Assembly (NCBI GenBank): GCA_013289795.1
Contig: JABCZH010000003.1
Span: 248,001 to 312,000, forward strand
Source of the DNA: Acidobacteriota bacterium
Lineage (GTDB): Bacteria > Acidobacteriota > Terriglobia > Terriglobales > Acidobacteriaceae
DNA length: 64,000 nucleotides
Direction: 5' to 3'
Shown here one piece after another: positions 1 to 64,000 of this stretch. The notes under the pieces were generated by a model, which was not told the DNA's origin, did no database searches, and saw nothing but the letters and a program-made list of their open reading frames with translations. Positions within the stretch are counted from its first letter, which is position 1. Each line of letters opens with the position of its first letter. The position numbers and the translations under genes were made by a program.

Positions 1-2316
1 GCCCGATTCATTGGAAGCATATGCCAGCCATCGGCCATCGGGAGAAAAAGTTGCCTGCCGCTCTGTGGCCGACGTGCGCTTGAAGGGGTGCATTTCGTAG
101 GGCTCTCGAAGACTGAGGAGCCACAGATCCGCGCTGGTGTCGGGATCATTCACCATCACGACCGCTGTGTCTCCAGCCACGGCTGTGACGTGACTGCTCA
201 AGGTAGTCTCCCGGATCAACTGCGGCGCTGCACTGCCATCGGCGGCGACGCGATAGATGCCGCGCTTCTGTGAAGCGCTGACAGAGTCATACAGCAGGCT
301 CTTGCCGTCCGCGGTCCACGCCGGGGCATTGTTGATCAAGCCATCCGCGACAATACGGGTAAGCGAGTTTCGGTCGCGATCGAAGACCGCCAGCTGCTGG
401 TCGCCCATACGACGAACACAGACGACGAGGCGCTTCCCGTCCGGAGACAACACGGCATCCACGTAATCCTCTGGCGGGATATCGACTTTATGTTCTAGGC
501 CGCTGCGGCTCACCAGGAAGAGGTTGCGTGAGAAGTTGCCGGCTGGCCCGGGTGCGTACACCAGCACGCCGCTCGCCGAAACGGCCGCCTGCGCCACATA
601 ATTCTCTTCACCCACCCCTGTCGCAACCTGCTCGGCGTCACCCAGAGTAGTGAGCTTTTTCGGGTCAAACGGGACGGCCCACAACGAACCTGCTGAGTAG
701 TAGACCAGGTGACCTGCGGCAAAAGACGCGCCCTGTGCGCTATTCACCAGCACGCGCACTTCGCCCGAAGCCAGTTTCACTGCATCCACGCGGCGCGTGG
801 CAGCCAGGTAGTCGGTGAAGAGAATCCACTCTCCGCCCGGAAGCCAGCTGGGACCCTCTGGGTCCACATGTTCCTTGACGACGAGCGGAATGCGCTGCAG
901 CGACCCTCCGCTGGCCGGCACCGTGGCCAGACCAAGGGTGGGAAGGGCAACCACGATATTGTCCTGTGGTGTCCAGGTGCCCCCGAAGAACGTAGACACT
1001 TCGCATATCAATACGGGATTGCCGCCGCCAGCGGGGGCTTTCTTGAGTTTCCCCTGACTGAAGAATGCGACCCAATCCCCGTTGGGAGAGAAAAACGGAA
1101 AAGTCGGAGCTTCGGAATCCGGTATCTCAACCGCATCGAACTGGTCGAGGCGGCGCACGTAGAGATGGGACACTCCGCGCTCAGATGCCACATAGGCTAG
1201 GCGTTTGCCATCGGGCGAAAGCGCGACTGCCTGCGTAGCATCTACCGAAAGCGTCTGTCGCGGAGGTAGAACCATGCTGAATCGGATGATCCCGCGAGGG
1301 TTTCCCGTCGAGTGTCTATTGATGGCCTGGATAAGTAGCGTCACTGTGAGGACGACGGCGACCAGCCCAATGCCCATGGCGCCAAGATGGCGTGAGCGCG
1401 GCACCGCCAAAGACGTCGGTACGGTCGCGTTTCCATGCAATAACCAGTTGAGTTGTAGCCTCACGTCGTGGGCGGTTTGAAATCGTTCATCGGGATCCTT
1501 CGCGAGGCACGTGCGAATGACGTAGTCCAAAGCCAGTGGAGACGCGGGTTGAATTGTGTTTATGGGCGGTGGTTCCTTCTGGAGAATTGCGGACGCCACC
1601 GAAAGGTGTGATTTGCCGTCAAATGCGCGCTTCCCGGAGGTCATCTCATAGAGCACAGCACCGAGTGCGAAGATGTCGCTGCGCTCATCGGCGTCTTTCC
1701 CTTCGATCTGTTCCGGCGCCATGTAGTGAATTGTGCCGACCACCGTCCCGACTCTGCTGATAGGCGTCGCTGGGCTCTGCATGGTGGCCGTCTCAGCCCC
1801 AGAGAAAGAGCGTCCGCTCGCATCCTTGAACGCGCCTGCTGCCGCCGGCTTCGCCAACCCGAAATCCATCAACTTGGCGCCGTTCTTCGTCAGCATGATG
1901 TTCGAAGGTTTCAGATCGCGATGCACAACCCCCAGGCGATGGGCTTTGGTCAAAGCGTCGGCAATCTCGATCCCGATCTTCAACACCTCAGAGGACGGCA
2001 GCGGGCCTTTCTGCAATCGATTCGCCAGCGTTTCTCCCTCCAGCAATTCCATCACCAGGAAGTCAGTGTTGTCCTGGGAACCCACGTCGTACAAATGGCA
2101 GATATGCGGATGGGACACCGACGAAAGAGTCCGAGCCTCGCGCTCAAAGCGGCTCTTCAATTCCGGATCGCAGGACAGATGAGAGGGTAGAATCTTGATG
2201 GCGACGCTGCGATCCAGGCGGGTATCACGAGCACGGTAGACCTCACCCATGCCGCCGGCGCCGAGGGGCGCAACTATCTCGTACGGTCCGAGTCTCAATC
2301 CTGGGGACAGGTCCAC
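1..2316 (-). CDS. Membrane Ser/Thr protein kinase with C-terminal PD40 (TolB-like) propeller, C-terminus outside window
   Basis: Seen: read from a GTG at 2316, the minus strand stays open to the window edge (772 codons). The N-terminus is a PknB/Hanks-type kinase: glycine loop GAGGMGEVY (about residues 19-27), VAIK lysine 41, HRDLKPSN at 132-139, DFG at 151-153 and GTIHYMAPEQ near 200. One hydrophobic membrane helix follows at about 312-332. The remainder consists of PD40-type strands such as LSPDGKRLAYV, FFSPNGDWVAFF, TADGKSLLY and FSPDGRWLAYAS. Known: this kinase-propeller architecture is common in Acidobacteria; the kinase is cytoplasmic and the propeller periplasmic. Inference: a sensor kinase with unknown ligand and substrates. 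The GTG was chosen because the usual start-proximal GxRLGPYEI motif follows within ten residues. It lies 78 bases downstream of the sigma/anti-sigma pair on the same strand, so co-transcription is possible. Confidence 0.9.
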   Translation of the reverse strand, partial: MDLSPGLRLGPYEIVAPLGAGGMGEVYRARDTRLDRSVAIKILPSHLSCDPELKSRFEREARTLSSVSHPHICHLYDVGSQDNTDFLVMELLEGETLANRLQKGPLPSSEVLKIGIEIADALTKAHRLGVVHRDLKPSNIMLTKNGAKLMDFGLAKPAAAGAFKDASGRSFSGAETATMQSPATPISRVGTVVGTIHYMAPEQIEGKDADERSDIFALGAVLYEMTSGKRAFDGKSHLSVASAILQKEPPPINTIQPASPLALDYVIRTCLAKDPDERFQTAHDVRLQLNWLLHGNATVPTSLAVPRSRHLGAMGIGLVAVVLTVTLLIQAINRHSTGNPRGIIRFSMVLPPRQTLSVDATQAVALSPDGKRLAYVASERGVSHLYVRRLDQFDAVEIPDSEAPTFPFFSPNGDWVAFFSQGKLKKAPAGGGNPVLICEVSTFFGGTWTPQDNIVVALPTLGLATVPASGGSLQRIPLVVKEHVDPEGPSWLPGGEWILFTDYLAATRRVDAVKLASGEVRVLVNSAQGASFAAGHLVYYSAGSLWAVPFDPKKLTTLGDAEQVATGVGEENYVAQAAVSASGVLVYAPGPAGNFSRNLFLVSRSGLEHKVDIPPEDYVDAVLSPDGKRLVVCVRRMGDQQLAVFDRDRNSLTRIVADGLINNAPAWTADGKSLLYDSVSASQKRGIYRVAADGSAAPQLIRETTLSSHVTAVAGDTAVVMVNDPDTSADLWLLSLREPYEMHPFKRTSATERQATFSPDGRWLAYASNESG

Positions 2317-2394
2317 AGGCGCGAATTATAGCTCAGGGACTGGGAGTACGCGTTGGGACTGCTTGGGTGAGGCGAGCGATCAGGAATTGGCTGG

Positions 2395-2652
2395 TCAGAC
2401 TTTCTCCGGCCCTGCCTTTTTCTGGGCGTGGCACTTCGAGATTATGGCCGTGCGCAGCCGCGTGCGCAGGTCTCCCGGAAGTTCGTAAAGTTGTGAATCG
2501 CGGTAGATCTCGATGGTCTTCTTGGTGGTATCGCAAACTACGTAGCAGTTGTGGCACCAGGCCAGATGGTCTTCCAATTCAGCCTGTGTTCGGGCGTCAA
2601 TGACCCCATCCAGATAATCGGTCAGCTCTTGCAAGAATTCAGAACACTTCAC
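2395..2652 (-). CDS. Zinc-finger anti-sigma factor (zf-HC2/ZAS type)
   Basis: An 85-residue soluble protein with the ZAS signature: Cys3 and then H-x3-C-x2-C (His29, Cys33, Cys36, in HLAWCHNC). Known: such small ZAS proteins bind their partner ECF sigma factor and release it on redox or another signal. There is no transmembrane segment, so it is a cytoplasmic anti-sigma factor. Its ATG overlaps the stop of the sigma gene by four bases (ATGA), which indicates translational coupling and identifies the partner. The inducing signal cannot be read from sequence. The C-terminus (KCHAQKKAGPEKV) adds one more Cys. Confidence 0.85.
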   Translation of the reverse strand: MKCSEFLQELTDYLDGVIDARTQAELEDHLAWCHNCYVVCDTTKKTIEIYRDSQLYELPGDLRTRLRTAIISKCHAQKKAGPEKV

Positions 2653-3305
2653 TGGTTACCATCTCCACTCGTGTTTTTCGGCTTTCCATTTCCGCCCTCG
2701 CGTCTTTGAAAGAAACGGCTAAGCCGTTCCCGTAACTGCAACCGCGCGCGCAGCAATCTCGACTTCACCGCCGGTATGCTCAAGTCCAGAGCCTCGGCAG
2801 TCTCCTCGGTCGAAAGACCTTCCACATCGCGCAAAACAAAAACCGTGCGAAAACTCGCCGGCAAGCCCTGAATGGTGCGAGTTAAAATCTCCCGCAACTC
2901 CGCCTGGTTATACTGCTGCTCTGGATTCGGACTCCAGTCCGCCACTTCCCGGGGCAGCGAGTCCTCTTCCGTCTTAACTTCTTCGTCCAGCGAAACCATG
3001 CGTTCCGGCCGCCGGCGCCGCAACTTCATCAGCGCTTCGTTGACCGCGATCCGCACCAGCCAGGTGTAAAACTTCGACTGCCCCTGGAACTGCTTCAGAT
3101 TTCCGTATGCCTTAAGAAACGCGTCCTGCACCACGTCTTCCGCGTCTTCGCGGTTCTGCGTGATGTGCTGGGCGATGCGGAACACGTTCCGGTCGTACCG
3201 CTTGACCAGTTCCTCAAAGGCCCCGACGTCGCCGCCTTTGGCCGCCTGCACCAGTGACATTTCGTCACTGACAGGTTCACTCACTTTGGGTTGGATGGTG
3301 CTCAT
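2649..3305 (-). CDS. ECF RNA polymerase sigma factor (RpoE-like)
   Basis: 218 residues, normal for an ECF sigma factor. Sigma region 2 is seen at about 20-90 (GAFEELVKRYDRNVFRIAQ, then EDAEDVVQDAFLKAY, then FYTWLVRIAVNEA). Region 4 is at about 145-200 (LPASFRTVFVLRDVEGLSTEETAE, then LDLSIPAVKSRLLRAR). It directs core polymerase to its own regulon and is probably inhibited by the product of the overlapping downstream gene. The ATG at 3305 gives a short unstructured N-terminal tail before region 2. The upstream stretch 3306-3562 separates it from a divergent gene and contains no other gene I can support. The acidic segment between regions 2 and 4 (DEEVKTEEDSLPREVADW) is typical linker. Confidence 0.93.
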   Translation of the reverse strand: MSTIQPKVSEPVSDEMSLVQAAKGGDVGAFEELVKRYDRNVFRIAQHITQNREDAEDVVQDAFLKAYGNLKQFQGQSKFYTWLVRIAVNEALMKLRRRRPERMVSLDEEVKTEEDSLPREVADWSPNPEQQYNQAELREILTRTIQGLPASFRTVFVLRDVEGLSTEETAEALDLSIPAVKSRLLRARLQLRERLSRFFQRREGGNGKPKNTSGDGNQ

Positions 3306-3562
3306 TCTAAGTCCGATGCAACTATTTTCACGCCTGGGCCGGAAGGGAAACCGTTATTTTACCTGCTTCCCGGCTCTGGTGCGTAACTGTTTTTGACGTT
3401 CTTTGGCAGCTTGGGTTTACATCTGGTCCTGTTTTCTTTGTGATCTTTCTCAGGCCGTTACTTCCGTCACACTGAAGCTCACTACACTCGCCCTATAAAC
3501 ATGACTTTGCGGCACAATAGTCGTGAAAGCCGCGCGTACCCGCCCCAAGCGGTCAGGCAAGA

Positions 3563-4693
3563 ATGGCAGAGAACACCCCAATCGAGCAAGTCGTCGACCG
3601 AGCCATCGCCAAAGCGTTGGAAAGCCAGCTTCCGCACTTGCGCGAGGAAGTGGCTAGCCAAGTGTTGGAAGATGTGCGCCCGTATCTGGGAGGCGGTGCA
3701 GCCAGCAGTGCAGGCGATCTATTGAAGGCCATGTCCGCCATCCACGGCGGCTCCACGCAAAAAGAAATCTTGCGGGCGCTGCTTGAAGGCACCTCAGGCT
3801 ACAGTGGCCGGGCCGCACTTTTCGTGGTCAAGGGGGGCTCAGCCACCGGCTGGCAGGGCCGGGCTTTCGACACCGAAGGGATCAAAGACTTCGCTCTGGA
3901 TGTAGCTAGCTCTGCACCTGCCAGGGTCTTGCGCGACCGCACGGCGGTGAAAGCCAGTGTTTCCGAGATGGATCCCAAATTCATCTCACAATTCGGCGCT
4001 CCAATCGACGACCAGATTTTGCTCTTGCCTTTACATTTAAAGGACAAGGTTGCGGCCGTGGTCTATGCCGATACCGGGACCGACGCAGGCGGCAAGCTCG
4101 ATGCCTCCGCTCTTGAACTACTGGTGGCGGCCGCCAGCGCCTGGTTGGAAGTGGCATCTTTGCGCAAACAAGCCGCGAAAGAGGCCACCAGCGAAGCTGC
4201 GAATGGCGAAAAGTTCGAGAGCCCCACTCCTCCGCCTCCGTCCGTACCAAGCTTTTCAGACCCCTTTGCGGGCCACGCTCCAAAACATTCTCAGCCCGCT
4301 GCCGAGGAAGTAGAAGAACCGGTCGTTGCGGCCGCCGCCGTAGCATCTGCCGCCGCGCCTTCCGCCATGGCCGCCGCCGCAGCCGCAGCGCCCGCCCCGG
4401 ACGCTTTCGCACAGATGTCGGTGGCCGACGCTGACGTGCATCGCAAGGCCCAACGCTTCGCCCGCCTGCTGATGGATGAGATCAAGCTTTACAACCAAGC
4501 CAAGGTCGCAGAAGGCCGCAAGAAGAAAGATCTGTACGACCGCTTGAAGGAAGACATCGATAAGAGCCGAAATACCTACAACAAGCGCTACGGCAAGACC
4601 GCTGCCGCTGGCGCCGACTACCTTAACCAGGAACTGATTCGCAGCCTGGCCGAGGATGACGTTACGCTCTTGGGTCCAAACTTCCACCGCTGA
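3563..4693 (+). CDS. GAF-like domain protein of unknown function
   Basis: 376 residues, soluble. After a helical N-terminus (about 1-60) comes a segment resembling a GAF domain (about 75-210: EILRALLEGTSGYSGRAALFVVKGG, then LHLKDKVAAVVYADTG). An Ala/Pro-rich low-complexity linker follows (about 220-290, with runs of alternating Ala and Val), then a charged helical C-terminal region (HRKAQRFARLLMDEIKLYNQ, then KEDIDKSRNTYNKRYG). I recall similar C-terminal segments in acidobacterial and deltaproteobacterial proteins without an assigned role. Function is not known; a signalling or adaptor role is only a guess from the GAF resemblance. The next gene starts 25 bases downstream on the same strand, so the two may be co-transcribed. 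The long Ala-rich linker is low-complexity and likely flexible. Confidence 0.75.
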   Translation: MAENTPIEQVVDRAIAKALESQLPHLREEVASQVLEDVRPYLGGGAASSAGDLLKAMSAIHGGSTQKEILRALLEGTSGYSGRAALFVVKGGSATGWQGRAFDTEGIKDFALDVASSAPARVLRDRTAVKASVSEMDPKFISQFGAPIDDQILLLPLHLKDKVAAVVYADTGTDAGGKLDASALELLVAAASAWLEVASLRKQAAKEATSEAANGEKFESPTPPPPSVPSFSDPFAGHAPKHSQPAAEEVEEPVVAAAAVASAAAPSAMAAAAAAAPAPDAFAQMSVADADVHRKAQRFARLLMDEIKLYNQAKVAEGRKKKDLYDRLKEDIDKSRNTYNKRYGKTAAAGADYLNQELIRSLAEDDVTLLGPNFHR

Positions 4694-4718
4694 TCGAAAA
4701 TAGAAGATAATTGAAAGA

Positions 4719-7028
4719 GTGGCTGGTCATCGTGGACAAGTGGTCGCCATTCTGGCTTGGTCGCTTTGGTGCGGCCCGGCGGGGTTCACCTCGCTCGCTG
4801 TTTCTCAATCCACGACTCAGTCTTCACCCACCCCTCCGAAAAAGAGACCTTCGAAGACAACTGCAACCCGCAACCAACACCCACGCCCGTCCCCGCGCCT
4901 TCGCCGCATGCGCCAGGCGTTTGTAGCTTCGGCAACGCTAAGGCCCATGGCGCGGCAGTTGCTTCAGGACCGCACTCCTGCCGCCTATGCCGGAGTCCAG
5001 GCTTTTGCTGCGCGGCACACCAAGGAGGACGCCGGATCCCTGGCTTGGCTCGTCATCGGATACGCCCACATCCTCGATCATGATTACGCCAAAGCCATCG
5101 ACCCTTTGAATCGCGCCAGGCCCGAGGCCGGTGATTTGGGAGACTACGTCAATTTCTACCTGGGTAGCGCCTACCAGCAGACCGGGCGCCTCGCCGAAGC
5201 GATTGCGACTTTCGGTACTTTCGACAAGAACTACCCCGATTCGCTCTCGGTCCGCGATGCCCATGTGGTCTACGCCAACGCGCTGACGGCCGATGGCCGG
5301 GCGAACGAAGCCGCCACACTGCTTGAGGCCGACCGGCAACCCATCCGGGCCGATCTAGAACTTGCCCTCGGTCGCGCCTATGAAGCGGCCGATCAGCCGA
5401 CCAAGGCGCTGACCATTTTTCGCAACCTCTTCTACACCATGCCCACCAGTTGGGAAGCCGGCCAGGTGCAGAGTGATCTCACCAAACTAGCGACTCTGAC
5501 CCAAGCCCCGCCGGTCGGTCTGGAGGCGCGCCGCACCCGCGCCGATCTGCTGATGAAAGGGAAACAGTTCAGCGATGCCGCCAACGAGTATCGCATCCTG
5601 ATGGGAGACGTCACCCCGGCCGAACGCCCGGCGGTGCTACTCACGCTGGCGGAGGCGCTGCGCCGCGCCGGACAAAATCGGGAAGCCCGAAAAATCCTGG
5701 AACTGGTGCCCACTTCGCCTCCCGAACTCAATGCCCAGCGCCTGTTCAATCAGGCAGAGATTGCCCGCAGCGGCAATGACGATGACACCTTCCTGCTCAT
5801 CGTCGACCAGTTGCGACAGCTGGCTCCCACCAGTACCTGGCTGGAGCAGGCACTGTTCTCCGCGGGAAATATCTATCTGCTGCGCCGTGACTATGACCGT
5901 GCCATCGACTCCTTCCGCGAGTTACAGCAGCGTTTTCCCAACGGAGGCCGTGCTTCCTACGCCCATTGGAAAGCTGCGTGGCTGAGCCTGCGACAGGGTC
6001 GCGTGGTCGAAGCCAAGACCGCCTTCGATAACCAGATTGCCCTTTATCCCACGTCGTCCGAGGTTCCCGCCGCGCTCTATTGGCGCGCCCGGCTGGCCGA
6101 GGAGGACAACGACGGCTCCCTGGCCCGCGCCTTCTACCTGAAGCTCTCGCAGCGCTATCGCAACTACTATTATGGCGACTTGGCGCGTCAACGCCTCGCC
6201 AAACTCAAAAGCGCGGATCCTCCCGTTCACTACGCGCTGCTCGACCGCGTGCCGCCCATCAACCCTTCGGAAAAGCTAGCCAGCGACGAGGTGCCCAGCG
6301 ACAATCTTCGCGTGCAGAAGGCAGAATTGTTGGCCAACGGCGCACTGCTCGATTTTGCCGTTCGCGAGCTGCGCGCCGCCGCTGAGGAGGAGCAAGCACA
6401 GGAAAAGGCGCGGGCAAAAGGAGACTGGGTCGCCGTCGAGATCGCTCGTCTTTACGAAGATGCCGGACGCTACGACGCCGCCATCGAAACCCTCAAACAT
6501 GCCGCACCCAACTACTTCGCTCTCGATCTGCCCAGCCTGCCACGACCTTATTGGGAGGGACTCTTTCCCAAGCCGTTTTGGGGCGATCTGAAGAAATACG
6601 CCTCCAGTAATGCCCTCGACCCTTATCTGGTGGCTTCTCTGATTCGCCAGGAGTCTGCCTTCAATCCCAACGCGGTTTCCCGCGCCAACGCCGTCGGCCT
6701 GATGCAACTGCTGCCCAAGGTCAGCAAGGGTGTGGCAAAACAGGAGAAGCTGAAGAAGTTCACTCCGCAGCAACTCTTCACTCCCGCCATCAACATGCAA
6801 TTGGGCACGCGCTATTTCCGCAGCATGGTCGACAAATTCGACAGTTTTGAGTATGCCCTGGCCGCGTACAACGCCGGATCCGACCGGGTGCAGGGTTGGA
6901 TGGGGCGGGGCAAGTATCGCGACCCGCAGGAATTCGTCGAGTCGATTCCATTCACCGAGACCCGCGAATACGTGCAAAACATCATGCGGAATGCGAATGT
7001 CTACCGGCAATTGTACGGAGCACCGTAG
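4719..7028 (+). CDS. Soluble lytic murein transglycosylase (Slt70-like) with TPR repeats
   Basis: 769 residues from a GTG at 4719. The N-terminus has a short hydrophobic export signal (VVAILAWSLWCGPAG), followed by a basic Pro-rich segment. About 100-560 is made of TPR-like helical repeats, for example YAKAIDPLNRARPEAGDLGDYVNFYLGSAY... patterns and YDRAIDSFRELQQRFP. The SLT catalytic domain is at about 625-765: DPYLVASLIRQESAFNP with catalytic Glu near 644, then AVGLMQLLP and YALAAYNAGSDRV. Known: this family cleaves the MurNAc-GlcNAc bond of peptidoglycan in the periplasm, forming 1,6-anhydro ends, and the products feed cell-wall recycling. The ldcA and mpl genes at 54-57 kb belong to that recycling pathway. 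The length exceeds E. coli Slt70 (about 645 residues) because of the longer repeat region. Confidence 0.9.
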   Translation: MAGHRGQVVAILAWSLWCGPAGFTSLAVSQSTTQSSPTPPKKRPSKTTATRNQHPRPSPRLRRMRQAFVASATLRPMARQLLQDRTPAAYAGVQAFAARHTKEDAGSLAWLVIGYAHILDHDYAKAIDPLNRARPEAGDLGDYVNFYLGSAYQQTGRLAEAIATFGTFDKNYPDSLSVRDAHVVYANALTADGRANEAATLLEADRQPIRADLELALGRAYEAADQPTKALTIFRNLFYTMPTSWEAGQVQSDLTKLATLTQAPPVGLEARRTRADLLMKGKQFSDAANEYRILMGDVTPAERPAVLLTLAEALRRAGQNREARKILELVPTSPPELNAQRLFNQAEIARSGNDDDTFLLIVDQLRQLAPTSTWLEQALFSAGNIYLLRRDYDRAIDSFRELQQRFPNGGRASYAHWKAAWLSLRQGRVVEAKTAFDNQIALYPTSSEVPAALYWRARLAEEDNDGSLARAFYLKLSQRYRNYYYGDLARQRLAKLKSADPPVHYALLDRVPPINPSEKLASDEVPSDNLRVQKAELLANGALLDFAVRELRAAAEEEQAQEKARAKGDWVAVEIARLYEDAGRYDAAIETLKHAAPNYFALDLPSLPRPYWEGLFPKPFWGDLKKYASSNALDPYLVASLIRQESAFNPNAVSRANAVGLMQLLPKVSKGVAKQEKLKKFTPQQLFTPAINMQLGTRYFRSMVDKFDSFEYALAAYNAGSDRVQGWMGRGKYRDPQEFVESIPFTETREYVQNIMRNANVYRQLYGAP

Positions 7029-7081
7029 CGCAGAAGAAATCAGCGGAGTTAGAATTTGCCGCAGACGACACAGGAATGCTT

Positions 7082-7117
7082 TCCTCTGTGAACCCCTGTG
7101 ACCTCTGTGGTTAAAGG
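7082..7117. repeat. CTCTGTG-type intergenic repeat, copy 1
   Basis: Iterated CCTCTGTG / CCCCTGTG / CCTCTGTGG units ending in TTAAAGG, between the transglycosylase and lspA. It is one of a family seen at several gene borders in this window (27938, 29681, 35080, 55246, 57481; degenerate forms near 7650, 11795, 46424 and 63705). Confidence 0.75.
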
Positions 7118-7126
7118 TTGTGAAGC

Positions 7127-7636
7127 TTACGCGGACTTTTCGGCCGGGGTCTCAGCGAAGAGAATCTCAATCACCAGCAACCCCGCCCCGCAGACAATCG
7201 CGCCGTCGGCGACGTTGAAGGCCGGCCACTGATACTGGCCTACATAGAAAAGCAGAAAATCCACCACTCGGCCGTTGAGCAACCGGTCCCACAGATTGCC
7301 CACCGCGCCCCCGAGAATCAGCGCCAGGCCGATCCCGGTGCTGGTCATGGCATGACTGTTTCGCCACAGCAGGGCCAGGACCACAATCAGCGCCACGATG
7401 GAAAACAATACCAGCATGGCAATCTTCCATTGCGCCGGAGAATCCGCGAACAAGCCGAACGCCGCCCCGCGGTTCTCCACGTGCGTCAAACGAAAGAAGC
7501 CCGGGACCACCTGAATGCTGTCGTGCAACGAAATATCTTTGGCCACCATCCACTTCGTCGCCCGGTCCAGACACACCACCAGCAGGGCAATCACGAAATG
7601 AAACCGGCGCATTACGTGCGGTGTACTCATCGGCAA
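7127..7636 (-). CDS. lspA: Signal peptidase II (lipoprotein signal peptidase)
   Basis: 169 residues with four hydrophobic segments, the normal size for LspA. The conserved boxes are all present: LDRATKW near 23-29, VENRGAAFGLF at 53-63, GNLWDRLLNGRVVDF with catalytic Asp117, and FNVADGAI with catalytic Asp144. Known: this inner-membrane aspartyl peptidase removes signal peptides of diacylglyceryl-modified prolipoproteins, such as the lipoprotein encoded at 40.4 kb. The exact start is uncertain, because Met1, Met3 and Met9 all precede the first helix. It lies downstream of ileS on the same strand with about 70 bases between; ileS-lspA is a conserved gene order in many bacteria. Confidence 0.95.
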   Translation of the reverse strand: MPMSTPHVMRRFHFVIALLVVCLDRATKWMVAKDISLHDSIQVVPGFFRLTHVENRGAAFGLFADSPAQWKIAMLVLFSIVALIVVLALLWRNSHAMTSTGIGLALILGGAVGNLWDRLLNGRVVDFLLFYVGQYQWPAFNVADGAIVCGAGLLVIEILFAETPAEKSA

Positions 7637-7705
7637 ATCTTGAAAACGCCTCTCTATTCTTCTCCGCGATCTCCGCGGTTCAAAGCTTTTCTCTTTCTTC
7701 TTAGA

Positions 7706-10534
7706 TTACCCCACCGCCGCCGCCGCTTCGATCTCTTTCAACACCGCACTGCAACGCTCACACACCGTGGGATACGCAGGATCCTGCCCCACATGCGTCG
7801 AGTAGTTCCAGCAACGATCACACTTCTGGCCCGCCGCTTTTTCCACTTGCACTGCAACGCCGCCAGTCCCGTTTCCCGAAGCCGCTTTTTCCACCGTAAC
7901 CGCCGACACGATAAACAGGTAACGCAACTGTTCCCGCTGCCGTTCCAACACTCCATACACCGGTTCCGCCGCCGAAATGCTGACTTGCGCCGCCAGACTC
8001 TTGCCGATCAGCTTGCTGTTGCGTGCTGTTTCCAGCGCTTTCAACACCTGGTCCCGCACCAGTAGAAGCGTGCTCCAGTCCTCGAGTTGCTTCGGATCAT
8101 CGCCCACCTCATCACTGCCGAGTACATCCCCGCGACTAGGGAATTGAGCGGCATGAACGGTTTGCGCCCGCTTCCCCGGCAAGTATCCCCACACTTCCTC
8201 GCAGGTAAAGCTCATCACCGGCGCCAGCAGTCTGACCAATGCCTCTCCAATCCGCCAGATCGCTGTCTGGGCTGCTCGCCGCCCCGGAGAATTGGGAGCG
8301 TAGGTGTACAGCCGGTCTTTGATGACGTCGAAATAAAACGCGCTCAGTTCCACAGCGCAGAAATTGAGCACCCGCTGATAGACCTTGTGGAACGCGAACT
8401 CGCCAAACCAGCGCTGGACATCGGCCGCCATCGCCGCCGTCTGCCGCAACATGTATTGATCGAGCGCTTCCAGCCTCGCGAACGGAAGAGCGTCTTTCGC
8501 TGGAGCGAAGTCGTACAAATTGCCCAGAACATAACGAAACAGATTGTTGCGAATCGTTCGATAGTTCTCCGCGATACGTTGCATCAGCTGCTCTGACCCA
8601 ACTACATCCTCGCGGAAGTCCACCGACGCTACCCACAACCGTACAATCTCTCCCCCCAGCCGCCCAGCGATATCCACTGGATCGACATCGTTCCCTCGCG
8701 ATTTCGACATGGCCTGGCCATTTTCGTCGAGGGTCCAACCGACGGTGGCAACTCCTTTGTAGGGAGCGTGATTCTGCGTTCCCACTACGCAGAGCAGGGA
8801 AGAGTGAAACCAACCGCGATGTTGATCTCCGCCTTCGAGATAAAGATCAGCCGCCGGCGGATATTGCGGTTCCGCTGAGCGCAGGGCCAAATAGCTGCAT
8901 CCCGACTCGAACCACACGTCGAGAATGTCCATCTCCTTCTTGAACGCAGCACCGCCGCATTTCTGGCACTTCGTTCCCGTGGGCACGAGACCGTCAGCTT
9001 CGGATGTGTACCACGCGTCCGCGCCTGCCCGCGCAAATAGTTCCACTACCTTGCGGCTGGTGGCGGCATCGTTGAGCGGCCTGCCACATCCGGCGCACAG
9101 GAAAACAGCGATGGGCACGCCCCAAATTCGCTGCCGCGATATGCACCAGTCCGGACGCGTGGCAATCATATTCGAGATGCGTTCCTCGCCCCACGACGGA
9201 TCCCACTTCACCTTCTTGATTTCCTCCAATGCCCGAATCCGTAGCGTCCCACCTTGCATGGGCGTTTCCATCGAGATGAACCACTGCTCTGTCGCTCGAA
9301 AGATGATCGGATTGTGGCAGCGCCAGCAGTGCGGGTACGAGTGCTCGATTCTGTCCTCGTGCATGAGTGCACTGCGATCCTTCAATAGATCGATGATCGG
9401 TGCGTTTGCCGCGAAAACCTTCAGCCCGTCATATTGCGGCAGGCCATTGTGGATAATTCCGGCCTCATCCACGTTGCTCTTAAGCTCGAGCTTGTATTTC
9501 ACTCCGGTATTGAAATCGTCAGCACCGTGGGAGGGCGCGGTGTGGACCACTCCTGTCCCGGTGTCCATGGTGACGTAATCCGCCAGCACGCCCAAAATGT
9601 CCCGGTCCAGAAAAGGGTGGGCGAAATTCTTGCGCTCAAGCTTCTCTCCCGCGAAGCGAGCCACTTCGCGAGGCGCGTTCAGTCCCACCTGTTTAACGAA
9701 TTCCTCCGCCAACTTTGCCGCTACGACGTAAACCTCGCCGCCCGCTTCCAATGCCACATATTCTTCGTGCGGATGAAACGCCACCGCCATCGATGCCGGC
9801 AACGTCCACGGAGTCGTCGTCCAGATCACCGTGAAGACTTTCTTTCCCTTGAGCGCGGCATCCATCGACTCCGGGTCGTCCTTCAACGCATATTTCACCC
9901 AGATCGCGGGGCTGCTGTCGTTTTCATATTCGACCTCAGCCTCGGCCAGCGCAGTCTTATCGTGAATGCACCAGTACACCGAGCGCAGGCCCTTGTAGAT
10001 GAATCCCTTTTCGAGAAAGTCATAGAACGTTGCCAGCACCACCGACTCGTACTGCGGAGTCATGGTGGAATACGGCCGCTCCCAGCGTCCAAACACGCCG
10101 ATTCGCTTGAACTGCGAGGTTTGCAGGTCGAGAAACTTCTGCGCGTATTTCCGGCACTCCAGTCGGACATCCGAAGCCCTCATCTGCAACTTCTTGCCGC
10201 CCAGAGCCTGGTCCACTTTGATCTCAATCGGCAGGCCATGGCAGTCAAAGCCGGGCACGTACGGAGAATCAAATCCCGCCATGCTCTTCGATTTGACGAT
10301 GAAATCCTTCAGGCATTTATTGAGCGCGGTTCCCAGATGGATCGGCCCGCTGGTGTAAGGCGGCCCATCGTGCATCACATAAATCGGCTTTCCTGCCCGG
10401 GCCTCGCGAATCTGCTGGTAGATACCCATCTCTTCCCAACGCGCCAGCATTTTGGGCTCGTTCTGCGGCAAATTGGCCTTCATGGGAAAGTCAGTTTTGG
10501 GCAGATTAATCGTGGATTTCAACTCGAGCGGCAC
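7706..10534 (-). CDS. ileS: Isoleucyl-tRNA synthetase
   Basis: Charges tRNA-Ile. I prefer the GTG at 10534, which gives 942 residues (E. coli enzyme about 938) and a start VPLELKSTINLPKTDFP that matches the usual N-terminus; in-frame ATGs at 10570 and 10741 would add 12 or 69 non-family residues. Seen: the Rossmann signature DGPPYTSGPIHLGT at 56-69, VPGFDCHGLPIE, the editing-domain segment VIWTTTPWTLPASMAV, the second signature QAMSKSRGND and a C-terminal zinc ribbon CDRCWN...CERC. Odd: the HIGH motif reads HLGT and the KMSKS motif reads AMSKS, although all surrounding blocks are intact. A TATAAT hexamer overlaps the ATG at 10570, which would favour a start further downstream, but no clear -35 accompanies it. 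Confidence 0.95.
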   Translation of the reverse strand: MPLELKSTINLPKTDFPMKANLPQNEPKMLARWEEMGIYQQIREARAGKPIYVMHDGPPYTSGPIHLGTALNKCLKDFIVKSKSMAGFDSPYVPGFDCHGLPIEIKVDQALGGKKLQMRASDVRLECRKYAQKFLDLQTSQFKRIGVFGRWERPYSTMTPQYESVVLATFYDFLEKGFIYKGLRSVYWCIHDKTALAEAEVEYENDSSPAIWVKYALKDDPESMDAALKGKKVFTVIWTTTPWTLPASMAVAFHPHEEYVALEAGGEVYVVAAKLAEEFVKQVGLNAPREVARFAGEKLERKNFAHPFLDRDILGVLADYVTMDTGTGVVHTAPSHGADDFNTGVKYKLELKSNVDEAGIIHNGLPQYDGLKVFAANAPIIDLLKDRSALMHEDRIEHSYPHCWRCHNPIIFRATEQWFISMETPMQGGTLRIRALEEIKKVKWDPSWGEERISNMIATRPDWCISRQRIWGVPIAVFLCAGCGRPLNDAATSRKVVELFARAGADAWYTSEADGLVPTGTKCQKCGGAAFKKEMDILDVWFESGCSYLALRSAEPQYPPAADLYLEGGDQHRGWFHSSLLCVVGTQNHAPYKGVATVGWTLDENGQAMSKSRGNDVDPVDIAGRLGGEIVRLWVASVDFREDVVGSEQLMQRIAENYRTIRNNLFRYVLGNLYDFAPAKDALPFARLEALDQYMLRQTAAMAADVQRWFGEFAFHKVYQRVLNFCAVELSAFYFDVIKDRLYTYAPNSPGRRAAQTAIWRIGEALVRLLAPVMSFTCEEVWGYLPGKRAQTVHAAQFPSRGDVLGSDEVGDDPKQLEDWSTLLLVRDQVLKALETARNSKLIGKSLAAQVSISAAEPVYGVLERQREQLRYLFIVSAVTVEKAASGNGTGGVAVQVEKAAGQKCDRCWNYSTHVGQDPAYPTVCERCSAVLKEIEAAAAVG

Positions 10535-10791
10535 TCTTCTTGATTCCCCCAAATGATTGATTTTTTTCATTATAGAGCATGGAGACGCGCGTCCATTGAC
10601 TCCCGGAAGTAACTGCGATTGGCCGGGAATCCACTGGGGAAAAGGGGGGAATGAGCGTACAATTTCTAGTAACAGTGACGTTTTCTCGCGCCAAGCATCT
10701 AAATTGGAGTTGGCGTGCAACTTAGCACGCGTTGCAGTCATCCAGTTTAGGGAGGCCGGCTGAGCTGAGGACCCGAGTTTTGGGGTCGATT

Positions 10792-11781
10792 ATGGCAACA
10801 TTGGACATCAAGACGCACACCGAGCCTGAACCGGAGTTGAACCTGCTGCTGTCCAAGTCTTCCCTGGAGCAGCCGCTGTGGAAATCCCTGTTTCAGAATC
10901 TCGACGACTACTTCTTTCCCAAGAAGCTGGCGCCGCTTGTCCTGACCTCAAAGCCCATCCCGGTCAAGGATATTTGGGGCTTCTACAACTACAAGAAGAA
11001 CGGTGCGATGTTCTCCACCGTGGTGCACGTTATCGCATTGGCAGTAATTATCGTGGGCACGATCCTTGGTCGCCGCGTAGTGCAGCAGATTACCAAGCCG
11101 CAAGCAACGGTGACTCTGTTGGCGCCGGATGATATTCCACCCTTGCCGCCCTCAAAGACTGCTGCCGGCGGTGGCGGCGGCGGAGGAGATCGCGACATTC
11201 TGCAAGCCTCAAAGGGCAAGCTTCCCAAATTCGCCATGCAACAGATCGTGCCCCCCATGGCGGTGGTGCGCAACCTTGATCCGAAACTGACGGCTGAGCC
11301 CACGGTCGTGGTTCCTCCGCAGATTCACCTCGCGAGTACCATGCCAAACCTCGGTGATCCCATGTCAATGCCGGCGGCGCCTTCCAATGGCACCGGCTTT
11401 GGTAGTGGCATAGGTTCGGGGAGCGGCGGTGGCGTCGGGTCGGGCAAAGGCCCCGGAGTTGGGCCCGGCGAAGGCGGCGGCATCGGCGGCGGCATATTCC
11501 ACGTTGGTGGTGGAGTCTCAGCCCCCAAAGTGATCTACCAGCCAGATCCGGAATACTCAGAAGAGGCCCGCAAGGCGAAGTACCAGGGTGTATGCGTGCT
11601 GTGGATGATCGTAGGGCCGGATGGGAGGGCACGCGAAATCCGCGTTTCCCGCACCCTGGGCTTGGGTCTTGATGAGAAGGCGATCGAAGCCGTGAAGACC
11701 TGGAAGTTCGAGCCAGCCATGAAGGACGGAAAACCGGTCGCGGTTGAGATCAGCGTGCAGGTCGATTTCCACCTCTACTGA
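10792..11781 (+). CDS. TonB-family energy-transduction protein with Gly-rich linker
   Basis: 329 residues. A cytoplasmic N-terminus of about 75 residues precedes a single membrane helix (about 84-105, FSTVVHVIALAVIIVGTILG). A periplasmic linker follows, rich in Pro at first and then strongly rich in Gly and Ser (about 135-250). The C-terminal TonB fold is at about 255-329 (PDPEYSEEARKAKYQGVCVLWMIV, then GLDEKAIEAVKTWKFEPA). Known: TonB C-terminal domains contact outer-membrane receptors and transmit proton-motive force from ExbBD. No exbB/exbD is adjacent, so the partner complex is unknown. The ATG at 10792 was chosen over an upstream start at 10732. The long cytoplasmic N-terminus and a Gly-rich linker in place of the usual Pro-Lys repeats are common in acidobacterial paralogues. 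Confidence 0.88.
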   Translation: MATLDIKTHTEPEPELNLLLSKSSLEQPLWKSLFQNLDDYFFPKKLAPLVLTSKPIPVKDIWGFYNYKKNGAMFSTVVHVIALAVIIVGTILGRRVVQQITKPQATVTLLAPDDIPPLPPSKTAAGGGGGGGDRDILQASKGKLPKFAMQQIVPPMAVVRNLDPKLTAEPTVVVPPQIHLASTMPNLGDPMSMPAAPSNGTGFGSGIGSGSGGGVGSGKGPGVGPGEGGGIGGGIFHVGGGVSAPKVIYQPDPEYSEEARKAKYQGVCVLWMIVGPDGRAREIRVSRTLGLGLDEKAIEAVKTWKFEPAMKDGKPVAVEISVQVDFHLY

Positions 11782-11838
11782 CGAATTTTCTCACCGCCCT
11801 CTGCGGCGGCTCTCCGCGAACTCTGCCTTAAGGCTTTT

Positions 11839-12588
11839 CTATCCGTGCTGATCCGTGAGAATCTGTGGCGTTTTGGATCTGCGTTCATCAGCGAAATCTG
11901 CGGCGGATTCTTTGGCGAGCAACGCATACTTCAGCGACACCCGCTTCCTGAATCCCAGCCGTTCATACAACTCGACCGCCCGGGTATTGTCCTCGCGCAC
12001 GTGCAAAAACCCCTGCTCCCCTCGCCCTTGGATCCGGGCCAGCAACAGCGTGATCAGCCGCCGTGCATGTCCTTGTCCCAGATGCTCCGGATGTGTGCAC
12101 ACCGCGCTGATCTCGGTGAAACCCGGCAACCGTAGCCTTTCCCCCGCCATCGCCAGCAACGCTCCGTCCTTGCGAATGCCGAAATAGTCCCCCATTTCTC
12201 GGGTGCGGGTTCCGAACGGGCCAGGCTTGGTCAACCTGGTCAACGCCAGCATCTCGGGAACATCAGCCACGCTGAGCTGATGGAACACAGTCAGCTCGGT
12301 GTCTGGCGTCGGGGTCGCACCTTTCTCGTGGAGCATCTGCAGCAACGGCATCGAAGCGACGATCTTCCAATTGGAAGGCGGCTTCGGGTCTGCCTCCAGA
12401 AACAGTCCGACGCGCTCGCCTTCGTCAACCAGGTCCGCGAGGGAATCGTAAGCCCCATCACTTACCTCGGAGAAACCGCCAAGCGGACTAATATCTCTCT
12501 CGAACTTCCGCGCCACGCCACGACCTGCTCCCAGATGCGCCTGGGACGTGCTGAGTGCGTTCCAAATAACGTTGTCGAGAAGATGCAT
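11839..12588 (-). CDS. GNAT-family N-acetyltransferase (FR47-like)
   Basis: 249 residues. The C-terminal half carries the GNAT core: motif A ICTHPEHLGQGHARRLITLLLARI (acetyl-CoA pyrophosphate loop Q/R-x-x-G-x-G/A type, near 168-192) and motif B RAVELYERLGFRKR (near 210-225). The N-terminal half (LLQMLHEKGATPT, then VPEMLALTRLTKPGPF) resembles the FR47-like GNATs. The substrate is unknown; it acetylates or acylates a small molecule or a peptide N-terminus. No operon partner: the next gene downstream is 39 bases beyond a repeat-like region on the opposite strand, and murI lies upstream. Assigned from fold motifs only. Confidence 0.85.
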   Translation of the reverse strand: MHLLDNVIWNALSTSQAHLGAGRGVARKFERDISPLGGFSEVSDGAYDSLADLVDEGERVGLFLEADPKPPSNWKIVASMPLLQMLHEKGATPTPDTELTVFHQLSVADVPEMLALTRLTKPGPFGTRTREMGDYFGIRKDGALLAMAGERLRLPGFTEISAVCTHPEHLGQGHARRLITLLLARIQGRGEQGFLHVREDNTRAVELYERLGFRKRVSLKYALLAKESAADFADERRSKTPQILTDQHG

Positions 12589-12671
12589 GGGCGCTAATGC
12601 TTAGGATAGTTTGGGAGCGAGCCTCCGTCCATCCGGGTCTTGCGGTCAAACTGGCAAAACGGACGGAGACG

Positions 12672-13496
12672 CTACTCCTTCAGGTCCACGTGCTGCACGT
12701 CCTCCACCGGAAGGCCGAGAAATTTCGGCCCCAGTCGGCGAAATTTCTCCACTGAATCAGTGGCGAAGAACGTCACTCGCGGCAGTTTGCGCCTCTCAGC
12801 CTCCGGGGGATCGGCCAGCGGTAAGCGGCGCAGCAGGCCTCCCACCGCGTCGGCAGTGGCGTCCGCTGAGTCCACAATCTTGACGTGTGGCGGAGCCACC
12901 CGGTGCAGAATCGGCTTGATCAGGGGATAGTGCGTGCAACCCAACAGCAGAACGTCAGCGTCCTCAAATCCCTCGGCAAAAGCTTCCTTCAAATAAATAG
13001 TTGCCACTTCTTCGGTGACCCGGTGCTCGTTCCATCCTTCCTCCACCAGCGGTACGAACAGCGGGCAGGCCTTCTCGTGCGCTTGCACTCCCCACGCCTG
13101 CAAGGCCTTCCGGTATGCATGGCTGCTCACCGTAGCTTCGGTCCCGATCACGACAACCTTCTTTTTCGCGCTGCTTGCTGCGGCGCGTTCCGCTCCCGGT
13201 TCCACGACTCCTACGACCGGAACCTTGGCGGCCGCGGTAATCCGGTCCAGCGCCAGGGCGGTGGCCGTGTTGCAGGCAATCACCAGCATCTGTGCCTGCT
13301 TCTGTTCCAGAAAGTGCGCCGCTTCGACGGCGTATTTGGCTACCGTCTCCACCGACTTCGATCCGTACGGTAGCCGCGCCGTGTCTCCGAAGTACAAATA
13401 GTCTGCATGAGGGATGAGCTTGAGCAAAGCTTTAAGGACGGTCAGTCCGCCAAAGCCCGAGTCGAAAACACCGATGCATGGTCTGCGCGTGCTCAT
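12672..13496 (-). CDS. murI: Glutamate racemase
   Basis: 274 residues, typical length. Cofactor-independent racemase that makes D-glutamate for peptidoglycan. Seen: IGVFDSGFGGLTVLKAL at the N-terminus (catalytic Asp in DSG), YFGDTARLPYG, first catalytic Cys in IACNTATALALD near 73-84, and second catalytic Cys in LLGCTHYPLI near 185. The product feeds the same pathway as dapF at 53.5 kb. Gene starts at an ATG at 13496; the 150 bases between it and the end of the ABC-DtxR gene contain nothing I can name. Confidence 0.95.
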   Translation of the reverse strand: MSTRRPCIGVFDSGFGGLTVLKALLKLIPHADYLYFGDTARLPYGSKSVETVAKYAVEAAHFLEQKQAQMLVIACNTATALALDRITAAAKVPVVGVVEPGAERAAASSAKKKVVVIGTEATVSSHAYRKALQAWGVQAHEKACPLFVPLVEEGWNEHRVTEEVATIYLKEAFAEGFEDADVLLLGCTHYPLIKPILHRVAPPHVKIVDSADATADAVGGLLRRLPLADPPEAERRKLPRVTFFATDSVEKFRRLGPKFLGLPVEDVQHVDLKE

Positions 13497-13647
13497 GAAG
13501 GTTTACTCCTTCATCATAACCAAGCCTGAGGGGGTACGCCGGGCCTGTGTGAGAGCCGGTTTCTGGGGCGAATCGTGGGCATGGAGTCTAGCAGTGGATC
13601 AGGGAACCTGCAGGCGCTATCGACGCCGGACTTATCTCGACCCGGCG

Positions 13648-14871
13648 TTATCCGACCCTTTTCATCCGTTCAATCTCTGGACTCGGAGTTACCGCTCTCC
13701 CGCAGCACGCCCCTTCCGGGATCGGCGCTCCATGCGGGCAAGTCCGCGGATGCCCCAGGAAAGCGCAAATCTTGTCCGTCGCTTGAGGTGACAGGATGTG
13801 CTCGAACTTGCAGGCCTGTTGCTCGATTTCCGTCTCGCTGTCCATCGCCAGGCTGTCGGTAAACAGCCGCTCAGCCAAGCGATGACGGCGAACAATGTCG
13901 GCCGCGCGTTGCCGGCCTCTCGGAGTGAACTCGACAATCATGCTGCCGTCACCGGTGGAAACGCCGTCCGGCTTGAGGGCGTCATGGCACGGGTTCACAA
14001 ACGGCTTGTGATGGTGCGCCAGCGGCGGGTGCGGCGAACTCCGCACCAACCCCAGTTCAATCATCTTCTCCACCGCGATGCTCACGGGCAGCGCTCCGTG
14101 TACTTCCATCAGTCCGATTTCCGCGATTTCACCCTGTTCACCAAGCGCCCACAGCTCTTCCAGAACTTCATCGAACTGTTCCTCGTCGGCCATGGAAAAC
14201 ACAACCTGCGCGCTGATCTTGCCGTGATGCAGTTCAATGCGGCGGTCGGCGAGGCGAGCCACCACAGGATCGTGCGTGACCATCACAATCGTTCGTTCCT
14301 GATTGTGCAGCTCGCGCAACAAACGCAACACGATCTCCTCATTCACCGCGTCCAGATTTCCCGTAGGCTCGTCCGCCAACACGATCTTGGGGTCGTTAAT
14401 CAACGCCCGCGCAATGCAAACCCGCTGCTGCTCGCCGCCCGAGAGCTGGGAAGGAAGATGCTGGGCCCGGTCCTTTAACCCAACGCGCTGCAACGCTTCC
14501 AGCGCTTCCTGTTCATCGGTCATACTGTGGAAGTATTGTGCCAGCATGACATTCTCGACCGCAGTCAGGTAGGGAATCAGGTGAAATTGCTGGAACACAA
14601 AGCCAATCTTCTCCGCCCGCACCCGGTTCAATTCTGCGGTTGAAAGATTGGCAACATTCTCGCCGTCGAGCCAAATCTCGCCTGAGCTGGGCCGGTCCAG
14701 ACAACCGATCAGGTTCACCAGTGTGGACTTGCCCGAACCCGACGGGCCCATGATGGCAATCCACTCCCCTGGTTCGACGCTCAGGGAGAAGTCGTCGAGC
14801 GCCCGAATGGTGCCGCCGCCCGCGCCGGCATTGGCAGGGTAGAGGCGGCTGACCTGGTTCAACTTGATCAA
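13648..14871 (-). CDS. ABC transporter ATPase fused to a complete DtxR-type metal-dependent repressor
   Basis: 407 residues from a TTG one base after the stop of the upstream permease. Residues 1-225 are a LolD/MacB-type ABC ATPase: Walker [10 protein letters not shown] (42-50), signature LSGGEQQR (143-150), Walker B VLADEP (164-169), H-loop His200. Residues 227-390 match DtxR/MntR: a winged-helix part ([37 protein letters not shown]) and a metal/dimerisation part with [13 protein letters not shown] (328-340), ACKFEH (353-358) and CPHGAPIP (378-385). Aligned to DtxR, Cys102-Glu105-His106 correspond to C354, E357, H358; His98 is replaced by Glu. An extra His/Pro-rich insertion lies at about 279-308. 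Inference: a transporter ATPase that also senses iron and may repress its own operon. Last gene of the iron operon. Confidence 0.9.
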
Positions 14872-14872
14872 T

Positions 14873-16021
14873 TCATTCTCCCCTCAAGATCGTAGCAGGT
14901 TGCACCAGCCGCAGCAGAGTCACCGGTAAAATCGACGCGACCAGCGCCACCGCAATGCTGCCTGCCAGCACCTCGGGCAACACAGCGAAGCGCGGGACCA
15001 CCGGGGCATGGAAGTTCACCCTGCCAATCCAGGCAGCGATCGCAACTCCAATCCCAAATCCAACGACTGCCCCCACCGCTCCCAGCACCGCAGCCTCGGT
15101 GACAAAGAACCCGCCAATCAACCGCTCTGAAGCGCCCAGGGCCTTCATGATGGCGAAGTCGCGGCGGCGATCAAACACCCATCCCATGAGCGTCGAAAGC
15201 ACGCACAACGCCGCTGTCAAGATGATCAACAACACACAGACCAGCAGCGTGCGGTGAGTCTTTCCCAACACCCGCGCTTCCCCTTCCATGATCTGACGAA
15301 CCGGGCGGATCTCGGCTTCGGGCAAAGCTTGCGCCAGCCTTTGGACGGTCGCGTCGACTTCCTCCGCTGATCCTGCCGCTGCGATCTCGACCGTCGAAGG
15401 CTTCACGCCAGTCCAATTTTCGAATTCGCTCAGCGAAAGATAAATCCGGCTGTCCTCGGAGGAGCCGGTACGTACAGTACCCACAGGGTTCAAGCGTACG
15501 GTCCGCCCGTGAAAGCTTAGATCGAATGCCTGTCCTTGCGGAGCCACCAACGCGGCGGCTCGCGTACCGACCAAAGCATCCTCTTCACGGATTGGCCACG
15601 CCGTGACCGACCACCATCTGTCTAGCTTACGCACTTGGTCCAGATCAGTCCCCGAGACCACTACCGGCTGCCCATCCACCGTTCGGGCCACCACGTACGC
15701 GAAGGGTACGGCTACACCATTCCCGCCCAACACAGAGTCGATCGTCTGCAACGCATGGCCAGGAAGCGATTGCCCATTCTTCGCCAGTACGATCACGTTC
15801 GCGCCGTAGTTGCGAAACTCGTTGTGCAGCTTGGCTTGTACATCCACGTAGAGATTCAGCATGGCGGTGGTCACAGCCGCCGCAACCATCATCGCCAGCA
15901 GAGCGGCTGCCGCGCGGCCGCGGCGCAGTACAGCCGCCCGAACTAGCATCCGCAGAAACATCGACCGGCGCGGTGCATGGGTCCGGCGACTCACTATAGC
16001 TGGCGTGACGCTTGAACTCAC
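14873..16021 (-). CDS. ABC transporter permease, FtsX/MacB type (second permease of iron operon)
   Basis: 382 residues. An N-terminal membrane helix (about 28-55, AALLAMMVAAAVTTAMLNLYV), a large periplasmic domain, and three C-terminal helices (about 255-375) form the FtsX-like topology. The segment VFDRRRDFAIMKALGASERLIGGFF is the FtsX coupling motif facing the ATPase. Overlaps the upstream permease by four bases and ends one base before the ATPase start, so the three genes form a tightly coupled unit. Known: similar FtsX-FtsX-ATPase triplets accompany FTR1/DUF2318 proteins in the Campylobacter p19 iron locus. Inference: half of a heterodimeric transporter acting with the iron permease. Confidence 0.88.
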   Translation of the reverse strand: MSSSVTPAIVSRRTHAPRRSMFLRMLVRAAVLRRGRAAAALLAMMVAAAVTTAMLNLYVDVQAKLHNEFRNYGANVIVLAKNGQSLPGHALQTIDSVLGGNGVAVPFAYVVARTVDGQPVVVSGTDLDQVRKLDRWWSVTAWPIREEDALVGTRAAALVAPQGQAFDLSFHGRTVRLNPVGTVRTGSSEDSRIYLSLSEFENWTGVKPSTVEIAAAGSAEEVDATVQRLAQALPEAEIRPVRQIMEGEARVLGKTHRTLLVCVLLIILTAALCVLSTLMGWVFDRRRDFAIMKALGASERLIGGFFVTEAAVLGAVGAVVGFGIGVAIAAWIGRVNFHAPVVPRFAVLPEVLAGSIAVALVASILPVTLLRLVQPATILRGE

Positions 16022-17274
16022 GCTTCACCTCGCAGCGCGTACACGGGATCGAACTGCACCGCGCGCCGGATCGCCAAGGCGCTGCCGGCAAAGCTCACCA
16101 GCACAGCAATCGCAATCACAATGGGAAATAGCACCACATCAACTGTGATTTGCGAATCGAAGATCGAGCGTCCGACCATGCGTGCCAGCATCGCTCCGCC
16201 CGCGAACCCGACGCTGCCCCCGAGCACAGCCAGCAACAGAGCTTCCGCAAAGAATATCGCCGCGATCGAGACGCTTCCCGCGCCCAAAGCCCGCATCAGT
16301 CCAACCTCGCCGCGTCGCTCAAACAGTGCTGTAGCCATGGCCGCCGAGACTGCCAGCGCCGCAGCCAGTAGAGCAGCCAGCGCAATCAGCAGCATCAGCC
16401 CTTTGATCCGCGCGAGTACGGTGCCTTCGTTTTGCGCCACCTGCCGAATCTGCTCGGCGTGCGAATGCGGAATCGACTCCTGCAACTGGTAAGCAATCGA
16501 CTGCACATAAGGTGAACAGTACCAGCGATCAAATTCCGGCCCGCGCAAACTTTTCGGATCGCGCCGCGCGAACGCGTCCTCCGGCTTGGTCACCGCGCTG
16601 ACGTATAGCCGCCGAACTGCCCCAGGCCGGCCGAGGATGCTTTGCGCCACCGCCAGGGGAGCCACAATCTGATCGTCTTCCACGCCACCGGTGGAAAGCA
16701 CGCCGACCACCCGATGCGCCTGACTTCCAATGTCGATTTCGTCTCCCGTTTTGCGCCCAAGCCCGGCGGCCAGCCTTTCGCCTAAGAGTACGTCCTGCGA
16801 ATCGTCCCCCGGCCAAGCGCCGCTTACTTTCCACCACGGATAGATGGCGCGCACGCCAGTCTGAAATTCTTCTCTGCCGAAGCTGAGGTCTTTGGAGAAA
16901 TACGTACCCAGCAGAGTGACGTTCGTTGCCCCACCAACGTTCACAACCACAGGCAGCACCGGCGCAAACCCCACGATGTTGTTATGCCAGTACATGCCAT
17001 GAATCTTGGGCAGGTCACCTTCGTCGAGATACGCCCCGTCGCTCGGTGCCTTTAGGTCAACGCCCGCAATTTGAAGGTCGAGCGTATCTTCCTGCGGAGT
17101 GACCACTAGGTTGGCGCCGAAAGTGCGGAGTTCGCGGTTGACCTTATCGCCAATGTCGGTCGCCACGGCGATCATCGCCGTCGCGACACCCACGCCCAGA
17201 ATGATGGCGGCTCCGGCCAACAGCTTGCGCCGCTTCTGCCGACGGAACGATTCGTAGACTAGGCGCAGGAACAC
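16018..17274 (-). CDS. ABC transporter permease, FtsX/MacB type (first permease of iron operon)
   Basis: 418 residues with the same FtsX topology: first helix at about 17-40 (LLAGAAIILGVGVATAMIAVA), a periplasmic domain of about 230 residues, and three helices at the C-terminus (about 295-410). The coupling loop reads LFERRGEVGLMRALGAGS. It is distinct in sequence from its neighbour, so the transporter is probably a heterodimer. Three bases separate it from the FTR1 gene upstream. The periplasmic domain contains MacPCD-like strands (VRRLYVSAVTKPEDAFARRD). Substrate inferred from the operon: iron or an electron/iron-handling partner of FTR1. Confidence 0.88.
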   Translation of the reverse strand: MFLRLVYESFRRQKRRKLLAGAAIILGVGVATAMIAVATDIGDKVNRELRTFGANLVVTPQEDTLDLQIAGVDLKAPSDGAYLDEGDLPKIHGMYWHNNIVGFAPVLPVVVNVGGATNVTLLGTYFSKDLSFGREEFQTGVRAIYPWWKVSGAWPGDDSQDVLLGERLAAGLGRKTGDEIDIGSQAHRVVGVLSTGGVEDDQIVAPLAVAQSILGRPGAVRRLYVSAVTKPEDAFARRDPKSLRGPEFDRWYCSPYVQSIAYQLQESIPHSHAEQIRQVAQNEGTVLARIKGLMLLIALAALLAAALAVSAAMATALFERRGEVGLMRALGAGSVSIAAIFFAEALLLAVLGGSVGFAGGAMLARMVGRSIFDSQITVDVVLFPIVIAIAVLVSFAGSALAIRRAVQFDPVYALRGEA

Positions 17275-17277
17275 GGA

Positions 17278-18525
17278 TTACGGTTGGAACATCCGGCTGT
17301 GGGCCGCGATGTCCGCCTCCCGGACGATGACCGAGTCCGCTGTAACTTGCGCCTGCAAAGGGATCGGATTGCAGCCGCCAGGCATGCCGATCGACTGCGG
17401 ATTAACCGGCGACGCGCAGTTCTTGCACACCACGCCGTTCTGCCGCTTGTAGAAGCCCATCGCGCCGCAGATTTCACAGGCATCTAGAACAGTGGCAATC
17501 TTCCCGTCCGGCTTCTGATACAGCCAGAAGCGAATCTCGCTACCGTTCTCCTTGGCCTGATAACGGTGAAGATCGCCGTCGTAGAGTTGCTGCAACGGAA
17601 TCGCAACCTGCCCGTTCACGAATGTGACTTCCGTAGCCGGCGAAAGCGCGCTGACGCTCTTGGCATAGATGAACTCCGCGGTCACCAGCATAATGAACAC
17701 GAACGAACTGGCGTACACCGACACCATCCATAGGCGCTCGCGCCGGGCGCTCCATTCGGCTTTGCGGCGAGCCGCGGCAGAATCAGCTACTGGCGCAGGT
17801 TCGCGCCGCTTCACCTCAAACAGCACCATCAACGCAGCCAGAGCCAGGATGGTGACAAAGAAGAAAAGATCGTTGCGCACTATCGGCCCGATGATCGCCA
17901 TCTCCTGTTTGGAAGAGGGAAGCACTCCGTTTTCGGAAAGCTCATGCAGTCCGGAGATGATCAGTTGCGCCGCCACGAAGAACAGAATTGCGGTGGTGAT
18001 GCGGAAAAACTTCTGCAGGTTGATGCGCACACTGCCCTTCACAAACATCACGCCGAACAGGACCGCTGCAATCACGCCCAGCAGCGTCCCCAAAAAACTC
18101 AGCAGCTCGGTCGAATTCAGAGAAACCGCCGACAGAATCAATACTGTTTCTGCGCCCTCCCGCAGCACCATCAGAAACACAAAAACAAAAAGCCCAAACC
18201 ATGCATTCTTGCCTGCCAGCAAACTCACCTTGCCTTCAATTTCGCCCTTGAGCTTGCGTCCTGTCTTCATCATGAAGACGATCATGGTGACCACAAAGAA
18301 CGCAGCCGCCAGCATGATCCAGCCTTCGAAAATGTCCTCGTTCCAATGGGTGCGAGCGAGCAGGACGGCCACGCCAATGCTGCCTAGAAAAGCCGAAACC
18401 AACGCGGCATAAACTGGCTTTCGCAGCTCCGGGCGGCCAATCTTGGCCAGGTAAGCCAGAGTAATTCCTACAATAAGTGCGGCTTCCACACCCTCACGCA
18501 GGGTGACAATGAACGCTTGCAACAT
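17278..18525 (-). CDS. FTR1-family iron permease fused to a DUF2318 Fe-S-like domain
   Basis: 415 residues. Seven or so membrane helices with both hallmark FTR1 motifs: REGVE (10-14) and REGAE (122-126). The C-terminal part (about 345-389) is a DUF2318 domain with CEICG, CKNC and PGGCNP, predicted to be a cysteine-rich iron or Fe-S site on the periplasmic side. Known: FTR1 proteins transport iron after oxidation; FTR1-DUF2318 fusions (FetM-like) work with the periplasmic P19/FetP protein and an FtsX-type ABC module in Campylobacter and E. coli. No P19 gene is found here. First gene of a four-gene operon (FTR1, FtsX, FtsX, ATPase-DtxR), with a promoter and a 21-bp dyad immediately upstream. 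Confidence 0.93.
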   Translation of the reverse strand: MLQAFIVTLREGVEAALIVGITLAYLAKIGRPELRKPVYAALVSAFLGSIGVAVLLARTHWNEDIFEGWIMLAAAFFVVTMIVFMMKTGRKLKGEIEGKVSLLAGKNAWFGLFVFVFLMVLREGAETVLILSAVSLNSTELLSFLGTLLGVIAAVLFGVMFVKGSVRINLQKFFRITTAILFFVAAQLIISGLHELSENGVLPSSKQEMAIIGPIVRNDLFFFVTILALAALMVLFEVKRREPAPVADSAAARRKAEWSARRERLWMVSVYASSFVFIMLVTAEFIYAKSVSALSPATEVTFVNGQVAIPLQQLYDGDLHRYQAKENGSEIRFWLYQKPDGKIATVLDACEICGAMGFYKRQNGVVCKNCASPVNPQSIGMPGGCNPIPLQAQVTADSVIVREADIAAHSRMFQP

Positions 18526-18548
18526 TCAGAAACGGGCCTCTACGATCT

Positions 18549-18569
18549 TGAAAATGAATTTCAATTTCA
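18549..18569 (-). promoter_or_regulatory. Candidate iron-responsive operator (21-bp dyad)
   Basis: An almost perfect 21-bp palindrome, arms TGAAAnTGAA and TTCAnTTTCA, with 9 of 10 base pairs matching across a single central base. It matches about 15 of 21 positions of the classical Fur 21-mer. It lies 23 bases before the FTR1 ATG and directly downstream of the predicted -10, so occupation would block initiation. It could be read by Fur or by the DtxR domain encoded in the same operon. Confidence 0.6.
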
Positions 18570-18577
18570 CTTTGTAT

Positions 18578-18607
18578 AGGATAGCTGTTCGCAGTCAGCA
18601 GCGTCAA
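18578..18607 (-). promoter_or_regulatory. Predicted sigma-70-type promoter of the iron operon
   Basis: TTGACG (18602-18607) and TATCCT (18578-18583), 18 bases apart on the minus strand. The predicted transcription start, near 18571, falls at the edge of the 21-bp dyad. Assigned by eye. Confidence 0.5.
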
Positions 18608-18621
18608 CGCATACTCCACGT

Positions 18622-19308
18622 CTAAAGCCGCTTCAACATCGCCTTGGCTTCTTCCAACCGGGGGAACAGTCTTTCTTCATCCTGGAACTCTCCGGAATGC
18701 ACGCACCGCCGGCTCCCGCGCAACTTTACCGGATGCTTCAAGTGCAGCATCTCGTGATAGACGATGTATTCCACCGCATAGCGCGGCACTCGAAAGTCAT
18801 CAAACACACGGCTCACCACAATGGCGTTATGCGCGGGGTCGTAGTGGCCCAGGCGATTGCGTGCATGGACGCGGCTCCAGGTCATGCTCGGCCGCGCCAA
18901 CAAGCCATGAAAAAAGCGAAGATTCAACTCGTCGAAGATTGCTTCCAGGTCGTAAGCGCGGCCGTGCGCGCTGTCAATGCGTTTCCGGCCCCTGATCTGG
19001 CGTAGCAGGGTCGCCTTATTCCTGATGCCCCGGCTCGAGATGTAGCGCCGATACCGCGTCGCGTGTTCCCGTTCGATCGGCTGACGGTACATCTTGGCCA
19101 ACAAAATATGGGCGATCGCATGCAGGACAGTTGATGGCGCCCCCTCCAGCACATCCGAAAGGCGCACAAACAACTTGCCCTCGCGCATACGGATATTGTT
19201 GTTGATACTGGCAAAGGGGAAGAATTCAACCGCCAAGTCCGGCATCGGCGCCCGCGGCCGCAGCTCGCGGTAGCTCTCCTCGAAGACGCTAAGAAGCTTG
19301 GGATTCAC
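18622..19308 (-). CDS. SprT-like zinc metallopeptidase
   Basis: 228 residues, soluble. The C-terminal half resembles SprT/SprT-like proteins: DLEAIFDELNLRFFHGLL, SRVFDDFRVPRYAVEYIVYHEMLHLKHP with the zinc-binding HEMLH near 190, then RRCVHSGEFQDEERLFP where a third zinc ligand is expected. The N-terminus (about 1-100) is helical and contains APSTVLHAIAHILLAKMY, a second HAIAHI that resembles a degenerate HExxH. No signal peptide. Known relatives include DNA-protein crosslink proteases and uncharacterised YgjP-like proteins; the substrate here is unknown. Separate from the iron operon, whose promoter lies just beyond its 3' end. Confidence 0.8.
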   Translation of the reverse strand: MNPKLLSVFEESYRELRPRAPMPDLAVEFFPFASINNNIRMREGKLFVRLSDVLEGAPSTVLHAIAHILLAKMYRQPIEREHATRYRRYISSRGIRNKATLLRQIRGRKRIDSAHGRAYDLEAIFDELNLRFFHGLLARPSMTWSRVHARNRLGHYDPAHNAIVVSRVFDDFRVPRYAVEYIVYHEMLHLKHPVKLRGSRRCVHSGEFQDEERLFPRLEEAKAMLKRL

Positions 19309-19402
19309 GTTCAGGACAGATTAACAGGGTTCCACAACGGCAGCGCTCTTCTCCGCCACTCCTGCGAGACCGTGCGATCTCTTGCCTCAAAGATTTCTTC
19401 CG

Positions 19403-19942
19403 TCACGGCTTGCCTTTTCCGCGATGCTTCGCTGCCTCTTCTTGTTCCACCAGCAATTGGCGATGATCCTGCACACCGGTTCCAACTGCGTCCAACGCGT
19501 TGTCCAGCAGGAACCGATACTGCTCCGCCTCCTTGGACCCGGCGTCCAGAGCACTCTTCAACGCCTGCAGCTTTGTCTGAAATTCGTTGTCCGCTTCAAT
19601 CACCGTCTTCAGCGTTCTGCGCATGTCTTCTTTGCGCTGGATGAAGTTGTCGATGTTTTCATTCAGTTCGTCATAGATGTCGACAAACTCCTGTAGCCGG
19701 TCATGGGTTTGCTGGCCCCGGTCCGTCGCCTTAGGGTCGCTACGCACCTGCTGAAGTGACGCCAGCCGCGCGCGAGCAAAGTGGGTGAACAGCTTCAGGC
19801 GCCCATAGGGATCCATGGCGGTATCGCGCAGTTGATCGATTTCCGCTGGGGTGAGTGGTTCGCGCCGGTGCACTTGCGCTCCCGCCGTTCCCAGCCACGA
19901 GCCCAGCACCAGCAACGCGATCATGACATGACGAGTTTTCAT
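19403..19942 (-). CDS. Small secreted helical protein, unknown function (A)
   Basis: 179 residues with a clear signal peptide (MKTRHVMIALLVLGSWLGTAGAQ, cleavage after GAQ or nearby). The mature part is almost entirely charged amphipathic helix (LQEFVDIYDELNENIDNFIQ, then EFQTKLQALKSALDAG), so coiled-coil or helical-bundle interaction is likely. Overlaps the preceding small secreted gene by four bases. No family recognised. Together with the neighbouring small protein and the secreted TPR protein it looks like a periplasmic set, but the function cannot be read from sequence. Confidence 0.75.
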   Translation of the reverse strand: MKTRHVMIALLVLGSWLGTAGAQVHRREPLTPAEIDQLRDTAMDPYGRLKLFTHFARARLASLQQVRSDPKATDRGQQTHDRLQEFVDIYDELNENIDNFIQRKEDMRRTLKTVIEADNEFQTKLQALKSALDAGSKEAEQYRFLLDNALDAVGTGVQDHRQLLVEQEEAAKHRGKGKP

Positions 19943-20373
19943 TTCCCCCTACCGAACATCTTGGATAACAAATCGGTGCGCAGGGCCTCCAGACGGTCGG
20001 CGGCTGCCTGCACCGGCGCTTGATCCTCGAAGCTCAGCGTGCGCTTGATGTCGCGCAGCTTGGCCGCCATTTTCCGCATCGCGATTTCTGTGCCCTTGAG
20101 TTTGTTGCGGGCGACGATCGCGGCATCGTGTGCTTTTTCCGAATACGTCACCACGTCCTTTACCGCCGCCACGGCTTCCTCATCCCGGCCCGCACCAAAG
20201 AGTTCGGCTACCACTTTCAGTTGGCGTTCCGCAATCCCGACGTATAACCCGGGGCGGTCTTCTGGTCGTGCCGCCTCCGCCCGCGCTGCAAGCTGTTGCA
20301 CGGTTTCCTTCTCACCGGCGCAGTTAAGGACCGCGGCCAGCAGAATGACGGAAATGGTCAGGCAACGAGGCAT
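19939..20373 (-). CDS. Small secreted helical protein, unknown function (B)
   Basis: 144 residues from the ATG at 20373, chosen because it places a hydrophobic export signal (CLTISVILLAAVLNC) at the N-terminus and lies five bases after the TPR gene stop; an ATG at 20400 is also in frame. A Cys follows the hydrophobic stretch, but the context VLNC is not a good lipobox. The mature part is helical (EAVAAVKDVVTYSEKAHDA, then RKMAAKLRDIKRTL). No family recognised. Co-transcribed with the TPR gene upstream and protein A downstream. Confidence 0.75.
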   Translation of the reverse strand: MPRCLTISVILLAAVLNCAGEKETVQQLAARAEAARPEDRPGLYVGIAERQLKVVAELFGAGRDEEAVAAVKDVVTYSEKAHDAAIVARNKLKGTEIAMRKMAAKLRDIKRTLSFEDQAPVQAAADRLEALRTDLLSKMFGRGK

Positions 20374-20377
20374 AGCA

Positions 20378-21691
20378 TCATTTCTTGGGCTCAATCGCAA
20401 TCAAGCGGTGACGGGCCTGCCACTCCTGGTCCGGAAACTGCCCATTCGCCACTTCCAGAAACTTGTGATAATTCTCCGCCGCGGGTTTGTACAGACGCAA
20501 GTGGTCATAAGAACTCGCCCGCAAAAAATAGCCGATCGGAATCTCGGGAAGAAACTTGGCCCGCGCGTCGGCCGCTTTGATCGCCAATTGGTAGTCCTTG
20601 TTTTCAACCGCGGCCACAGATAAGTCTCCATAGGCCTCGCCCATATCCGGCTTCAGCTTCACCGCAGCCAGACATTCCTGTTCCGCCTCTGGAAACTTTC
20701 TCTGTTTCAGCAGCGCAACTCCAAGGACGTGATGCAAATCCGCCTGGTCGGGTGCTTTCCCGTTGAGCAGGGAACGATACAATGCTTCAGCCTGATCGTA
20801 TTTCTTCGCGCTCATGTAGAGATCCGCCAGTTCGCGTTGAACCTTCGGATTCGCCGGTCCCAGTTTGCTCGCGGCTTGTGCGCTAGCGGCCGCCTCGTCG
20901 TTCTTCCCCAGCAGGACCAACACTCGGCTCAGTTGCAACCGCGCCTGAACATCCTCCGGATGCAAGGCAACAATCTTTTCCAAAACCTGCTGCGCGTCGA
21001 GAAAGCGATTGCCGCGCGTGTAAATGTTCGCAAGGCCTATCAACGCCTCACTCGAACCCCGATCAATCGCTAACACCTGCTTGTACTCCTGTTCGGCGTC
21101 AGCGAAGCGGTTCGCCTTTTCCAGCAGCGCCCCGGCGGCCAAGTGCGGCTCCGGATCCTTCGGCGTGAGCGCAGCCGCCTGCTGATAAGCCTCAATGGCC
21201 TCGTCCGGTTTGCTCGCCTCCAGCACATCGGCAAGCGACAGCCACGCTCTCGCCCGCCCCTCGTCAACATCGGCCGTAGGCTTGAGGGTTGTCGCTGCCC
21301 GCAGATACTGCTCGGCACCAGCTTGACCCGCCTTCGCCAAGCTGATACCAAGATTCAAATTCGATTCGAACACGTCCGGCTTGGCCGCCACCGACTTCCG
21401 ATACGTCGCAATCGACTCGCTTAAGTTCCCCTGTGCGTTATACACAAACCCCAGATCGAACCAGGCCTGATAGTTCTTGGGATCAGCCGCCACGACCTTT
21501 TGCAGCAGCGGTTCAGCCGCCGCATAGTCCTTCTTTTCGATGTCACTCTCAGCCTGGATCAGTTCAGGAGGAAACGAGGAATCGGTTTCCGCGATCTTGT
21601 GATGACGCACGGTCTGCCCAGCAGCATTCACACCACAGCTACCGAGCACTGCCAGCAGTAGGGCCACTCGCGTTCGCCTATTGGTTCGCAT
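20378..21691 (-). CDS. Secreted TPR-repeat protein
   Basis: 437 residues with an N-terminal signal peptide (RVALLLAVLGSCGVNAAGQ). From about 40 to 430 it consists of tandem tetratricopeptide repeats, with repeating W/G/Y/A positions such as DYAAAEPLLQKVVAADPKNYQAWFDLGFVY and PDVFESNLNLGISLAKAGQ. At least ten repeats are visible. TPR proteins act as scaffolds for protein-protein contacts; the partners here may be the two small secreted proteins encoded just downstream. The start overlaps the uvrA stop region by 14 bases, indicating that the gene is read from the uvrA transcript. Confidence 0.88.
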   Translation of the reverse strand: MRTNRRTRVALLLAVLGSCGVNAAGQTVRHHKIAETDSSFPPELIQAESDIEKKDYAAAEPLLQKVVAADPKNYQAWFDLGFVYNAQGNLSESIATYRKSVAAKPDVFESNLNLGISLAKAGQAGAEQYLRAATTLKPTADVDEGRARAWLSLADVLEASKPDEAIEAYQQAAALTPKDPEPHLAAGALLEKANRFADAEQEYKQVLAIDRGSSEALIGLANIYTRGNRFLDAQQVLEKIVALHPEDVQARLQLSRVLVLLGKNDEAAASAQAASKLGPANPKVQRELADLYMSAKKYDQAEALYRSLLNGKAPDQADLHHVLGVALLKQRKFPEAEQECLAAVKLKPDMGEAYGDLSVAAVENKDYQLAIKAADARAKFLPEIPIGYFLRASSYDHLRLYKPAAENYHKFLEVANGQFPDQEWQARHRLIAIEPKK

Positions 21692-24578
21692 TTCCAGACG
21701 ATCCGTTTCCGTTCAAAACTCTGGCCAGGAATTGTCCGGTGTGTGACTTCGGCAACTTAGCGATTGTCTCGGGTGTCCCCGCGCCCACCAGGTATCCGCC
21801 GCGCTCGCCGCCCTCCGGTCCCAGATCGATCACCCAGTCCGCCGTCTTGATGACCTCTAGATTGTGTTCGATGACCAGAATCGAGCCCCCTGCCTCAATT
21901 AGACGGCGAAATGCCGCCAGTAGTTTGCTGATGTCATCAAAATGCAGCCCGGTCGTAGGTTCGTCAAAGATGTACAGGAAACGCCGCTTGACGTCCGCCC
22001 GCGCCGTTGGCTGCAAGTGCGCCGCTAGCTTCATGCGCTGCGCCTCGCCTCCAGACAAAGTCGTTGCCGACTGCCCCAGCCGCAGGTATCCCAGCCCAAC
22101 TTCTTCCAACACCCGCAGTTTTTGGACGATCTTAGGGGCACTAGCGAAAAAGTGCAGCCCTTCGTGCACCGTCAGATTCAATACTTCGTGGATGTTCTTG
22201 CCGCGGTACCGCACCTCCAGGACCTGCGGCTTGTAGCGCATCCCTTTGCACTCCTCGCAAATCAGCTCGACATCCGCCAAAAACTGCATTTCGACCGTCA
22301 CCGTACCGTCGCCCTGACAGGTTTCGCAACGCCCGCCCGGAATGTTGAAGGAGAAATGTCCCGAACCAAACCCGCGCTTATGTGACTCAGGCAGCGAAGC
22401 AAACAAATCGCGGATACCGTCAAACGCTTTAATGTACGTCACCGGATTCGAACGCGGCGTGCGACCGATAGGCGACTGGTCAACCAGCACAACTTCATCG
22501 ATGTACTCCGCGCCCTCCACGCGATTCCACGCCGTGGCCACCGGGCCAGAACCGTTGTTCGTCTGCTTGGCTTGCGATAGAGCGCGGGTTAACACATCGT
22601 GGAGCAGGGTGGATTTCCCAGAGCCGGAGACCCCGGTGATCGCCACCAGCATTCTCAGTGGCACCACCAAGTCAACGTCCTTCAGATTGTGCGCCCGTGC
22701 GCCGAAAATCTTGATCTGCTGACTCCCCGGCTTGCGGCGCGCACCCGGAATCTGTATGCGCAGGTCGTTCGCCAGATACCGGCCCGTCAGCGATGCCGGC
22801 GAGCTCTTGATCTGCTCGTAGTTTCCCGAGGCAATCACTTTGCCGCCATTTTCTCCGGCCCCCGGCCCCAGGTCGAGAATAGTGTCGGAAGCCCGCATCA
22901 CGTCAGGATCATGTTCCACCACCAAAATCGTGTTCCCCAAATCTCTCAATCCGTGCAGAATCCTGATCAGCCGTTGCGTATCGCGGCTATGCAGGCCGAT
23001 CGACGGCTCGTCTAGTACATACAACGTTCCCACCAGCCGCGATCCCAGCGAAGTGGCAAGCTGAATCCGCTGCGCCTCTCCGCCCGATAAAGTCGAAGAC
23101 AGACGGTCCAGCGCCAGATACTCCAGTCCGACCTCATTCAGGAACGTCAACCGCTCCCGGATCTCCTGCAGCAGCCGGTCGGCGATCCCCGCTTCTTCCT
23201 CGGTTAGCTGAACTCGCGTGAAGAACTGCAAGGCTTCTTCCACCGTCATGCGGCAGACGTCGCAAATGTTCCTATCGTTAATCTTGACCTGCTGCGCTTC
23301 CATCCGCAGCCGGGCCCCGTTACAGATGGAGCACAGCGAGTATCCGCGATAGCGGCTCAGAAACACGCGCACATGCAGTTTGTATTTCTTGCGTTCCAGA
23401 TGATTGAAGAACCCGCGCACTCCCAGGAACTTCCCCTCGCCTTCGATCACCAGACGCTTGTGCTCGTGATCCAACTCGGCCCAGGGAACGTCCAGGGGAA
23501 TGTCCTTCAGCCGCGCGAAACGTTTCAGGTCGGTGCCCAGAGTGCGGTACTTGGGCTTGGTCCACGGGTCAACAGCCCCTTCGTTCAACGTTTTCGATTT
23601 GTCCGGAACCACCAGGTCAAGGTCGAAATCAATTGTGTTCCCAAATCCCTGGCAGCGCGGGCAGGCGCCGTACGGATTGTTGAACGAAAACAAGCGAGGC
23701 TCGGGTTCCTCGTAACGGATATTGCAAGCCTTACATTCAAAGCGCTGCGAAAATCGCAGACGTTGCGCCGGTTGCTCGTCGCGTGGGGCAGTCTCGAAAA
23801 TGACCTCGCCCGCTTCCCGATAGCTGATTTCGACCGCGTCCACAATGCGCGCCCGGACCTCCGGCGAAACCACTAGACGATCCACCAGCAGGAAAACCGG
23901 TTCAGCAAAATCCACGTCCAATAACGACTCCGGCGTCGAGAACTCGAATATCTGGCCTTTCTGATAGAGCCGGTTGAACCCTCGAGTTCGCAGATCGAGC
24001 AAGCGAGCTTTCAACTGATCCGAAATCGCTACACTGGCCGCCTTCACCTTGCCGCGCTTAGCTCGCGCTTTCGACTGTTTCCCAGTTACCGGAGCGACCG
24101 CCGGCGTCCGCAAAGGAAAAAGCGCGTGCAACCGCGTTCCTTCGGCGAGTCCCATCACGACATCCGCAACTTCATCGACCGTATCTTTCTTGACCTCTTG
24201 GCCGCACTGGATGCAGTAGGTCCGTCCCACCCGGGCAAACAGCAACCGCAGGTAGTCGTAGATTTCAGTGGCCGTGCCCACGGTAGAGCGCGGATTGCGG
24301 GTGCTGCTCTTCTGCCGGATCGCGACCGCAGGGGCAATGCCGTCGATTACGTCGACATCCGGCTTCTCGATCCGCTCCAGGAACTGCCGCGCGTACGCCG
24401 ACAGCGATTCCACATAACGTCGCTGACCTTCGGCATAAATAGTGTCGAACGCCAGCGACGATTTCCCCGATCCCGAAACTCCCGTGACCACGGTGAGGGA
24501 GTTGTGCGGAATATCAACGTCAATATTCTTGAGGTTGTGGACTCGTGCCCCGCGAACAACAATGGTTTCCGTGGACAT
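21678..24578 (-). CDS. uvrA: UvrABC excision nuclease subunit A
   Basis: 966 residues from the ATG at 24578, where the standard N-terminus ([19 protein letters not shown]) begins. Two ABC ATPase modules are visible: Walker [14 protein letters not shown] (N-terminal) and [13 protein letters not shown] (C-terminal), ABC signatures [12 protein letters not shown] and [12 protein letters not shown]. Zinc-finger Cys pairs occur in CKACN...CPRCQG and CETCQG...CEECKG. Known: the UvrA dimer recognises bulky DNA lesions and loads UvrB. A short basic insertion ([13 protein letters not shown]) lies near 180, slightly lengthening the protein over the usual 940. It begins an operon with the secreted TPR protein and two small secreted proteins, with which no functional link is obvious. 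Confidence 0.97.
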
Positions 24579-24782
24579 CTTTAGAGATCCCCACCACTCT
24601 CCAACTCCAGTGGTTTCCACGTGGCCGGGCACACAGACTGCCCGGAAAGGGGTAGGGAATCTTTCTATTATAAATCACGTGAAACCCGACGGAGCTCTGT
24701 GGTGCCGCGCAGCCCACCCGCTTCCTTGATCTCTGACACTCGCTTCCGAAAAGAGGTAATATCGTATCTCCGAACCGGGCTC

Positions 24783-25121
24783 ATGCACCTATCCCTGACC
24801 AAAGCCATTTTTAGAAATAGCTCTCGCCTCGTTTCGGTTTCTCACACCTTCGCGCTGCTACTCTTGTTCCAGTTTTCAGAGCTTTCCGGCTTCTATGAGG
24901 AGAAAAAGGCCAGCGTTTACAACGTCCTCTGGGTGCTGGTTTTTGGTTTTGCCACGCTCAACATTCTGGGTTTGGTCCTGCGGCGCTTTGAGCCACGGCG
25001 CAGCGGCCTCAACTTTGGCGAAATACTGGCCATCACCGTGGTTTTCTTCTCCCTTCTCTTGTTAGCGCTGGAGATGCTTAACCTGTTCCACATCTTCCCC
25101 ATCAAACTGGGGCCTCGCTGA
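24783..25121 (+). CDS. Small membrane protein, unknown function
   Basis: 112 residues from the ATG at 24783; upstream in-frame sequence is unlike protein. Three hydrophobic helices are visible: about 20-36 (HTFALLLLFQFSELSGF), 45-65 (NVLWVLVFGFATLNILGLVL) and 78-105 (ILAITVVFFSLLLLALEML). A basic loop RRFEPRRSG lies between helices two and three. No family recognised. Divergent from uvrA; the next small gene follows 28 bases downstream on the same strand. Confidence 0.7.
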   Translation: MHLSLTKAIFRNSSRLVSVSHTFALLLLFQFSELSGFYEEKKASVYNVLWVLVFGFATLNILGLVLRRFEPRRSGLNFGEILAITVVFFSLLLLALEMLNLFHIFPIKLGPR

Positions 25122-25149
25122 ACCGGGCTTTTGGAGTATCATTCTTGGC

Positions 25150-25461
25150 ATGGTGCGGCGTTCCCCAGTAGCCTTCGAAGTAACCTGCCCATGCTGCAGC
25201 GCAGTGTTGAAAGTCGATTCCGAGTCCCAGGCCGTAATCGCGCACACCGCCGCCGTTAAGCCCAAGATGTTCAACGACATCGAAGAGGCCGCCCGGGCCA
25301 TGAAAGAGCAGGACAGCCGCCGCGACTCCATCTTCCGCCAATCCGTCGAAAACCAGAAACACGCGTCTGATTTGCTGGAGAAGAAATTCCAGGAAGCGGT
25401 CAAGAAAGCCAAAGAATCGCCCGATACCGGCCGCCCCATCCGCGACTTCGATCTCGACTAA
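25150..25461 (+). CDS. Small protein with CPCC zinc-ribbon-like start
   Basis: 103 residues. The N-terminus reads FEVTCPCCSAVLKVD, half of a zinc ribbon; no second Cys pair is present in the chain, so dimerisation or a degenerate site is possible. The rest is charged and helical (DIEEAARAMKEQDSRRDS, then ASDLLEKKFQEAVKKAKES). I recall similar short proteins in acidobacterial genomes but no assigned function. Probably transcribed with the small membrane protein upstream. Confidence 0.65.
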   Translation: MVRRSPVAFEVTCPCCSAVLKVDSESQAVIAHTAAVKPKMFNDIEEAARAMKEQDSRRDSIFRQSVENQKHASDLLEKKFQEAVKKAKESPDTGRPIRDFDLD

Positions 25462-25554
25462 CGGTCGTGACTCGGAGTCAGCGGGAAAGTTTTCCAACGG
25501 CTGTGAATTTCTTGGCCGTTCACTGCCGGCACTCCGGATTTACAATCAGCCCCG

Positions 25555-26232
25555 ATGTCCGGTCATACCCTCCTCCTCGGTCATCGCGGTACACGTGTCG
25601 CTGACGCGGCGGCGGAGAACACGCTCGCTGCTTTCGATCTGGCACTGCAATTCGGTTGTGATGGTTTTGAATTCGACGTGCGCCGCACCGCCTGCGGGAG
25701 CGCGGTAATTTGCCACGACGAAAAGGCGGAGGGCATCAGCGTCGCAGAAGCCGCCTGCGGACAACTGGAGTCGCTGCCGTGCCTTGATGATGTTCTCGCC
25801 CGCTATGCCGCTTCTGCCTTCATGGATATCGAACTCAAAGTCCCGGGGCTGGAGTCCGCTCTGCTCCTGGCTCTGCGCGAACACCCACCGCAACGCGGCT
25901 ATGTCGTCTCTTCATTTCTGCCTGAAGTCCTGCTTGAACTGAGAGTACGCAGCGCGGAAATCGTTCTCGGTTTTATTTGCGATCGGAAGGACGCCCTCGA
26001 TCGCTGGCCGGAGTTCCCGGTGGAGTTCCTCATCCCCAAGCACACGCTGATCACTTCACAACTCGTACAAGCCGTCCACGACGCGGGCAAAACCATGATC
26101 ACCTGGACGGTCAACGACAAGAAGGCGATGCGACGCTTGGCAGGCTGGGGGGTGGATGGCATCATCTCGGACGATCCCCAAATGCTAGTCACCACTTTTC
26201 CAGGCGGCGCCTCAGCTGTTAGTGGCCGCTGA
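25555..26232 (+). CDS. Glycerophosphodiester phosphodiesterase
   Basis: 225 residues, cytoplasmic (no signal peptide), so UgpQ-like rather than GlpQ-like. Catalytic residues are visible: GHRG (9-12), ENTLAAFDLAL, GFEFDVR with metal ligands Glu and Asp (38-44), and the acid/base His in ICHDE (near 55). It hydrolyses glycerophosphodiesters to glycerol-3-phosphate and an alcohol. The gene converges on glpD with a 14-base overlap of coding ends; glpD oxidises the glycerol-3-phosphate product. Confidence 0.92.
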   Translation: MSGHTLLLGHRGTRVADAAAENTLAAFDLALQFGCDGFEFDVRRTACGSAVICHDEKAEGISVAEAACGQLESLPCLDDVLARYAASAFMDIELKVPGLESALLLALREHPPQRGYVVSSFLPEVLLELRVRSAEIVLGFICDRKDALDRWPEFPVEFLIPKHTLITSQLVQAVHDAGKTMITWTVNDKKAMRRLAGWGVDGIISDDPQMLVTTFPGGASAVSGR

Positions 26233-27886
26233 CTGCGCTCGTCGCCGCCGCTGGCTTCTGCAAGAAAGCAGCTCGCTCAGCTTCAAATCCTTCCCACGCC
26301 TCGGTCGTCCGGCGCTCATCCCATCCCATGGCACTCCCCACTCCCTTGCTCGCGACCCAGCTGCACTCCGGTGACCAGCAGACTCCCAGCGCAACTGGCA
26401 CCCGCCGCAACAGCACATCCCCCAAAGTGACGGCATGTTCGTTGGTGATCGCATGCACCGCCTCGGCAACGATGTGACCAGTATGGGGACACAGAGTCTC
26501 CTGTAACTCCGCCCGATTTCGCGCCGCACCCGCGATAGTCATGGACTGTTCTCCATACCATTCCACCAGCACAGTCGCCGATTCACGAGCAATGCCACCG
26601 GTCTCCGCGACCTCAGCGATCTTCCGCTCCATCAATTCATCCAACCGACCTCCGTTTGCAACAGCTATTTGCCGAGGCCCGGTAGCTATGCCGGCCTTTG
26701 CTATGCCGATCTTGACCGCGCACTCTCGCGCCAGGCTCGTCGCCGTCGTCAGCTTCCCGCCAATCACTGAGGTCCTTCCCGCAGCTCCATCTGCCGAATG
26801 ATCATGAAGATAGTGCCGCCGGCTTAACCCAGAGAGCTTCGCTCCCGGCGAGTAGGGAAGAGGCCGTACTCCGGCAAACGCGCAACGTACATCGCCCTCT
26901 GAAATCTGTGCCCGCGGATACAGAGTTTGCACAGAACGCAGCAGATACTCGGTCTCCTCAGCCGACGGCTTCGTCGCACCCGGATCGCCAGTGTCCTTGA
27001 CTTCAGTCGTCCCCACTAGAAGCTGCTCGTTCCAGGGAATAACAAAGAACGGCCGCCCGTCCACTGCCTCGGTGTAAACCGCGGCATCGGGCGCCCCGGC
27101 AAACTTCGGCAACACAATGTGAGACCCGCGCACCCCGCCAACCATCGGATGTGAAGTTCGAATGCCGGATCGCTGGCAGATGTGATCAGCCCACGGTCCG
27201 GTGGCATTGACGATCCATGTAGCAGTTACTGTCTCCTCAGCCCCGCTCAGTTGGTCGCGCAACCTCAGGCCCGTAACCTTCCCGTGTCCGGCCACGACGG
27301 TGAGCACTTGTGCGTGATTGCGGACCACGCAGCCTGCTCGGACCGCCTCGACCAACCATTCCGCCACCAGGCGCTCCGGGAATTCGCACTGTGCGTCGTC
27401 AAAACTGAAGACGGAGAAGTGCCTGCCGTCATCCAGCATCCGTTCCAGACGATGCCGTTCACTCTGCCCGTTCCCCAGGCGCTGCCCGCTCATCCGCCGG
27501 TACAGCCACAATCCCGCGCGCACCGCCAGCGCGCTGCGAGGGCTCTTCGATGACAGCGCTAACAGAAACTCCTGGCGATGCACCAGGCTGGGATATTGCC
27601 GCAACAACTGTCCCCGTTCTCGTAGCGACTCTCTCACCTGCGCCAGATCGCCGTGTTCCAGATAGCGCAAGCCGCCATGGATGATGCGCGTCGAGCGGCT
27701 GGTCGTACCCGCGGCAAAATCGCTCTGCTCCACCAGCAGTGTGTGCCGTCCCCCGCGCGCGCACTCCCGCGCGATCGCGACGCCATTGATCCCACCGCCG
27801 ATCACGACAACGTCAAAACGTTCATCGTTAAGCGAAGGCCGAAGATTCGAGTGTGCAACCATCTGGATCACTCCAGTGTCGCGCAT
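26219..27886 (-). CDS. glpD: Glycerol-3-phosphate dehydrogenase, FAD-dependent
   Basis: 555 residues from the ATG at 27886; Met9 (27862) is a plausible alternative that would start closer to the FAD fold. The dinucleotide-binding motif is VVIGGGINGVAIARECARGG (about 27-46), followed by GTTSRSTRIIHGGLRYLEHGD, a GlpD hallmark. Further FAD contacts occur in VNATGPWAD and in VIGGKLTTATSLARECAV. The C-terminal domain (about 410-540) is the helical GlpD cap. Membrane-associated enzyme that passes electrons from glycerol-3-phosphate to quinone. The 3' end overlaps the opposing GDPD gene; no glpF or glpK lies nearby. Confidence 0.93.
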   Translation of the reverse strand: MRDTGVIQMVAHSNLRPSLNDERFDVVVIGGGINGVAIARECARGGRHTLLVEQSDFAAGTTSRSTRIIHGGLRYLEHGDLAQVRESLRERGQLLRQYPSLVHRQEFLLALSSKSPRSALAVRAGLWLYRRMSGQRLGNGQSERHRLERMLDDGRHFSVFSFDDAQCEFPERLVAEWLVEAVRAGCVVRNHAQVLTVVAGHGKVTGLRLRDQLSGAEETVTATWIVNATGPWADHICQRSGIRTSHPMVGGVRGSHIVLPKFAGAPDAAVYTEAVDGRPFFVIPWNEQLLVGTTEVKDTGDPGATKPSAEETEYLLRSVQTLYPRAQISEGDVRCAFAGVRPLPYSPGAKLSGLSRRHYLHDHSADGAAGRTSVIGGKLTTATSLARECAVKIGIAKAGIATGPRQIAVANGGRLDELMERKIAEVAETGGIARESATVLVEWYGEQSMTIAGAARNRAELQETLCPHTGHIVAEAVHAITNEHAVTLGDVLLRRVPVALGVCWSPECSWVASKGVGSAMGWDERRTTEAWEGFEAERAAFLQKPAAATSAVSGH

Positions 27887-27937
27887 CTAGCCGCCTTACG
27901 AAAGATGACATAAGTTTTCCCGTAACTGGGAGTCTTC

Positions 27938-27975
27938 ACTCTGTGCTCTCTGTGTCCTCTGTGGTTAGGACTTTG
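27938..27975. repeat. CTCTGTG-type intergenic repeat, copy 2
   Basis: CTCTGTGCTCTCTGTGTCC followed by TCTGTGGTTAGGACTTTG. Lies between the divergent glpD and mazG genes; it shares the GTGGTTA-x-GACTTTG ending with the copy at 55246. Confidence 0.75.
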
Positions 27976-28027
27976 TCGTTCACCATCATTGCCCGCACCC
28001 GTCCACCTCATTTAAAGTGTCTTGTCC

Positions 28028-28918
28028 ATGCCCACCACCGGAGATCGCTTCGAGCGCGCCGTGTCCATCATGGACCGGTTGCGCGCTCCCGGGGGCTGTC
28101 CCTGGGACCGCGAACAGACCTTCGATTCCATCAAGCCTTACACCCTCGAGGAAACTTACGAGGTTCTCGAAGCCATCGATCAGCGCGACTGGCCGGAACT
28201 GGCGGGCGAACTCGGCGACCTGTTGCTACAAGTCTTGTTCTATTCCCAGATGGCTAATGAGGACGGAACCTTCTCCATTGACGACGTCTTGGACCGCCTG
28301 GCAGATAAGCTGATCGGCCGCCATCCTCACGTCTTCGGCGACATCAAAGCCGACACTCCTGCCGAAGTCCTGCGCAACTGGGAAGCACTGAAAGCCGAAG
28401 AAAAGAAGAAGCGGGATGCAGGCAAGACCGAACACTCCGAGCCCGAGTCGATTCTGTCCGGCGTTTCCTCTGCCATGCCCGCCTGGCTGGAAGCTCACAA
28501 ACTCAGTTTGCGTGCCGCCAACGTCGGCTTCGACTGGCCCAATGTCGATGGCTTGTTCGACAAGCTTCGCGAGGAAACCGCAGAGCTACGGGAACATCTC
28601 AAAGAATTCCCTGCACCCGGCCCGCAACCCCAGAGCCGCGGTATAGCCGGGTCAGGCCAGGCGAAGATTTCCGACGATCTCCGCCGACGTCTGGAGGGCG
28701 AACTTGGAGACCTCTTCTTCGTCCTGGTGAACATCGCGCGCTACCTGTCGCTCGATTCAGAATCGGCGCTGCGCAAGACAAACCGCAAGTTCCGGCGGCG
28801 TTTTCAATGGATGGAGGAACAACTGCGCGCCACAGGACGCACCCCGCAGCAGGTTCCCATGCAGGACTTGGAAGCCTTATGGCAGCAGGCAAAACAGCAC
28901 GAGTCGAGCGGCCAGTGA
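28028..28918 (+). CDS. mazG: Nucleoside triphosphate pyrophosphohydrolase MazG
   Basis: 296 residues from ATG 28028 (a TTG two codons earlier is also in frame). N-terminal MazG domain: IMDRLRAPGGCPWDREQTF, then YTLEETYEVLEAIDQRDW, then LAGELGDLLLQVLFYSQMA, carrying the metal-binding ExxE...ExxD residues. A second MazG-like half is at about 170-270 (VDGLFDKLREETAELREHL, then LEGELGDLFFVLVNIARYL). It hydrolyses NTPs to NMPs and pyrophosphate, and so clears aberrant nucleotides. An internal 20-residue insertion (FPAPGPQPQSRGIAGSGQAK) separates motifs of the second half. The last four bases (GTGA) are shared with the start of the next gene. Confidence 0.93.
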   Translation: MPTTGDRFERAVSIMDRLRAPGGCPWDREQTFDSIKPYTLEETYEVLEAIDQRDWPELAGELGDLLLQVLFYSQMANEDGTFSIDDVLDRLADKLIGRHPHVFGDIKADTPAEVLRNWEALKAEEKKKRDAGKTEHSEPESILSGVSSAMPAWLEAHKLSLRAANVGFDWPNVDGLFDKLREETAELREHLKEFPAPGPQPQSRGIAGSGQAKISDDLRRRLEGELGDLFFVLVNIARYLSLDSESALRKTNRKFRRRFQWMEEQLRATGRTPQQVPMQDLEALWQQAKQHESSGQ

Positions 28919-29676
28919 ACGCCGGCTCGCCCCTGATCCGCAAATGTCAGGGCCTCGACGAAATGCGTGCCTGCGTGGCTTTGCAGAAAGAAGTCTGGGG
29001 ATTCACTGATATCGAGTTGGTCCCGCTGCGTATGTTCGTGGTCGCCGAGAAAATTGGGGGTCAGGTCATCGGCGCCTTCGACCATGACGACCTCGTCGGG
29101 TTTGCTTTCGCTGTCCCCGGCGTTCGTGATCAGCACGCGTACCTCTACTCTCACATGCTGGCAGTGCACCGGCATTATCGGAACACCGGACTCGGCCGCC
29201 GCCTGAAACTCGCTCAACGTGACGATGCGCTGAGCCGGGGCTTTGACCTGATGGAGTGGACCTTCGATCCCCTGGAGATCAAGAATTCCTATTTCAATCT
29301 CGAAAGGCTGGGAGCAATTGCACGCCGCTACAACGTGAACCAGTATGGAATCACCTCGTCGCCCTTGCAAAGCGGCCTGCCCACGGATCGCTTGGTGGCC
29401 GAGTGGTGGCTGAAGTCGAAGCGCGTCGAGCACCTGCTGGTAACCGGGAACAATCCGGAATTCACCACGGTGAAGACGATGTCCGTTCCCGCGCAGATTT
29501 ACGAATGGAAGGCCGAGGCAGCCACCCGGAATCAGGCCCAGCAGATTCAAGAGAGAAATCGTGTAGCGTTTCAAGAAGCTTTTGCCAGTGGCCTGACGGT
29601 GCTAGGCTATCGGCGCGATCCACAGGGAAGTGGTCAGTTTCTATTGGGAATGTGGGACGACGACCAGCGGAGCTAG
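28915..29676 (+). CDS. COG3375-like GNAT acyltransferase, possible D-amino acid N-succinyltransferase
   Basis: 253 residues from a GTG at 28915 that overlaps the mazG stop (GTGA). Seen: LDEMRACVALQKEVWGF at the N-terminus, GNAT motif A HMLAVHRHYRNTGLGRRLKLAQRDDAL near 78-105, then MEWTFDPLEIKNSYFNLERLGA and RYNVNQYG, the hallmarks of the COG3375 branch. Known: in Geobacillus a GNAT enzyme next to an N-succinylamino acid racemase succinylates D-amino acids as the first step in their conversion to L-forms. Here the gene is followed 52 bases later by a racemase-like enolase, so the same pairing is inferred. The substrate is not proven by sequence. An ATG at 28879 is an alternative start. Confidence 0.75.
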   Translation: MNAGSPLIRKCQGLDEMRACVALQKEVWGFTDIELVPLRMFVVAEKIGGQVIGAFDHDDLVGFAFAVPGVRDQHAYLYSHMLAVHRHYRNTGLGRRLKLAQRDDALSRGFDLMEWTFDPLEIKNSYFNLERLGAIARRYNVNQYGITSSPLQSGLPTDRLVAEWWLKSKRVEHLLVTGNNPEFTTVKTMSVPAQIYEWKAEAATRNQAQQIQERNRVAFQEAFASGLTVLGYRRDPQGSGQFLLGMWDDDQRS

Positions 29677-29680
29677 GAAC

Positions 29681-29705
29681 TCCTCTGTGTCCCCTGTGGT
29701 TGATT
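29681..29705. repeat. CTCTGTG-type intergenic repeat, copy 3
   Basis: TCCTCTGTGTCCCCTGTGG followed by TTGATT, located between the GNAT gene and the racemase-like gene, five bases after the GNAT stop. Confidence 0.7.
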
Positions 29706-29728
29706 GAAATTCGTGATAACGCACAATT

Positions 29729-30844
29729 ATGAAAATCGAAGCTCTCACCCTCCGCGAGATCAAGATGCCGCTGGTCGATTTCTTCGAGACCAGCTTTGGT
29801 CGAATCTATGAACGCCGCATCCTGTTGGTGAGCGTTCAATGCGACGGTGTCACCGGTTGGGCGGAGTGTGTTGCCGACGGCGCCCCCTTCTACAGTTCCG
29901 AGTGGATTGATTCCTCCTGGCTTACCATGCAACGCTGGCTTGCACCTGCTATTCTTGGCAGGATTATCGACCACTCCGCCGAGAGTGCCCGCCTGATGGC
30001 CAGAGTCCGCGGTCACCGCATGGCCAAGGCCGCCGTCGAAAACGCGCTTTGGGACGCTGCCGCCCGCCAGCAGCAGCAGCCGCTCTGGAAATTGCTGGGA
30101 GGTAAATTGCGAGAGATTCCTTGCGGAGTCTCGATTGGCATCCAGGATTCTATCGAACAACTGCTGGAAAAGATCGAGCGCGAACTGGCTGCCGGCTATC
30201 GCCGCATCAAGATAAAGGTAAAACCCGGCTGGGATCTCAACGTTCTGGAGCGCATCCGCTCCCGCTGGGCTGACATCACTCTAAGCTGCGACGCCAACTC
30301 CGCCTACACCCTCGATCAGGTTGAGCACCTGCGTAAGTTCGACCAGTTCAATCTGCTGATGATCGAGCAGCCGCTCTGGGACGACGACATCTACAACCAC
30401 TCCCGCCTGCAACCCCAGCTACGCACCGCCATCTGCCTGGACGAGTCCATCCATCACGCCCGCGACGCCGCGCAGGCCGTCGAAATTGGCGCCTGTCGCA
30501 TCGTTAATGTCAAGGTGGGCCGAGTGGGAGGCTTCAGCGAAGCGCGCAAAGTTCACGACGTCTGTGCCGCGCACAAAATTCCTGTGTGGTGCGGGGGAAT
30601 GCTCGAATCCGGCGTGGGACGCGCCCACAACATCGCTCTCTCGACCCTGGAAAACTTTCGCCTGCCCGGAGATGTCTCCGCCAGCAAACGCTATTGGAAG
30701 GAAGACATCATCGAACCAGAAGTTGAGGTCAGCGCCCGAGGCATGATCGCAATATCTGACCAGCCCGGCACCGGATACCGCGTTCGTGAAGACCAGATCG
30801 AGAAGTTAACCGTCCGCAAGGAAACTCTGAGAACTGAGAACTGA
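29729..30844 (+). CDS. Enolase-superfamily N-succinylamino acid racemase / o-succinylbenzoate synthase
   Basis: 371 residues of the MenC type-2/NSAR family. Catalytic residues visible: YRRIKIKVKPGWD holds the KxK pair (about 166-170), metal ligands in LSCDANSAY, MIEQPLWDDD and CLDESIHHA, and the second catalytic Lys in IVNVKVGRVGG. The signature GMLESGVGRAHN is also present. Members are either MenC of menaquinone synthesis or racemases of N-acylamino acids, and many do both. No other men gene lies nearby while a COG3375-like GNAT gene does, which favours the racemase role. The final residues LRTEN are encoded by a tandem TGAGAAC repeat that runs across the stop codon. Confidence 0.88.
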   Translation: MKIEALTLREIKMPLVDFFETSFGRIYERRILLVSVQCDGVTGWAECVADGAPFYSSEWIDSSWLTMQRWLAPAILGRIIDHSAESARLMARVRGHRMAKAAVENALWDAAARQQQQPLWKLLGGKLREIPCGVSIGIQDSIEQLLEKIERELAAGYRRIKIKVKPGWDLNVLERIRSRWADITLSCDANSAYTLDQVEHLRKFDQFNLLMIEQPLWDDDIYNHSRLQPQLRTAICLDESIHHARDAAQAVEIGACRIVNVKVGRVGGFSEARKVHDVCAAHKIPVWCGGMLESGVGRAHNIALSTLENFRLPGDVSASKRYWKEDIIEPEVEVSARGMIAISDQPGTGYRVREDQIEKLTVRKETLRTEN

Positions 30845-30857
30845 GAACTGGTTCTCA
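30828..30857. repeat. Tandem TGAGAAC 7-mer x3 with dyad over a stop codon
   Basis: Three exact copies of TGAGAAC (30828-30848), the last forming a perfect palindrome TGAGAAC-TG-GTTCTCA (30842-30857). The dyad covers the stop codon of the racemase-like gene. It could serve as a weak hairpin; there is no U-tract. Confidence 0.7.
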
Positions 30858-30868
30858 ATCCCATCCGT

Positions 30869-31774
30869 CTATCGCGGGCTTCGATCCGACGTCGCCATCT
30901 GCGGCCGATTCTCCGCCAACTCCTGCGCCTGCTTCTTCAGCAGCTCCACAGCCTGCGCGAACGTAAGGTTCGGCGGCGCTTCATGGAAATCGCTGAACGT
31001 CTGTGTAGATTTGACTACCAGCTTCCTGAAGAACAATATCTTGCCAGTCAAGTCCAGATCCATCCGGCTAACCTGCCATACTCCCGTGCCCATCGTGCCT
31101 TGCTGCACCACAAAGCGGCCGCCTTTGTCGAGGTGTCCGAGAATGCCCCAACCGAAACCGACTTCCTTTTCTAAAGTGCCATCGATCTTCGCGATGCGGC
31201 CCTGGCTTTTGTCGATCAGCATGTAGCCCACCATTCCGGTGAGCACTTGCTCGGTGTGAGACGGCGCGCTGTAGTCTGGGTTGGGGCGAAACTTGAGGCG
31301 CACCAGTTCATCGCCGGGATTGCCCAACTCTTTTGTCCCAGTCTGCACACCGTCCGGCTCATAGAGAAACGCGTCCGGCAACGCCTTCATGATTCGATTG
31401 GTGCGCTCCGTATCATCCCGGTCGGCCTTCTGTTTTTTCCTTAGCTCTTGCGGATTGTTGACCAGTTCGTCCAAACGCGCCTCTTCGTTCCGGCGTTCTT
31501 CTACCGTGAGCGGCTTGTCGTTGATTGCCACCAACATGCCCGCCGCCAATTCCTTCGTCTGTACGATTGCCTTGGTTTGCGTGCCATGCCCGTTTTCCTC
31601 GCGCTCGCGGAACATGAACTTGGTCGAACTGTTGAAGTTGATCTCGTTCTGAACCGTTTGCCGTACCAGCTCAACCGGGGCCGCGGATACGGTTTGCGCC
31701 CGCATAACTTGTTGTTGAACGATTCCCAACAGCAGCAGGAAGAGGAATCTCGGTCTCATGCCAAGCCATCTCAT
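30869..31774 (-). CDS. Secreted protein of unknown function
   Basis: 301 residues with a signal peptide (FLFLLLLGIVQQQVMRAQT). The mature protein has an N-terminal region rich in charged residues (FMFREREENGHGTQTKAIVQ, then VEERRNEEARLDELV) and a C-terminal beta-rich region (GYMLIDKSQGRIAKIDGTLE, then GRFVVQQGTMGTGVWQVSRM). The beta part resembles lipid- or lipoprotein-binding LolA-like folds in feel, but this is not established. The start could be Met1 or Met6. No operon partner: it is convergent with the racemase gene and divergent from the bactofilin gene. Confidence 0.75.
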   Translation of the reverse strand: MRWLGMRPRFLFLLLLGIVQQQVMRAQTVSAAPVELVRQTVQNEINFNSSTKFMFREREENGHGTQTKAIVQTKELAAGMLVAINDKPLTVEERRNEEARLDELVNNPQELRKKQKADRDDTERTNRIMKALPDAFLYEPDGVQTGTKELGNPGDELVRLKFRPNPDYSAPSHTEQVLTGMVGYMLIDKSQGRIAKIDGTLEKEVGFGWGILGHLDKGGRFVVQQGTMGTGVWQVSRMDLDLTGKILFFRKLVVKSTQTFSDFHEAPPNLTFAQAVELLKKQAQELAENRPQMATSDRSPR

Positions 31775-31970
31775 AGATCAGTCTCTAGGTTTAGACGAAG
31801 CTATCGCCGTTGCCTCGCCATTTTGCCCAGCGGGAAACATGCCCATTCCGTCTATTTTAAACCGTCTGGGAACCCCCTTGTCCCTTCGTGCACCTGAAAG
31901 TCGCCAAATGGTTTAGAATCCGGTAGTCCCGGTTGCATCTCGTGCGCGGACGTGAAGGAGGCTGCGGGCT

Positions 31971-32459
31971 ATGGACACGCCAAAAAATACCGAGTTTGCT
32001 CATATCGGCAAGTCGGTCATCATTAAGGGAGAACTTTCCGGTAGCGAGGATCTATTCGTCGATGGCGTGGTCGAAGGCACGATCGAGCTGCGCGGCAACA
32101 GTCTGGTGATTGGCCCGAACGGCCAGGTGAAGGGTAGTGTCCACGCCAAGGGTGTGGTAGTCCAGGGCAAGCTGGACGGAAATATCCGTGCCACCCTGAG
32201 AGCCGAGCTGCGCAAGTCCGCAGTCGTTGTGGGCGATATTTTCACCCAGCGCATTGCCATTGAAGAGGGAGCATACTTTAAGGGGAAGGTTGATATTCAG
32301 CAGGAAGCCGCGAATCCGGTCTCAACCCCGGCAGCGAAGTCCGAGCCGCGGCCGGAAGCCAAGAGCACCGCCGCCGCGCAGACGTCTGGCGCCCCAGCAG
32401 CCATGGCAGGCACTGGGAGCAATCCCATGTCGCCAAACACGTCGGTAACTAAAGTATGA
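31971..32459 (+). CDS. Bactofilin (polymer-forming cytoskeletal protein)
   Basis: 162 residues. Central right-handed beta-helix domain (DUF583/bactofilin, about 10-115) with short Gly/Val-rich turns: IGKSVIIKGELSGSEDLFVD, GVVEGTIELRGNSLVIGPNG, VKGSVHAKGVVVQGKLDGN, AVVVGDIFTQRIAIEEGAYF. The tails are short and disordered, and the C-terminal one is Ala/Pro-rich, as usual in bactofilins. Bactofilins assemble without nucleotide into filaments beneath the membrane and position cell-wall enzymes or appendages. A good ribosome site (GAAGGAGGC) precedes the ATG. Neighbour genes show no clear partner. Confidence 0.93.
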   Translation: MDTPKNTEFAHIGKSVIIKGELSGSEDLFVDGVVEGTIELRGNSLVIGPNGQVKGSVHAKGVVVQGKLDGNIRATLRAELRKSAVVVGDIFTQRIAIEEGAYFKGKVDIQQEAANPVSTPAAKSEPRPEAKSTAAAQTSGAPAAMAGTGSNPMSPNTSVTKV

Positions 32460-32542
32460 GAATTTTGCCCGGTTCGGTTTTGTGCCCCGCGATATAGTTA
32501 GTCTGGCAAGCACTCTGAACCGGACGCCCGAAAGAAGTCGAA

Positions 32543-33271
32543 ATGGCATCCGTCACCCATAGTTTCATGAAGCTTTTTCGAGGTCCATCCGTCGAGCCCG
32601 GTCCGCATCATGGACAAAGTGTGGGGCCGCCTCACTCGAATCAGCGGCTCACTCGCCGTTCCAGTGGTCTGGTGGAACTGACCCGCCTTTTTCAGTCTGA
32701 AGAGCCGCTCTGCATTTTGGACATCGGTTCCACGTCGGCCGCCAATATTCGCTACCTGACCGAACGCGGGCACAAGATTTACAGCGAGGACATTCTCGAA
32801 GCTTCCACCGATCCGGCCTTGGTGTTGCGCGACCCACAGGGTCACACTTCCCTCGATCACAAGCGCTTCCTGGCGGAAAACCTGATCTTCGGCAACGCCC
32901 AGTTCGACGTGATTTTATGTTGGAACCTGGCTGACTATCTGGATGAAGAACTCGTAAAGCCGCTGGTAGCGCGTTTGTGGTCGATGATCCGCCCCGGCGG
33001 CATGATGCTGGCGTTTTTCCACACTCAGGAGGCAGGCCCGGACGCGCCTTGCTACCGTTATCACATCATGGGTAGTGACACCCTCGAAATGCAACACGTT
33101 GAGGCCCGTGGCGACCTGCGAAAGGGGCCGGGTCAACCCTCAGCCGGCGGCGCTTTCCGCCTGCAGCGCGTCTTCAACAATCGCCACATCGAAAATCTGT
33201 TTCGCGATTTCGCGTCCATTAAGTTCTTCCTCACTCGCGACAACATTCGCGAAGTCCTCGTGGTCCGCTAA
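32543..33271 (+). CDS. SAM-dependent methyltransferase-like protein
   Basis: 242 residues. A class I methyltransferase core is visible: motif I CILDIGSTSAANIRYLTERG (near 58-77), FDVILCWNLADYLDEELVKP (motif IV) and MIRPGGMMLAFFHT (motif post-IV). The Gly-rich loop is degenerate (GSTSA rather than GxGxG), so SAM binding is not certain. The N-terminus (1-40) is low in structure. The stop abuts the stop of the convergent FAD gene with no spacing. Substrate unknown. Confidence 0.75.
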   Translation: MASVTHSFMKLFRGPSVEPGPHHGQSVGPPHSNQRLTRRSSGLVELTRLFQSEEPLCILDIGSTSAANIRYLTERGHKIYSEDILEASTDPALVLRDPQGHTSLDHKRFLAENLIFGNAQFDVILCWNLADYLDEELVKPLVARLWSMIRPGGMMLAFFHTQEAGPDAPCYRYHIMGSDTLEMQHVEARGDLRKGPGQPSAGGAFRLQRVFNNRHIENLFRDFASIKFFLTRDNIREVLVVR

Positions 33272-34360
33272 CTAGCGCGTCTTCCTCACCAGATACTCTG
33301 TGACCGCAGGCGCCTTTCCTAGTAACGCCACCACCGGGCGCCTCACCACTCGCGGCAGGCGCAACATCCTCCGGATTGTCGACGAGTTCTGAAACACCGC
33401 CCCAAACCGCCGAACGTATTCATCGCAATATCGTCGCGTTGCTTCGTCCAGTCCTGTTTTTTCCCGAAAAAAAGGAACCAGGCATTCCGCCGCCAGGGCG
33501 CCGCTGCGCAACGCAAGGGAGATCCCGTCTCCCACAAACGGATCCACAAAGCACGCCGCATCACCGATCATCAGAATGCCATCACGCTCCGGTCGTGGCT
33601 CTCGAAACAGCAGCGGCGAAGTGCTCACCGCATCGCCCAATTGCCTCCAGCGTCGGCTCCGCTCGAGCAACGCCGGATCATTACGGAAGACTTCCGGCAG
33701 CGTACTGGCCACGTCCGCACGCACCATGGCACAGGCATTGACTCGCCCAGATGTTGAGTCTGCCCTGAGATCGACTGGCTGGACCCCGCAATATCCTCCG
33801 TCAAAGAAGTACAGGTCCACCGACACCGGTGGCGAGGCTTCTCCAAAATGGCCCTTGAGGCCGATCCACCTTGGCTGACCATCTTTCGGCGGCCCTGGAT
33901 TCAAGTTCGACCATCGTCCAGAAGAGTTCACCACCGCTCGCGCTACGAAATTTCCAGCCGAGGTGCTCACCATAAACGGGCCCGAACCCTGAACTCCCTG
34001 AACCGTAACTTGCTGGCGGGTCTCCGCGCCCACAGCCTCGGCGGACTTCCAAAGCGCGTCGTCGAGATCAAGCCGCGCGATGCTGGCGGCGGCCGGCTGA
34101 ACCGGAGCCTGCAGTTCCCGATCGTCCAAGAACACTCGCGTTCGCTCAATCCGTACCGCGTCGCCCAGTAGAGCGCGATGATTTGCATCGAGCAGATCGT
34201 CGAGCAGTCCCAACGACTCGGCAGAAACGAATTCGCCACACACTTTTTGACGGGGAAAGCGTCCGCGTTCCAGCAACAGAACCCGCGCCCCATTTCTTGC
34301 AGCGGTAATCCCCGCCGAGGATCCCGCCGGCCCGCCACCCATTACAATCAAATCGTACAT
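33272..34360 (-). CDS. FAD-dependent oxidoreductase of the geranylgeranyl reductase family
   Basis: 362 residues from the ATG at 34360, where the FAD fold begins directly (YDLIVMGGGPAGSSAGITAARNG). Further FAD motifs: RFPRQKVCGEFVSAESLGLL, IARLDLDDALW, and ILMIGDAACFVDPFVGDGIS near 265. This is the geranylgeranyl-reductase/halogenase-like branch that modifies isoprenoid or polyketide-type products. Starts five bases after the methyltransferase gene stop, so the two form an operon; such pairs accompany type III polyketide synthases in some genomes, but none is found in this window. Substrate unknown. Confidence 0.88.
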   Translation of the reverse strand: MYDLIVMGGGPAGSSAGITAARNGARVLLLERGRFPRQKVCGEFVSAESLGLLDDLLDANHRALLGDAVRIERTRVFLDDRELQAPVQPAAASIARLDLDDALWKSAEAVGAETRQQVTVQGVQGSGPFMVSTSAGNFVARAVVNSSGRWSNLNPGPPKDGQPRWIGLKGHFGEASPPVSVDLYFFDGGYCGVQPVDLRADSTSGRVNACAMVRADVASTLPEVFRNDPALLERSRRWRQLGDAVSTSPLLFREPRPERDGILMIGDAACFVDPFVGDGISLALRSGALAAECLVPFFREKTGLDEATRRYCDEYVRRFGAVFQNSSTIRRMLRLPRVVRRPVVALLGKAPAVTEYLVRKTR

Positions 34361-34365
34361 GGCCC

Positions 34366-35049
34366 TCACTTTGCCCCAGGCGCGCTCTTCCACGCGATCA
34401 CGCCCATACGAAACAGAAGGTGCCGCGTGATCTCCACCCGCGCCGCGTTCGACTTCCGCAGCATGTCCTCCATCTCTTTCACCGTGTAGGCCTGCCACAC
34501 CGATGCTGGTGCATCATGTCGGGTAATCCGGCTCCGGTACAGTGGCATGCCCGCATACACCAGTCCCAGATGTGTAGGATGCCGAACCAGATCGTTGACG
34601 ACAACCGCCGCGCGGCACACCCGCAGGCCTTCGTTCGCAAACCGCACCACTTCATCCGGTGTCAGGTGGTGAACAAAAAGGGTCGAGCTCACCAGATCGA
34701 AACTCCTGTCGGAAAAGGGAAGGGCCAGAGCATCGCCTGCGACCGCACGTCGATTCCCGTTTTTCAGATGAGAAGCCGCTCGATCCAGCAACGTGACTTC
34801 AATCTGGATGCCACTCCCCGCCAAAGCCGTCGCTACTGCTGCGGGCACAGTCCCTGCGCCGGCAGCCACTTCCAGCATCGAAAGCGACTTTGAGCCCAGT
34901 TCCCGCGCAACGTGTCCGACCAAAGATTGTGTGGTGGCAATTCCACCAAACCACCGGTTGATGCGGTTCAGATCGGAAAGGGAAGCATCGATTTCGGATG
35001 GTGTGCCGGCATCAGAATCCAGCAACTCGGGGATGGCTGTCCTCTTCAT
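34366..35049 (-). CDS. Class I SAM-dependent methyltransferase
   Basis: 227 residues. Motif I SMLEVAAGAGTVPAAVATAL (near 57-76), acidic loop EVTLLDRAASHL, motif IV SFDLVSSTLFVHHLTPDEV, and post-motif VCRAAVVVNDLVRHP. The family pattern resembles ubiquinone/menaquinone-biosynthesis or polyketide O-methyltransferases. Immediately upstream of the geranylgeranyl-reductase-like gene (five-base gap), so they probably act on the same product. Confidence 0.85.
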   Translation of the reverse strand: MKRTAIPELLDSDAGTPSEIDASLSDLNRINRWFGGIATTQSLVGHVARELGSKSLSMLEVAAGAGTVPAAVATALAGSGIQIEVTLLDRAASHLKNGNRRAVAGDALALPFSDRSFDLVSSTLFVHHLTPDEVVRFANEGLRVCRAAVVVNDLVRHPTHLGLVYAGMPLYRSRITRHDAPASVWQAYTVKEMEDMLRKSNAARVEITRHLLFRMGVIAWKSAPGAK

Positions 35050-35079
35050 AAAAAACCCGCCCCAGCACGAGGCTACCCC

Positions 35080-35112
35080 GTGATCCTCTGTGATCCTCTG
35101 TGTTAAAGGGTT
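35080..35112. repeat. CTCTGTG-type intergenic repeat, copy 4
   Basis: GTGATCCTCTGTGATCCTC followed by TGTGTTAAAGGG, between the exporter gene stop and the methyltransferase gene start. Confidence 0.7.
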
Positions 35113-35117
35113 GATGC

Positions 35118-36887
35118 CTACACTTCCGCCAGCTCTTCTTCCAGCAGTTGCTTGTTGTACAGATCCGTGTAGTAACCGTTTCGTTCGATCAGTTCCGCGT
35201 GCGTGCCCAACTCCACTACCCGGCCAGTGTGCAGTACTGCGATCATGTCGGCGTTGCGTACGGTCGAGACCCGGTGCGAAATGAAGATCGTAGTCCTGCC
35301 CTGCATGACTTCCCGCAGATGGTTCAGAATCTTGTCTTCAGTGTGCGTGTCCACGCTGGAGAGCGCATCGTCAAGCACCAGAATGCGCGGGTTCCGAATG
35401 ATGGCGCGAGCTATGGCCGTGCGCTGCTTCTGCCCACCGGAGAGCGTTATGCCACGTTCTCCCACCAGCGTTCGATATTTCTCAGGAAATCCCTCAATGT
35501 CTTCCGCTATGCTCGCCGCCTCGGCGGCCGACCGCACTTCAGCGTCGCTGGCGTCTGCCTTTCCAAAGGCGATGTTCTCGCGCACACTCTCGCTGAACAG
35601 AAACGTCTCCTGTGGAATAAAGCCGATATTCGCGCGCAGTAATTCCAAACTGTACTCCCGCACCGGCCTGCCGTCGATCAGCACGCTTCCCGGGGCGGCG
35701 TCGTAAATCCGCGGAATAAGGCTCACCAACGTCGTCTTTCCCGATCCCGTTGGGCCGACAATCGCCAGGCTGCTGCCTGCCGGAATCCGCAAATTCACAT
35801 CATGCAGAACCGGCTTACCGTTATAAGCGAAGTTCAGGTTGCGGAATTCAATCTCTCCCTCAAGTCCGGCAGCGTTCGCGCTCGTGATTGTTGCTTCCAC
35901 TCCGTCAGCGATCTCCGGTCTTTCCACCAGGATTTCATTGATCCTCGCCATCGACGCCGTCCCCCGCTGGAAAATGTTAATCACCCATCCCAGCGCGATA
36001 ATCGGGAAGGTCAACTGCACCATGTACAGATTGAACGCCACAAAATCTTCGACCTTAATGCGGCCTTGCAACACCTCTCTGCCCCCGAGCCATAGCACCA
36101 GCACGATGGCGAACCCCAGCATGGCCTCGAGTGAAGGCCACAACATTCCCATCAACCGAACCAAAGGCAGGCTGCGGGCAATATATTCCCGGTTGGCCGC
36201 CTCGAATCCCGCAGTCTCGGGATCTTCTTGAACATAGGCACGAATGACGCGGGCGCCGGAAAAGTTTTCCTGCGCGCGCGCCGAAATCTCAGAAAACATC
36301 TCCTGAATTTTCTCGAACCGTTCGTGAATCTGCTTCCCGAAATATTGGATGGTGATGCTCACGATGGGCAGCGGCAGGAACGCGTAAAGCGTCAGACGCG
36401 GGCTGATGGAGAGCATGAAGGCCAGCGCCCCGGCCGTAAATACGACCGTATTCGCCGAATACATGATCGCCGGTCCCAGCAGCATACGGACTGCATTCAG
36501 GTCATTGGTAGCGCGTGCCATAATATCGCCGGTTCGCGTGCGCTGATAGTAGGAATAAGAAAGGCTTTCCAGATGACGAAAGAAGTCGTTGCGCAGGTCG
36601 AATTCAATTTCACGCGAGACGCCGATAAGAATCCAGCGCGTCAGAAACTGGAAGATGCCCCTGCCGCATGCGACCACCAGCAGCAGCATTGCATAGCTGA
36701 TGAGTTGGTGAGTCAGCGCACGGTGATGTGCAATCGAATCCGTCAGGTCCCCGATCGCCCGCCGCACCACCTGCGGAAACAAGATCCAGATTCCGTTGTT
36801 GAGGAAAACGCACAGCGTCCCCACGGCGAAGCTGCCGCGGTACTTCTTCATATAGGGGAATAACGGACGAAGGCTCTTGGGCAGCAT
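35118..36887 (-). CDS. MsbA-like ABC exporter (half transporter)
   Basis: 589 residues, the standard length of a homodimeric lipid/drug exporter. Six-helix membrane domain (about 15-320) with YAMLLLVVACGRGIFQFLTRW and TLYAFLPLPIVSITIQYFG. Nucleotide-binding domain: Walker A GPTGSGKTTLV (near 375), signature LSGGQKQRTAIARA, Walker B ILVLDDALSSVD, H-loop FISHRVSTVRNA. Known relatives flip lipid A precursors (MsbA) or export peptides and drugs; the LPS genes lpxD and lptFG elsewhere in the window make lipid A a reasonable but unproven cargo. Two tiny genes precede it on the same strand. Confidence 0.92.
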   Translation of the reverse strand: MLPKSLRPLFPYMKKYRGSFAVGTLCVFLNNGIWILFPQVVRRAIGDLTDSIAHHRALTHQLISYAMLLLVVACGRGIFQFLTRWILIGVSREIEFDLRNDFFRHLESLSYSYYQRTRTGDIMARATNDLNAVRMLLGPAIMYSANTVVFTAGALAFMLSISPRLTLYAFLPLPIVSITIQYFGKQIHERFEKIQEMFSEISARAQENFSGARVIRAYVQEDPETAGFEAANREYIARSLPLVRLMGMLWPSLEAMLGFAIVLVLWLGGREVLQGRIKVEDFVAFNLYMVQLTFPIIALGWVINIFQRGTASMARINEILVERPEIADGVEATITSANAAGLEGEIEFRNLNFAYNGKPVLHDVNLRIPAGSSLAIVGPTGSGKTTLVSLIPRIYDAAPGSVLIDGRPVREYSLELLRANIGFIPQETFLFSESVRENIAFGKADASDAEVRSAAEAASIAEDIEGFPEKYRTLVGERGITLSGGQKQRTAIARAIIRNPRILVLDDALSSVDTHTEDKILNHLREVMQGRTTIFISHRVSTVRNADMIAVLHTGRVVELGTHAELIERNGYYTDLYNKQLLEEELAEV

Positions 36888-36943
36888 CTGCTTCCAGTAG
36901 ATGAGATTCTACCAGCCCAGGCTTCAGTTTTCGTACGGCCAGC

Positions 36944-37072
36944 CTAGCCCTTCTGGGTCTGCGTGTCGCTACCGAATGCTCGGGCACACGCCCCTAGCAG
37001 AAACACCACCCAACTTCCCAGAAAGAACACGGCCGAGTCAATTAGATAGGAATAGACAATCTCAACAGTCAT
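36944..37072 (-). CDS. Very small single-span membrane protein
   Basis: 42 residues: a short acidic N-terminus (MTVEIVYSYL), one hydrophobic helix (AVFFLGSWVVFLLGACA) and a polar tail. Starts 16 bases after the end of the amber-interrupted small gene and 56 bases before the MsbA-like gene on the same strand. No family recognised; it may be a small subunit or leader of the exporter operon. Support comes from the ATG context and the clean membrane profile, so confidence is modest. Confidence 0.45.
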   Translation of the reverse strand: MTVEIVYSYLIDSAVFFLGSWVVFLLGACARAFGSDTQTQKG

Positions 37073-37088
37073 TCGCCACTCCACGCTG

Positions 37089-37310
37089 TTACGCCCTTCG
37101 TACTTTCAACTCCACCTTGCCCGTCACACTCTTGTACCGCTCCACCACGTCTTTGACGGCATACAACCGCCCCAGCGACGTCAATTCTCTGTCTGCAAGC
37201 GCGTGTTCTACCTACGACATCCAGTACTCCACCGCCCGCTCCACTCCCCACGCCATTTCGTTCGCGATCACATCGACGATCTCTCGCGGCACCGCTGTTG
37301 ATGTGGCCAT
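37089..37310 (-). pseudogene. Small gene interrupted by an in-frame amber (TAG) codon
   Basis: ATG at 37310, preceded by an AGGAAGG ribosome site, opens a 73-codon frame ending at TAA 37089-37091. Codon 33 (37212-37214) is TAG. Both sides read as ordinary helical protein: MATSTAVPREIVDVIANEM and WGVERAVEYWMS before, VEHALADRELTSLGRLYAV and KDVVERYKSVTGKVELKVRRA-like sequence after. A single CAG-to-TAG change would explain it. Either a recent nonsense mutation (or sequencing error) or, less likely, readthrough. Function unknown; no family recognised. Confidence 0.55.
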
Positions 37311-37385
37311 ACTCCACCGCCTTCCTGAAAAAGCTGGGGGAGAGCCATTTCCCCTTGCACCCTCCCCCATCCCCTCGTACATCCT

Positions 37386-37874
37386 CTACTGATTCGGCGC
37401 CTGCTCCGGCGCTCCTTGATGTTCGCGCATATGCTCTTCCATCCTTTGCTGGTGCTTGGCCATGATTTCATTGAGCTCGGTTTTCTGCTCCGCCGTCAGC
37501 ACTTGATAGGCCTGCGACACCACCTTTGCGTGCTCCACCTCAAGTTGCGCATGAGTCTGCGCCCCTTGATTGGCAATGGCCTGCGCCTTGGCCTCGTCGA
37601 AGGTGCCGCTCGTGATGAGCTGCATCATCGCCTGATGACTCTGGTGCTCCTGCTGCCACAGCGGCTTGGTCGCAGCCTTCGAACTCTGAAAAATCTGCTT
37701 GATCTGGGTTCGCTGCGCGTCGCTCAAATCGTGAAGGGCAAAGAATGGCATCTCGTGTCCCATCCCTCCCCGATGATGCATGTCCACCCTCTTCAGGGTC
37801 TGTGACACTGCCACTGCCGCTACCAATGTAAGCGCCAGCCCTGCCGCCCATAGCTTCCATCCGCTACGTTTCAT
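37386..37874 (-). CDS. Spy/CpxP-like periplasmic protein
   Basis: 162 residues from the ATG at 37874, chosen for its AGAGGAGAG ribosome site and the signal peptide that follows (WKLWAAGLALTLVAAVAVSQ). The mature part is helical and rich in His, Met, Gln and Glu, with LSDAQRTQIKQIFQSSKAA and LTAEQKTELNEIMAKHQQRM, which match the repeated LTxxQ motifs of the Spy/CpxP family. These proteins are periplasmic chaperones or metal/stress sensors; CpxP inhibits the CpxA kinase. It is divergent from the CpxRA-like genes and shares their regulatory region, which carries CpxR-type boxes. Confidence 0.85.
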   Translation of the reverse strand: MKRSGWKLWAAGLALTLVAAVAVSQTLKRVDMHHRGGMGHEMPFFALHDLSDAQRTQIKQIFQSSKAATKPLWQQEHQSHQAMMQLITSGTFDEAKAQAIANQGAQTHAQLEVEHAKVVSQAYQVLTAEQKTELNEIMAKHQQRMEEHMREHQGAPEQAPNQ

Positions 37875-37972
37875 ACACTCTCCTCTTTCGCCCAACGTGA
37901 AGCGCTGAATCTTGTTTCTCTGATAAGAACACCTTTCCGTACAACCCGGTAGTAAAGAGTCGGTCAACCGGC

Positions 37973-37987
37973 GTAAAGTTTTGTAAA
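37973..37987 (+). promoter_or_regulatory. Perfect CpxR-type box (GTAAA-N5-GTAAA)
   Basis: GTAAA at 37973-37977 and 37983-37987 with exactly five bases between, the consensus recognised by CpxR in enterobacteria. Another GTAAA lies 21 bases (two helical turns) upstream at 37952-37956. The box lies in the intergenic region shared by the Spy-like gene and the response-regulator gene. Confidence 0.6.
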
Positions 37988-38004
37988 TATGGGTCTCCGC
38001 GGGT

Positions 38005-38019
38005 TTGACAATTCTTTAC
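38005..38019 (-). promoter_or_regulatory. Second, near-consensus CpxR-type box on the opposite strand
   Basis: On the minus strand GTAAA-GAATT-GTCAA, one mismatch from GTAAA-N5-GTAAA. It lies 33-47 bases before the response-regulator ATG. A TATAGA hexamer at 38040-38045 sits just before that ATG, so the site would take the place of a -35. Confidence 0.45.
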
Positions 38020-38051
38020 CCCCGCCGCTGCCCCCTTGTTATAGAACTGAT

Positions 38052-38783
38052 ATGAGGAACATGGATCGTATTTTGGTCATTGACGACGACGCAGAGCTAT
38101 GCGGTTTGGTCGGAGAATACCTCGAACCTGAAGGTTTTCAGATCGAGGCGGTTCACGACGGACCCCGCGGACTGGCGCGCGCCCTCGAAGGCGACCACTT
38201 GCTCATCGTGTTGGATGTGATGCTGCCCGGCCTCAACGGCTTTGATTTGCTGCGCCGGCTGCGGGTTGCTTCCAAGACTCCGGTCCTGCTGCTCACCGCA
38301 CGTGGCGAAGATGTGGATCGCATCGTCGGCCTTGAAATCGGGGCGGACGACTATCTTCCCAAACCCTTCAACCCTCGCGAACTCGTAGCCCGCATTCGCG
38401 CCATCCTGCGCCGCACCCAGGGCCGCGGCAAAGCCGAGACCGATGTCATTCCAGAGATCATTCGCGTGGGAGATGTCGAACTCGATCCCGCAACCCGCAG
38501 CGTCCTCCGGAACGGCACACCCGTTGAGCTGACCTCGGTGGAATTCAATCTGCTCCACGCCCTGCTGCGCGAAGCGGGACGTGTAGTGACTCGCGAGCAA
38601 TTGGTCGATACCGTTCTCAGCCGCAAATTCTCTCCCTTCGACCGCAGCATTGATATGCACGTCAGCAAGGTACGCAAGAAACTCGGCGATTCCGAGAGCG
38701 GCCCGGACCATATAAAAACCGTGCGCGGCGTGGGATACATCTTCGCCCATCCCCGGGAACATGTCAGGAGCGAAGACCGATGA
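38052..38783 (+). CDS. OmpR-family response regulator, CpxR-like
   Basis: 243 residues from ATG 38052; an ATG-like start at 37989 would overlap the regulatory boxes. Receiver domain at about 1-120: acidic pocket IDDDAE, phospho-acceptor Asp in IVLDVMLPGLNGFDLL near 54, KPFNPRELVARIRAIL with the conserved Lys. Winged-helix DNA-binding domain at about 140-235 (RSVLRNGTPVELTSVEFNLL, then KVRKKLG and VRGVGYIF). Its stop overlaps the kinase ATG (ATGA). The arrangement CpxR-CpxA with a divergent Spy/CpxP gene and CpxR-type boxes argues for an envelope-stress system. Confidence 0.93.
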   Translation: MRNMDRILVIDDDAELCGLVGEYLEPEGFQIEAVHDGPRGLARALEGDHLLIVLDVMLPGLNGFDLLRRLRVASKTPVLLLTARGEDVDRIVGLEIGADDYLPKPFNPRELVARIRAILRRTQGRGKAETDVIPEIIRVGDVELDPATRSVLRNGTPVELTSVEFNLLHALLREAGRVVTREQLVDTVLSRKFSPFDRSIDMHVSKVRKKLGDSESGPDHIKTVRGVGYIFAHPREHVRSEDR

Positions 38784-40192
38784 AGAGCTTGTTCCTGCGG
38801 ATTTTCCTTTCCTACTGGGTCGCCCAGGCGCTCTTCATGGTGCTGGCCATCATAATCATCACTGCCTTGCGGCCTTCGCGTGAAATCTCCAACCTGCAGG
38901 CAGAAGAAGCCGCCTTCCTCAGCGAAGGCGTCGAGGCGTATAAGAGCGGCGGCGAGACCGCGCTGTGGAAGTATCTTCGCAACCTTCGCGAAACCCACCA
39001 CGTTAGGTTCTATATCGTGGACGAGCAGGGCAGAGACCTGCTGGGACGTACCACACCGCCGTGGGTTCGCCGCGCCCAACTTGGCGAAATGCGCACTGCG
39101 GAGAGCTTTTGGGGCCGCCTCACCCGGCAGCAGTTTCTTCGCTCCTCAATGACCACTCCTGATGGACATCACTACACCTTGGTGATTGAGCTTCCTCCTC
39201 CGCCCGAGGGAATGTTTGGCCCGCACGGTCTGCCTATCTTTGTCGGGATTCTTTCCTCGGGATTGGTTTGCTACCTGCTGGCCCGGTATCTGACTGCGCC
39301 GATCGCTCGCCTCCGCGCTGCGACTCAGAAACTGGCGGAAGGCGACCTGGGCGCTCGCGCCGGCGTTCCCCAATCCCGCCGGCACGACGAAATGGCTGAA
39401 CTGATGCGCGATTTTAACCGCATGGCGGAACGGCTGGAAAAGTTGGTTAACGCCCAACGGCGCTTGCTGACCGATATTTCCCACGAACTGCGCTCCCCGC
39501 TCGCCCGCCTGAACGTCGCTTTGGAACTGGCCCGCCGGCGCAGTGGGCCTGACGCCGGTAGCGCGCTCGACCGCATTGATCGTGAGACCAGCCGCCTCAA
39601 CCAGCTCATTCAGAAGCTGCTCACGATTGCCCGCCTCGACGGGGGTGACGAATTCATCCAGAAATCGTCTCTCCATCTGGAACATCTCATCAGCGAAATC
39701 GCCAAAGATGCCGCCTTTGAAGCCCAGGACCGGCACTGCGAGGTGGAAGTCGACGTGGTGGACGACTGCGTGGTTAACGGCAATGCGCGGCTGCTACAGA
39801 GCGCGATCGAGAACGTGGTGCGCAATGCTGTCCGTTACACTGAGCCCGGGACCAACGTCCAGGTCCGCTTGGAACAGGGAATGGGGACCAAAGCGCCGGA
39901 AGCCGTCGTTCGCGTCACCGACTCCGGGCCCGGCGTACCGGAAGACGCACTCGATAAACTGTTTCGGCCTTTCTACCGCATCGACGATGCCCGTGGCCGC
40001 CAGACCGGCGGCGTGGGACTGGGCCTCGCCATCACCGAACGCGCGGTCGCACTCCACGGGGGCGCAATCCGCGCCGTGAACCGCCTCCAAGGCGGTCTTA
40101 TGGTTGAGATTCGGTTGCCCCTGGCTTCCAACGCGAGCGACCATGACCGAGCCCATGTCGTCGACGTCGTATCCACTCTTCAACGCGGATAG
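38780..40192 (+). CDS. Membrane histidine kinase, CpxA-like
   Basis: 470 residues. First membrane helix at about 6-30 (FLSYWVAQALFMVLAIIIITAL), periplasmic sensor region to about 145, second helix near 150-170 (LPIFVGILSSGLVCYLLARY), HAMP domain (TAPIARLRAATQKLAEGDLGAR), dimerisation domain with phospho-acceptor His in DISHELRSPLARLNVAL near 237, and HATPase with ENVVRNAVRYT (N box), DSGPGVPEDALDKLFRPFYR and GVGLGLAITERAV. Partner of the response regulator whose stop overlaps its start. Known: CpxA senses envelope stress and is held inactive by CpxP; the Spy-like protein encoded opposite may have that role. Confidence 0.93.
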   Translation: MKSLFLRIFLSYWVAQALFMVLAIIIITALRPSREISNLQAEEAAFLSEGVEAYKSGGETALWKYLRNLRETHHVRFYIVDEQGRDLLGRTTPPWVRRAQLGEMRTAESFWGRLTRQQFLRSSMTTPDGHHYTLVIELPPPPEGMFGPHGLPIFVGILSSGLVCYLLARYLTAPIARLRAATQKLAEGDLGARAGVPQSRRHDEMAELMRDFNRMAERLEKLVNAQRRLLTDISHELRSPLARLNVALELARRRSGPDAGSALDRIDRETSRLNQLIQKLLTIARLDGGDEFIQKSSLHLEHLISEIAKDAAFEAQDRHCEVEVDVVDDCVVNGNARLLQSAIENVVRNAVRYTEPGTNVQVRLEQGMGTKAPEAVVRVTDSGPGVPEDALDKLFRPFYRIDDARGRQTGGVGLGLAITERAVALHGGAIRAVNRLQGGLMVEIRLPLASNASDHDRAHVVDVVSTLQRG

Positions 40193-40357
40193 TCCTGGCT
40201 CTCGAAAGCAACTTTTCCTGTCTTCTGCGGTTCCTACTCACTGTTCGGGGTTTGCTCTTTCCCCCGTATTCCTGATACACCTTTGAGAGAAACTTTTCAG
40301 CGCCACGCAGCCACTGAGCGGGGGCTCCACCACGCCAGAACGGGAGAAACAATACGG

Positions 40358-41530
40358 ATGAGGTTCCGCTTCTTTGCCTGTTTGCTTTCCATTTCGCTGT
40401 GCGGATTGCTCGCGTGCAGCAACAATAACAGCGTCGTCACCACGAACGGCACCGGCGTGCTCTACATCGCAGCTCAGGGCGATAGCTCCTTGACCGCTTA
40501 CACCGTGACCCTGAGTAACGGTGCACTCACCGTCTTGGGATCGGCGCAGAGCACCGGCTCTGCTCCCTTCGCCATCGCCCTTTCGCCGGCGCTGAATGCG
40601 CTCTTCGTGGACAACACCGCCTCCCGGACCATCTCCAGCTACACCATAAACTCTGACGGCTCCCTGACCGCGGGCACCGGCACCGCAAAAACCGGGATCA
40701 TGCCGATGGGAATGGCCATCGATCCCGCAGGAAAATTCCTGTTCGTGGCCAATCAAGGTTCCAGCACAGTCTCCGTATTCTCCATTAGCAGCGCCGCCCT
40801 GAAAGAGGTTGCAGGGTCGCCTTTCAGCACCATACCTGCCGGCAGTACGGTCGCGACTGGGCCTTCGGCGGTTGTGGTCAGTGCCACGGGAAACTTCTTA
40901 TACGTTTCCAACACTTTTACCAGCACCGTTTCTGCTTACTCCATCTCCTCTTCGGGTTCCTTGACCGCGTTGGGAGGCTCGCCCTTCGCCGTCGGGCTGT
41001 CGCCTTCGGGTATGACCCTCCCGCCCAGCGGAGCGTTTCTTTATGTGGCAAATACAGGAACCGACAACATCTCCGCTTTCAACATTTGTGACAAGGTTGT
41101 CATCAGCTGCGCCGACGTCAACAACCCGAACGGCAATTTAACTCCAGTCGCAGGTTCGCCGTTCTCCGGCGGCGGTAGCCCGGTCGCGATCGCCGTGGAT
41201 CCCGCCTTCGACTTTCTCTACGTGTTAGACAGCCGATCCAACCAGATCTCCTCTTTCGCCTACGGTACCGGTAGTGGAGTGTTGACGCCGCTCTCGACTA
41301 CTCCCACCGTTTCCACTGGACAGTCTCCAGCTTCCTTCGTAGTCGTTTCCGGGACCACTGGGGCTAACGTCGGGAACAATATTACGAACCCCACTGACTT
41401 CTTGTATGTGGTCAACAACCAGGCGTCCACGCTCTCCGTTTTCAGTCTCAATACCACCACCGGCGAGCTTACTACGCTAGGGATGGCCGCCACCACGGCG
41501 GTGAACCCCACCGCCGTCGCTGCCAATTAG
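40358..41530 (+). CDS. Lactonase-like seven-bladed beta-propeller lipoprotein
   Basis: 390 residues from ATG 40358. Signal peptide with lipobox LLACS (Cys near 20), so lipid-anchored after LspA cleavage. The body consists of repeated propeller blades: GVLYIAAQGDSSLTAYTV, FLFVANQGSSTVSVFSIS, FLYVSNTFTSTVSAYSIS, FLYVANTGTDNISAFNI and FLYVLDSRSNQISSFAY. The fold resembles 6-phosphogluconolactonase (Pgl)-type and YVTN-type propellers, which are widespread and often expanded in Acidobacteria; enzymatic activity is not implied. The C-terminal blade ends in NPTAVAAN. Confidence 0.85.
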   Translation: MRFRFFACLLSISLCGLLACSNNNSVVTTNGTGVLYIAAQGDSSLTAYTVTLSNGALTVLGSAQSTGSAPFAIALSPALNALFVDNTASRTISSYTINSDGSLTAGTGTAKTGIMPMGMAIDPAGKFLFVANQGSSTVSVFSISSAALKEVAGSPFSTIPAGSTVATGPSAVVVSATGNFLYVSNTFTSTVSAYSISSSGSLTALGGSPFAVGLSPSGMTLPPSGAFLYVANTGTDNISAFNICDKVVISCADVNNPNGNLTPVAGSPFSGGGSPVAIAVDPAFDFLYVLDSRSNQISSFAYGTGSGVLTPLSTTPTVSTGQSPASFVVVSGTTGANVGNNITNPTDFLYVVNNQASTLSVFSLNTTTGELTTLGMAATTAVNPTAVAAN

Positions 41531-41540
41531 CGGATTGCAT

Positions 41541-43874
41541 CTACGTCGGTACCTTCAAAATCATGTACCCGCCCAACAACGCGAAAATCAAATCCGGCGA
41601 CCACGCCGCCAGAAACGGCGGCAACTGATTGATGTTCCCCATTGCCTCGAACAACCCCGAGACCGTCCAATAGACCACGGCAATTCCCACTGCCACCGCC
41701 ACTCCCGCTATGGTTCCGCGACGGCCAGCCGAGAGCGAGAAGGGAATTGCCAGCACTGCCATCACCAAGGCAATCATGGGAAATGCAAACTTCTTTTCCA
41801 GCTGCACCCGCAGCCGCACCACTTCAAATCCACTCTGTTGCAAGTCTCGGATATAGCGCCGCAACTCCTTGTAGCTCATCTCCGAGGATTGCTTGACCTC
41901 TTTCTTGAAATAGGTCGGCGGTTCGCTCACCCCGGCAAAGGTCGCCACATCGAAGCTGCGGAAGCCCTCGATTGCAGACCCGCGCAGGTCGCGCTCCCAA
42001 CCCTGTGTGCATACCCAGCGTTGCAGTGTATCTTCCCAGTGTGCCCGCTCCGCATAGATTCGCTGCGTCAGTCGAAACGTTTTGGGATCAAACTGAAACA
42101 CCGTCAGCCGCCCAAACTGATCGCGCTCCGGATCGAACAATTGGTAGTAATAAATGTTGGAATGCTGTCCGAAGATCCATTTTCGATCGGGGTTTAAATA
42201 GGTTTGCGTGGGCTTGCCTTTGATCTGGTTGCGCAACGCGTCCTGCCGCTTGTTGGCGTGCGGCAAATAGAATTGGTCGAAGAAGAATAGCGAGCAGGCC
42301 AGCACCGCGCAGGCCGCCATCAACGGGGTTACGATCCTGTAAATGCTGATCCCCGTAGCTTTGATGGCTGTGATTTCGTTCGTCCGCTGCATCAACCCCA
42401 GCGTAATCAGCACCGCCAGCAATATGCTCAACGGCGTGATGTTGTAAAGGAAATAGGGCGATACACTTAGCAAGTACTCTCCCACCACCAGAGGCGAAAC
42501 CTGATTGCGTAAGATATCGCCCAACAACTCAAACAGGGTGAACACCAGCAGCAGCATCAGGAAGGTCGACAGCACCAACCCGAGATTCACCGCGAAATCG
42601 CGCAGCACATAGTCATCCAGAATCATGGGGAAGCTTGCTCTGAACACCCGCCGCCGCGTGGAGACTCTCTCGAAAACATCTTGCGCCCGATGGACCCGCA
42701 GCCCTTCCGTACCGTTCACTTTCAATCGGCCCTTGAACGGATTCAGCCGGTCGCGCCATGCCGACACATCGAACGGCCTGCGTTCGGCGCGCCACAGCAA
42801 GAACGCCCCACCCAAAAAAAACACGAAATCAGCCAGCCACACCCCGAAGCCGGGGGAAACCCGTCCCTGCCGCGCCAGTGATACTCCCACCAACGACGCG
42901 AAGTAGTACGCAAACACCAGCAGGATCGCGAGTACAAAGCCGGTCGATTTCCCGCCCTTCTTCGACGAAAGGCCCAACGGAATTCCTACCAGCGCTAGCA
43001 CCAGACAGGAGGTGGGCAGCGCCAGCCGGCGATGAAGCTCAATCCAGTCCCACCGCGCCATGGGATTGCCGTTGTCATGCGCCTGCCGCCAGAGCTCTGA
43101 GGTCTTCAGTTGTGAGACCGGCGCCGGTTCCTGTTCTTTGCCATTCTCCGCCTGGGGCACGGGGATCGGGAGGTCGGTATGCTCAAAGGTTGAGATCTGA
43201 TAGTTACCCGGAGTCTTGGGGTCCATCTCGTGCGTCGAACCGTTGGTGAGCCGAAGATGCAGAGTGTTCCCGCCTTCGCTCACCAGGATCCCTTGCTCGG
43301 CGAGAGTGATACGGGGCGACGCCGGCGTGCTTGTGTCGGCAATGAACACCCCCTTCCACACGGCCGCCCCCTGGGCCGCCTGCACGTTCTGGACATAAAG
43401 CACGAGTTGCGGAAAGCCTTCGTAAAACACTCGCGGCTGAACTTCAAATGAGATTTGTGACGACTTCAACTGGTCTTGTAATCGCGCCATGGCCGCCTGC
43501 GAGCGCGGAGCCACATACACGCCATTAGCCAGCGCCAGAAGCCACGCCGCCACCGCGAAAATGGAGATGACTCGCAGAAAGCTCCACACCCCCAGGCCGC
43601 TGGCCCGCATCGCAGTGATTTCGCTGTCAGCAGCCAAACGGCTCAACCCGATCAGAATTCCCACCAGGACTCCCGCAGGAATACTGATGGTGAGCGTCAT
43701 GGGAACAATCAGGAAGAAAACCTCGGCCACGCTCGGCAGGGGAGCGCTGTTGCGTACCACCAGTTCGAGGATTTGCCCCAGATCGCGCGTGAACAGGACA
43801 AACGTGAAGACGCCCACTCCGATCAAAGCGTGAGTCGTCACTTCGCGCAGAATATAGCGGGTCAGGATCCGCAT
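41541..43874 (-). CDS. LPS export permease, LptF-LptG fused in one chain
   Basis: 777 residues from ATG 43874. The N-terminal half (1 to about 410) has LptF features: LTRYILREVTTHALIGVGVF, FFLIVPMTLTISIPAGVLVG and ADSEITAMRASGL. The C-terminal half (from Met417) has LptG features: ILDDYVLRDFAVNLGLVLST, YFLYNITPLSILLAVLITLG, RTNEITAIKATGISIYRIV and FFFDQFYLPHANKRQDAL. Each half has six helices around a periplasmic beta-jellyroll. Known: LptF and LptG normally form a heterodimer that with LptB pulls LPS from the inner membrane towards LptC/LptA. Fusion into one polypeptide fixes the 1:1 ratio. The join is the segment FDVSAWRDRLNPFKGRLKV and following residues; no stop interrupts it. Confidence 0.9.
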   Translation of the reverse strand: MRILTRYILREVTTHALIGVGVFTFVLFTRDLGQILELVVRNSAPLPSVAEVFFLIVPMTLTISIPAGVLVGILIGLSRLAADSEITAMRASGLGVWSFLRVISIFAVAAWLLALANGVYVAPRSQAAMARLQDQLKSSQISFEVQPRVFYEGFPQLVLYVQNVQAAQGAAVWKGVFIADTSTPASPRITLAEQGILVSEGGNTLHLRLTNGSTHEMDPKTPGNYQISTFEHTDLPIPVPQAENGKEQEPAPVSQLKTSELWRQAHDNGNPMARWDWIELHRRLALPTSCLVLALVGIPLGLSSKKGGKSTGFVLAILLVFAYYFASLVGVSLARQGRVSPGFGVWLADFVFFLGGAFLLWRAERRPFDVSAWRDRLNPFKGRLKVNGTEGLRVHRAQDVFERVSTRRRVFRASFPMILDDYVLRDFAVNLGLVLSTFLMLLLVFTLFELLGDILRNQVSPLVVGEYLLSVSPYFLYNITPLSILLAVLITLGLMQRTNEITAIKATGISIYRIVTPLMAACAVLACSLFFFDQFYLPHANKRQDALRNQIKGKPTQTYLNPDRKWIFGQHSNIYYYQLFDPERDQFGRLTVFQFDPKTFRLTQRIYAERAHWEDTLQRWVCTQGWERDLRGSAIEGFRSFDVATFAGVSEPPTYFKKEVKQSSEMSYKELRRYIRDLQQSGFEVVRLRVQLEKKFAFPMIALVMAVLAIPFSLSAGRRGTIAGVAVAVGIAVVYWTVSGLFEAMGNINQLPPFLAAWSPDLIFALLGGYMILKVPT

Positions 43875-43992
43875 GAGGCGTCGCTGCCCTGAGTCTAGCA
43901 CGCAGTTTGAGAATGGCATTCAAGCTGCATATCGACTCGCAGAGGTCCTCGCCTTACCCCTCGGGCGAGTGAGGAAAGGACAACCCTCCCCT

Positions 43993-44382
43993 GTGAGATG
44001 CCCAGTGGTGTTATGCGTGGACGACGCCGAGGAGATTCTTGGTTTCTACCAGGATCTCCTCGGCAACTACGGCTACGCAGTGATGGTGGCCGAGGATGGC
44101 ACAGAGGCGTTGCAACTATTTCAATCCGGCACTCCGCAAATCGACGCCGTCATCCTCGATTACCATATGCCCGGCATGACCGGCTTGGAGCTGGCTGTCT
44201 TGCTGAAGAATCTCAATCCTGAACTGCCCATCGTGATGGTCGCGGGAAACAGTCCACGCCTCGAAGAAATGACTCCGTTTGTCGATGCCGCGATTCCCAA
44301 AGGCGTTTCCATCAGCAAGATCGCTGATGAGATCGAACTCCTCCTGGAGGAACGCTCGGCCCGCGCTCAACTAGTCGGCTAG
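43993..44382 (+). CDS. Single-domain response regulator
   Basis: 129 residues from a GTG at 43993 (upstream in-frame starts exist to 43873, but that region overlaps the divergent lptFG start). One receiver domain and nothing else: acidic pair in VLCVDDAEEILGFY, phospho-acceptor Asp in AVILDYHMPGMTGLEL near 60, Ser/Ala switch in VMVAGNS, Lys in AAIPKGVSISKI. No output domain, so a CheY- or Spo0F-like relay protein, or a receiver acting by protein contact. The kinase is not adjacent. Confidence 0.85.
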   Translation: MRCPVVLCVDDAEEILGFYQDLLGNYGYAVMVAEDGTEALQLFQSGTPQIDAVILDYHMPGMTGLELAVLLKNLNPELPIVMVAGNSPRLEEMTPFVDAAIPKGVSISKIADEIELLLEERSARAQLVG

Positions 44383-44451
44383 CGATCAGGTGAAGGTTCC
44401 TGAAAGATCCCAGGCAACACAGCACTGCCGACATCTCGGCACGCCTGCCGA

Positions 44452-46383
44452 CTATTCGGCCTTCAGGTACAACGCTGACAGGGGTGGAAGGGTTAAACTC
44501 AGCGAGTATGACCGTCCGTGCGAGGGCTGCGCCTCCGCCTGGACTCCGCCCATGTTGCCCATACCGCTGCCTCCGTATTCCGCAGCGTCACTGTTCAGCA
44601 GTTCTCGCCAAAAGCCGCCGGTGGGAACTCCCAACCGATAGCCAACTCGCGGTACCGGAGTAAAGTTACAAACCACGACGATGTTCCCCGTCGCCTTCCC
44701 CTTGCGTAGCAGGGAAATCGTGCTCGACAAGCTGTCATTGCAGTCGATCCACTCGAACCCTCCGGGCTCGTTGTCCATTTCATGCAACTCAGGATATTTC
44801 CGGTAGAGCCGGTTCAACTGTTCCACCCAACTCTGCAAACCGCGGTGCATGGGGTATTGCAAAACGTGCCATTCCAGGCTGGCGTCGTGCGCCCACTCGC
44901 TTACCTGGCCGAACTCGTCTCCCATGAAAAGCATCTTCTTGCCCGGCTGCGCATACATGTAGCCGAACAACAGCCGCAGGTTGGCAAATTTCTGCCACTC
45001 ATCGCCCGGCATCTTTCCGATCAGCGATCCCTTGCCGTGCACCACTTCGTCGTGGGACAGCGGTAACACAAAGTTCTCAGTGAAGCCGTACAACATCCGG
45101 AAGGTCAACTGGTTGTGATGAAACCTGCGGTGTATGGGGTCGTTGGCAAAATACTTCAGTGTGTCGTGCATCCAACCCATGTCCCATTTCAAACCGAAGC
45201 CGAGCCCGCCCACATAAATAGGCCGCGAAACCATTGGCCACGCCGTCGACTCTTCGGCAATCGTTTGAATCCCGGGATGCTCCCCGTAAGCCTCCCGATT
45301 GAATTGCCGCAAGAACTCAATCGCCTCCAGATTCTCCCGTCCGCCATACTGGTTCGGCAGCCACTCGCCTTCTTTCCGCGAGTAGTCCAGATAGAGCATC
45401 GACGCTACCGCATCTACTCTGAGCCCGTCGGCGTGATACTTCTCCAGCCAAAACATTGCACTGGAAAGCAAGAAGCTGCGTACTTCATTGCGCCCGTAGT
45501 TGAAGATCAGAGTCTTCCAGTCGGGATGAAAGCCCTGGCGAGAATCGGAATGTTCAAACAGGTGCGTCCCGTCAAAATAAGCCAGTCCATGTCCGTCAGA
45601 AGGGAAGTGCGAAGGCACCCAATCGAGAATCACCCCAATGCCGTGCTGATGCAGGAAATCCACCAGGTACATGAAATCCTGAGGCTCGCCGTAACGTGCG
45701 GTCGGAGCAAAGTAGCCGGTGGTCTGATATCCCCAGGAGCCGTAGAACGGATGTTCCATCACCGGCAACATTTGCACGTGAGTGAACCCCATGCGAGTGA
45801 CATAATCCGCCAGACGCGGTGCCAATTCGCGATACGAAAGCGATCGATTATGGTCTTCCGGAACCCGCATCCACGACCCCAAATGAACTTCGTAAATCGC
45901 CATCGGCGCTTGCAGCGAGTTCTTCTCCTTGCGTTGCGAGATCCACGCATCGTCCGCCCAGTCGTATTCCAGGTCCCATACCACCGACGCAGTGCGCGGT
46001 GGTTTCTCATGCAGCAAGCCAAACGGATCGGCCTTGTCGCCCACGTACCCGTTGTGTCGCGAAACGATATGAAACTTGTACAGCGCCCCTTTTGTGACTC
46101 CGGGAACAAATCCCTCCCACACCCCCGAGTTCCCCCGGGCCTCCAGGCGATGCGTCTGCGGATCCCAACGGTTGAAGCTCCCAATCACCGACACCTCGCG
46201 CGCGTTTGGCGCCCACACGCTGAAACACACGCCGCGTTCTTCCCCGGCGTCAGTGAGGTGCGCGCCCAGCTTGTTGTAGGCGCGATAATGCCTGCCTTCG
46301 TTGAATAGATGGAGGTCCTGCCCGCTCAGCAAACTAACATCGCCACGCACGCCCGTTCCCGAGCTTTCAATCGTCTTCGCCAT
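44452..46383 (-). CDS. glgB: 1,4-alpha-glucan branching enzyme
   Basis: 643 residues. N-terminal CBM48 ([20 protein letters not shown]), GH13 barrel with [35 protein letters not shown], catalytic nucleophile Asp in [17 protein letters not shown] near 317, catalytic Glu in [12 protein letters not shown], and [13 protein letters not shown]-terminal beta domain with [20 protein letters not shown]. It adds alpha-1,6 branches to glycogen. No other glg gene is adjacent, so it stands alone. Length and motifs are normal. Confidence 0.97.
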
Positions 46384-46493
46384 GTTCCGCCATCTCTAGT
46401 TTACAGGATGACCCTCACGCAGGTTTATCCGTGGTAACCTGCGAAAAGTGTGTGTCTGCGTTGATCCGCGTAAATCTGCGGCTGAGAAAGGTT

Positions 46494-47900
46494 TTGAATT
46501 TGTCCTCCAAACAACTGTTCCGCTCACTTGCCCTGGCGCTAGCACTCACGCTGTCATCCTGGGCGCAAGCCCCCGCTCCGCCGGAACAGAAAATCTCTCC
46601 CCAAGAAGCCGAAGAACTCTTCCACGACGTGGACAAGATCCTTCAGTTTGCCAGCAAAGACTCCGGTTTGCCGGCCAAACACGAGGTCAAACGCCAGCTT
46701 GTCACCCGCGACGAGGTGGTCTCATATCTACAAAAGTCCATGGCGGAAGACAAAGGCGCCCAGCGCTTGCGCCGCTCCGAACTGGTGCTGAAGAAATTCG
46801 GCCTGCTGCCACGGGACTTCGATCTCCAGGGTTTCCTGCTAACCCTCCTCCGCGAACAAGTGGCCGGATACTACGACGCCAAAACCAAAACTGTGAATCT
46901 GCTCGATTGGCTCGATGCCGAGCAGCAGCGCCCAGTGCTGGCGCACGAACTGACTCACGCCCTCCAGGACCAGTCTTTCGATCTGGAAAAATGGCTGAAG
47001 GACACCGACATCAACGATCAGAAAGAGCCGACGGCCGCCGACATCGAAGCAGACGAGGTCAGCGAAGCCCGCCAGGCCGTGGTCGAAGGCCAGGCCATGG
47101 TCACCCTCGTCGACTATATGCTGGAGCCCACCGGCCAGTCGCTTTTGGGTTCGCCTCAGATCGCCAAGGCATTAGAAGAGGGAATGCTGGTCGGTACAGC
47201 CGATTCGGTCCAGTTCAAGAATGCCCCAATTTATCTCAAGGAATCGCTGACCTTCCCCTATCGCTATGGTCTGGATTTTGAAGCCGAAGTGCTGCGGAGC
47301 GGCGGCAAGCAGAAAGCGTTTGCCGAGACTCTCACCAATCCACCGCGGACCACGCGTCAAATCATGGAGCCGAAAACATATCTTTCCGGCGAGCGGCTTG
47401 AGCCTATGCGCCTGCCGGATTTCGATCATGACTTCAAGAACTACGACCGTTTTGATATTGGCGCGGTTGGCGAATTCGACGTCGCCCTTCTCGTAGACGA
47501 ATACGCCGGAGTCGCGGCTTCACACACCCTTTATCCGCACTGGCGAGGGGGCTACTATTACGCGGCCCGGCCGAAGGGCGACCCTATTGCGCCCTTAGAC
47601 GTCCTGTACTTTTCACGCTGGTCAGATGCGGAGAGTGCATCCAAGTTCGCAGCCATCTACGCGGGCGCGCTGGAGAAACGATATAAACACGTACACCAGG
47701 TTGAAGAAAAAGAGACCAGGGATGTTGCCCAGTTGCCACCACCCCAAAGTCTGACCGGTACACACACCTGGCTGACAGGAGAGGGGCCGGTAGTGATGGT
47801 CGTACAAGCCACGAACGTTCTGGTCACCGAAAGTTTTGATCAAGCCACGACCGAGCACCTGGAACAGGAACTGCTTGGGATCGCACTGCCTGCGAAATAG
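46494..47900 (+). CDS. Secreted HExxH protein, probable zinc metallopeptidase
   Basis: 468 residues from TTG 46494, selected because it places the export signal (LFRSLALALALTLSSWAQA) near the N-terminus; GTG 46431 is an in-frame alternative. A zinc-binding helix VLAHELTHALQDQSFDLEKW occurs near 165-184 (HELTH). Before it is VAGYYDAKTKTVNLLDWL. The rest shows no family I recognise, though the LAHELTHALQDQ motif recurs in secreted acidobacterial proteins. Degradation substrate unknown. The upstream region holds a degenerate copy of the CTCTGTG-type repeat. Confidence 0.75.
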   Translation: MNLSSKQLFRSLALALALTLSSWAQAPAPPEQKISPQEAEELFHDVDKILQFASKDSGLPAKHEVKRQLVTRDEVVSYLQKSMAEDKGAQRLRRSELVLKKFGLLPRDFDLQGFLLTLLREQVAGYYDAKTKTVNLLDWLDAEQQRPVLAHELTHALQDQSFDLEKWLKDTDINDQKEPTAADIEADEVSEARQAVVEGQAMVTLVDYMLEPTGQSLLGSPQIAKALEEGMLVGTADSVQFKNAPIYLKESLTFPYRYGLDFEAEVLRSGGKQKAFAETLTNPPRTTRQIMEPKTYLSGERLEPMRLPDFDHDFKNYDRFDIGAVGEFDVALLVDEYAGVAASHTLYPHWRGGYYYAARPKGDPIAPLDVLYFSRWSDAESASKFAAIYAGALEKRYKHVHQVEEKETRDVAQLPPPQSLTGTHTWLTGEGPVVMVVQATNVLVTESFDQATTEHLEQELLGIALPAK

Positions 47901-47985
47901 CTATTTTCGAGATGTCTTCGTTAAGCCGAAGGTGCTAGCGGCCCAGGCGATCCAACTGGCATCAATATCAAGGGACGGTAATGCT

Positions 47986-48423
47986 ATGGCTAATGACGAA
48001 GTTATTGTGTGATTAAAGATTACCAGCGTCACGCATACACCTGAAATGATCACAAAGGCTCTTGGACTGAATAGTGATCGATCCTGGCGCGTAGGAGACA
48101 AAAGACCCCACACGATTATCGAGGAAGACAATAATGGATGGATAATCAATTCCGGTCGACCGAAGGCCACCTGTCTTGAGGAGCAAGTCCAAGCATTGCT
48201 AGATCGGGTCGATCAATGTAAGGACGCCATTAAGGTGCTCTCGCGAGATGCCAGTGTCGAATTCTCCTGCGTTGTTTATGCAGACACGACTCCTGCCCTT
48301 AATTTCGGGGCTGGCATCATTGGTCGATTAAGCGAGTTGGGGGCGAGTCTAGATATCGATTTGTACCTCCCCACAGGCAGCCCAGGTGCGCGCCCACCGG
48401 TTCAGGATGCTGTGGAGGGATAA
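47986..48423 (+). pseudogene. DUF4279-like gene with an in-frame TGA, probable pseudogene
   Basis: The frame opened by ATG 47986 reads MANDEVIV, then TGA (48010-48012), and continues LKITSVTHTPEMITKALGLN with SWRVGDKRPH and further DUF4279-type sequence to a stop at 48421-48423. The pattern ITxxLGLxxxRSWxxGD, then EEQVQALLDRVDQCKDAIKV, then VEFSCVVYADTTPALNFGAG and GASLDIDLYLP is the DUF4279 family, found near polymorphic toxins as a putative immunity protein. The TGA falls in the first beta strand, so the piece from 48046 lacks its first strand. The end (PTGSPGARPPVQDAVEG) is not family-like. Function of DUF4279 is not well established. Confidence 0.6.
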
Positions 48424-48660
48424 CTCGAGCGCCACCACTACGACCATGCCGCGTGGCAGATTGCGGAGGTGAATAGTTCTGGGGCGTGGACGCGGCAGGA
48501 AGTGTATGTGGGCGAGCGTCATTTGACGGCCTACAGCGGGACCACGATCTAAATTTCCACAACTCCGACTGGCTGGGCACGGAGCGGGTGCGGACGGACG
48601 TGAACGGGAACATCTACGACAAGCTGCCAGAGCTTGCCCTACCGGAATTCCACCGAACTG
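48424..48660 (+). pseudogene. Rhs core remnant with frameshifts
   Basis: In the first frame HHYDHAAWQIAEV leads to QEVYVGERHLTAYSGTTI and a stop near 48548. In another frame FHNSDWLGTERVRTDVNGNI continues, and in a third CQSLPYRN. Together these are the standard C-terminal Rhs core (EVY-GxRHLxTY..., HSDWLGTERVR, CxSLPFGD) split by two frameshifts. No toxin tip or upstream core is present. It directly follows the DUF4279 remnant, so the two probably represent a collapsed Rhs/immunity locus. Confidence 0.7.
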
Positions 48661-48667
48661 ATACAAT

Positions 48668-48683
48668 GTATTACATGTAATAC
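48668..48683. promoter_or_regulatory. 16-bp perfect palindrome, toxin-antitoxin operator candidate
   Basis: GTATTACATGTAATAC is self-complementary throughout. It lies 13 bases before the antitoxin ATG and next to a TACAAT hexamer (48663-48668), as expected for an autorepression site bound by the antitoxin. Confidence 0.65.
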
Positions 48684-48696
48684 GGGAGCCTTTTTT

Positions 48697-48909
48697 ATGT
48701 TGACAGTACGCTTGACTCCGCAGATGGAAACTAGACTAGCCCAGTTGGCCAAACGAACTGGGCGCTCGAAGTCGCACTACGCAAAGCAGGCGATCGCCGA
48801 ATTCCTGGACGATCAGGAAGATTATCTGATTGCGATCTCGCGGCTTGAGGACGACCTGCCCTCCATTCCTCTCGACAAGGTGGCGAAGCGCCTTGGCCTG
48901 GACCGCTAG
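48697..48909 (+). CDS. Antitoxin, ribbon-helix-helix (RelB/CopG-like)
   Basis: 70 residues. N-terminal beta strand and helices typical of ribbon-helix-helix: LTVRLTPQMETRLAQLAKRT and GRSKSHYAKQAIAEFL. The C-terminal tail (ISRLEDDLPSIPLDKVAKRL) would wrap around the toxin. A ribosome site GGGAG lies nine bases upstream. It overlaps the toxin start. Expected to neutralise the toxin and repress the operon via the palindrome. Confidence 0.85.
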   Translation: MLTVRLTPQMETRLAQLAKRTGRSKSHYAKQAIAEFLDDQEDYLIAISRLEDDLPSIPLDKVAKRLGLDR

Positions 48910-49159
48910 TTTCGACCCTCGCGCCTTGAAAGAGCTGGAGAAGTTGGATCGTGTCGTGCAGAAACGAGTTGTGTTTTACCTTCAGACACGCGTCGTGGAA
49001 AAAGGCAAGCCCCGCGACCTGGGTAAACCGTTGACCGGGGACAAGGCCGGACTGTGGCGTTATCGCATCCCTGATTTCCGCCTAATCTGTCGTCTCGATG
49101 ATGAAGCTCAGAGAGTCCTTATCTTGCGTGTCGCGCACCGCAAAGAGGCGTACCGCTGA
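48893..49159 (+). CDS. Toxin of the RelE/ParE superfamily
   Basis: 88 residues from TTG 48893, which starts the protein at the usual place (AWTASFDPRALKELEKLD) and overlaps the antitoxin by 17 bases. Fold signature: KRVVFYLQTRV, LGKPLTGDKAGLWRYRIPDF, RLICRLDDEAQRVLILRVAHRKEAYR. The C-terminal R/H/K-rich helix (AHRKEAYR) carries RelE-like catalytic residues, suggesting ribosome-dependent mRNA cleavage. It is intact, in contrast to the decayed genes before it. Confidence 0.85.
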   Translation: MAWTASFDPRALKELEKLDRVVQKRVVFYLQTRVVEKGKPRDLGKPLTGDKAGLWRYRIPDFRLICRLDDEAQRVLILRVAHRKEAYR

Positions 49160-49228
49160 GCTGGTTTCGCGCCGCCTTCTGTATAATCTCACTTCGCCTT
49201 CATAACAAAACGTTCGTAAAGGACATCC

Positions 49229-50104
49229 TTGTCACAAGCGGAAATCGGCATCATCGGCGGCAGCGGGCTTTACTCCATGCCCGGATTCACCGACGCCAAA
49301 GAACTGCGCCAACAGACTCCTTTCGGCGATCCTTCTGACGCGTACGTCCTCGGCACACTGGCGGGCCGTAGAGTCGCGTTCCTGGCCCGTCACGGTCGCG
49401 GACACCTGATTTCGCCCAGTGAGCTCAACTTCCGCGCCAACATTTATGGCTTCAAACAACTCGGCGTCGAGCGTATCGTCTCTGTCTCGGCGGTGGGGTC
49501 GCTAAAAGAAGAGCACAAGCCGCTCGATTTCGTCATTCCCGATCAATTCTTCGACCGCACTCGCCACCGTATCGACACCTTCTTTGGCGACGGCGTTGTC
49601 GCTCACATTTCTTTTGCCGATCCCATCTGCGCGGAAATGGCGGCCGTGGTTCAGTCAGCCTGCAAGAAAGCTCGCGTGACCGGCAAACGCGGCGGGACCT
49701 ACGTCTGCATAGAAGGGCCGCAGTTTTCGACCAAAGCCGAGTCGAATGTCTACCGTGGTTGGGGGATGGATGTAATCGGCATGACCAACCTCCAGGAAGC
49801 CAAGCTCGCCCGCGAAGCGGAGATTTGTTACGTGACCATCGCCATGGTCACCGACTACGATTGTTGGCATCCCCATCATGAATCGGTGACCGTGGACCAG
49901 GTCGTCTCGGTGTTGGTGAAGAACGCCGAAAACGCCAGCTCCGTGGTTCGCGAAACCGTGGCCGCCTTGCCCGCACGACGAAGCTGTAAGTGCGGATCGG
50001 CATTGGCCCACGCCATCCTGACCGACCGCACCAAGATCCCGTTTGCGACAAGGGAAAGATTGAAACTAATCCTCGGAAAATACCTGGAGAGCAAACCTGC
50101 ATGA
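49229..50104 (+). CDS. mtnP: S-methyl-5'-thioadenosine phosphorylase
   Basis: 291 residues from TTG 49229 with a good ribosome site (AAAGGACA). Signatures: IGIIGGSGLYSMPGF, FLARHGRGHLISPSELN, GPQFSTKAESNVYRGWGMD and TNLQEAKLAREAEICYVTIA, MVTDYDCWH. It phosphorolyses MTA to adenine and 5-methylthioribose-1-phosphate. The last bases overlap the next gene (ATGA), so it is coupled with a PfkB kinase. No other mtn genes are nearby. Confidence 0.92.
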   Translation: MSQAEIGIIGGSGLYSMPGFTDAKELRQQTPFGDPSDAYVLGTLAGRRVAFLARHGRGHLISPSELNFRANIYGFKQLGVERIVSVSAVGSLKEEHKPLDFVIPDQFFDRTRHRIDTFFGDGVVAHISFADPICAEMAAVVQSACKKARVTGKRGGTYVCIEGPQFSTKAESNVYRGWGMDVIGMTNLQEAKLAREAEICYVTIAMVTDYDCWHPHHESVTVDQVVSVLVKNAENASSVVRETVAALPARRSCKCGSALAHAILTDRTKIPFATRERLKLILGKYLESKPA

Positions 50105-51024
50105 GTATTCTTGCTGTCGGTTCGGTTGCTTTTGACTCCATCGCTACGCCCTCGGGCCGCGTGAAAGACATTCTTGGCGGGTCCGGCACTTACTTTGCTC
50201 TTTCCGCCAGCTACTTTACCGACGTGCGTCTGGTGGCCGTCGTCGGCGAAGACTTCACTGCCGAGCACGAAAGTGTCTTCAAGAAGCGCAAGATCGATAC
50301 CCGTGGCATCGAACGCGCCAAAGGCAAAACCTTCCGCTGGGGTGGCCAATACCTCGAGAATCTGAACGAGGCCAAGACCGATTTCACTGAGCTAAATGTT
50401 TTCCAGGAATTCAGGCCGATCATTCCCGCGGAATACATGGATTCGAAATTCCTCTTCCTGGGCAACGTTCAGCCCACAAAGCAAGCCGAAGTCCGCCGCA
50501 AAATGAACCACGTCCAACTCACCGGATGCGACACCATGAACTTCTGGATCCAGGGCGCGCGGGCCGAACTCCTGGAGACTTTGAAGCTCATCGACGTCTT
50601 GCTCATCAACGACGGCGAAGCCAAAATGCTCGCCGGGGAGCGCAACCTGCCCCGCGCCGCCCAGAAAGTACTTGCCATGGGCCCACAAGCCCTGGTCATC
50701 AAACACGGAGAATATGGCGCCACCATTTTCTTCCGCGAAGGCGCATTCGGCATCGGGCGCCATCCCTTCCGCGCCCCCACCTTGCCCATCGACGAAGTGA
50801 AAGATCCCACCGGCGCCGGCGACTCTTTCGCCGGAGGCTTCATGGGATACATCGCTTCTCAGGAAACCCTCAACCGCGAAGTTCTCAAGCGGGCACTGTT
50901 CTACGGCGGGGTCATGGGATCGTTCGCCGTTGAACGCTTCGGTACCGAGCGCCTGCAAAACCTGGATCGTGAAGAAATCGAGTCGCGCTTCGAAATATTC
51001 CGTGAACTCACCCACCTGGAATGA
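50101..51024 (+). CDS. PfkB-family sugar or nucleoside kinase
   Basis: 307 residues. PfkB signatures: ILGGSGTYFALSASYFTDVR (N-terminal GG) and VKDPTGAGDSFAGGFMGYIA with the anion-hole GAGD and catalytic Asp near 243. ATP site region QALVIKHGEYGATIFF. The substrate is unknown; coupling to the MTA phosphorylase gene suggests nucleoside or pentose salvage. The stop overlaps the ATG of the next gene. Confidence 0.88.
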   Translation: MSILAVGSVAFDSIATPSGRVKDILGGSGTYFALSASYFTDVRLVAVVGEDFTAEHESVFKKRKIDTRGIERAKGKTFRWGGQYLENLNEAKTDFTELNVFQEFRPIIPAEYMDSKFLFLGNVQPTKQAEVRRKMNHVQLTGCDTMNFWIQGARAELLETLKLIDVLLINDGEAKMLAGERNLPRAAQKVLAMGPQALVIKHGEYGATIFFREGAFGIGRHPFRAPTLPIDEVKDPTGAGDSFAGGFMGYIASQETLNREVLKRALFYGGVMGSFAVERFGTERLQNLDREEIESRFEIFRELTHLE

Positions 51025-52670
51025 AGCCCCAGCCCACAGGCCGCTGGGACCGTGAGACCGCCCTCGTAGGCCAGCTTGCCGCCGCGGCATCACTGGTGTC
51101 GTTCCTGTTCTACTTCCGCCACGGCGACCTGCTGCTTTACGGCGATGCTGTTGCCCACATCAACATCGCCCGCCGGGTGTTTGATTCTCGAACTCCTGGC
51201 CTGCTTCAGCTCGGCACCGTTTGGCTGCCTCTGCCTCATCTGTTGGTGATTCCATTTCTGCTCTCCGATGCCGCTTGGCAAACCGGGGTTGGCGGCGCAA
51301 TTCCTTCCATGGTTGCCTACGTATTGGGAATCGTGGGTGTATTTCGTTTAGTGCTCGGAGCCTTGGGTCACGAAGCCAAGCCGAGTCCAGCCGCCCGCGT
51401 GTCGGCCTGGCTCGCTGCCGCGATCTACGCCGGGAATCCCAACCTGCTCTACCTGCAAACCACGGCAATGACCGAGCCGTTGTATCTGGCGTTGTTCATC
51501 TGGGCCCTGGTCCACTTCACCGAGTTCGCGCGATCGGCGACGACAGTGAACGCAACCACCCGCGCACTGTCCTGTTCACTGACCAAATGTGGCTTATGCC
51601 TCGCAGCCGCGTGTCTAACGCGCTATGACGGATGGTTCCTGGCCGCCATAGTGTGCGTGGCAGCCGTGGTTGTGGTGATTCGTTCGGATAAGAGTCGCAG
51701 CCTTGCTCCCGCCCTTGCGCGATTCGTCTTGCTGGCCGCGGCAGCGCCGCTGTTGTGGTTGGGCTACAACGCGATTGTTTATCGCAATCCTCTCGAGTTC
51801 GCCAACGGGCCCTACTCCGCCCGCGCCATCGAGCAAAAGACAATGCAGAGCCATCCCGGTGCTCACGATTTGCCGGTTGCCTTCAGTTACTTCCTCAAGT
51901 CCGCCGAGCTGAATATGACGGAAGCAGGTTGGCAGAAGCTGTGGGTGGGGGTTCTACTGTTCGGCACGCTGATGGTCTTCGTCTTCGATCTCCGCCTGTG
52001 GCCTTTGCTCCTGGTCTGGACACCACTGGTCTTCTATTCCCTGTCGATCTCATACAGCGGCGTCCCAATCTACCTTCCACCCTGGTGGCCGTTTTCCCTC
52101 TACAACACTCGCTACGGGCTGGAGCTTCTTCCGGCCTTCGCGACGCTCACCGCCGTGACCATGCATTTTCTGCTGGCGCTTGCACGCGGTCGCTGGATGA
52201 AGACCGCGGCGGCTATAGTGATCGTAGGCCTGGTTGCCGCCAGCTACGCTTCAGACTGGCGTGTTCAGCCCATCTGCTACCGCGAAGCTTGGGTCAACTC
52301 GCGCACCCGCATCACTCTCGAAACTGAACTGGCGACCAACCTGAGGCTGCTGCCGCACGACGCCGCGCTCCTCATGTACCTAGGCGATCACGTCGGCGCT
52401 CTGCAACGTGCAGGCATCCCGTTGCACCAGACCATCAACGAAGGCAACCATCGCCCTTGGGCCCACCCGACCGACCCCGAAGGCCTGTGGGAGCGGACTC
52501 TGGCCGATCCCCGTCGGTACGCCGACTATGTTATTGCCGTGGGTGGTGATCCCGTCGCTGCCGCCGTGCAGAAAGACGCCCAGAAACGCGGCCTCACTTC
52601 CATGGTCGTCATTCACACCGAGGGCCAGCCCCCGGCCACCATCTACTGGACCGGTCGCGTCACCCGGTAA
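51021..52670 (+). CDS. Multi-span membrane protein, GT-C glycosyltransferase-like
   Basis: 549 residues with about ten hydrophobic helices. The first loop has GDLLLYGDAVAHINIARRVF, followed by LLQLGTVWLPLPHLLVIPFL, YLQTTAMTEPLYLALFIWAL and LAAACLTRYDGWFLAAI, the layout of GT-C/PMT-like transferases, with Asp in the first loop as putative catalytic residue. A soluble C-terminal part (about 420-549) follows. Donor and acceptor unknown. It overlaps the kinase gene by four bases, so the three genes form one operon. Confidence 0.75.
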   Translation: MKPQPTGRWDRETALVGQLAAAASLVSFLFYFRHGDLLLYGDAVAHINIARRVFDSRTPGLLQLGTVWLPLPHLLVIPFLLSDAAWQTGVGGAIPSMVAYVLGIVGVFRLVLGALGHEAKPSPAARVSAWLAAAIYAGNPNLLYLQTTAMTEPLYLALFIWALVHFTEFARSATTVNATTRALSCSLTKCGLCLAAACLTRYDGWFLAAIVCVAAVVVVIRSDKSRSLAPALARFVLLAAAAPLLWLGYNAIVYRNPLEFANGPYSARAIEQKTMQSHPGAHDLPVAFSYFLKSAELNMTEAGWQKLWVGVLLFGTLMVFVFDLRLWPLLLVWTPLVFYSLSISYSGVPIYLPPWWPFSLYNTRYGLELLPAFATLTAVTMHFLLALARGRWMKTAAAIVIVGLVAASYASDWRVQPICYREAWVNSRTRITLETELATNLRLLPHDAALLMYLGDHVGALQRAGIPLHQTINEGNHRPWAHPTDPEGLWERTLADPRRYADYVIAVGGDPVAAAVQKDAQKRGLTSMVVIHTEGQPPATIYWTGRVTR

Positions 52671-52749
52671 TCACGCCGGTTAACTGGCCAGCCGACTAAG
52701 CGGTTCCGGCGCAGTTTTCCGGTGATAGAATCCAGCCAAACTCAGCTTC

Positions 52750-53457
52750 ATGCCCACGCCGCATCACATCTACGAGATTTTGCACACGGAGATGACCTCG
52801 ATGGTCGGGGTTTCGATGGTGCGGTTGGTTGTGGCGGCGATCCTGGGAGGCTTGATCGGACTCGAGCGCGAACTGAAGCATCGTCCCGCCGGGCTTCGTA
52901 CCAATCTGTTCATCTGCCTCGGAGCGGCCATGTATACCATCCTCTCCGATTCCCTGGCAGTCGAACATATCGGAGATCACACTCGCATCGCCGCCCAGAT
53001 CATTCCTGGCATAGGCTTTATTGGAGCCGGCACCATCATTCACGCCGGGCGCGATCTGGTCACCGGCATCACTTCAGCGGCAACGCTGTTTGTAGTGGCT
53101 TCGGTCGGCATGGCGGTCGGCGGAGGTTTCTATCTCACCGCCAGCTTCGCCACCGGGCTCATTCTGATTTGTCTGTTCCTCCTCGGCAGCGCAGAGGAAC
53201 GATTGAGTCTCAAGTTGGCCGTCCATACCTATGAGGTCACGGGAGCAAGTGCCGAGGAAATCAGTAAAGAGGTAAATCGTATTCTGGAATGCGTCCACTC
53301 CATGACTCAAAACGTCGTGATTGCCGCTACGCCCCAGCACGTGCGATTTCAATTCGACGTTGAAGGCACTCGCAAGGAGCAACAGCAGGTTTTCCACGGG
53401 CTCAAACAGTCGACGGTTCTCGCCAGTGCCGTCCCGCTGGGGCAAGCGCAGGATTGA
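52750..53457 (+). CDS. MgtC/SapB-family membrane protein
   Basis: 235 residues. MgtC core helices: MVRLVVAAILGGLIGLEREL, LRTNLFICLGAAMYTILSDS, QIIPGIGFIGAGTIIHAG, VTGITSAATLFVVASVGMAVG. A C-terminal ACT-like soluble domain at about 150-235 (LSLKLAVHTYEVTGASAEEI). MgtC is linked to magnesium limitation and inhibition of the F-ATPase. Its TGA is followed directly by the ATG of dapF. Confidence 0.88.
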   Translation: MPTPHHIYEILHTEMTSMVGVSMVRLVVAAILGGLIGLERELKHRPAGLRTNLFICLGAAMYTILSDSLAVEHIGDHTRIAAQIIPGIGFIGAGTIIHAGRDLVTGITSAATLFVVASVGMAVGGGFYLTASFATGLILICLFLLGSAEERLSLKLAVHTYEVTGASAEEISKEVNRILECVHSMTQNVVIAATPQHVRFQFDVEGTRKEQQQVFHGLKQSTVLASAVPLGQAQD

Positions 53458-54252
53458 ATGAGTCCGCCCGCCACCGTCATTCCTTTCGTGAAAGCCAGCG
53501 CCTGCGGCAACGACTTCCTGATGATTGATGGCACGCACGCACCCGACGACCCAGCCGAGCTCAGCCGCCGCCTCTGCGACCGTCATCAAGGCGTCGGCGC
53601 CGACGGCGTGGAGTGGCTTTTCCCAGCTTCCGACGCCGATGTCTCCGCCCGCCTTTTCAATGCCGATGGCTCGGAGGCGGAAATCTCCGGCAATGGCACC
53701 CGCTGTGTCGCTGCCTATCTTTGTGCGGACCGCGCCGCAGAAAAGATCGTCGTAAAAACCGGCGCCGGTTTGAAGACTTGCACCCTGACCTCCCGCTGCG
53801 AAACTCAGTATGAATTTGAAATCGCCATGGGTGAACCGCAAGTCGGAAGGGAATTGCCGGTGAAACTCGCATCGCGGGAAGTTCGGGGTATTCCCGTCTC
53901 CATGGGGAATCCTCACTACGTGATTTTTGTGAAGCAGTTCGCTCCCGAATGGCAGTCCGAGTCGGCTGAAATTGGACGGCATCTCGACTTCAAGCAGGGG
54001 ATTAATGTTGAGCTAGTAACCATTGAAGCCAAAAACAATATCACTGCACGCTTCTTCGAGCGTGGCGTAGGTGAAACCCAGTCTTCCGGCACCGGTTCCT
54101 GCGCTGCTGCCGTTGCAGCCATCGCCACCAAGAAGGCTGAATCACCCGTGCGCGTGCATGCTCCCGGAGGCACACAAACAGTGCGCTGGCATGGCCAGGT
54201 GTTTCTCCGCGGACCGGCTCAGCTTATCTGCCGCGGAGAGTTTTTCCTTTAA
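53458..54252 (+). CDS. dapF: Diaminopimelate epimerase
   Basis: 264 residues. Converts LL-DAP to meso-DAP for lysine and peptidoglycan. Catalytic Cys residues in EISGNGTRCVAAY and SSGTGSCAAAVAAI; FVKASACGNDFLMIDG is the usual N-terminus. ATG follows the mgtC stop with no gap. The meso-DAP made here is the substrate component recycled by mpl downstream. Confidence 0.95.
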   Translation: MSPPATVIPFVKASACGNDFLMIDGTHAPDDPAELSRRLCDRHQGVGADGVEWLFPASDADVSARLFNADGSEAEISGNGTRCVAAYLCADRAAEKIVVKTGAGLKTCTLTSRCETQYEFEIAMGEPQVGRELPVKLASREVRGIPVSMGNPHYVIFVKQFAPEWQSESAEIGRHLDFKQGINVELVTIEAKNNITARFFERGVGETQSSGTGSCAAAVAAIATKKAESPVRVHAPGGTQTVRWHGQVFLRGPAQLICRGEFFL

Positions 54253-54264
54253 GATTGAACTCAC

Positions 54265-55239
54265 ATGCCGCCTACGCCGAGCCCGCGCGTCAAACCACCC
54301 GCTCTCCAGCCCGGTGACACCGTCGGCATCGTCGCACCCGCCAGCAACATCAAACGCGAACTGCTCGATGCCGGATGCCAAGCCTTGCGTACTCTTGGGT
54401 ATAAGCCTTTCTATTTCGACTCGATTCTCGATCATGATCTGTACTTCGCCGGATCCGTAAAGCGCCGGGCACAGGAACTTGAAGATATGTTTCTGCGCCC
54501 CGAAGTACGCGCCATCGTCTGCGCCCGCGGCGGATACGGCGCAAACTATCTGCTCGACAGCATCGATCTGGAGGAAATCAGGTCTCATCCCAAGATTTTC
54601 GTCGGCTACAGCGACATCACGACGCTGCTGACTTATTTTGCTGATGCGGCTGGTCTCATCACATTCCATGGCCCGATGGTCGCCAAAGACTTCGCCCACG
54701 AGGGCGGAGTGGACCTGGCATCGTGGAAAGCCGCATTGGGTGGCAGTTCAGAGTGGGCGTTGGATCTCGCGGGCGTGAAGCCTCTAGTCGAAGGCTCAGC
54801 CGAAGGCGCTCTTTACGGTGGTTGTCTCTCCATGCTGGTGGCGTCGTTGGGCACGCCCTACGAAATCCAGACCGCTGGAACCATATTGTTCATCGAAGAC
54901 GTTGCCACCCGCCCCTACCAGATCGACCGCATGCTCATGCAGTTGAAGCTGGCCGGCAAGCTGAACGGCGTTCGCGGCCTGGTCTTTGGCGAAATGCTGG
55001 ACTGTCAGCAGAATCGGAATCAAAGCTATACCTTGGAAGAAGTCGTGCTGCGCATCGTCGGCGACTTGCGAGTGCCGATCGCATACGGCCTGCGCTCCGG
55101 CCACGTCTCGCATGGCAACATCACATTACCGATTGGCGTTCGCACGGCATTAAACGTGACGAGCGGAGAAGTGAGCCTGAGAATCCTGGAGCCGGCAACA
55201 ATCGCAACTAGCAAAAAGAACGTGCAGGCAGGTAACTAG
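54265..55239 (+). CDS. ldcA: LD-carboxypeptidase (S66 family)
   Basis: 324 residues, cytoplasmic. Nucleophile Ser in IFVGYSDITTLLTYF near 113; LQPGDTVGIVAPAS N-terminus; CARGGYGANYLLDSID; Glu/His region in LFIEDVATRPYQIDRML and LRSGHVSHGNITLPIG. It removes the terminal D-Ala from L-Ala-D-Glu-mDAP-D-Ala tetrapeptides, giving the tripeptide used by Mpl encoded 52 bases downstream. Confidence 0.93.
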   Translation: MPPTPSPRVKPPALQPGDTVGIVAPASNIKRELLDAGCQALRTLGYKPFYFDSILDHDLYFAGSVKRRAQELEDMFLRPEVRAIVCARGGYGANYLLDSIDLEEIRSHPKIFVGYSDITTLLTYFADAAGLITFHGPMVAKDFAHEGGVDLASWKAALGGSSEWALDLAGVKPLVEGSAEGALYGGCLSMLVASLGTPYEIQTAGTILFIEDVATRPYQIDRMLMQLKLAGKLNGVRGLVFGEMLDCQQNRNQSYTLEEVVLRIVGDLRVPIAYGLRSGHVSHGNITLPIGVRTALNVTSGEVSLRILEPATIATSKKNVQAGN

Positions 55240-55245
55240 AGCGGG

Positions 55246-55287
55246 GTTCCTCCGTGTTCCCCTGTGTCCCCTGTGGTTAAGACTTTG
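55246..55287. repeat. CTCTGTG-type intergenic repeat, copy 5
   Basis: TTCCTCCGTGTTCCCCTG, then TGTCCCCTGTGGTTAAGACTT. It fills almost the whole gap between ldcA and mpl. Confidence 0.75.
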
Positions 55288-55291
55288 ATTT

Positions 55292-56725
55292 ATGACGAAC
55301 GCTAAACACATTCACTTGATCGGCATCTGCGGCACCGCAATGGCCTCCCTCGCCGGCATGCTACAGCAGCGCGCATTCCGCGTCACTGGATCGGACGCCG
55401 CCGCCTATCCCCCGATGTCCGACTTCCTGGCCTCGCTCGGCATTCCCGTCCACCAGCCATTTGCTGTCGAGAATCTTAGTCCCGTTCCCGACTTGGTCGT
55501 CGTCGGCAACGTGGTCTCCCGCGGCAACGTCGAACTGGAGCACATTCTCGACCAGCGCATCCCCTTCTGCTCGCTGCCCCAGATTCTGCACGACGAGTTC
55601 CTTCGCGGCAAAGAAGTCCTGGTCGTAGCCGGCACCCACGGCAAGACCACCACCACCTCAATTCTGGCCTGGATATTTCAGTCCACCGGATTGCAGCCGT
55701 CGTTCCTCATCGGCGGCATCGCTGAGAACTTCGGCAGCAGCTTTCAGCTGGGACAAGGCAAGCACTTCATCCTCGAAGGTGACGAATACGACACCGCCTT
55801 CTTCGACAAAGGCCCGAAATTCCTCCACTACTTTCCCGACGCCGTCATTCTCACTTCAGTCGAGTTCGATCATGCCGACATCTACAAGGACCTCGACGCG
55901 GTGGAAACCGCATTCCAGCGCCTCGTCAACCTCGTTCCCAAGCGAGGCCGGATCATCGGTTTCGACAGCGGAGAAAGCATCGACCGCTGCCTGGCCCGCG
56001 CCTTCTGCCCCGTCGAGCGCTACGGTTCTAGCACGCAGGCAACCTGGCGAATCACCGATCTGCATCTGGATCCCGCACGCACCACCTGGACCGTCCTCCG
56101 CAACGGCCAGCCCTGGGCCAACTTCGAATTCCCCCTGGCCGGTGAATACAACGTCTGGAACGCGACCGCCGCTGCTGCTCTGGCTGCGGGTTACGGCGTA
56201 TCCAAAGAGCAGGTTTCTGCAGCGCTCAAAACTTTCAAAAGCGTGAAGCGCCGCCTCGAAGTTCGTGCGACGATAAACGGCGTCACCATCATTGATGACT
56301 TCGCTCATCACCCCACCGCGATCGCAGGAACGCTGAAAGCTCTGCGCTCCCGTTATCCCGGTTCGCGCCTGTGGGTGATTCTCGAGCCGCGTTCCAATAC
56401 TCTTCGCCGCAATGTTTTTCAAAGCGATCTAGCCAAGAGCTTGGCGCTGGCTGACGAAGTAGTAGTCGCCGAGGTTTTCAAGTCCGAAGCGATTCCCGAA
56501 GCCAAGCGTCTCGATCTTGCCGCAGTCGCTGCCGACCTGAAGACGCACGGCCGTCGGGCGCGCATCGTTTCCACAGCCGACAGCATCGTGCAGCTCGTCG
56601 CCCCCGAACTGCGCTCGGGAGATGTAGTCGCAATTCTGTCCAACGGCGGCTTCGGCGGGATTTACGACAAACTGCCGGAGCGCTTGCAGTCACTGGCTGT
56701 GAGCCAGGCTAAGGCCGGACGATAA
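55292..56725 (+). CDS. mpl: UDP-MurNAc:tripeptide ligase (Mpl)
   Basis: 477 residues. N-terminal Mur domain (HIHLIGICGTAMASLAGML), ATP loop VVAGTHGKTTTTSILAW near 111-127, LEGDEYDTAFFDKGPKFL with the Mpl-specific GDEYD, and C-terminal domain with IDDFAHHPTAIAGTLKAL and LEPRSNTLRRNVFQ. The enzyme ligates recycled L-Ala-D-Glu-mDAP tripeptide to UDP-MurNAc. It completes a set with ldcA and the lytic transglycosylase. Confidence 0.94.
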   Translation: MTNAKHIHLIGICGTAMASLAGMLQQRAFRVTGSDAAAYPPMSDFLASLGIPVHQPFAVENLSPVPDLVVVGNVVSRGNVELEHILDQRIPFCSLPQILHDEFLRGKEVLVVAGTHGKTTTTSILAWIFQSTGLQPSFLIGGIAENFGSSFQLGQGKHFILEGDEYDTAFFDKGPKFLHYFPDAVILTSVEFDHADIYKDLDAVETAFQRLVNLVPKRGRIIGFDSGESIDRCLARAFCPVERYGSSTQATWRITDLHLDPARTTWTVLRNGQPWANFEFPLAGEYNVWNATAAAALAAGYGVSKEQVSAALKTFKSVKRRLEVRATINGVTIIDDFAHHPTAIAGTLKALRSRYPGSRLWVILEPRSNTLRRNVFQSDLAKSLALADEVVVAEVFKSEAIPEAKRLDLAAVAADLKTHGRRARIVSTADSIVQLVAPELRSGDVVAILSNGGFGGIYDKLPERLQSLAVSQAKAGR

Positions 56726-56746
56726 CATGGAGACTCAACCCACACC

Positions 56747-57475
56747 GTGATCCGCACTCTTGTCCTACTGACGTTCTGGGCGTTGGCGCTGATTCCCGTG
56801 GCGCTCTTTTTCATCCCCTGGTCATTTCTTGTCGGCAACGTCAATCTTATGTACAAGGTCTTCATGTGGGGCGCTGCCACCGGAGTTCGCCTCGTCGGCG
56901 TGCGAACCCGCGTCATCGGCCTCGACAAACTCGATCCCGATCGCACTTACGTATTCATGTCCAACCATATTTCGAATCTCGATCCGGCCATCACCGTCCC
57001 GCTGCTTCCGCGCCGCACCTCAGTTCTTATCAAGAGAGAACTGTTCAATATCCCAATCATGGGCAAGGCCATGCGCATGGGATCGATGGTTCCTGTCGAC
57101 CGCGGCGACCGCGATGCCGGCATCGCTGCCGTGAAGTTTGCCGCTGAAGTCGTCCGCCAGGGAGTCAATATGACCATCTATGTAGAAGGCCATCGCTCCT
57201 TCGACGGCAAGCTGATCCCCTTCAAGAAAGGCCCGTTTTATCTAGCGGAAGGGTGCAAAGTTCCGGTCGTGCCAATCACCATCGCCGGCACCCACTACGT
57301 CATGCCCAAGACCCGATTCGCCATCAAGCCCGGCCCGGTGGACGTAATCTTCCACGCTCCCATCGAACCAAAAGATTTCGGAACCCGTGACGAACTGATG
57401 GAGAAAGTTCGCCAAGTAATCGACAGCGGCCTACCGCCGGAATTCCAAAGCAACAAAAACACAGCGTCAGCCTGA
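56747..57475 (+). CDS. plsC: 1-acyl-glycerol-3-phosphate acyltransferase family
   Basis: 242 residues from GTG 56747. N-terminal membrane helix (LVLLTFWALALIPVALFFI). Acyltransferase motifs: NHISNLD (H-x4-D, near 72), RMGSMVPVDRGDRDAG, TIYVEGHRSFDGKLIPFKKG and VPVVPITIAG. Makes phosphatidic acid from lysophosphatidate. Confidence 0.9.
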   Translation: MIRTLVLLTFWALALIPVALFFIPWSFLVGNVNLMYKVFMWGAATGVRLVGVRTRVIGLDKLDPDRTYVFMSNHISNLDPAITVPLLPRRTSVLIKRELFNIPIMGKAMRMGSMVPVDRGDRDAGIAAVKFAAEVVRQGVNMTIYVEGHRSFDGKLIPFKKGPFYLAEGCKVPVVPITIAGTHYVMPKTRFAIKPGPVDVIFHAPIEPKDFGTRDELMEKVRQVIDSGLPPEFQSNKNTASA

Positions 57476-57480
57476 AGGTT

Positions 57481-57543
57481 TTCCCCTGTGATCCGGAGCC
57501 TGCCCTGAGCGAAGTCGAAGGGTGCCCTCTGTGGTTAAGGTTT
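57481..57543. repeat. Composite intergenic repeat overlapping the lpxD stop
   Basis: A CCCCTGTG half and a CCCTCTGTGGTTAAGG half of the CTCTGTG-type repeat flank CCTGAGCGAAGTCGAAGGG (57504-57522), another short repeat common in environmental bacteria. The TTAA of the repeat supplies the lpxD stop codon (57535-57537). Confidence 0.65.
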
Positions 57544-58533
57544 CTGGCTCCGGACCGCTCGCGCAATCTCGGGCAACCGACTCAACAAAGCCGAATATTT
57601 CAACCACAGCTTGTGCTCCACCGCCGGCGCTCCGCTGACAATCGCCCCGGCTTCGATGTCCCCAGCCACCCCGCTCTGTGGCGTCACGATCGCGCCATCT
57701 CCCACTTTGCAATGCCCCACCACACCCACCTGTCCAGTGAGAATCACGTTGTTGCCAATCTCCGTCGACCCTGCGAGTCCCACCTGCGAAGCTAACAGCG
57801 CGTCCTCGCCGATCCATGAGCCATGGCCCACCTGCACTAGGTTGTCGATCTTCGTTCCACGCCCGATGTGAGTCTCGCCGACGCTCGCCCGGTCAATGCA
57901 CGAGTTCGCCTGGATCTCGACATCGTCCTCAATCACCACCGGTTGCGGCTGCGGAATCTTGTGCCAGCGCCCGGCGTCATCTTTGGCAAAGCCAAAGCCA
58001 TCCGCGCCAATCACCGCGCCGTTTTGCAGCAGCACATGGTTGCCAAGGCGACACCCCTCGCGCACCACCGCATGCGAATGTGCAAAGAAGTTGTCTCCGA
58101 TCTTTGCCCCGCGATAAATGACCACATGCGCCAGCAGCACGGAGTTCTTGCCGATCTCAACGTCCTCTCCAATCACCACATAAGGCCCCACGTGCGCGCC
58201 CGCAGCGATCCGCGCCGAAACATGCACCACCGCCGTCGCGTGCACTCCCGCCGCATACTTCGCCGGCTGATGAAATAATCCAATCGCCTTTGCGAACGCC
58301 AAATAAGGATTCTTGCTGCGCAGCATGGCCGACGAAATGGCAGGGAAGTCATCGGCCACAATCACCGCAGCCGCCTTGGTGGTGCGCGCCGCGGCCGCGT
58401 ACTTGGGATTGGCGACGAACGTGATCTGTCCGGACCCGGCTTCTTCAATGCCGGCCACGCCGGTGATTTCAGTCTCAGGCGAGCCATTTTCCAGCCGCGC
58501 GCCCAGAGTGGAAGCGATCTGTGCAAGTTTCAT
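57535..58533 (-). CDS. lpxD: UDP-3-O-acylglucosamine N-acyltransferase
   Basis: 332 residues. N-terminal uridine-binding domain (about 1-100, with FVANPKYAAAARTTKAAAVI) and left-handed beta-helix hexapeptide repeats (about 100-300). Catalytic His in IDNLVQVGHGSWIGEDALLA near 235. Third step of lipid A synthesis. C-terminal helix LWLKYSALLSRLPEIARAV is normal. The stop codon lies in an intergenic repeat. Confidence 0.95.
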   Translation of the reverse strand: MKLAQIASTLGARLENGSPETEITGVAGIEEAGSGQITFVANPKYAAAARTTKAAAVIVADDFPAISSAMLRSKNPYLAFAKAIGLFHQPAKYAAGVHATAVVHVSARIAAGAHVGPYVVIGEDVEIGKNSVLLAHVVIYRGAKIGDNFFAHSHAVVREGCRLGNHVLLQNGAVIGADGFGFAKDDAGRWHKIPQPQPVVIEDDVEIQANSCIDRASVGETHIGRGTKIDNLVQVGHGSWIGEDALLASQVGLAGSTEIGNNVILTGQVGVVGHCKVGDGAIVTPQSGVAGDIEAGAIVSGAPAVEHKLWLKYSALLSRLPEIARAVRSQKP

Positions 58534-58608
58534 GGTGGTTATCCGTGGAGAGAATCGGAAGGGTGATTGTAACGGAGGCAGCGCGATTAGAGTGAACCGG
58601 CCAAGGCT

Positions 58609-59142
58609 TCAACTTTTTGGTCGCTTTGCCTTTGATCTTGCGCGTTGGTACTTGAGCGCAATCATGCCCCGCGAATAAGTCTTGTTCTCCACCAGCGTGA
58701 AGTCGCGTTGCGGAAAGCCGTTGGGAAACAGCGGGATGCCTTCGCCGAGCAATACCGGAACCATCCCGATGTAGAGTTCATCCACCAGGTCAGCTTTGAG
58801 GAACTCGCGCGCCAGCTCGCCCCCACCCATCAGCCAGATGTTCTTGCCAGGTTTCTTGCGAATCTGACGAATCAAGGCTGCGGGAGACTGGTCGGTAAAG
58901 GTGATGCCGCTACGTTTGCCAGGCGGCTGCGAACGGGAAAGGACGTACGTCGCCATTGCCGAGCCACTGAAAGCGCCACCTGCGGCGTCGAGAGTCTTGC
59001 GACCCATGACGGCCGTATCAATCGTGGCGAAAAAGGGAGCCATCGAGTAGTCCTTGGGCATGAAAAGAAAGTCGACGGCGCCGCTGGGACGAGCAATATA
59101 ACCGTCGATACTAACGCCGAGACCGAGGACGACTTTCCGCAC
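58609..59142 (-). CDS. Dihydrofolate-reductase-family (RibD C-terminal-like) protein
   Basis: 177 residues from GTG 59142, where the fold begins (RKVVLGLGVSIDGYIARPSG). Motifs: AVMGRKTLDAAGG, TYVLSRSQ, PGKNIWLMGGGELAREFLKA and VDELYIGMVPVLLGEGIPLF. These define the DHFR/RibD-C superfamily; true dihydrofolate reductase activity is not implied. Substrate unknown. Confidence 0.85.
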   Translation of the reverse strand: MRKVVLGLGVSIDGYIARPSGAVDFLFMPKDYSMAPFFATIDTAVMGRKTLDAAGGAFSGSAMATYVLSRSQPPGKRSGITFTDQSPAALIRQIRKKPGKNIWLMGGGELAREFLKADLVDELYIGMVPVLLGEGIPLFPNGFPQRDFTLVENKTYSRGMIALKYQRARSKAKRPKS

Positions 59143-59321
59143 GACGGGATTATAGACAGGTGTGCAAATTCTTTCATCTTGACCACTCCTACCCCCGTGA
59201 ACCACAATGCTGTGCCTCAATTCTGCGGACCCCCGCCGCAAGAGCAGCCGCACCGGCGAGACCAACGCCCGTGCGTGAGGAAGATTGTTCCCCTGGAAAC
59301 CAAGATTTTAAGGAGAAAGCC

Positions 59322-61034
59322 ATGAACGTCATCCGCTCTTCCGCCGGAAACAAAATCGGCTATCGCCGGAGTTTCAGTTCCATACTGCTGTTCCTGCTCT
59401 TTGCGCTGCTGAGCGCGTCCCAAGGCCTGGCTCAAGCCATGAAAGTTCTCCAGATCACCGCTCCGGGCGCCGTCAACACTTTTCCCAATGGCGTAAACAA
59501 GAGCAACATCGTCGTCGGCGATTTCACCAACTCCAGCGGCGCCACCGTAGGCTTTGCCTATCTCGGCGGCACCAAGTTCAAGACTTTTTCCGCCCCCAAA
59601 TCCAACAACTTCACCCGCATCCTCGGAATCAACGACTCCAACGTCGTGGTCGGAGACTTCTTCGGGACCGACAATTTCTTTCACGGCTTTGTAATCAAAA
59701 ATAACGGCACAAAATACAGCCAGTACGACGTCGCCAAGGGATCGGCTTCAACGTCGATTTTTGCCATTAACAAAGCAGGAAATTTTGCCGGCGCAACCGG
59801 TTCCGGCGGGCCGAACCAGGGATTCGTGAACATCAGCGGGAAGGTCACCACCTTCTACGGCAGCGGCACCGATAACACTTTTGCTCTGGCGATCAACAGC
59901 TCCAACCTGGTCGTCGGCCAGTACTACGATTCCAACAACAACTCACACGGCTTTTCCCGCGACTCCAGCGGAGTCATCACAGAAATCATCTTTCCAGGAG
60001 CATCGCAGACCGCCTGCACCGGCCTCAACGACGCAGGTGAGATTACCGGCTGGTACGAGGACAGCGCCCTCACATTCCACGGCTTCACTGATATCGGCGG
60101 CCAGTTCCAGGCCAACGACTTCATCTTCACCGCGGGCGTCAGCAGCACCGGAGCCTACGTCGGCTACTATTACGGTCCCGGATCGGCCGATTGCAATACC
60201 GTAACTGGTACCACCTGCTACGGCTACCTGGCCACACCGCAAAGCGATACCCTGTCCACCATCCAGGTGGCGAATGCGGAGAATACCAGCATTTATGCCG
60301 TGAACACCGCGAACGCAATGGCTGGCTTCTACACCGATTCCACTGGCACTATTCATGGCCTGCTGCTTTCGGGCAACACCGTAACCAATATCGACGACCC
60401 CAAGGCCCAACCCCAAACCACCATCTGCACGGGGATTAATACCTCCGGCCAGATCGTCGGCAGCTATTCCCCGGCTGCCAACGTCGAGGTAGGTTTCCTC
60501 TACACCAACGGAGCTTTTGAGGACATCAGTGTTCCCAACGCCCTCAGCACCTACGCCTACGGCATCAACGACGCGGGTGTAATTACCGGCACCTACTACG
60601 ACGCCAGCAACGTGGAACATGGATTCGTGTTCGACAATAACGCCTACACCACCATCGACGTGCCGGGCGGCACCAACGCCTTTGTCTGGGGAATCAATGC
60701 AAGCGGCCTAATGACGGTGGATTGGATTGACGCCAACGGCCGCGGCCAGGCTTCGCTTTACAACGGCAGCAAATTCACGACCATCAACGTGCCGGGCGCA
60801 TTAACCACCGCTGCGCACGCCATCAACACGTCCGGGAACGTGGTGTTCGGATGGTTTGACTTCTATGGCCAGGAACACGGCGCATTCCTGAAGAACGGCT
60901 CGTACTACATCCTTGACGACCCCAACGGCACCAGCGTTCGCGCCGACGGCCTCAATGACGGCAACCTGATCGTCGGCCGCTTCCTGCTAAACAGCAACGG
61001 CCAGTTCGCCGGGTTCCAGGGAACCATACCGTAG
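59322..61034 (+). CDS. Secreted HAF-repeat beta-structured protein
   Basis: 570 residues from ATG 59322 with ribosome site AAGGAG and signal peptide (SILLFLLFALLSASQGLAQA). Repeats of the HAF type throughout: GINDSNVVVGDFFGTDNFFH, GLNDAGEITGWYEDSALTFH, GINTSGQIVGSYSPAANVEV, GINDAGVITGTYYDASNVEH and following GF. About twelve copies of the GIN-G-I-G-Y-HGF pattern. Widespread in acidobacterial exoproteins; function unknown. Confidence 0.85.
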   Translation: MNVIRSSAGNKIGYRRSFSSILLFLLFALLSASQGLAQAMKVLQITAPGAVNTFPNGVNKSNIVVGDFTNSSGATVGFAYLGGTKFKTFSAPKSNNFTRILGINDSNVVVGDFFGTDNFFHGFVIKNNGTKYSQYDVAKGSASTSIFAINKAGNFAGATGSGGPNQGFVNISGKVTTFYGSGTDNTFALAINSSNLVVGQYYDSNNNSHGFSRDSSGVITEIIFPGASQTACTGLNDAGEITGWYEDSALTFHGFTDIGGQFQANDFIFTAGVSSTGAYVGYYYGPGSADCNTVTGTTCYGYLATPQSDTLSTIQVANAENTSIYAVNTANAMAGFYTDSTGTIHGLLLSGNTVTNIDDPKAQPQTTICTGINTSGQIVGSYSPAANVEVGFLYTNGAFEDISVPNALSTYAYGINDAGVITGTYYDASNVEHGFVFDNNAYTTIDVPGGTNAFVWGINASGLMTVDWIDANGRGQASLYNGSKFTTINVPGALTTAAHAINTSGNVVFGWFDFYGQEHGAFLKNGSYYILDDPNGTSVRADGLNDGNLIVGRFLLNSNGQFAGFQGTIP

Positions 61035-61055
61035 AGGCGGTACCCAACCCGCGAT

Positions 61056-61112
61056 TGTCATCCTGAGACAGCGGATCCTTCGCAAACAGCGAAGGATGCC
61101 AACGAAGGATCT
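61056..61112. repeat. Interspersed repeat with 9-bp hairpin
   Basis: GTCATCCTGAG start and GAAGGATCTATGTAC end, typical of a short repeat in environmental bacteria. Inside, ATCCTTCGC-aaaca-GCGAAGGAT (61075-61097) is a perfect 9-bp stem with a 5-base loop; no U-tract, so a terminator role is weak. Confidence 0.6.
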
Positions 61113-61178
61113 ATGTACTTTCCTTCGAATTTGGGCGACGCAGCGGTTCACAGCTGTGATAACTACGCCTCGTATCAG

Positions 61179-61310
61179 GGTACGCCTTCAGGCGTACCGC
61201 GTCGTTAGGTCCAGAGGACGCCTTTAGGCGCTGCGGGTGCAGTGGCCGTTGCGCCTCATCGGCGCGATGCCGGATTCATTGTTTGGGACGGCACGCCTGG
61301 AAGGCGTGCC
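61179..61310. repeat. Three related GCC/GGC hairpins
   Basis: GGTACGCC-ttca-GGCGTACC (61179-61198), CGCC-ttta-GGCG (61219-61230), GGCACGCC-tggaa-GGCGTGCC (61290-61310). All share the inner CGCC...GGCG, so they appear to be copies of one hairpin element. The remainder of 61113-61457 has no gene that I can support. Confidence 0.65.
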
Positions 61311-61457
61311 CCGATGCGAGGCTATCCTTGAGAACCTATCGGTAGGCAGCCAACCTCGACGAAATGACGTGGCCATTCAACAATCGCAAGAACCCGTTCC
61401 TGTTTCGTGACACCATGCTTCGACTCATTCATTCGGATAACCTCGAATACAAGGAAC

Positions 61458-62621
61458 TCACGAGGGTGGCACGAGCTTTCTGAGGTTTGATGCAACGATT
61501 TGTTGCCCATCCACTTGCGGCAATGGTGGCGTGAAAACGTAACTTACTCTTTCCCACGCTCCGTGCACGACCTCAAGGTAAAGCGTCGTCAATAAGTCAG
61601 CGTGCTCTATATATCCTCTCATTTTTACGCCAATCCATCCTTGTTGATGGATGCCAGTCCGAAACGGTGTTTCGATCACCTTTAGCAGCGATGATGTTTC
61701 CAGATTGGTGTCTTCGGAGCTTTTCGCTGTGAAGTTGTGTTTGCTTGGCACTTCTTTCACAAGAACCCAATCGGAGAGATCGGAAATCAGTTCACAGTTT
61801 TCCCGCTTGTTGTCCAGCGACAGCCCCGGGTTCAATTGCAGGACGCTGCGATCACTTCGCGTGACTATTCTCAAGCGATAGAACAGGAACGTGTCGTGCC
61901 AACCCACGCGCACCCCCTGATGCGCGTCAAGAATCTCAACATTAATCTGATTGGGCTCTGGGACCGCGCTGACTATCTTGTACTTTGGGACGAATGGTGT
62001 GCCCCCGGCAGCGAATGTCCAGGCATCCACATCTGACGACATTCGATCAACGATCTGATACTTCGACCTGAGCAGCTCCAGTCCACGACTGACAGCATCT
62101 TGCGAAAGTCCAATTGCTCCGGCTACGTTGACGCTAGCAAAACTTCCTGTGGTGTGAATGTGCTCTCTGAGCCAAAGAAGAACCGTGTCCGCGTAAAGTT
62201 GATCGGTTTCCAATTTGAATTGACCTGCCAACAAAAGACTTTGATTTAGTTTCTCCTCCCTCTGTACGAGCAGGTCGCGTAGTCCTGCATTTTCCCGCTG
62301 TATACCTTCATGCTCTGCGCGAAGTGAAGCAAGCCCCGCCGGTTCTTCGGCTGGGGCTGGCGCAGTTGCCGACGCATCCGCCACTGTTACAGTCTTGTTT
62401 TGCGACCTACGACTGGCCAACAGCGTGACTACCGCAATGCCCAAGAAAGAGATAACAAACACAATTCCAGCGAAATCCCAGCTAAACGGAAGTCTCCGTA
62501 ATTCCTTAGCTGCAATGCTGATGGCCGTCAGCATTCCACCGCCGAATACCCAGATCAGAATTTGCCAGATGAGGTTTCCGCGAACATCCTCCCAGCGCTT
62601 TTTCCAGAAGCCTGCTCCCAT
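61458..62621 (-). CDS. Membrane-anchored protein with coiled coil and likely winged helix
   Basis: 387 residues from ATG 62621, chosen for its GGAGGT ribosome site seven bases upstream. Two membrane helices near 17-37 (IWQILIWVFGGGMLTAISIA) and 47-68 (FAGIVFVISFLGIAVVTLLA), a coiled coil (about 100-135, LRAEHEGIQRENAGLRDLL), then a helix-turn-helix-like stretch VAGAIGLSQDAVSRGLELLR near 170-190 and a beta-rich C-terminus. No family recognised. Divergent from the toxin-antitoxin pair. Confidence 0.65.
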   Translation of the reverse strand: MGAGFWKKRWEDVRGNLIWQILIWVFGGGMLTAISIAAKELRRLPFSWDFAGIVFVISFLGIAVVTLLASRRSQNKTVTVADASATAPAPAEEPAGLASLRAEHEGIQRENAGLRDLLVQREEKLNQSLLLAGQFKLETDQLYADTVLLWLREHIHTTGSFASVNVAGAIGLSQDAVSRGLELLRSKYQIVDRMSSDVDAWTFAAGGTPFVPKYKIVSAVPEPNQINVEILDAHQGVRVGWHDTFLFYRLRIVTRSDRSVLQLNPGLSLDNKRENCELISDLSDWVLVKEVPSKHNFTAKSSEDTNLETSSLLKVIETPFRTGIHQQGWIGVKMRGYIEHADLLTTLYLEVVHGAWERVSYVFTPPLPQVDGQQIVASNLRKLVPPS

Positions 62622-62795
62622 CCGATACACCTCCGCTCTACCAAGCAACCTCCGCAACCGCTCTCAATGAAGTGTACTGCACTCCATCAATTGAAGTACA
62701 TAACTAATAAAATATAGTGCCTGTATACAATGACTTACGCGCTACCCATTTGCAACAAGTACACTCCGCCCATTCTTCTATGGCATAATGTCCCT

Positions 62796-63245
62796 ATGCA
62801 ACCCAACCCAACCACCCCGCCCTCCACCGCCCACCAACTCTCCAATTTCCTCCGCGAATGGCTCGGCGGACGCATCTCCTCAGAACTCGAATTGGCCTCG
62901 CTCGCCGAGCGCGGCCTGCCGCTGACCACCGTCAGCCGCATGACCCGCCACGGCCTCACTCGCGACGAAGTTCACGCCCTGGTCATTCATCGCCGCACCT
63001 TCAAACATCGCAAGGCCAGCCATCAGAAGTTATCGAAAGAAGAATCCGATCGCGCCATCCGCACCGCGCGCATTCTGGCCCGCGCGCAAGCCACGCTTGG
63101 CGACGCCGCGTCGGCACTAACCTGGGTACGCGAACCCAAAACGCGTTTCGAAGGCAAGACGCCCATTCAGATGATGTCCACCGAAACCGGTGGCCGCTTA
63201 GTGGAAGAAATGCTGGTGCAGATCGACGAAGGAATGTTTGCCTGA
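62796..63245 (+). CDS. Antitoxin, ParS/MbcA/Xre type (DUF2384)
   Basis: 149 residues. N-terminal helical DNA-binding part (LASLAERGLPLTTVSRMTRH, LTRDEVHALVIHRRTFKHRK) and C-terminal toxin-binding domain (ARAQATLGDAASALTWVREP, then FEGKTPIQMMSTETGGRLVE). A CATAAT hexamer lies seven bases before the ATG, so translation could be leaderless. The stop abuts the toxin GTG. Confidence 0.88.
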   Translation: MQPNPTTPPSTAHQLSNFLREWLGGRISSELELASLAERGLPLTTVSRMTRHGLTRDEVHALVIHRRTFKHRKASHQKLSKEESDRAIRTARILARAQATLGDAASALTWVREPKTRFEGKTPIQMMSTETGGRLVEEMLVQIDEGMFA

Positions 63246-63704
63246 GTGTTTCTCTGGAGAATCAGCAACCACGACTCACTCGACGGACGCGGTGGCCTCC
63301 TGGCCTCAGCCCGCTGGCACACTCGCGGACGGCCCATCGTTTACCTCGCCACCACGCCCGCCGGAGCGCTGGTCGAGGCGCTGGTCCATCTTGAACTAAA
63401 GCCCAATCAGTTGCCCAAGAGTTACCGCCTGCTGAAGGCCGAGGCGCCCGATGACTTGCCAATGATGCATTTCTCCGCGCTCACCGAAGACTGGCGGAAA
63501 AACGAAACCGCCTCTCGCACTCTCGGAGATGAATGGCTGTCGCAAGCTCAAACCACACTGCTCGAAATCCCGTCGGCAATCCTGCCTGAAACGATGAATA
63601 TCCTGCTGAACCCTCTTCACCCGGACGCCGCCCGAATCAGCGTGCTATGGCACGAGGCGTACCCGTTCGACCAGCGGCTGTTCGTCGGTAAGACAAAATC
63701 CTAA
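63246..63704 (+). CDS. RES-domain toxin
   Basis: 152 residues from GTG 63246. RES motifs: FLWRISNHDSLDGRGGLLAS, ARWHTRGRPIVYLATTPAGA and LVEALVHLEL, with the conserved Arg, Tyr and Glu. Known: RES toxins such as MbcT degrade NAD+ and are held inactive by the Xre/ParS partner. Complete and probably functional. Confidence 0.9.
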   Translation: MFLWRISNHDSLDGRGGLLASARWHTRGRPIVYLATTPAGALVEALVHLELKPNQLPKSYRLLKAEAPDDLPMMHFSALTEDWRKNETASRTLGDEWLSQAQTTLLEIPSAILPETMNILLNPLHPDAARISVLWHEAYPFDQRLFVGKTKS

Positions 63705-63735
63705 AACGCAGAGTACGCAGAGGTCTCGCAGAGAT
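63705..63735. repeat. Degenerate GCAGAG repeat (reverse of CTCTGTG/CTCTGCG type)
   Basis: ACGCAGAGTACGCAGAGGTC followed by TCGCAGAGA, directly after the RES gene stop; the same family as copies above, in the opposite orientation. Confidence 0.55.
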
Positions 63736-63767
63736 GACGGGAAAAACGCGAACGGTTTACTTGCATA

Positions 63768-64000
63768 TCATTGCTCGCCAAACATGGGCACCTGCAACGT
63801 ATCACTCGGCATCCCACGGCGGCGCCGCCGCGTCGCCCCAATCACCGCCAACACCGTAAGCGACTCCAGCGCACTCCGCGGCACAAACATGCGCTGCGTA
63901 TTCGACCGCAGGTCCGGAGGATTGATCAAGTATCCCTCCGCCGACGCCTGCTGCAAGTCATTCGGCATCATTCCTTCCAGAACGTCGCCGTCTTTGAATT
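63768..64000 (-). CDS. C-terminal part of an unknown protein (start outside window)
   Basis: The frame is open from the window end, reading FKDGDVLEGMMPNDLQQASA, then GYLINPPDLRSNTQRMFVPR and SALESLTVLAVIGATRRRRR. The ATG at 63971 is internal, because the preceding DGDVLEG continues the pattern. The DGxxLEG...NPPDxxSNxxRxFVP motif recurs in acidobacterial proteins of unknown function. Confidence 0.6.
   Translation of the reverse strand, partial: FKDGDVLEGMMPNDLQQASAEGYLINPPDLRSNTQRMFVPRSALESLTVLAVIGATRRRRRGMPSDTLQVPMFGEQ

Follow-up and report, generated by a model that had tools for sequence, protein, structure and literature searches.

Among the described iron-uptake systems, the FetMP-fetABCDEF operon of Escherichia coli and the P19-FTR1 operon of Campylobacter jejuni (genes 1649-1656) come closest to the locus studied here, sharing with it the order FTR1, FtrD-like membrane protein of the Fe-S type, two FtsX-type permeases and ATPase. 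For C. jejuni, an FTR1-based operon with a like gene order is described in the part of PMC6083913 available to us. A copy on an E. coli plasmid encodes FTR1, an iron transporter, an Fe-S protein, two permeases, an ATPase and a TlpA-type protein. Movement of iron by the ABC part of operons of the FTR1/FtrD type is a putative function.

In the acidobacterial operon described below, FTR1 and FtrD form one protein, a search of the genome found no p19 and no thioredoxin gene follows. In addition, the ATPase carries a DtxR domain: the E. coli ATPase is 60% identical, but it ends 12 residues past the aligned region, whereas 185 more residues follow here. The C2 domain of MetNI and the C-terminal domain of ModC are likewise placed C-terminally on an ATPase, could sense substrate and are expected at the dimer interface. 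Their fold, however, is different from that of DtxR, which the domain found here resembles, and transporters of the MacB/LolCDE sort, to which this one belongs, are not known to us to be controlled by transinhibition. Regulatory domains that sense the substrate are known from ABC ATPases; the fusion studied here is probably one of them, with a domain type and a transporter class that are new for this kind. Neither the open-licence papers listed, surveyed by titles and the first lines of abstracts, nor the part of PMC4531530 available to us describes an ATPase-DtxR fusion.

The fusion gene and its operon

All genes of the operon lie on the minus strand of the window, that is, the whole stretch of 64,000 nucleotides that was analysed. 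The order is an FTR1 iron permease joined in one protein with an FtrD-like domain (17278..18525; PF03239, 7.7e-39; PF10080, 7.1e-30), permease 1 (16018..17274) and permease 2 (14873..16021), both of the FtsX/MacB type according to Pfam, and, as the last gene, the ATPase-DtxR fusion (13648..14871), with overlaps or gaps of only a few bases. FTR1, FtrD, two FtsX permeases and an ATPase thus stand in one operon, as in iron uptake of the FetMP/P19 type. A gene of the Asp/Glu racemase family comes next after the fusion gene. At the other end, a gene for a SprT-like metallopeptidase (window positions 18622-19308, same strand) lies 96 bases ahead of FTR1.

The P19 periplasmic iron-binding protein (PF10634) had no match when the whole genome was searched. 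A search with PF02421 found no convincing FeoB in this genome, since the best match, above the Pfam cut-off, reached 64 bits compared with 167-186 bits for the FeoB of relatives (six proteins). That match is a frame of 566 residues with two such domains, which we take to be the GTPase Der. The genome has three genes of the Fur family and one ordinary DtxR.

The open reading frame occupies exactly 13648..14871 and encodes 407 amino acids, with a TTG start one base past the stop of permease 2 and no internal stop. Pfam recognises, in this single frame, ABC_tran at residues 25-170 (9.2e-38) and Fe_dep_repr_C (PF02742, the metal-binding and dimerisation domain) at residues 316-386 (1.9e-26). Residues 1-222 (14206..14871) form an ABC ATPase of the LolD/MacB type, with Walker A at 42-50, Q94, LSGGE at 143-147, ADEPTG at 166-171 and H200. 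Walker A, the Q-loop, LSGGE, Walker B and the switch histidine are invariant or nearly so among 55 aligned fusions. The assignment to the MacB/LolD type follows from the resemblance to MJ0796 and MacB (Z about 30) and from the partner permeases, with their FtsX and MacB_PCD domains in Pfam. The DtxR-type domain covers residues from about 228 to 392. It comprises a winged-helix-like region (residues 228-318; 13918..14190), recognised in predicted models and alignments, with E235 and E238 in its first helix, and a core for metal binding and dimerisation (residues 319-392; 13696..13917), with H330, E334, E350, C354, E357 and H358 besides C369, C378, C389 and C390. The frame, the Pfam matches and the motif alignment bear out the claim of an earlier note on this DNA that one frame holds the ABC ATPase motifs and a DtxR part, and the motifs it cited (HRLAER, ACKFEH, CPHGAPIP) are found in the translation.

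A scan of 230 relatives kept 80 loci, all of them acidobacterial. In-frame fusions made up 77 of these, two more were cut by a contig end, and one (L149) had its ATPase and DtxR parts in two frames. FTR1, FtrD and both permeases stood upstream in 63 of the 77; in the other 14 the match lay no further than 5.2 kb from where the stretch begins. In a second set, made up of 396 Acidobacteriota genomes, a query with the DtxR domain gave matches in 228. Of the 38 places inspected, 20 held the fusion in frame together with the operon and the other 18 held stand-alone genes, among them the ordinary DtxR of the window's own genome. The 21 fused loci of this second set overlap the first in part, with the same organisms represented (L033 and L137, for example, are identical). 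The same fusion is thus intact in other genomes, and because it recurs, chance or misassembly can be excluded, as can a frameshift or assembly error at the join. These results support a genuine ATPase-DtxR fusion inside an iron-transport operon.

Among plasmids, at least 15 records covered 80% of the full query; one such match among the best 20 listed spans residues 2-326, with no annotated gene. With the C-terminus alone, the best 25 of 56 records were 24 annotated regulators and one unannotated match.

Fold, metal site and DNA-reading region of the DtxR-type domain

The AlphaFold2 model of residues 222-407 had a mean pLDDT of 88.3 and a pTM of 0.83, and its best Foldseek matches were IdeR and DtxR. 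It superposes on residues 1-139 of DtxR with a Z score of 18.0 (rmsd 1.9 Å over 135 residues). The DtxR fold suspected for the C-terminus was thus recovered by prediction. The earlier note had called it a full DtxR; the model predicts the first two DtxR domains, while the third, SH3/FeoA-like domain had no Pfam match. The winged helix can be recognised from the fold, but PF01325, the Pfam model of the DtxR DNA-binding domain, did not match the window's protein at E values up to 1. The low pTM of the full-length model (0.57) means that the placement of the DtxR domain against the ATPase is not fixed by it.

The domain resembles DtxR and IdeR in its winged helix followed by a metal-binding and dimerisation domain, and in several ligand positions. 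E105 and H106 of IdeR are kept in all 58 domains compared, E83 in the 21 fusions of this set, and H79 in 16 of them, with Gln in the other five. At the C102 position, all 38 fusions and feoB-linked relatives (21 and 17, respectively) have Cys, whereas the 20 ordinary DtxR have Glu. The fusions differ from DtxR and IdeR in being joined to an ATPase, in lacking the SH3-like domain, in an unconserved recognition helix, in four extra cysteines and in glutamates at three positions. The M10 position is Glu in 19/21 fusions and 17/17 feoB-linked proteins, but Asn or Asp in ordinary DtxR; the R13 position is Glu in 20/21 and 17/17, but Lys in 20/20 ordinary DtxR; and the H98 position is Glu in 19/21 and 17/17, but His in 20/20. 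In the part of PMC10317159 available to us, Met10 and Cys102 of IdeR are said to favour iron, while MntR has asparagine and glutamate ligands instead. By this rule (PMC10317159, same part), our ordinary control DtxR, with Asn or Asp at M10 and Glu at C102, look MntR-like and so are not surely iron regulators. The metal site of the fusions, judged by these aligned positions, appears to be mixed, with Cys102 kept and Met10 replaced by Glu.

C354, C369, C378, C389 and C390 each occur in 55/55 aligned fusions, and in 17, 17, 15, 17 and 17, respectively, of the 17 feoB-linked relatives. In the set of 38 fusions and feoB-linked proteins, C369, C389 and C390 are present throughout and C378 in 36; Cys is absent from these positions in all 20 ordinary DtxR. 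Within residues 319-390, 32 positions are invariant across 55 fusions, the most distant of which is 50% identical to the window's protein. The His- and Pro-rich insertion proposed earlier at about residues 279-308 (13948..14037) proved real and conserved: rich also in Cys, it lies in the wing and was aligned in 41/55 fusions. N293, C295, H296 and G309 are present in all 41 insertion-bearing fusions, and H281, H286 and H288 in 39, 38 and 39 of them, so that the alignment points to a further site that could provide metal ligands.

The DNA-reading part presents another picture. The winged helix as a whole still folds in the predicted model, but its second HTH helix was not predicted as helical in either model (residues 222-407 or full length). 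Mean pairwise identities of the HTH and the core were 0.39 and 0.68 in 21 fusions and 0.29 and 0.59 in 17 feoB-linked proteins, compared with 0.51 and 0.61 in 20 ordinary DtxR, a set from which the ordinary DtxR of the window's genome, lacking the anchor motif, was left out. PF01325 matched 18/55 members of the Cys-rich branch described below at E<=1, and weakly (best 6.4e-4), compared with 21/21 ordinary DtxR (best 1.7e-18). Two positions of the recognition helix are deleted in 21/21 fusions, their placement depending on the aligner. Net charge and pI of the HTH were dropped as marks of lost DNA binding, the corresponding DtxR and IdeR segments being acidic too. According to the part of PMC8464063 available to us, IdeR reads DNA by indirect readout and its Q43A variant binds normally; lost contact residues alone therefore do not rule out DNA binding. 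The drifted region nevertheless makes DNA binding by the fusion less likely, as evidence short of proof.

In a tree of 58 domains, built by a short search and with several long branches, the 20 ordinary DtxR split off (100*), and the 21 fusions formed one side of a branch (support 79), grouped with 17 stand-alone proteins. On these alignments, the C-terminus of the fusion is placed in a Cys-rich DtxR branch, apart from the ordinary DtxR/MntR compared. PF02742 was found in 55/55 members of this branch (A3) and a FeoA domain in 17/55, the number of its stand-alone proteins. With FeoB queries, feoB was found upstream on the same strand in 16/17 stand-alone Cys-rich loci, but in none of the fetched stretches of 20 fused loci. 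These DtxR-FeoA proteins share with the fusion the branch, the Cys-rich metal site and the drifted HTH, the last seen in the stand-alone proteins among loci L039-L070 and in L154. They differ from it in being separate proteins with a FeoA domain, acting, if at all, beside FeoB. A stand-alone Cys-rich relative also occurs on a Pelobacter plasmid, annotated as a metal-dependent transcriptional regulator. Such annotation of feoB-adjacent DtxR-FeoA proteins as transcriptional regulators may be wrong, to judge from the drifted HTH. A study of FeoAB fusions in JBC set DtxR-containing FeoA-like proteins aside by hand, according to the part of PMC8980893 available to us.

Probable loss of the domain in one clade, and the palindrome at the promoter

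The FtrD marker was found in 74/396 genomes. Besides 22 fused cases (the window, 20 loci and L191), these comprised 32 with an ATPase without the domain, one with a degenerate tail (L196), 18 with no ATPase in the stretch (18/52 stretches) and G241, a weak match that was left out. An ATPase and an iron repressor had been said to be normally separate proteins. This holds for the homologous ATPase of E. coli, which has no such domain, but the fusion is common in Acidobacteriota, with 22 of the 55 FtrD-bearing genomes in which the ATPase is visible (L196 counted as not fused). In L196, the DtxR-like tail of the ATPase has kept CPHG and lost the C/E/H triad, and the domain seems to be decaying.

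Most of the operons without the domain belong to an unfused clade of 21, which consists of a single genus from the family of the window together with one neighbour. Their ATPases are still 65-70% identical and stop 8-19 residues past the aligned region. The other FtrD stretches without the domain are L190, L192 and nine distant ones (ATPases 41-48% identical). In a tree of FTR1, both permeases and the ATPase (56 rows), the unfused clade was nested among fused operons, and three changes of state suffice. The simplest reading of this tree is probably an old fusion followed by loss in one clade, a reading rather than a proof given the short tree search and several long branches. The 21 unfused operons keep the same transporter, as expected for a regulatory add-on.

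Ahead of the operon, seven bases behind a promoter TTGACG-N18-TATCCT, lies a near-perfect palindrome of 23 bases, GTGAAATTGAAATTCATTTTCAA (18548..18570, minus strand), one mismatch from TTGAAAWTGAAWTTCAWTTTCAA. It is conserved and TTGAAATTGAAATTCATTTTCAA-like, and is a probable operator. Two or fewer mismatches to TTGAAAWTGAAWTTCAWTTTCAA were found in 55/65 upstream regions of fused Terriglobales (5 to 10 in the other ten), and the N18 spacing and TATCCT were the same in 45/56 palindrome-bearing regions, the split locus L149 included. The palindrome resembles a Fur box, agreeing with the E. coli consensus in 14/19 positions, against about 10.6 in shuffles. Among the 14 other fused upstream regions, the palindrome was found with two mismatches in one and with three in another. 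Outside Terriglobales, a fur-type gene stands directly ahead of FTR1 on the same strand in 11/15 fused loci (L041, L042, L045, L049, L050, L052, L056-L059 and L191).

In the genus without the domain, the palindrome was absent (at least 8 mismatches) from 21/21 upstream regions, one of which, L183, has no ATPase in its stretch. These regions carry TTGACGACCAATTTAGTC instead, with two or fewer mismatches (L180-L185, L187, L198, L199 and L220-L231); we take this sequence (GACTAAATTGGTC on the other strand) to be Rrf2/IscR-like. The unfused neighbour L186 has both the palindrome, with two mismatches, and a TTGACGACCAATTTAGTC-like sequence. In L197, with no ATPase in its stretch, the palindrome occurs with two mismatches.

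The window's genome holds one close copy of the palindrome and a second place with three mismatches. A relaxed pattern of 16 bases gave 90 matches in this genome against 12 for a reversed control; among the 30 of these 90 that were inspected, those lying between genes comprised the site of the operon itself and two further, weak ones. In 26 chosen genomes, the palindrome was present in ten and absent from 16, including four fused ones (G074, G019, G169 and G177). It also stands at other places in four of the ten (G073, G084, G257 and G377): in G084 (L280) before a gene for an OprB-type porin, and in G073 (L273) between the genes of a protein without Pfam match and a TOBE-containing ABC ATPase.

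The earlier note had left two mechanisms side by side, regulation of the own operon by DNA binding and gating of ATP hydrolysis by metal. Self-regulation is disfavoured by the palindrome kept in the unfused L186 and by the fur-type gene ahead of many distant fused operons. In favour of autorepression stand the joint absence of domain and palindrome from one genus and the single close copy in the genome. To judge from the promoter regions, the transcription of the operon is probably handled by another regulator, of the Fur type, acting in trans.

A candidate iron gauge on the transporter

Gating by metal is the better supported of the two mechanisms, as the metal-site positions are conserved, two positions of helix 1 have become Glu and the DNA-reading helices have lost conservation. 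We consider it rather probable that the fusion is an ABC ATPase of the FTR1/FtrD type into which a cytosolic iron sensor, descended from a DtxR repressor, has been built, and that this sensor restrains the ATPase at high iron. Computation gave the fusion and its conservation, the predicted fold, the conserved positions of the metal site, the drifted DNA-reading part and the link of this branch to two unrelated iron importers; iron as the ligand, the stoichiometry, a dimer formed within the transporter and an output that inhibits instead of activating are inferred.

ABC ATPases work as pairs, and the core of DtxR serves dimerisation. Two ATPases paired in the transporter would bring two DtxR domains side by side, able to dimerise. 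Cytosolic Fe2+ filling the Glu/His/Cys site could then change the shape of this dimer, which would restrain ATP hydrolysis or the movement of the nucleotide-binding domains and shut the importer at the protein level; at low iron, the brake would be released. Permeases of the MacB/LolCDE type transmit force to the periplasm and, the permeases here being of this type, the sensor may instead gate their action on FTR1/FtrD. By analogy with MetNI and ModABC, in which C-terminal ATPase domains bind substrate at the dimer interface, block the ATPases and can keep them apart (PMC10710835, in the part available to us), iron-driven transinhibition would be the simplest mechanism.

Some observations speak against such a sensor: the winged helix still folds, H79 is Gln in 5/21 fusions, one genus lacks both the palindrome and the domain, and the window's genome has one close copy of the palindrome. 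The same predicted fold and single copy, with a palindrome just behind the -10 box in 55/65 fused Terriglobales regions and in 0/21 of the genus without the domain, would suit a membrane-bound autorepressor whose iron-loaded winged helix grips the promoter palindrome and stops transcription. We regard this as distinctly unlikely, given that the DNA-reading region is unconserved, with one helix not predicted, that L186 keeps the palindrome without the fusion and a fur-type gene lies ahead in 11/15 of the fused loci from outside Terriglobales, that four fused genomes of the 26 are without the palindrome and four genomes have it elsewhere too, and that three Fur-family genes and an ordinary DtxR are at hand in the genome.

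The five cysteines, present in 55/55 fusions and nearly all feoB-linked relatives and in 0/20 ordinary DtxR, could alternatively hold an Fe-S cluster or act as a redox switch, making the domain a gauge of Fe-S status or oxygen instead of free Fe2+. A precedent is FeoC, a small partner of FeoB holding an Fe-S cluster damaged by O2 (PMC10710835, same part), but in IdeR the C/E/H triad forms the primary site for a mononuclear metal, and we find this option unlikely. The conserved His/Cys-rich insertion in the wing, with its possible metal ligands, would fit a chaperone that takes Fe2+ leaving the permease and stores it or hands it over, with no regulation; its absence from 14/55 aligned fusions makes this role very unlikely, and DtxR domains are, to our knowledge, sensors in characterised cases. 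Hardly any credence is due to a decaying fusion without function: the domain is missing in one clade, probably by loss, and degenerate in L196, but the 32 invariant positions in residues 319-390 of 55 fusions contradict decay.

If the DtxR-type domain is indeed an iron sensor of the transporter, its kinship allows a broader and more tentative proposal, to which we give a little less than an even chance: the Cys-rich DtxR branch would have given up its role in transcription to serve as a portable iron gauge on importers, in the form of DtxR-FeoA proteins next to FeoB and of a domain joined to the ATPase in FTR1/FtrD systems. One common metal site, made up of two helix-1 Glu, H, E, C-x2-E-H and four more Cys, would then provide direct iron feedback at the protein level on uptake systems of two unrelated kinds. 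Also called into question is whether the metal-dependent transcriptional regulators annotated automatically next to feoB are repressors that bind DNA. Little is understood of the fast post-translational stop of iron uptake in bacteria, in comparison with transcriptional control by Fur and DtxR. A sensor fused to the ATPase makes this question testable with one purified protein, and the sister clade, which has the same transporter without the sensor, is a natural control. The fusion would give the few C-terminal regulatory domains known on ABC ATPases a companion with the DtxR fold.
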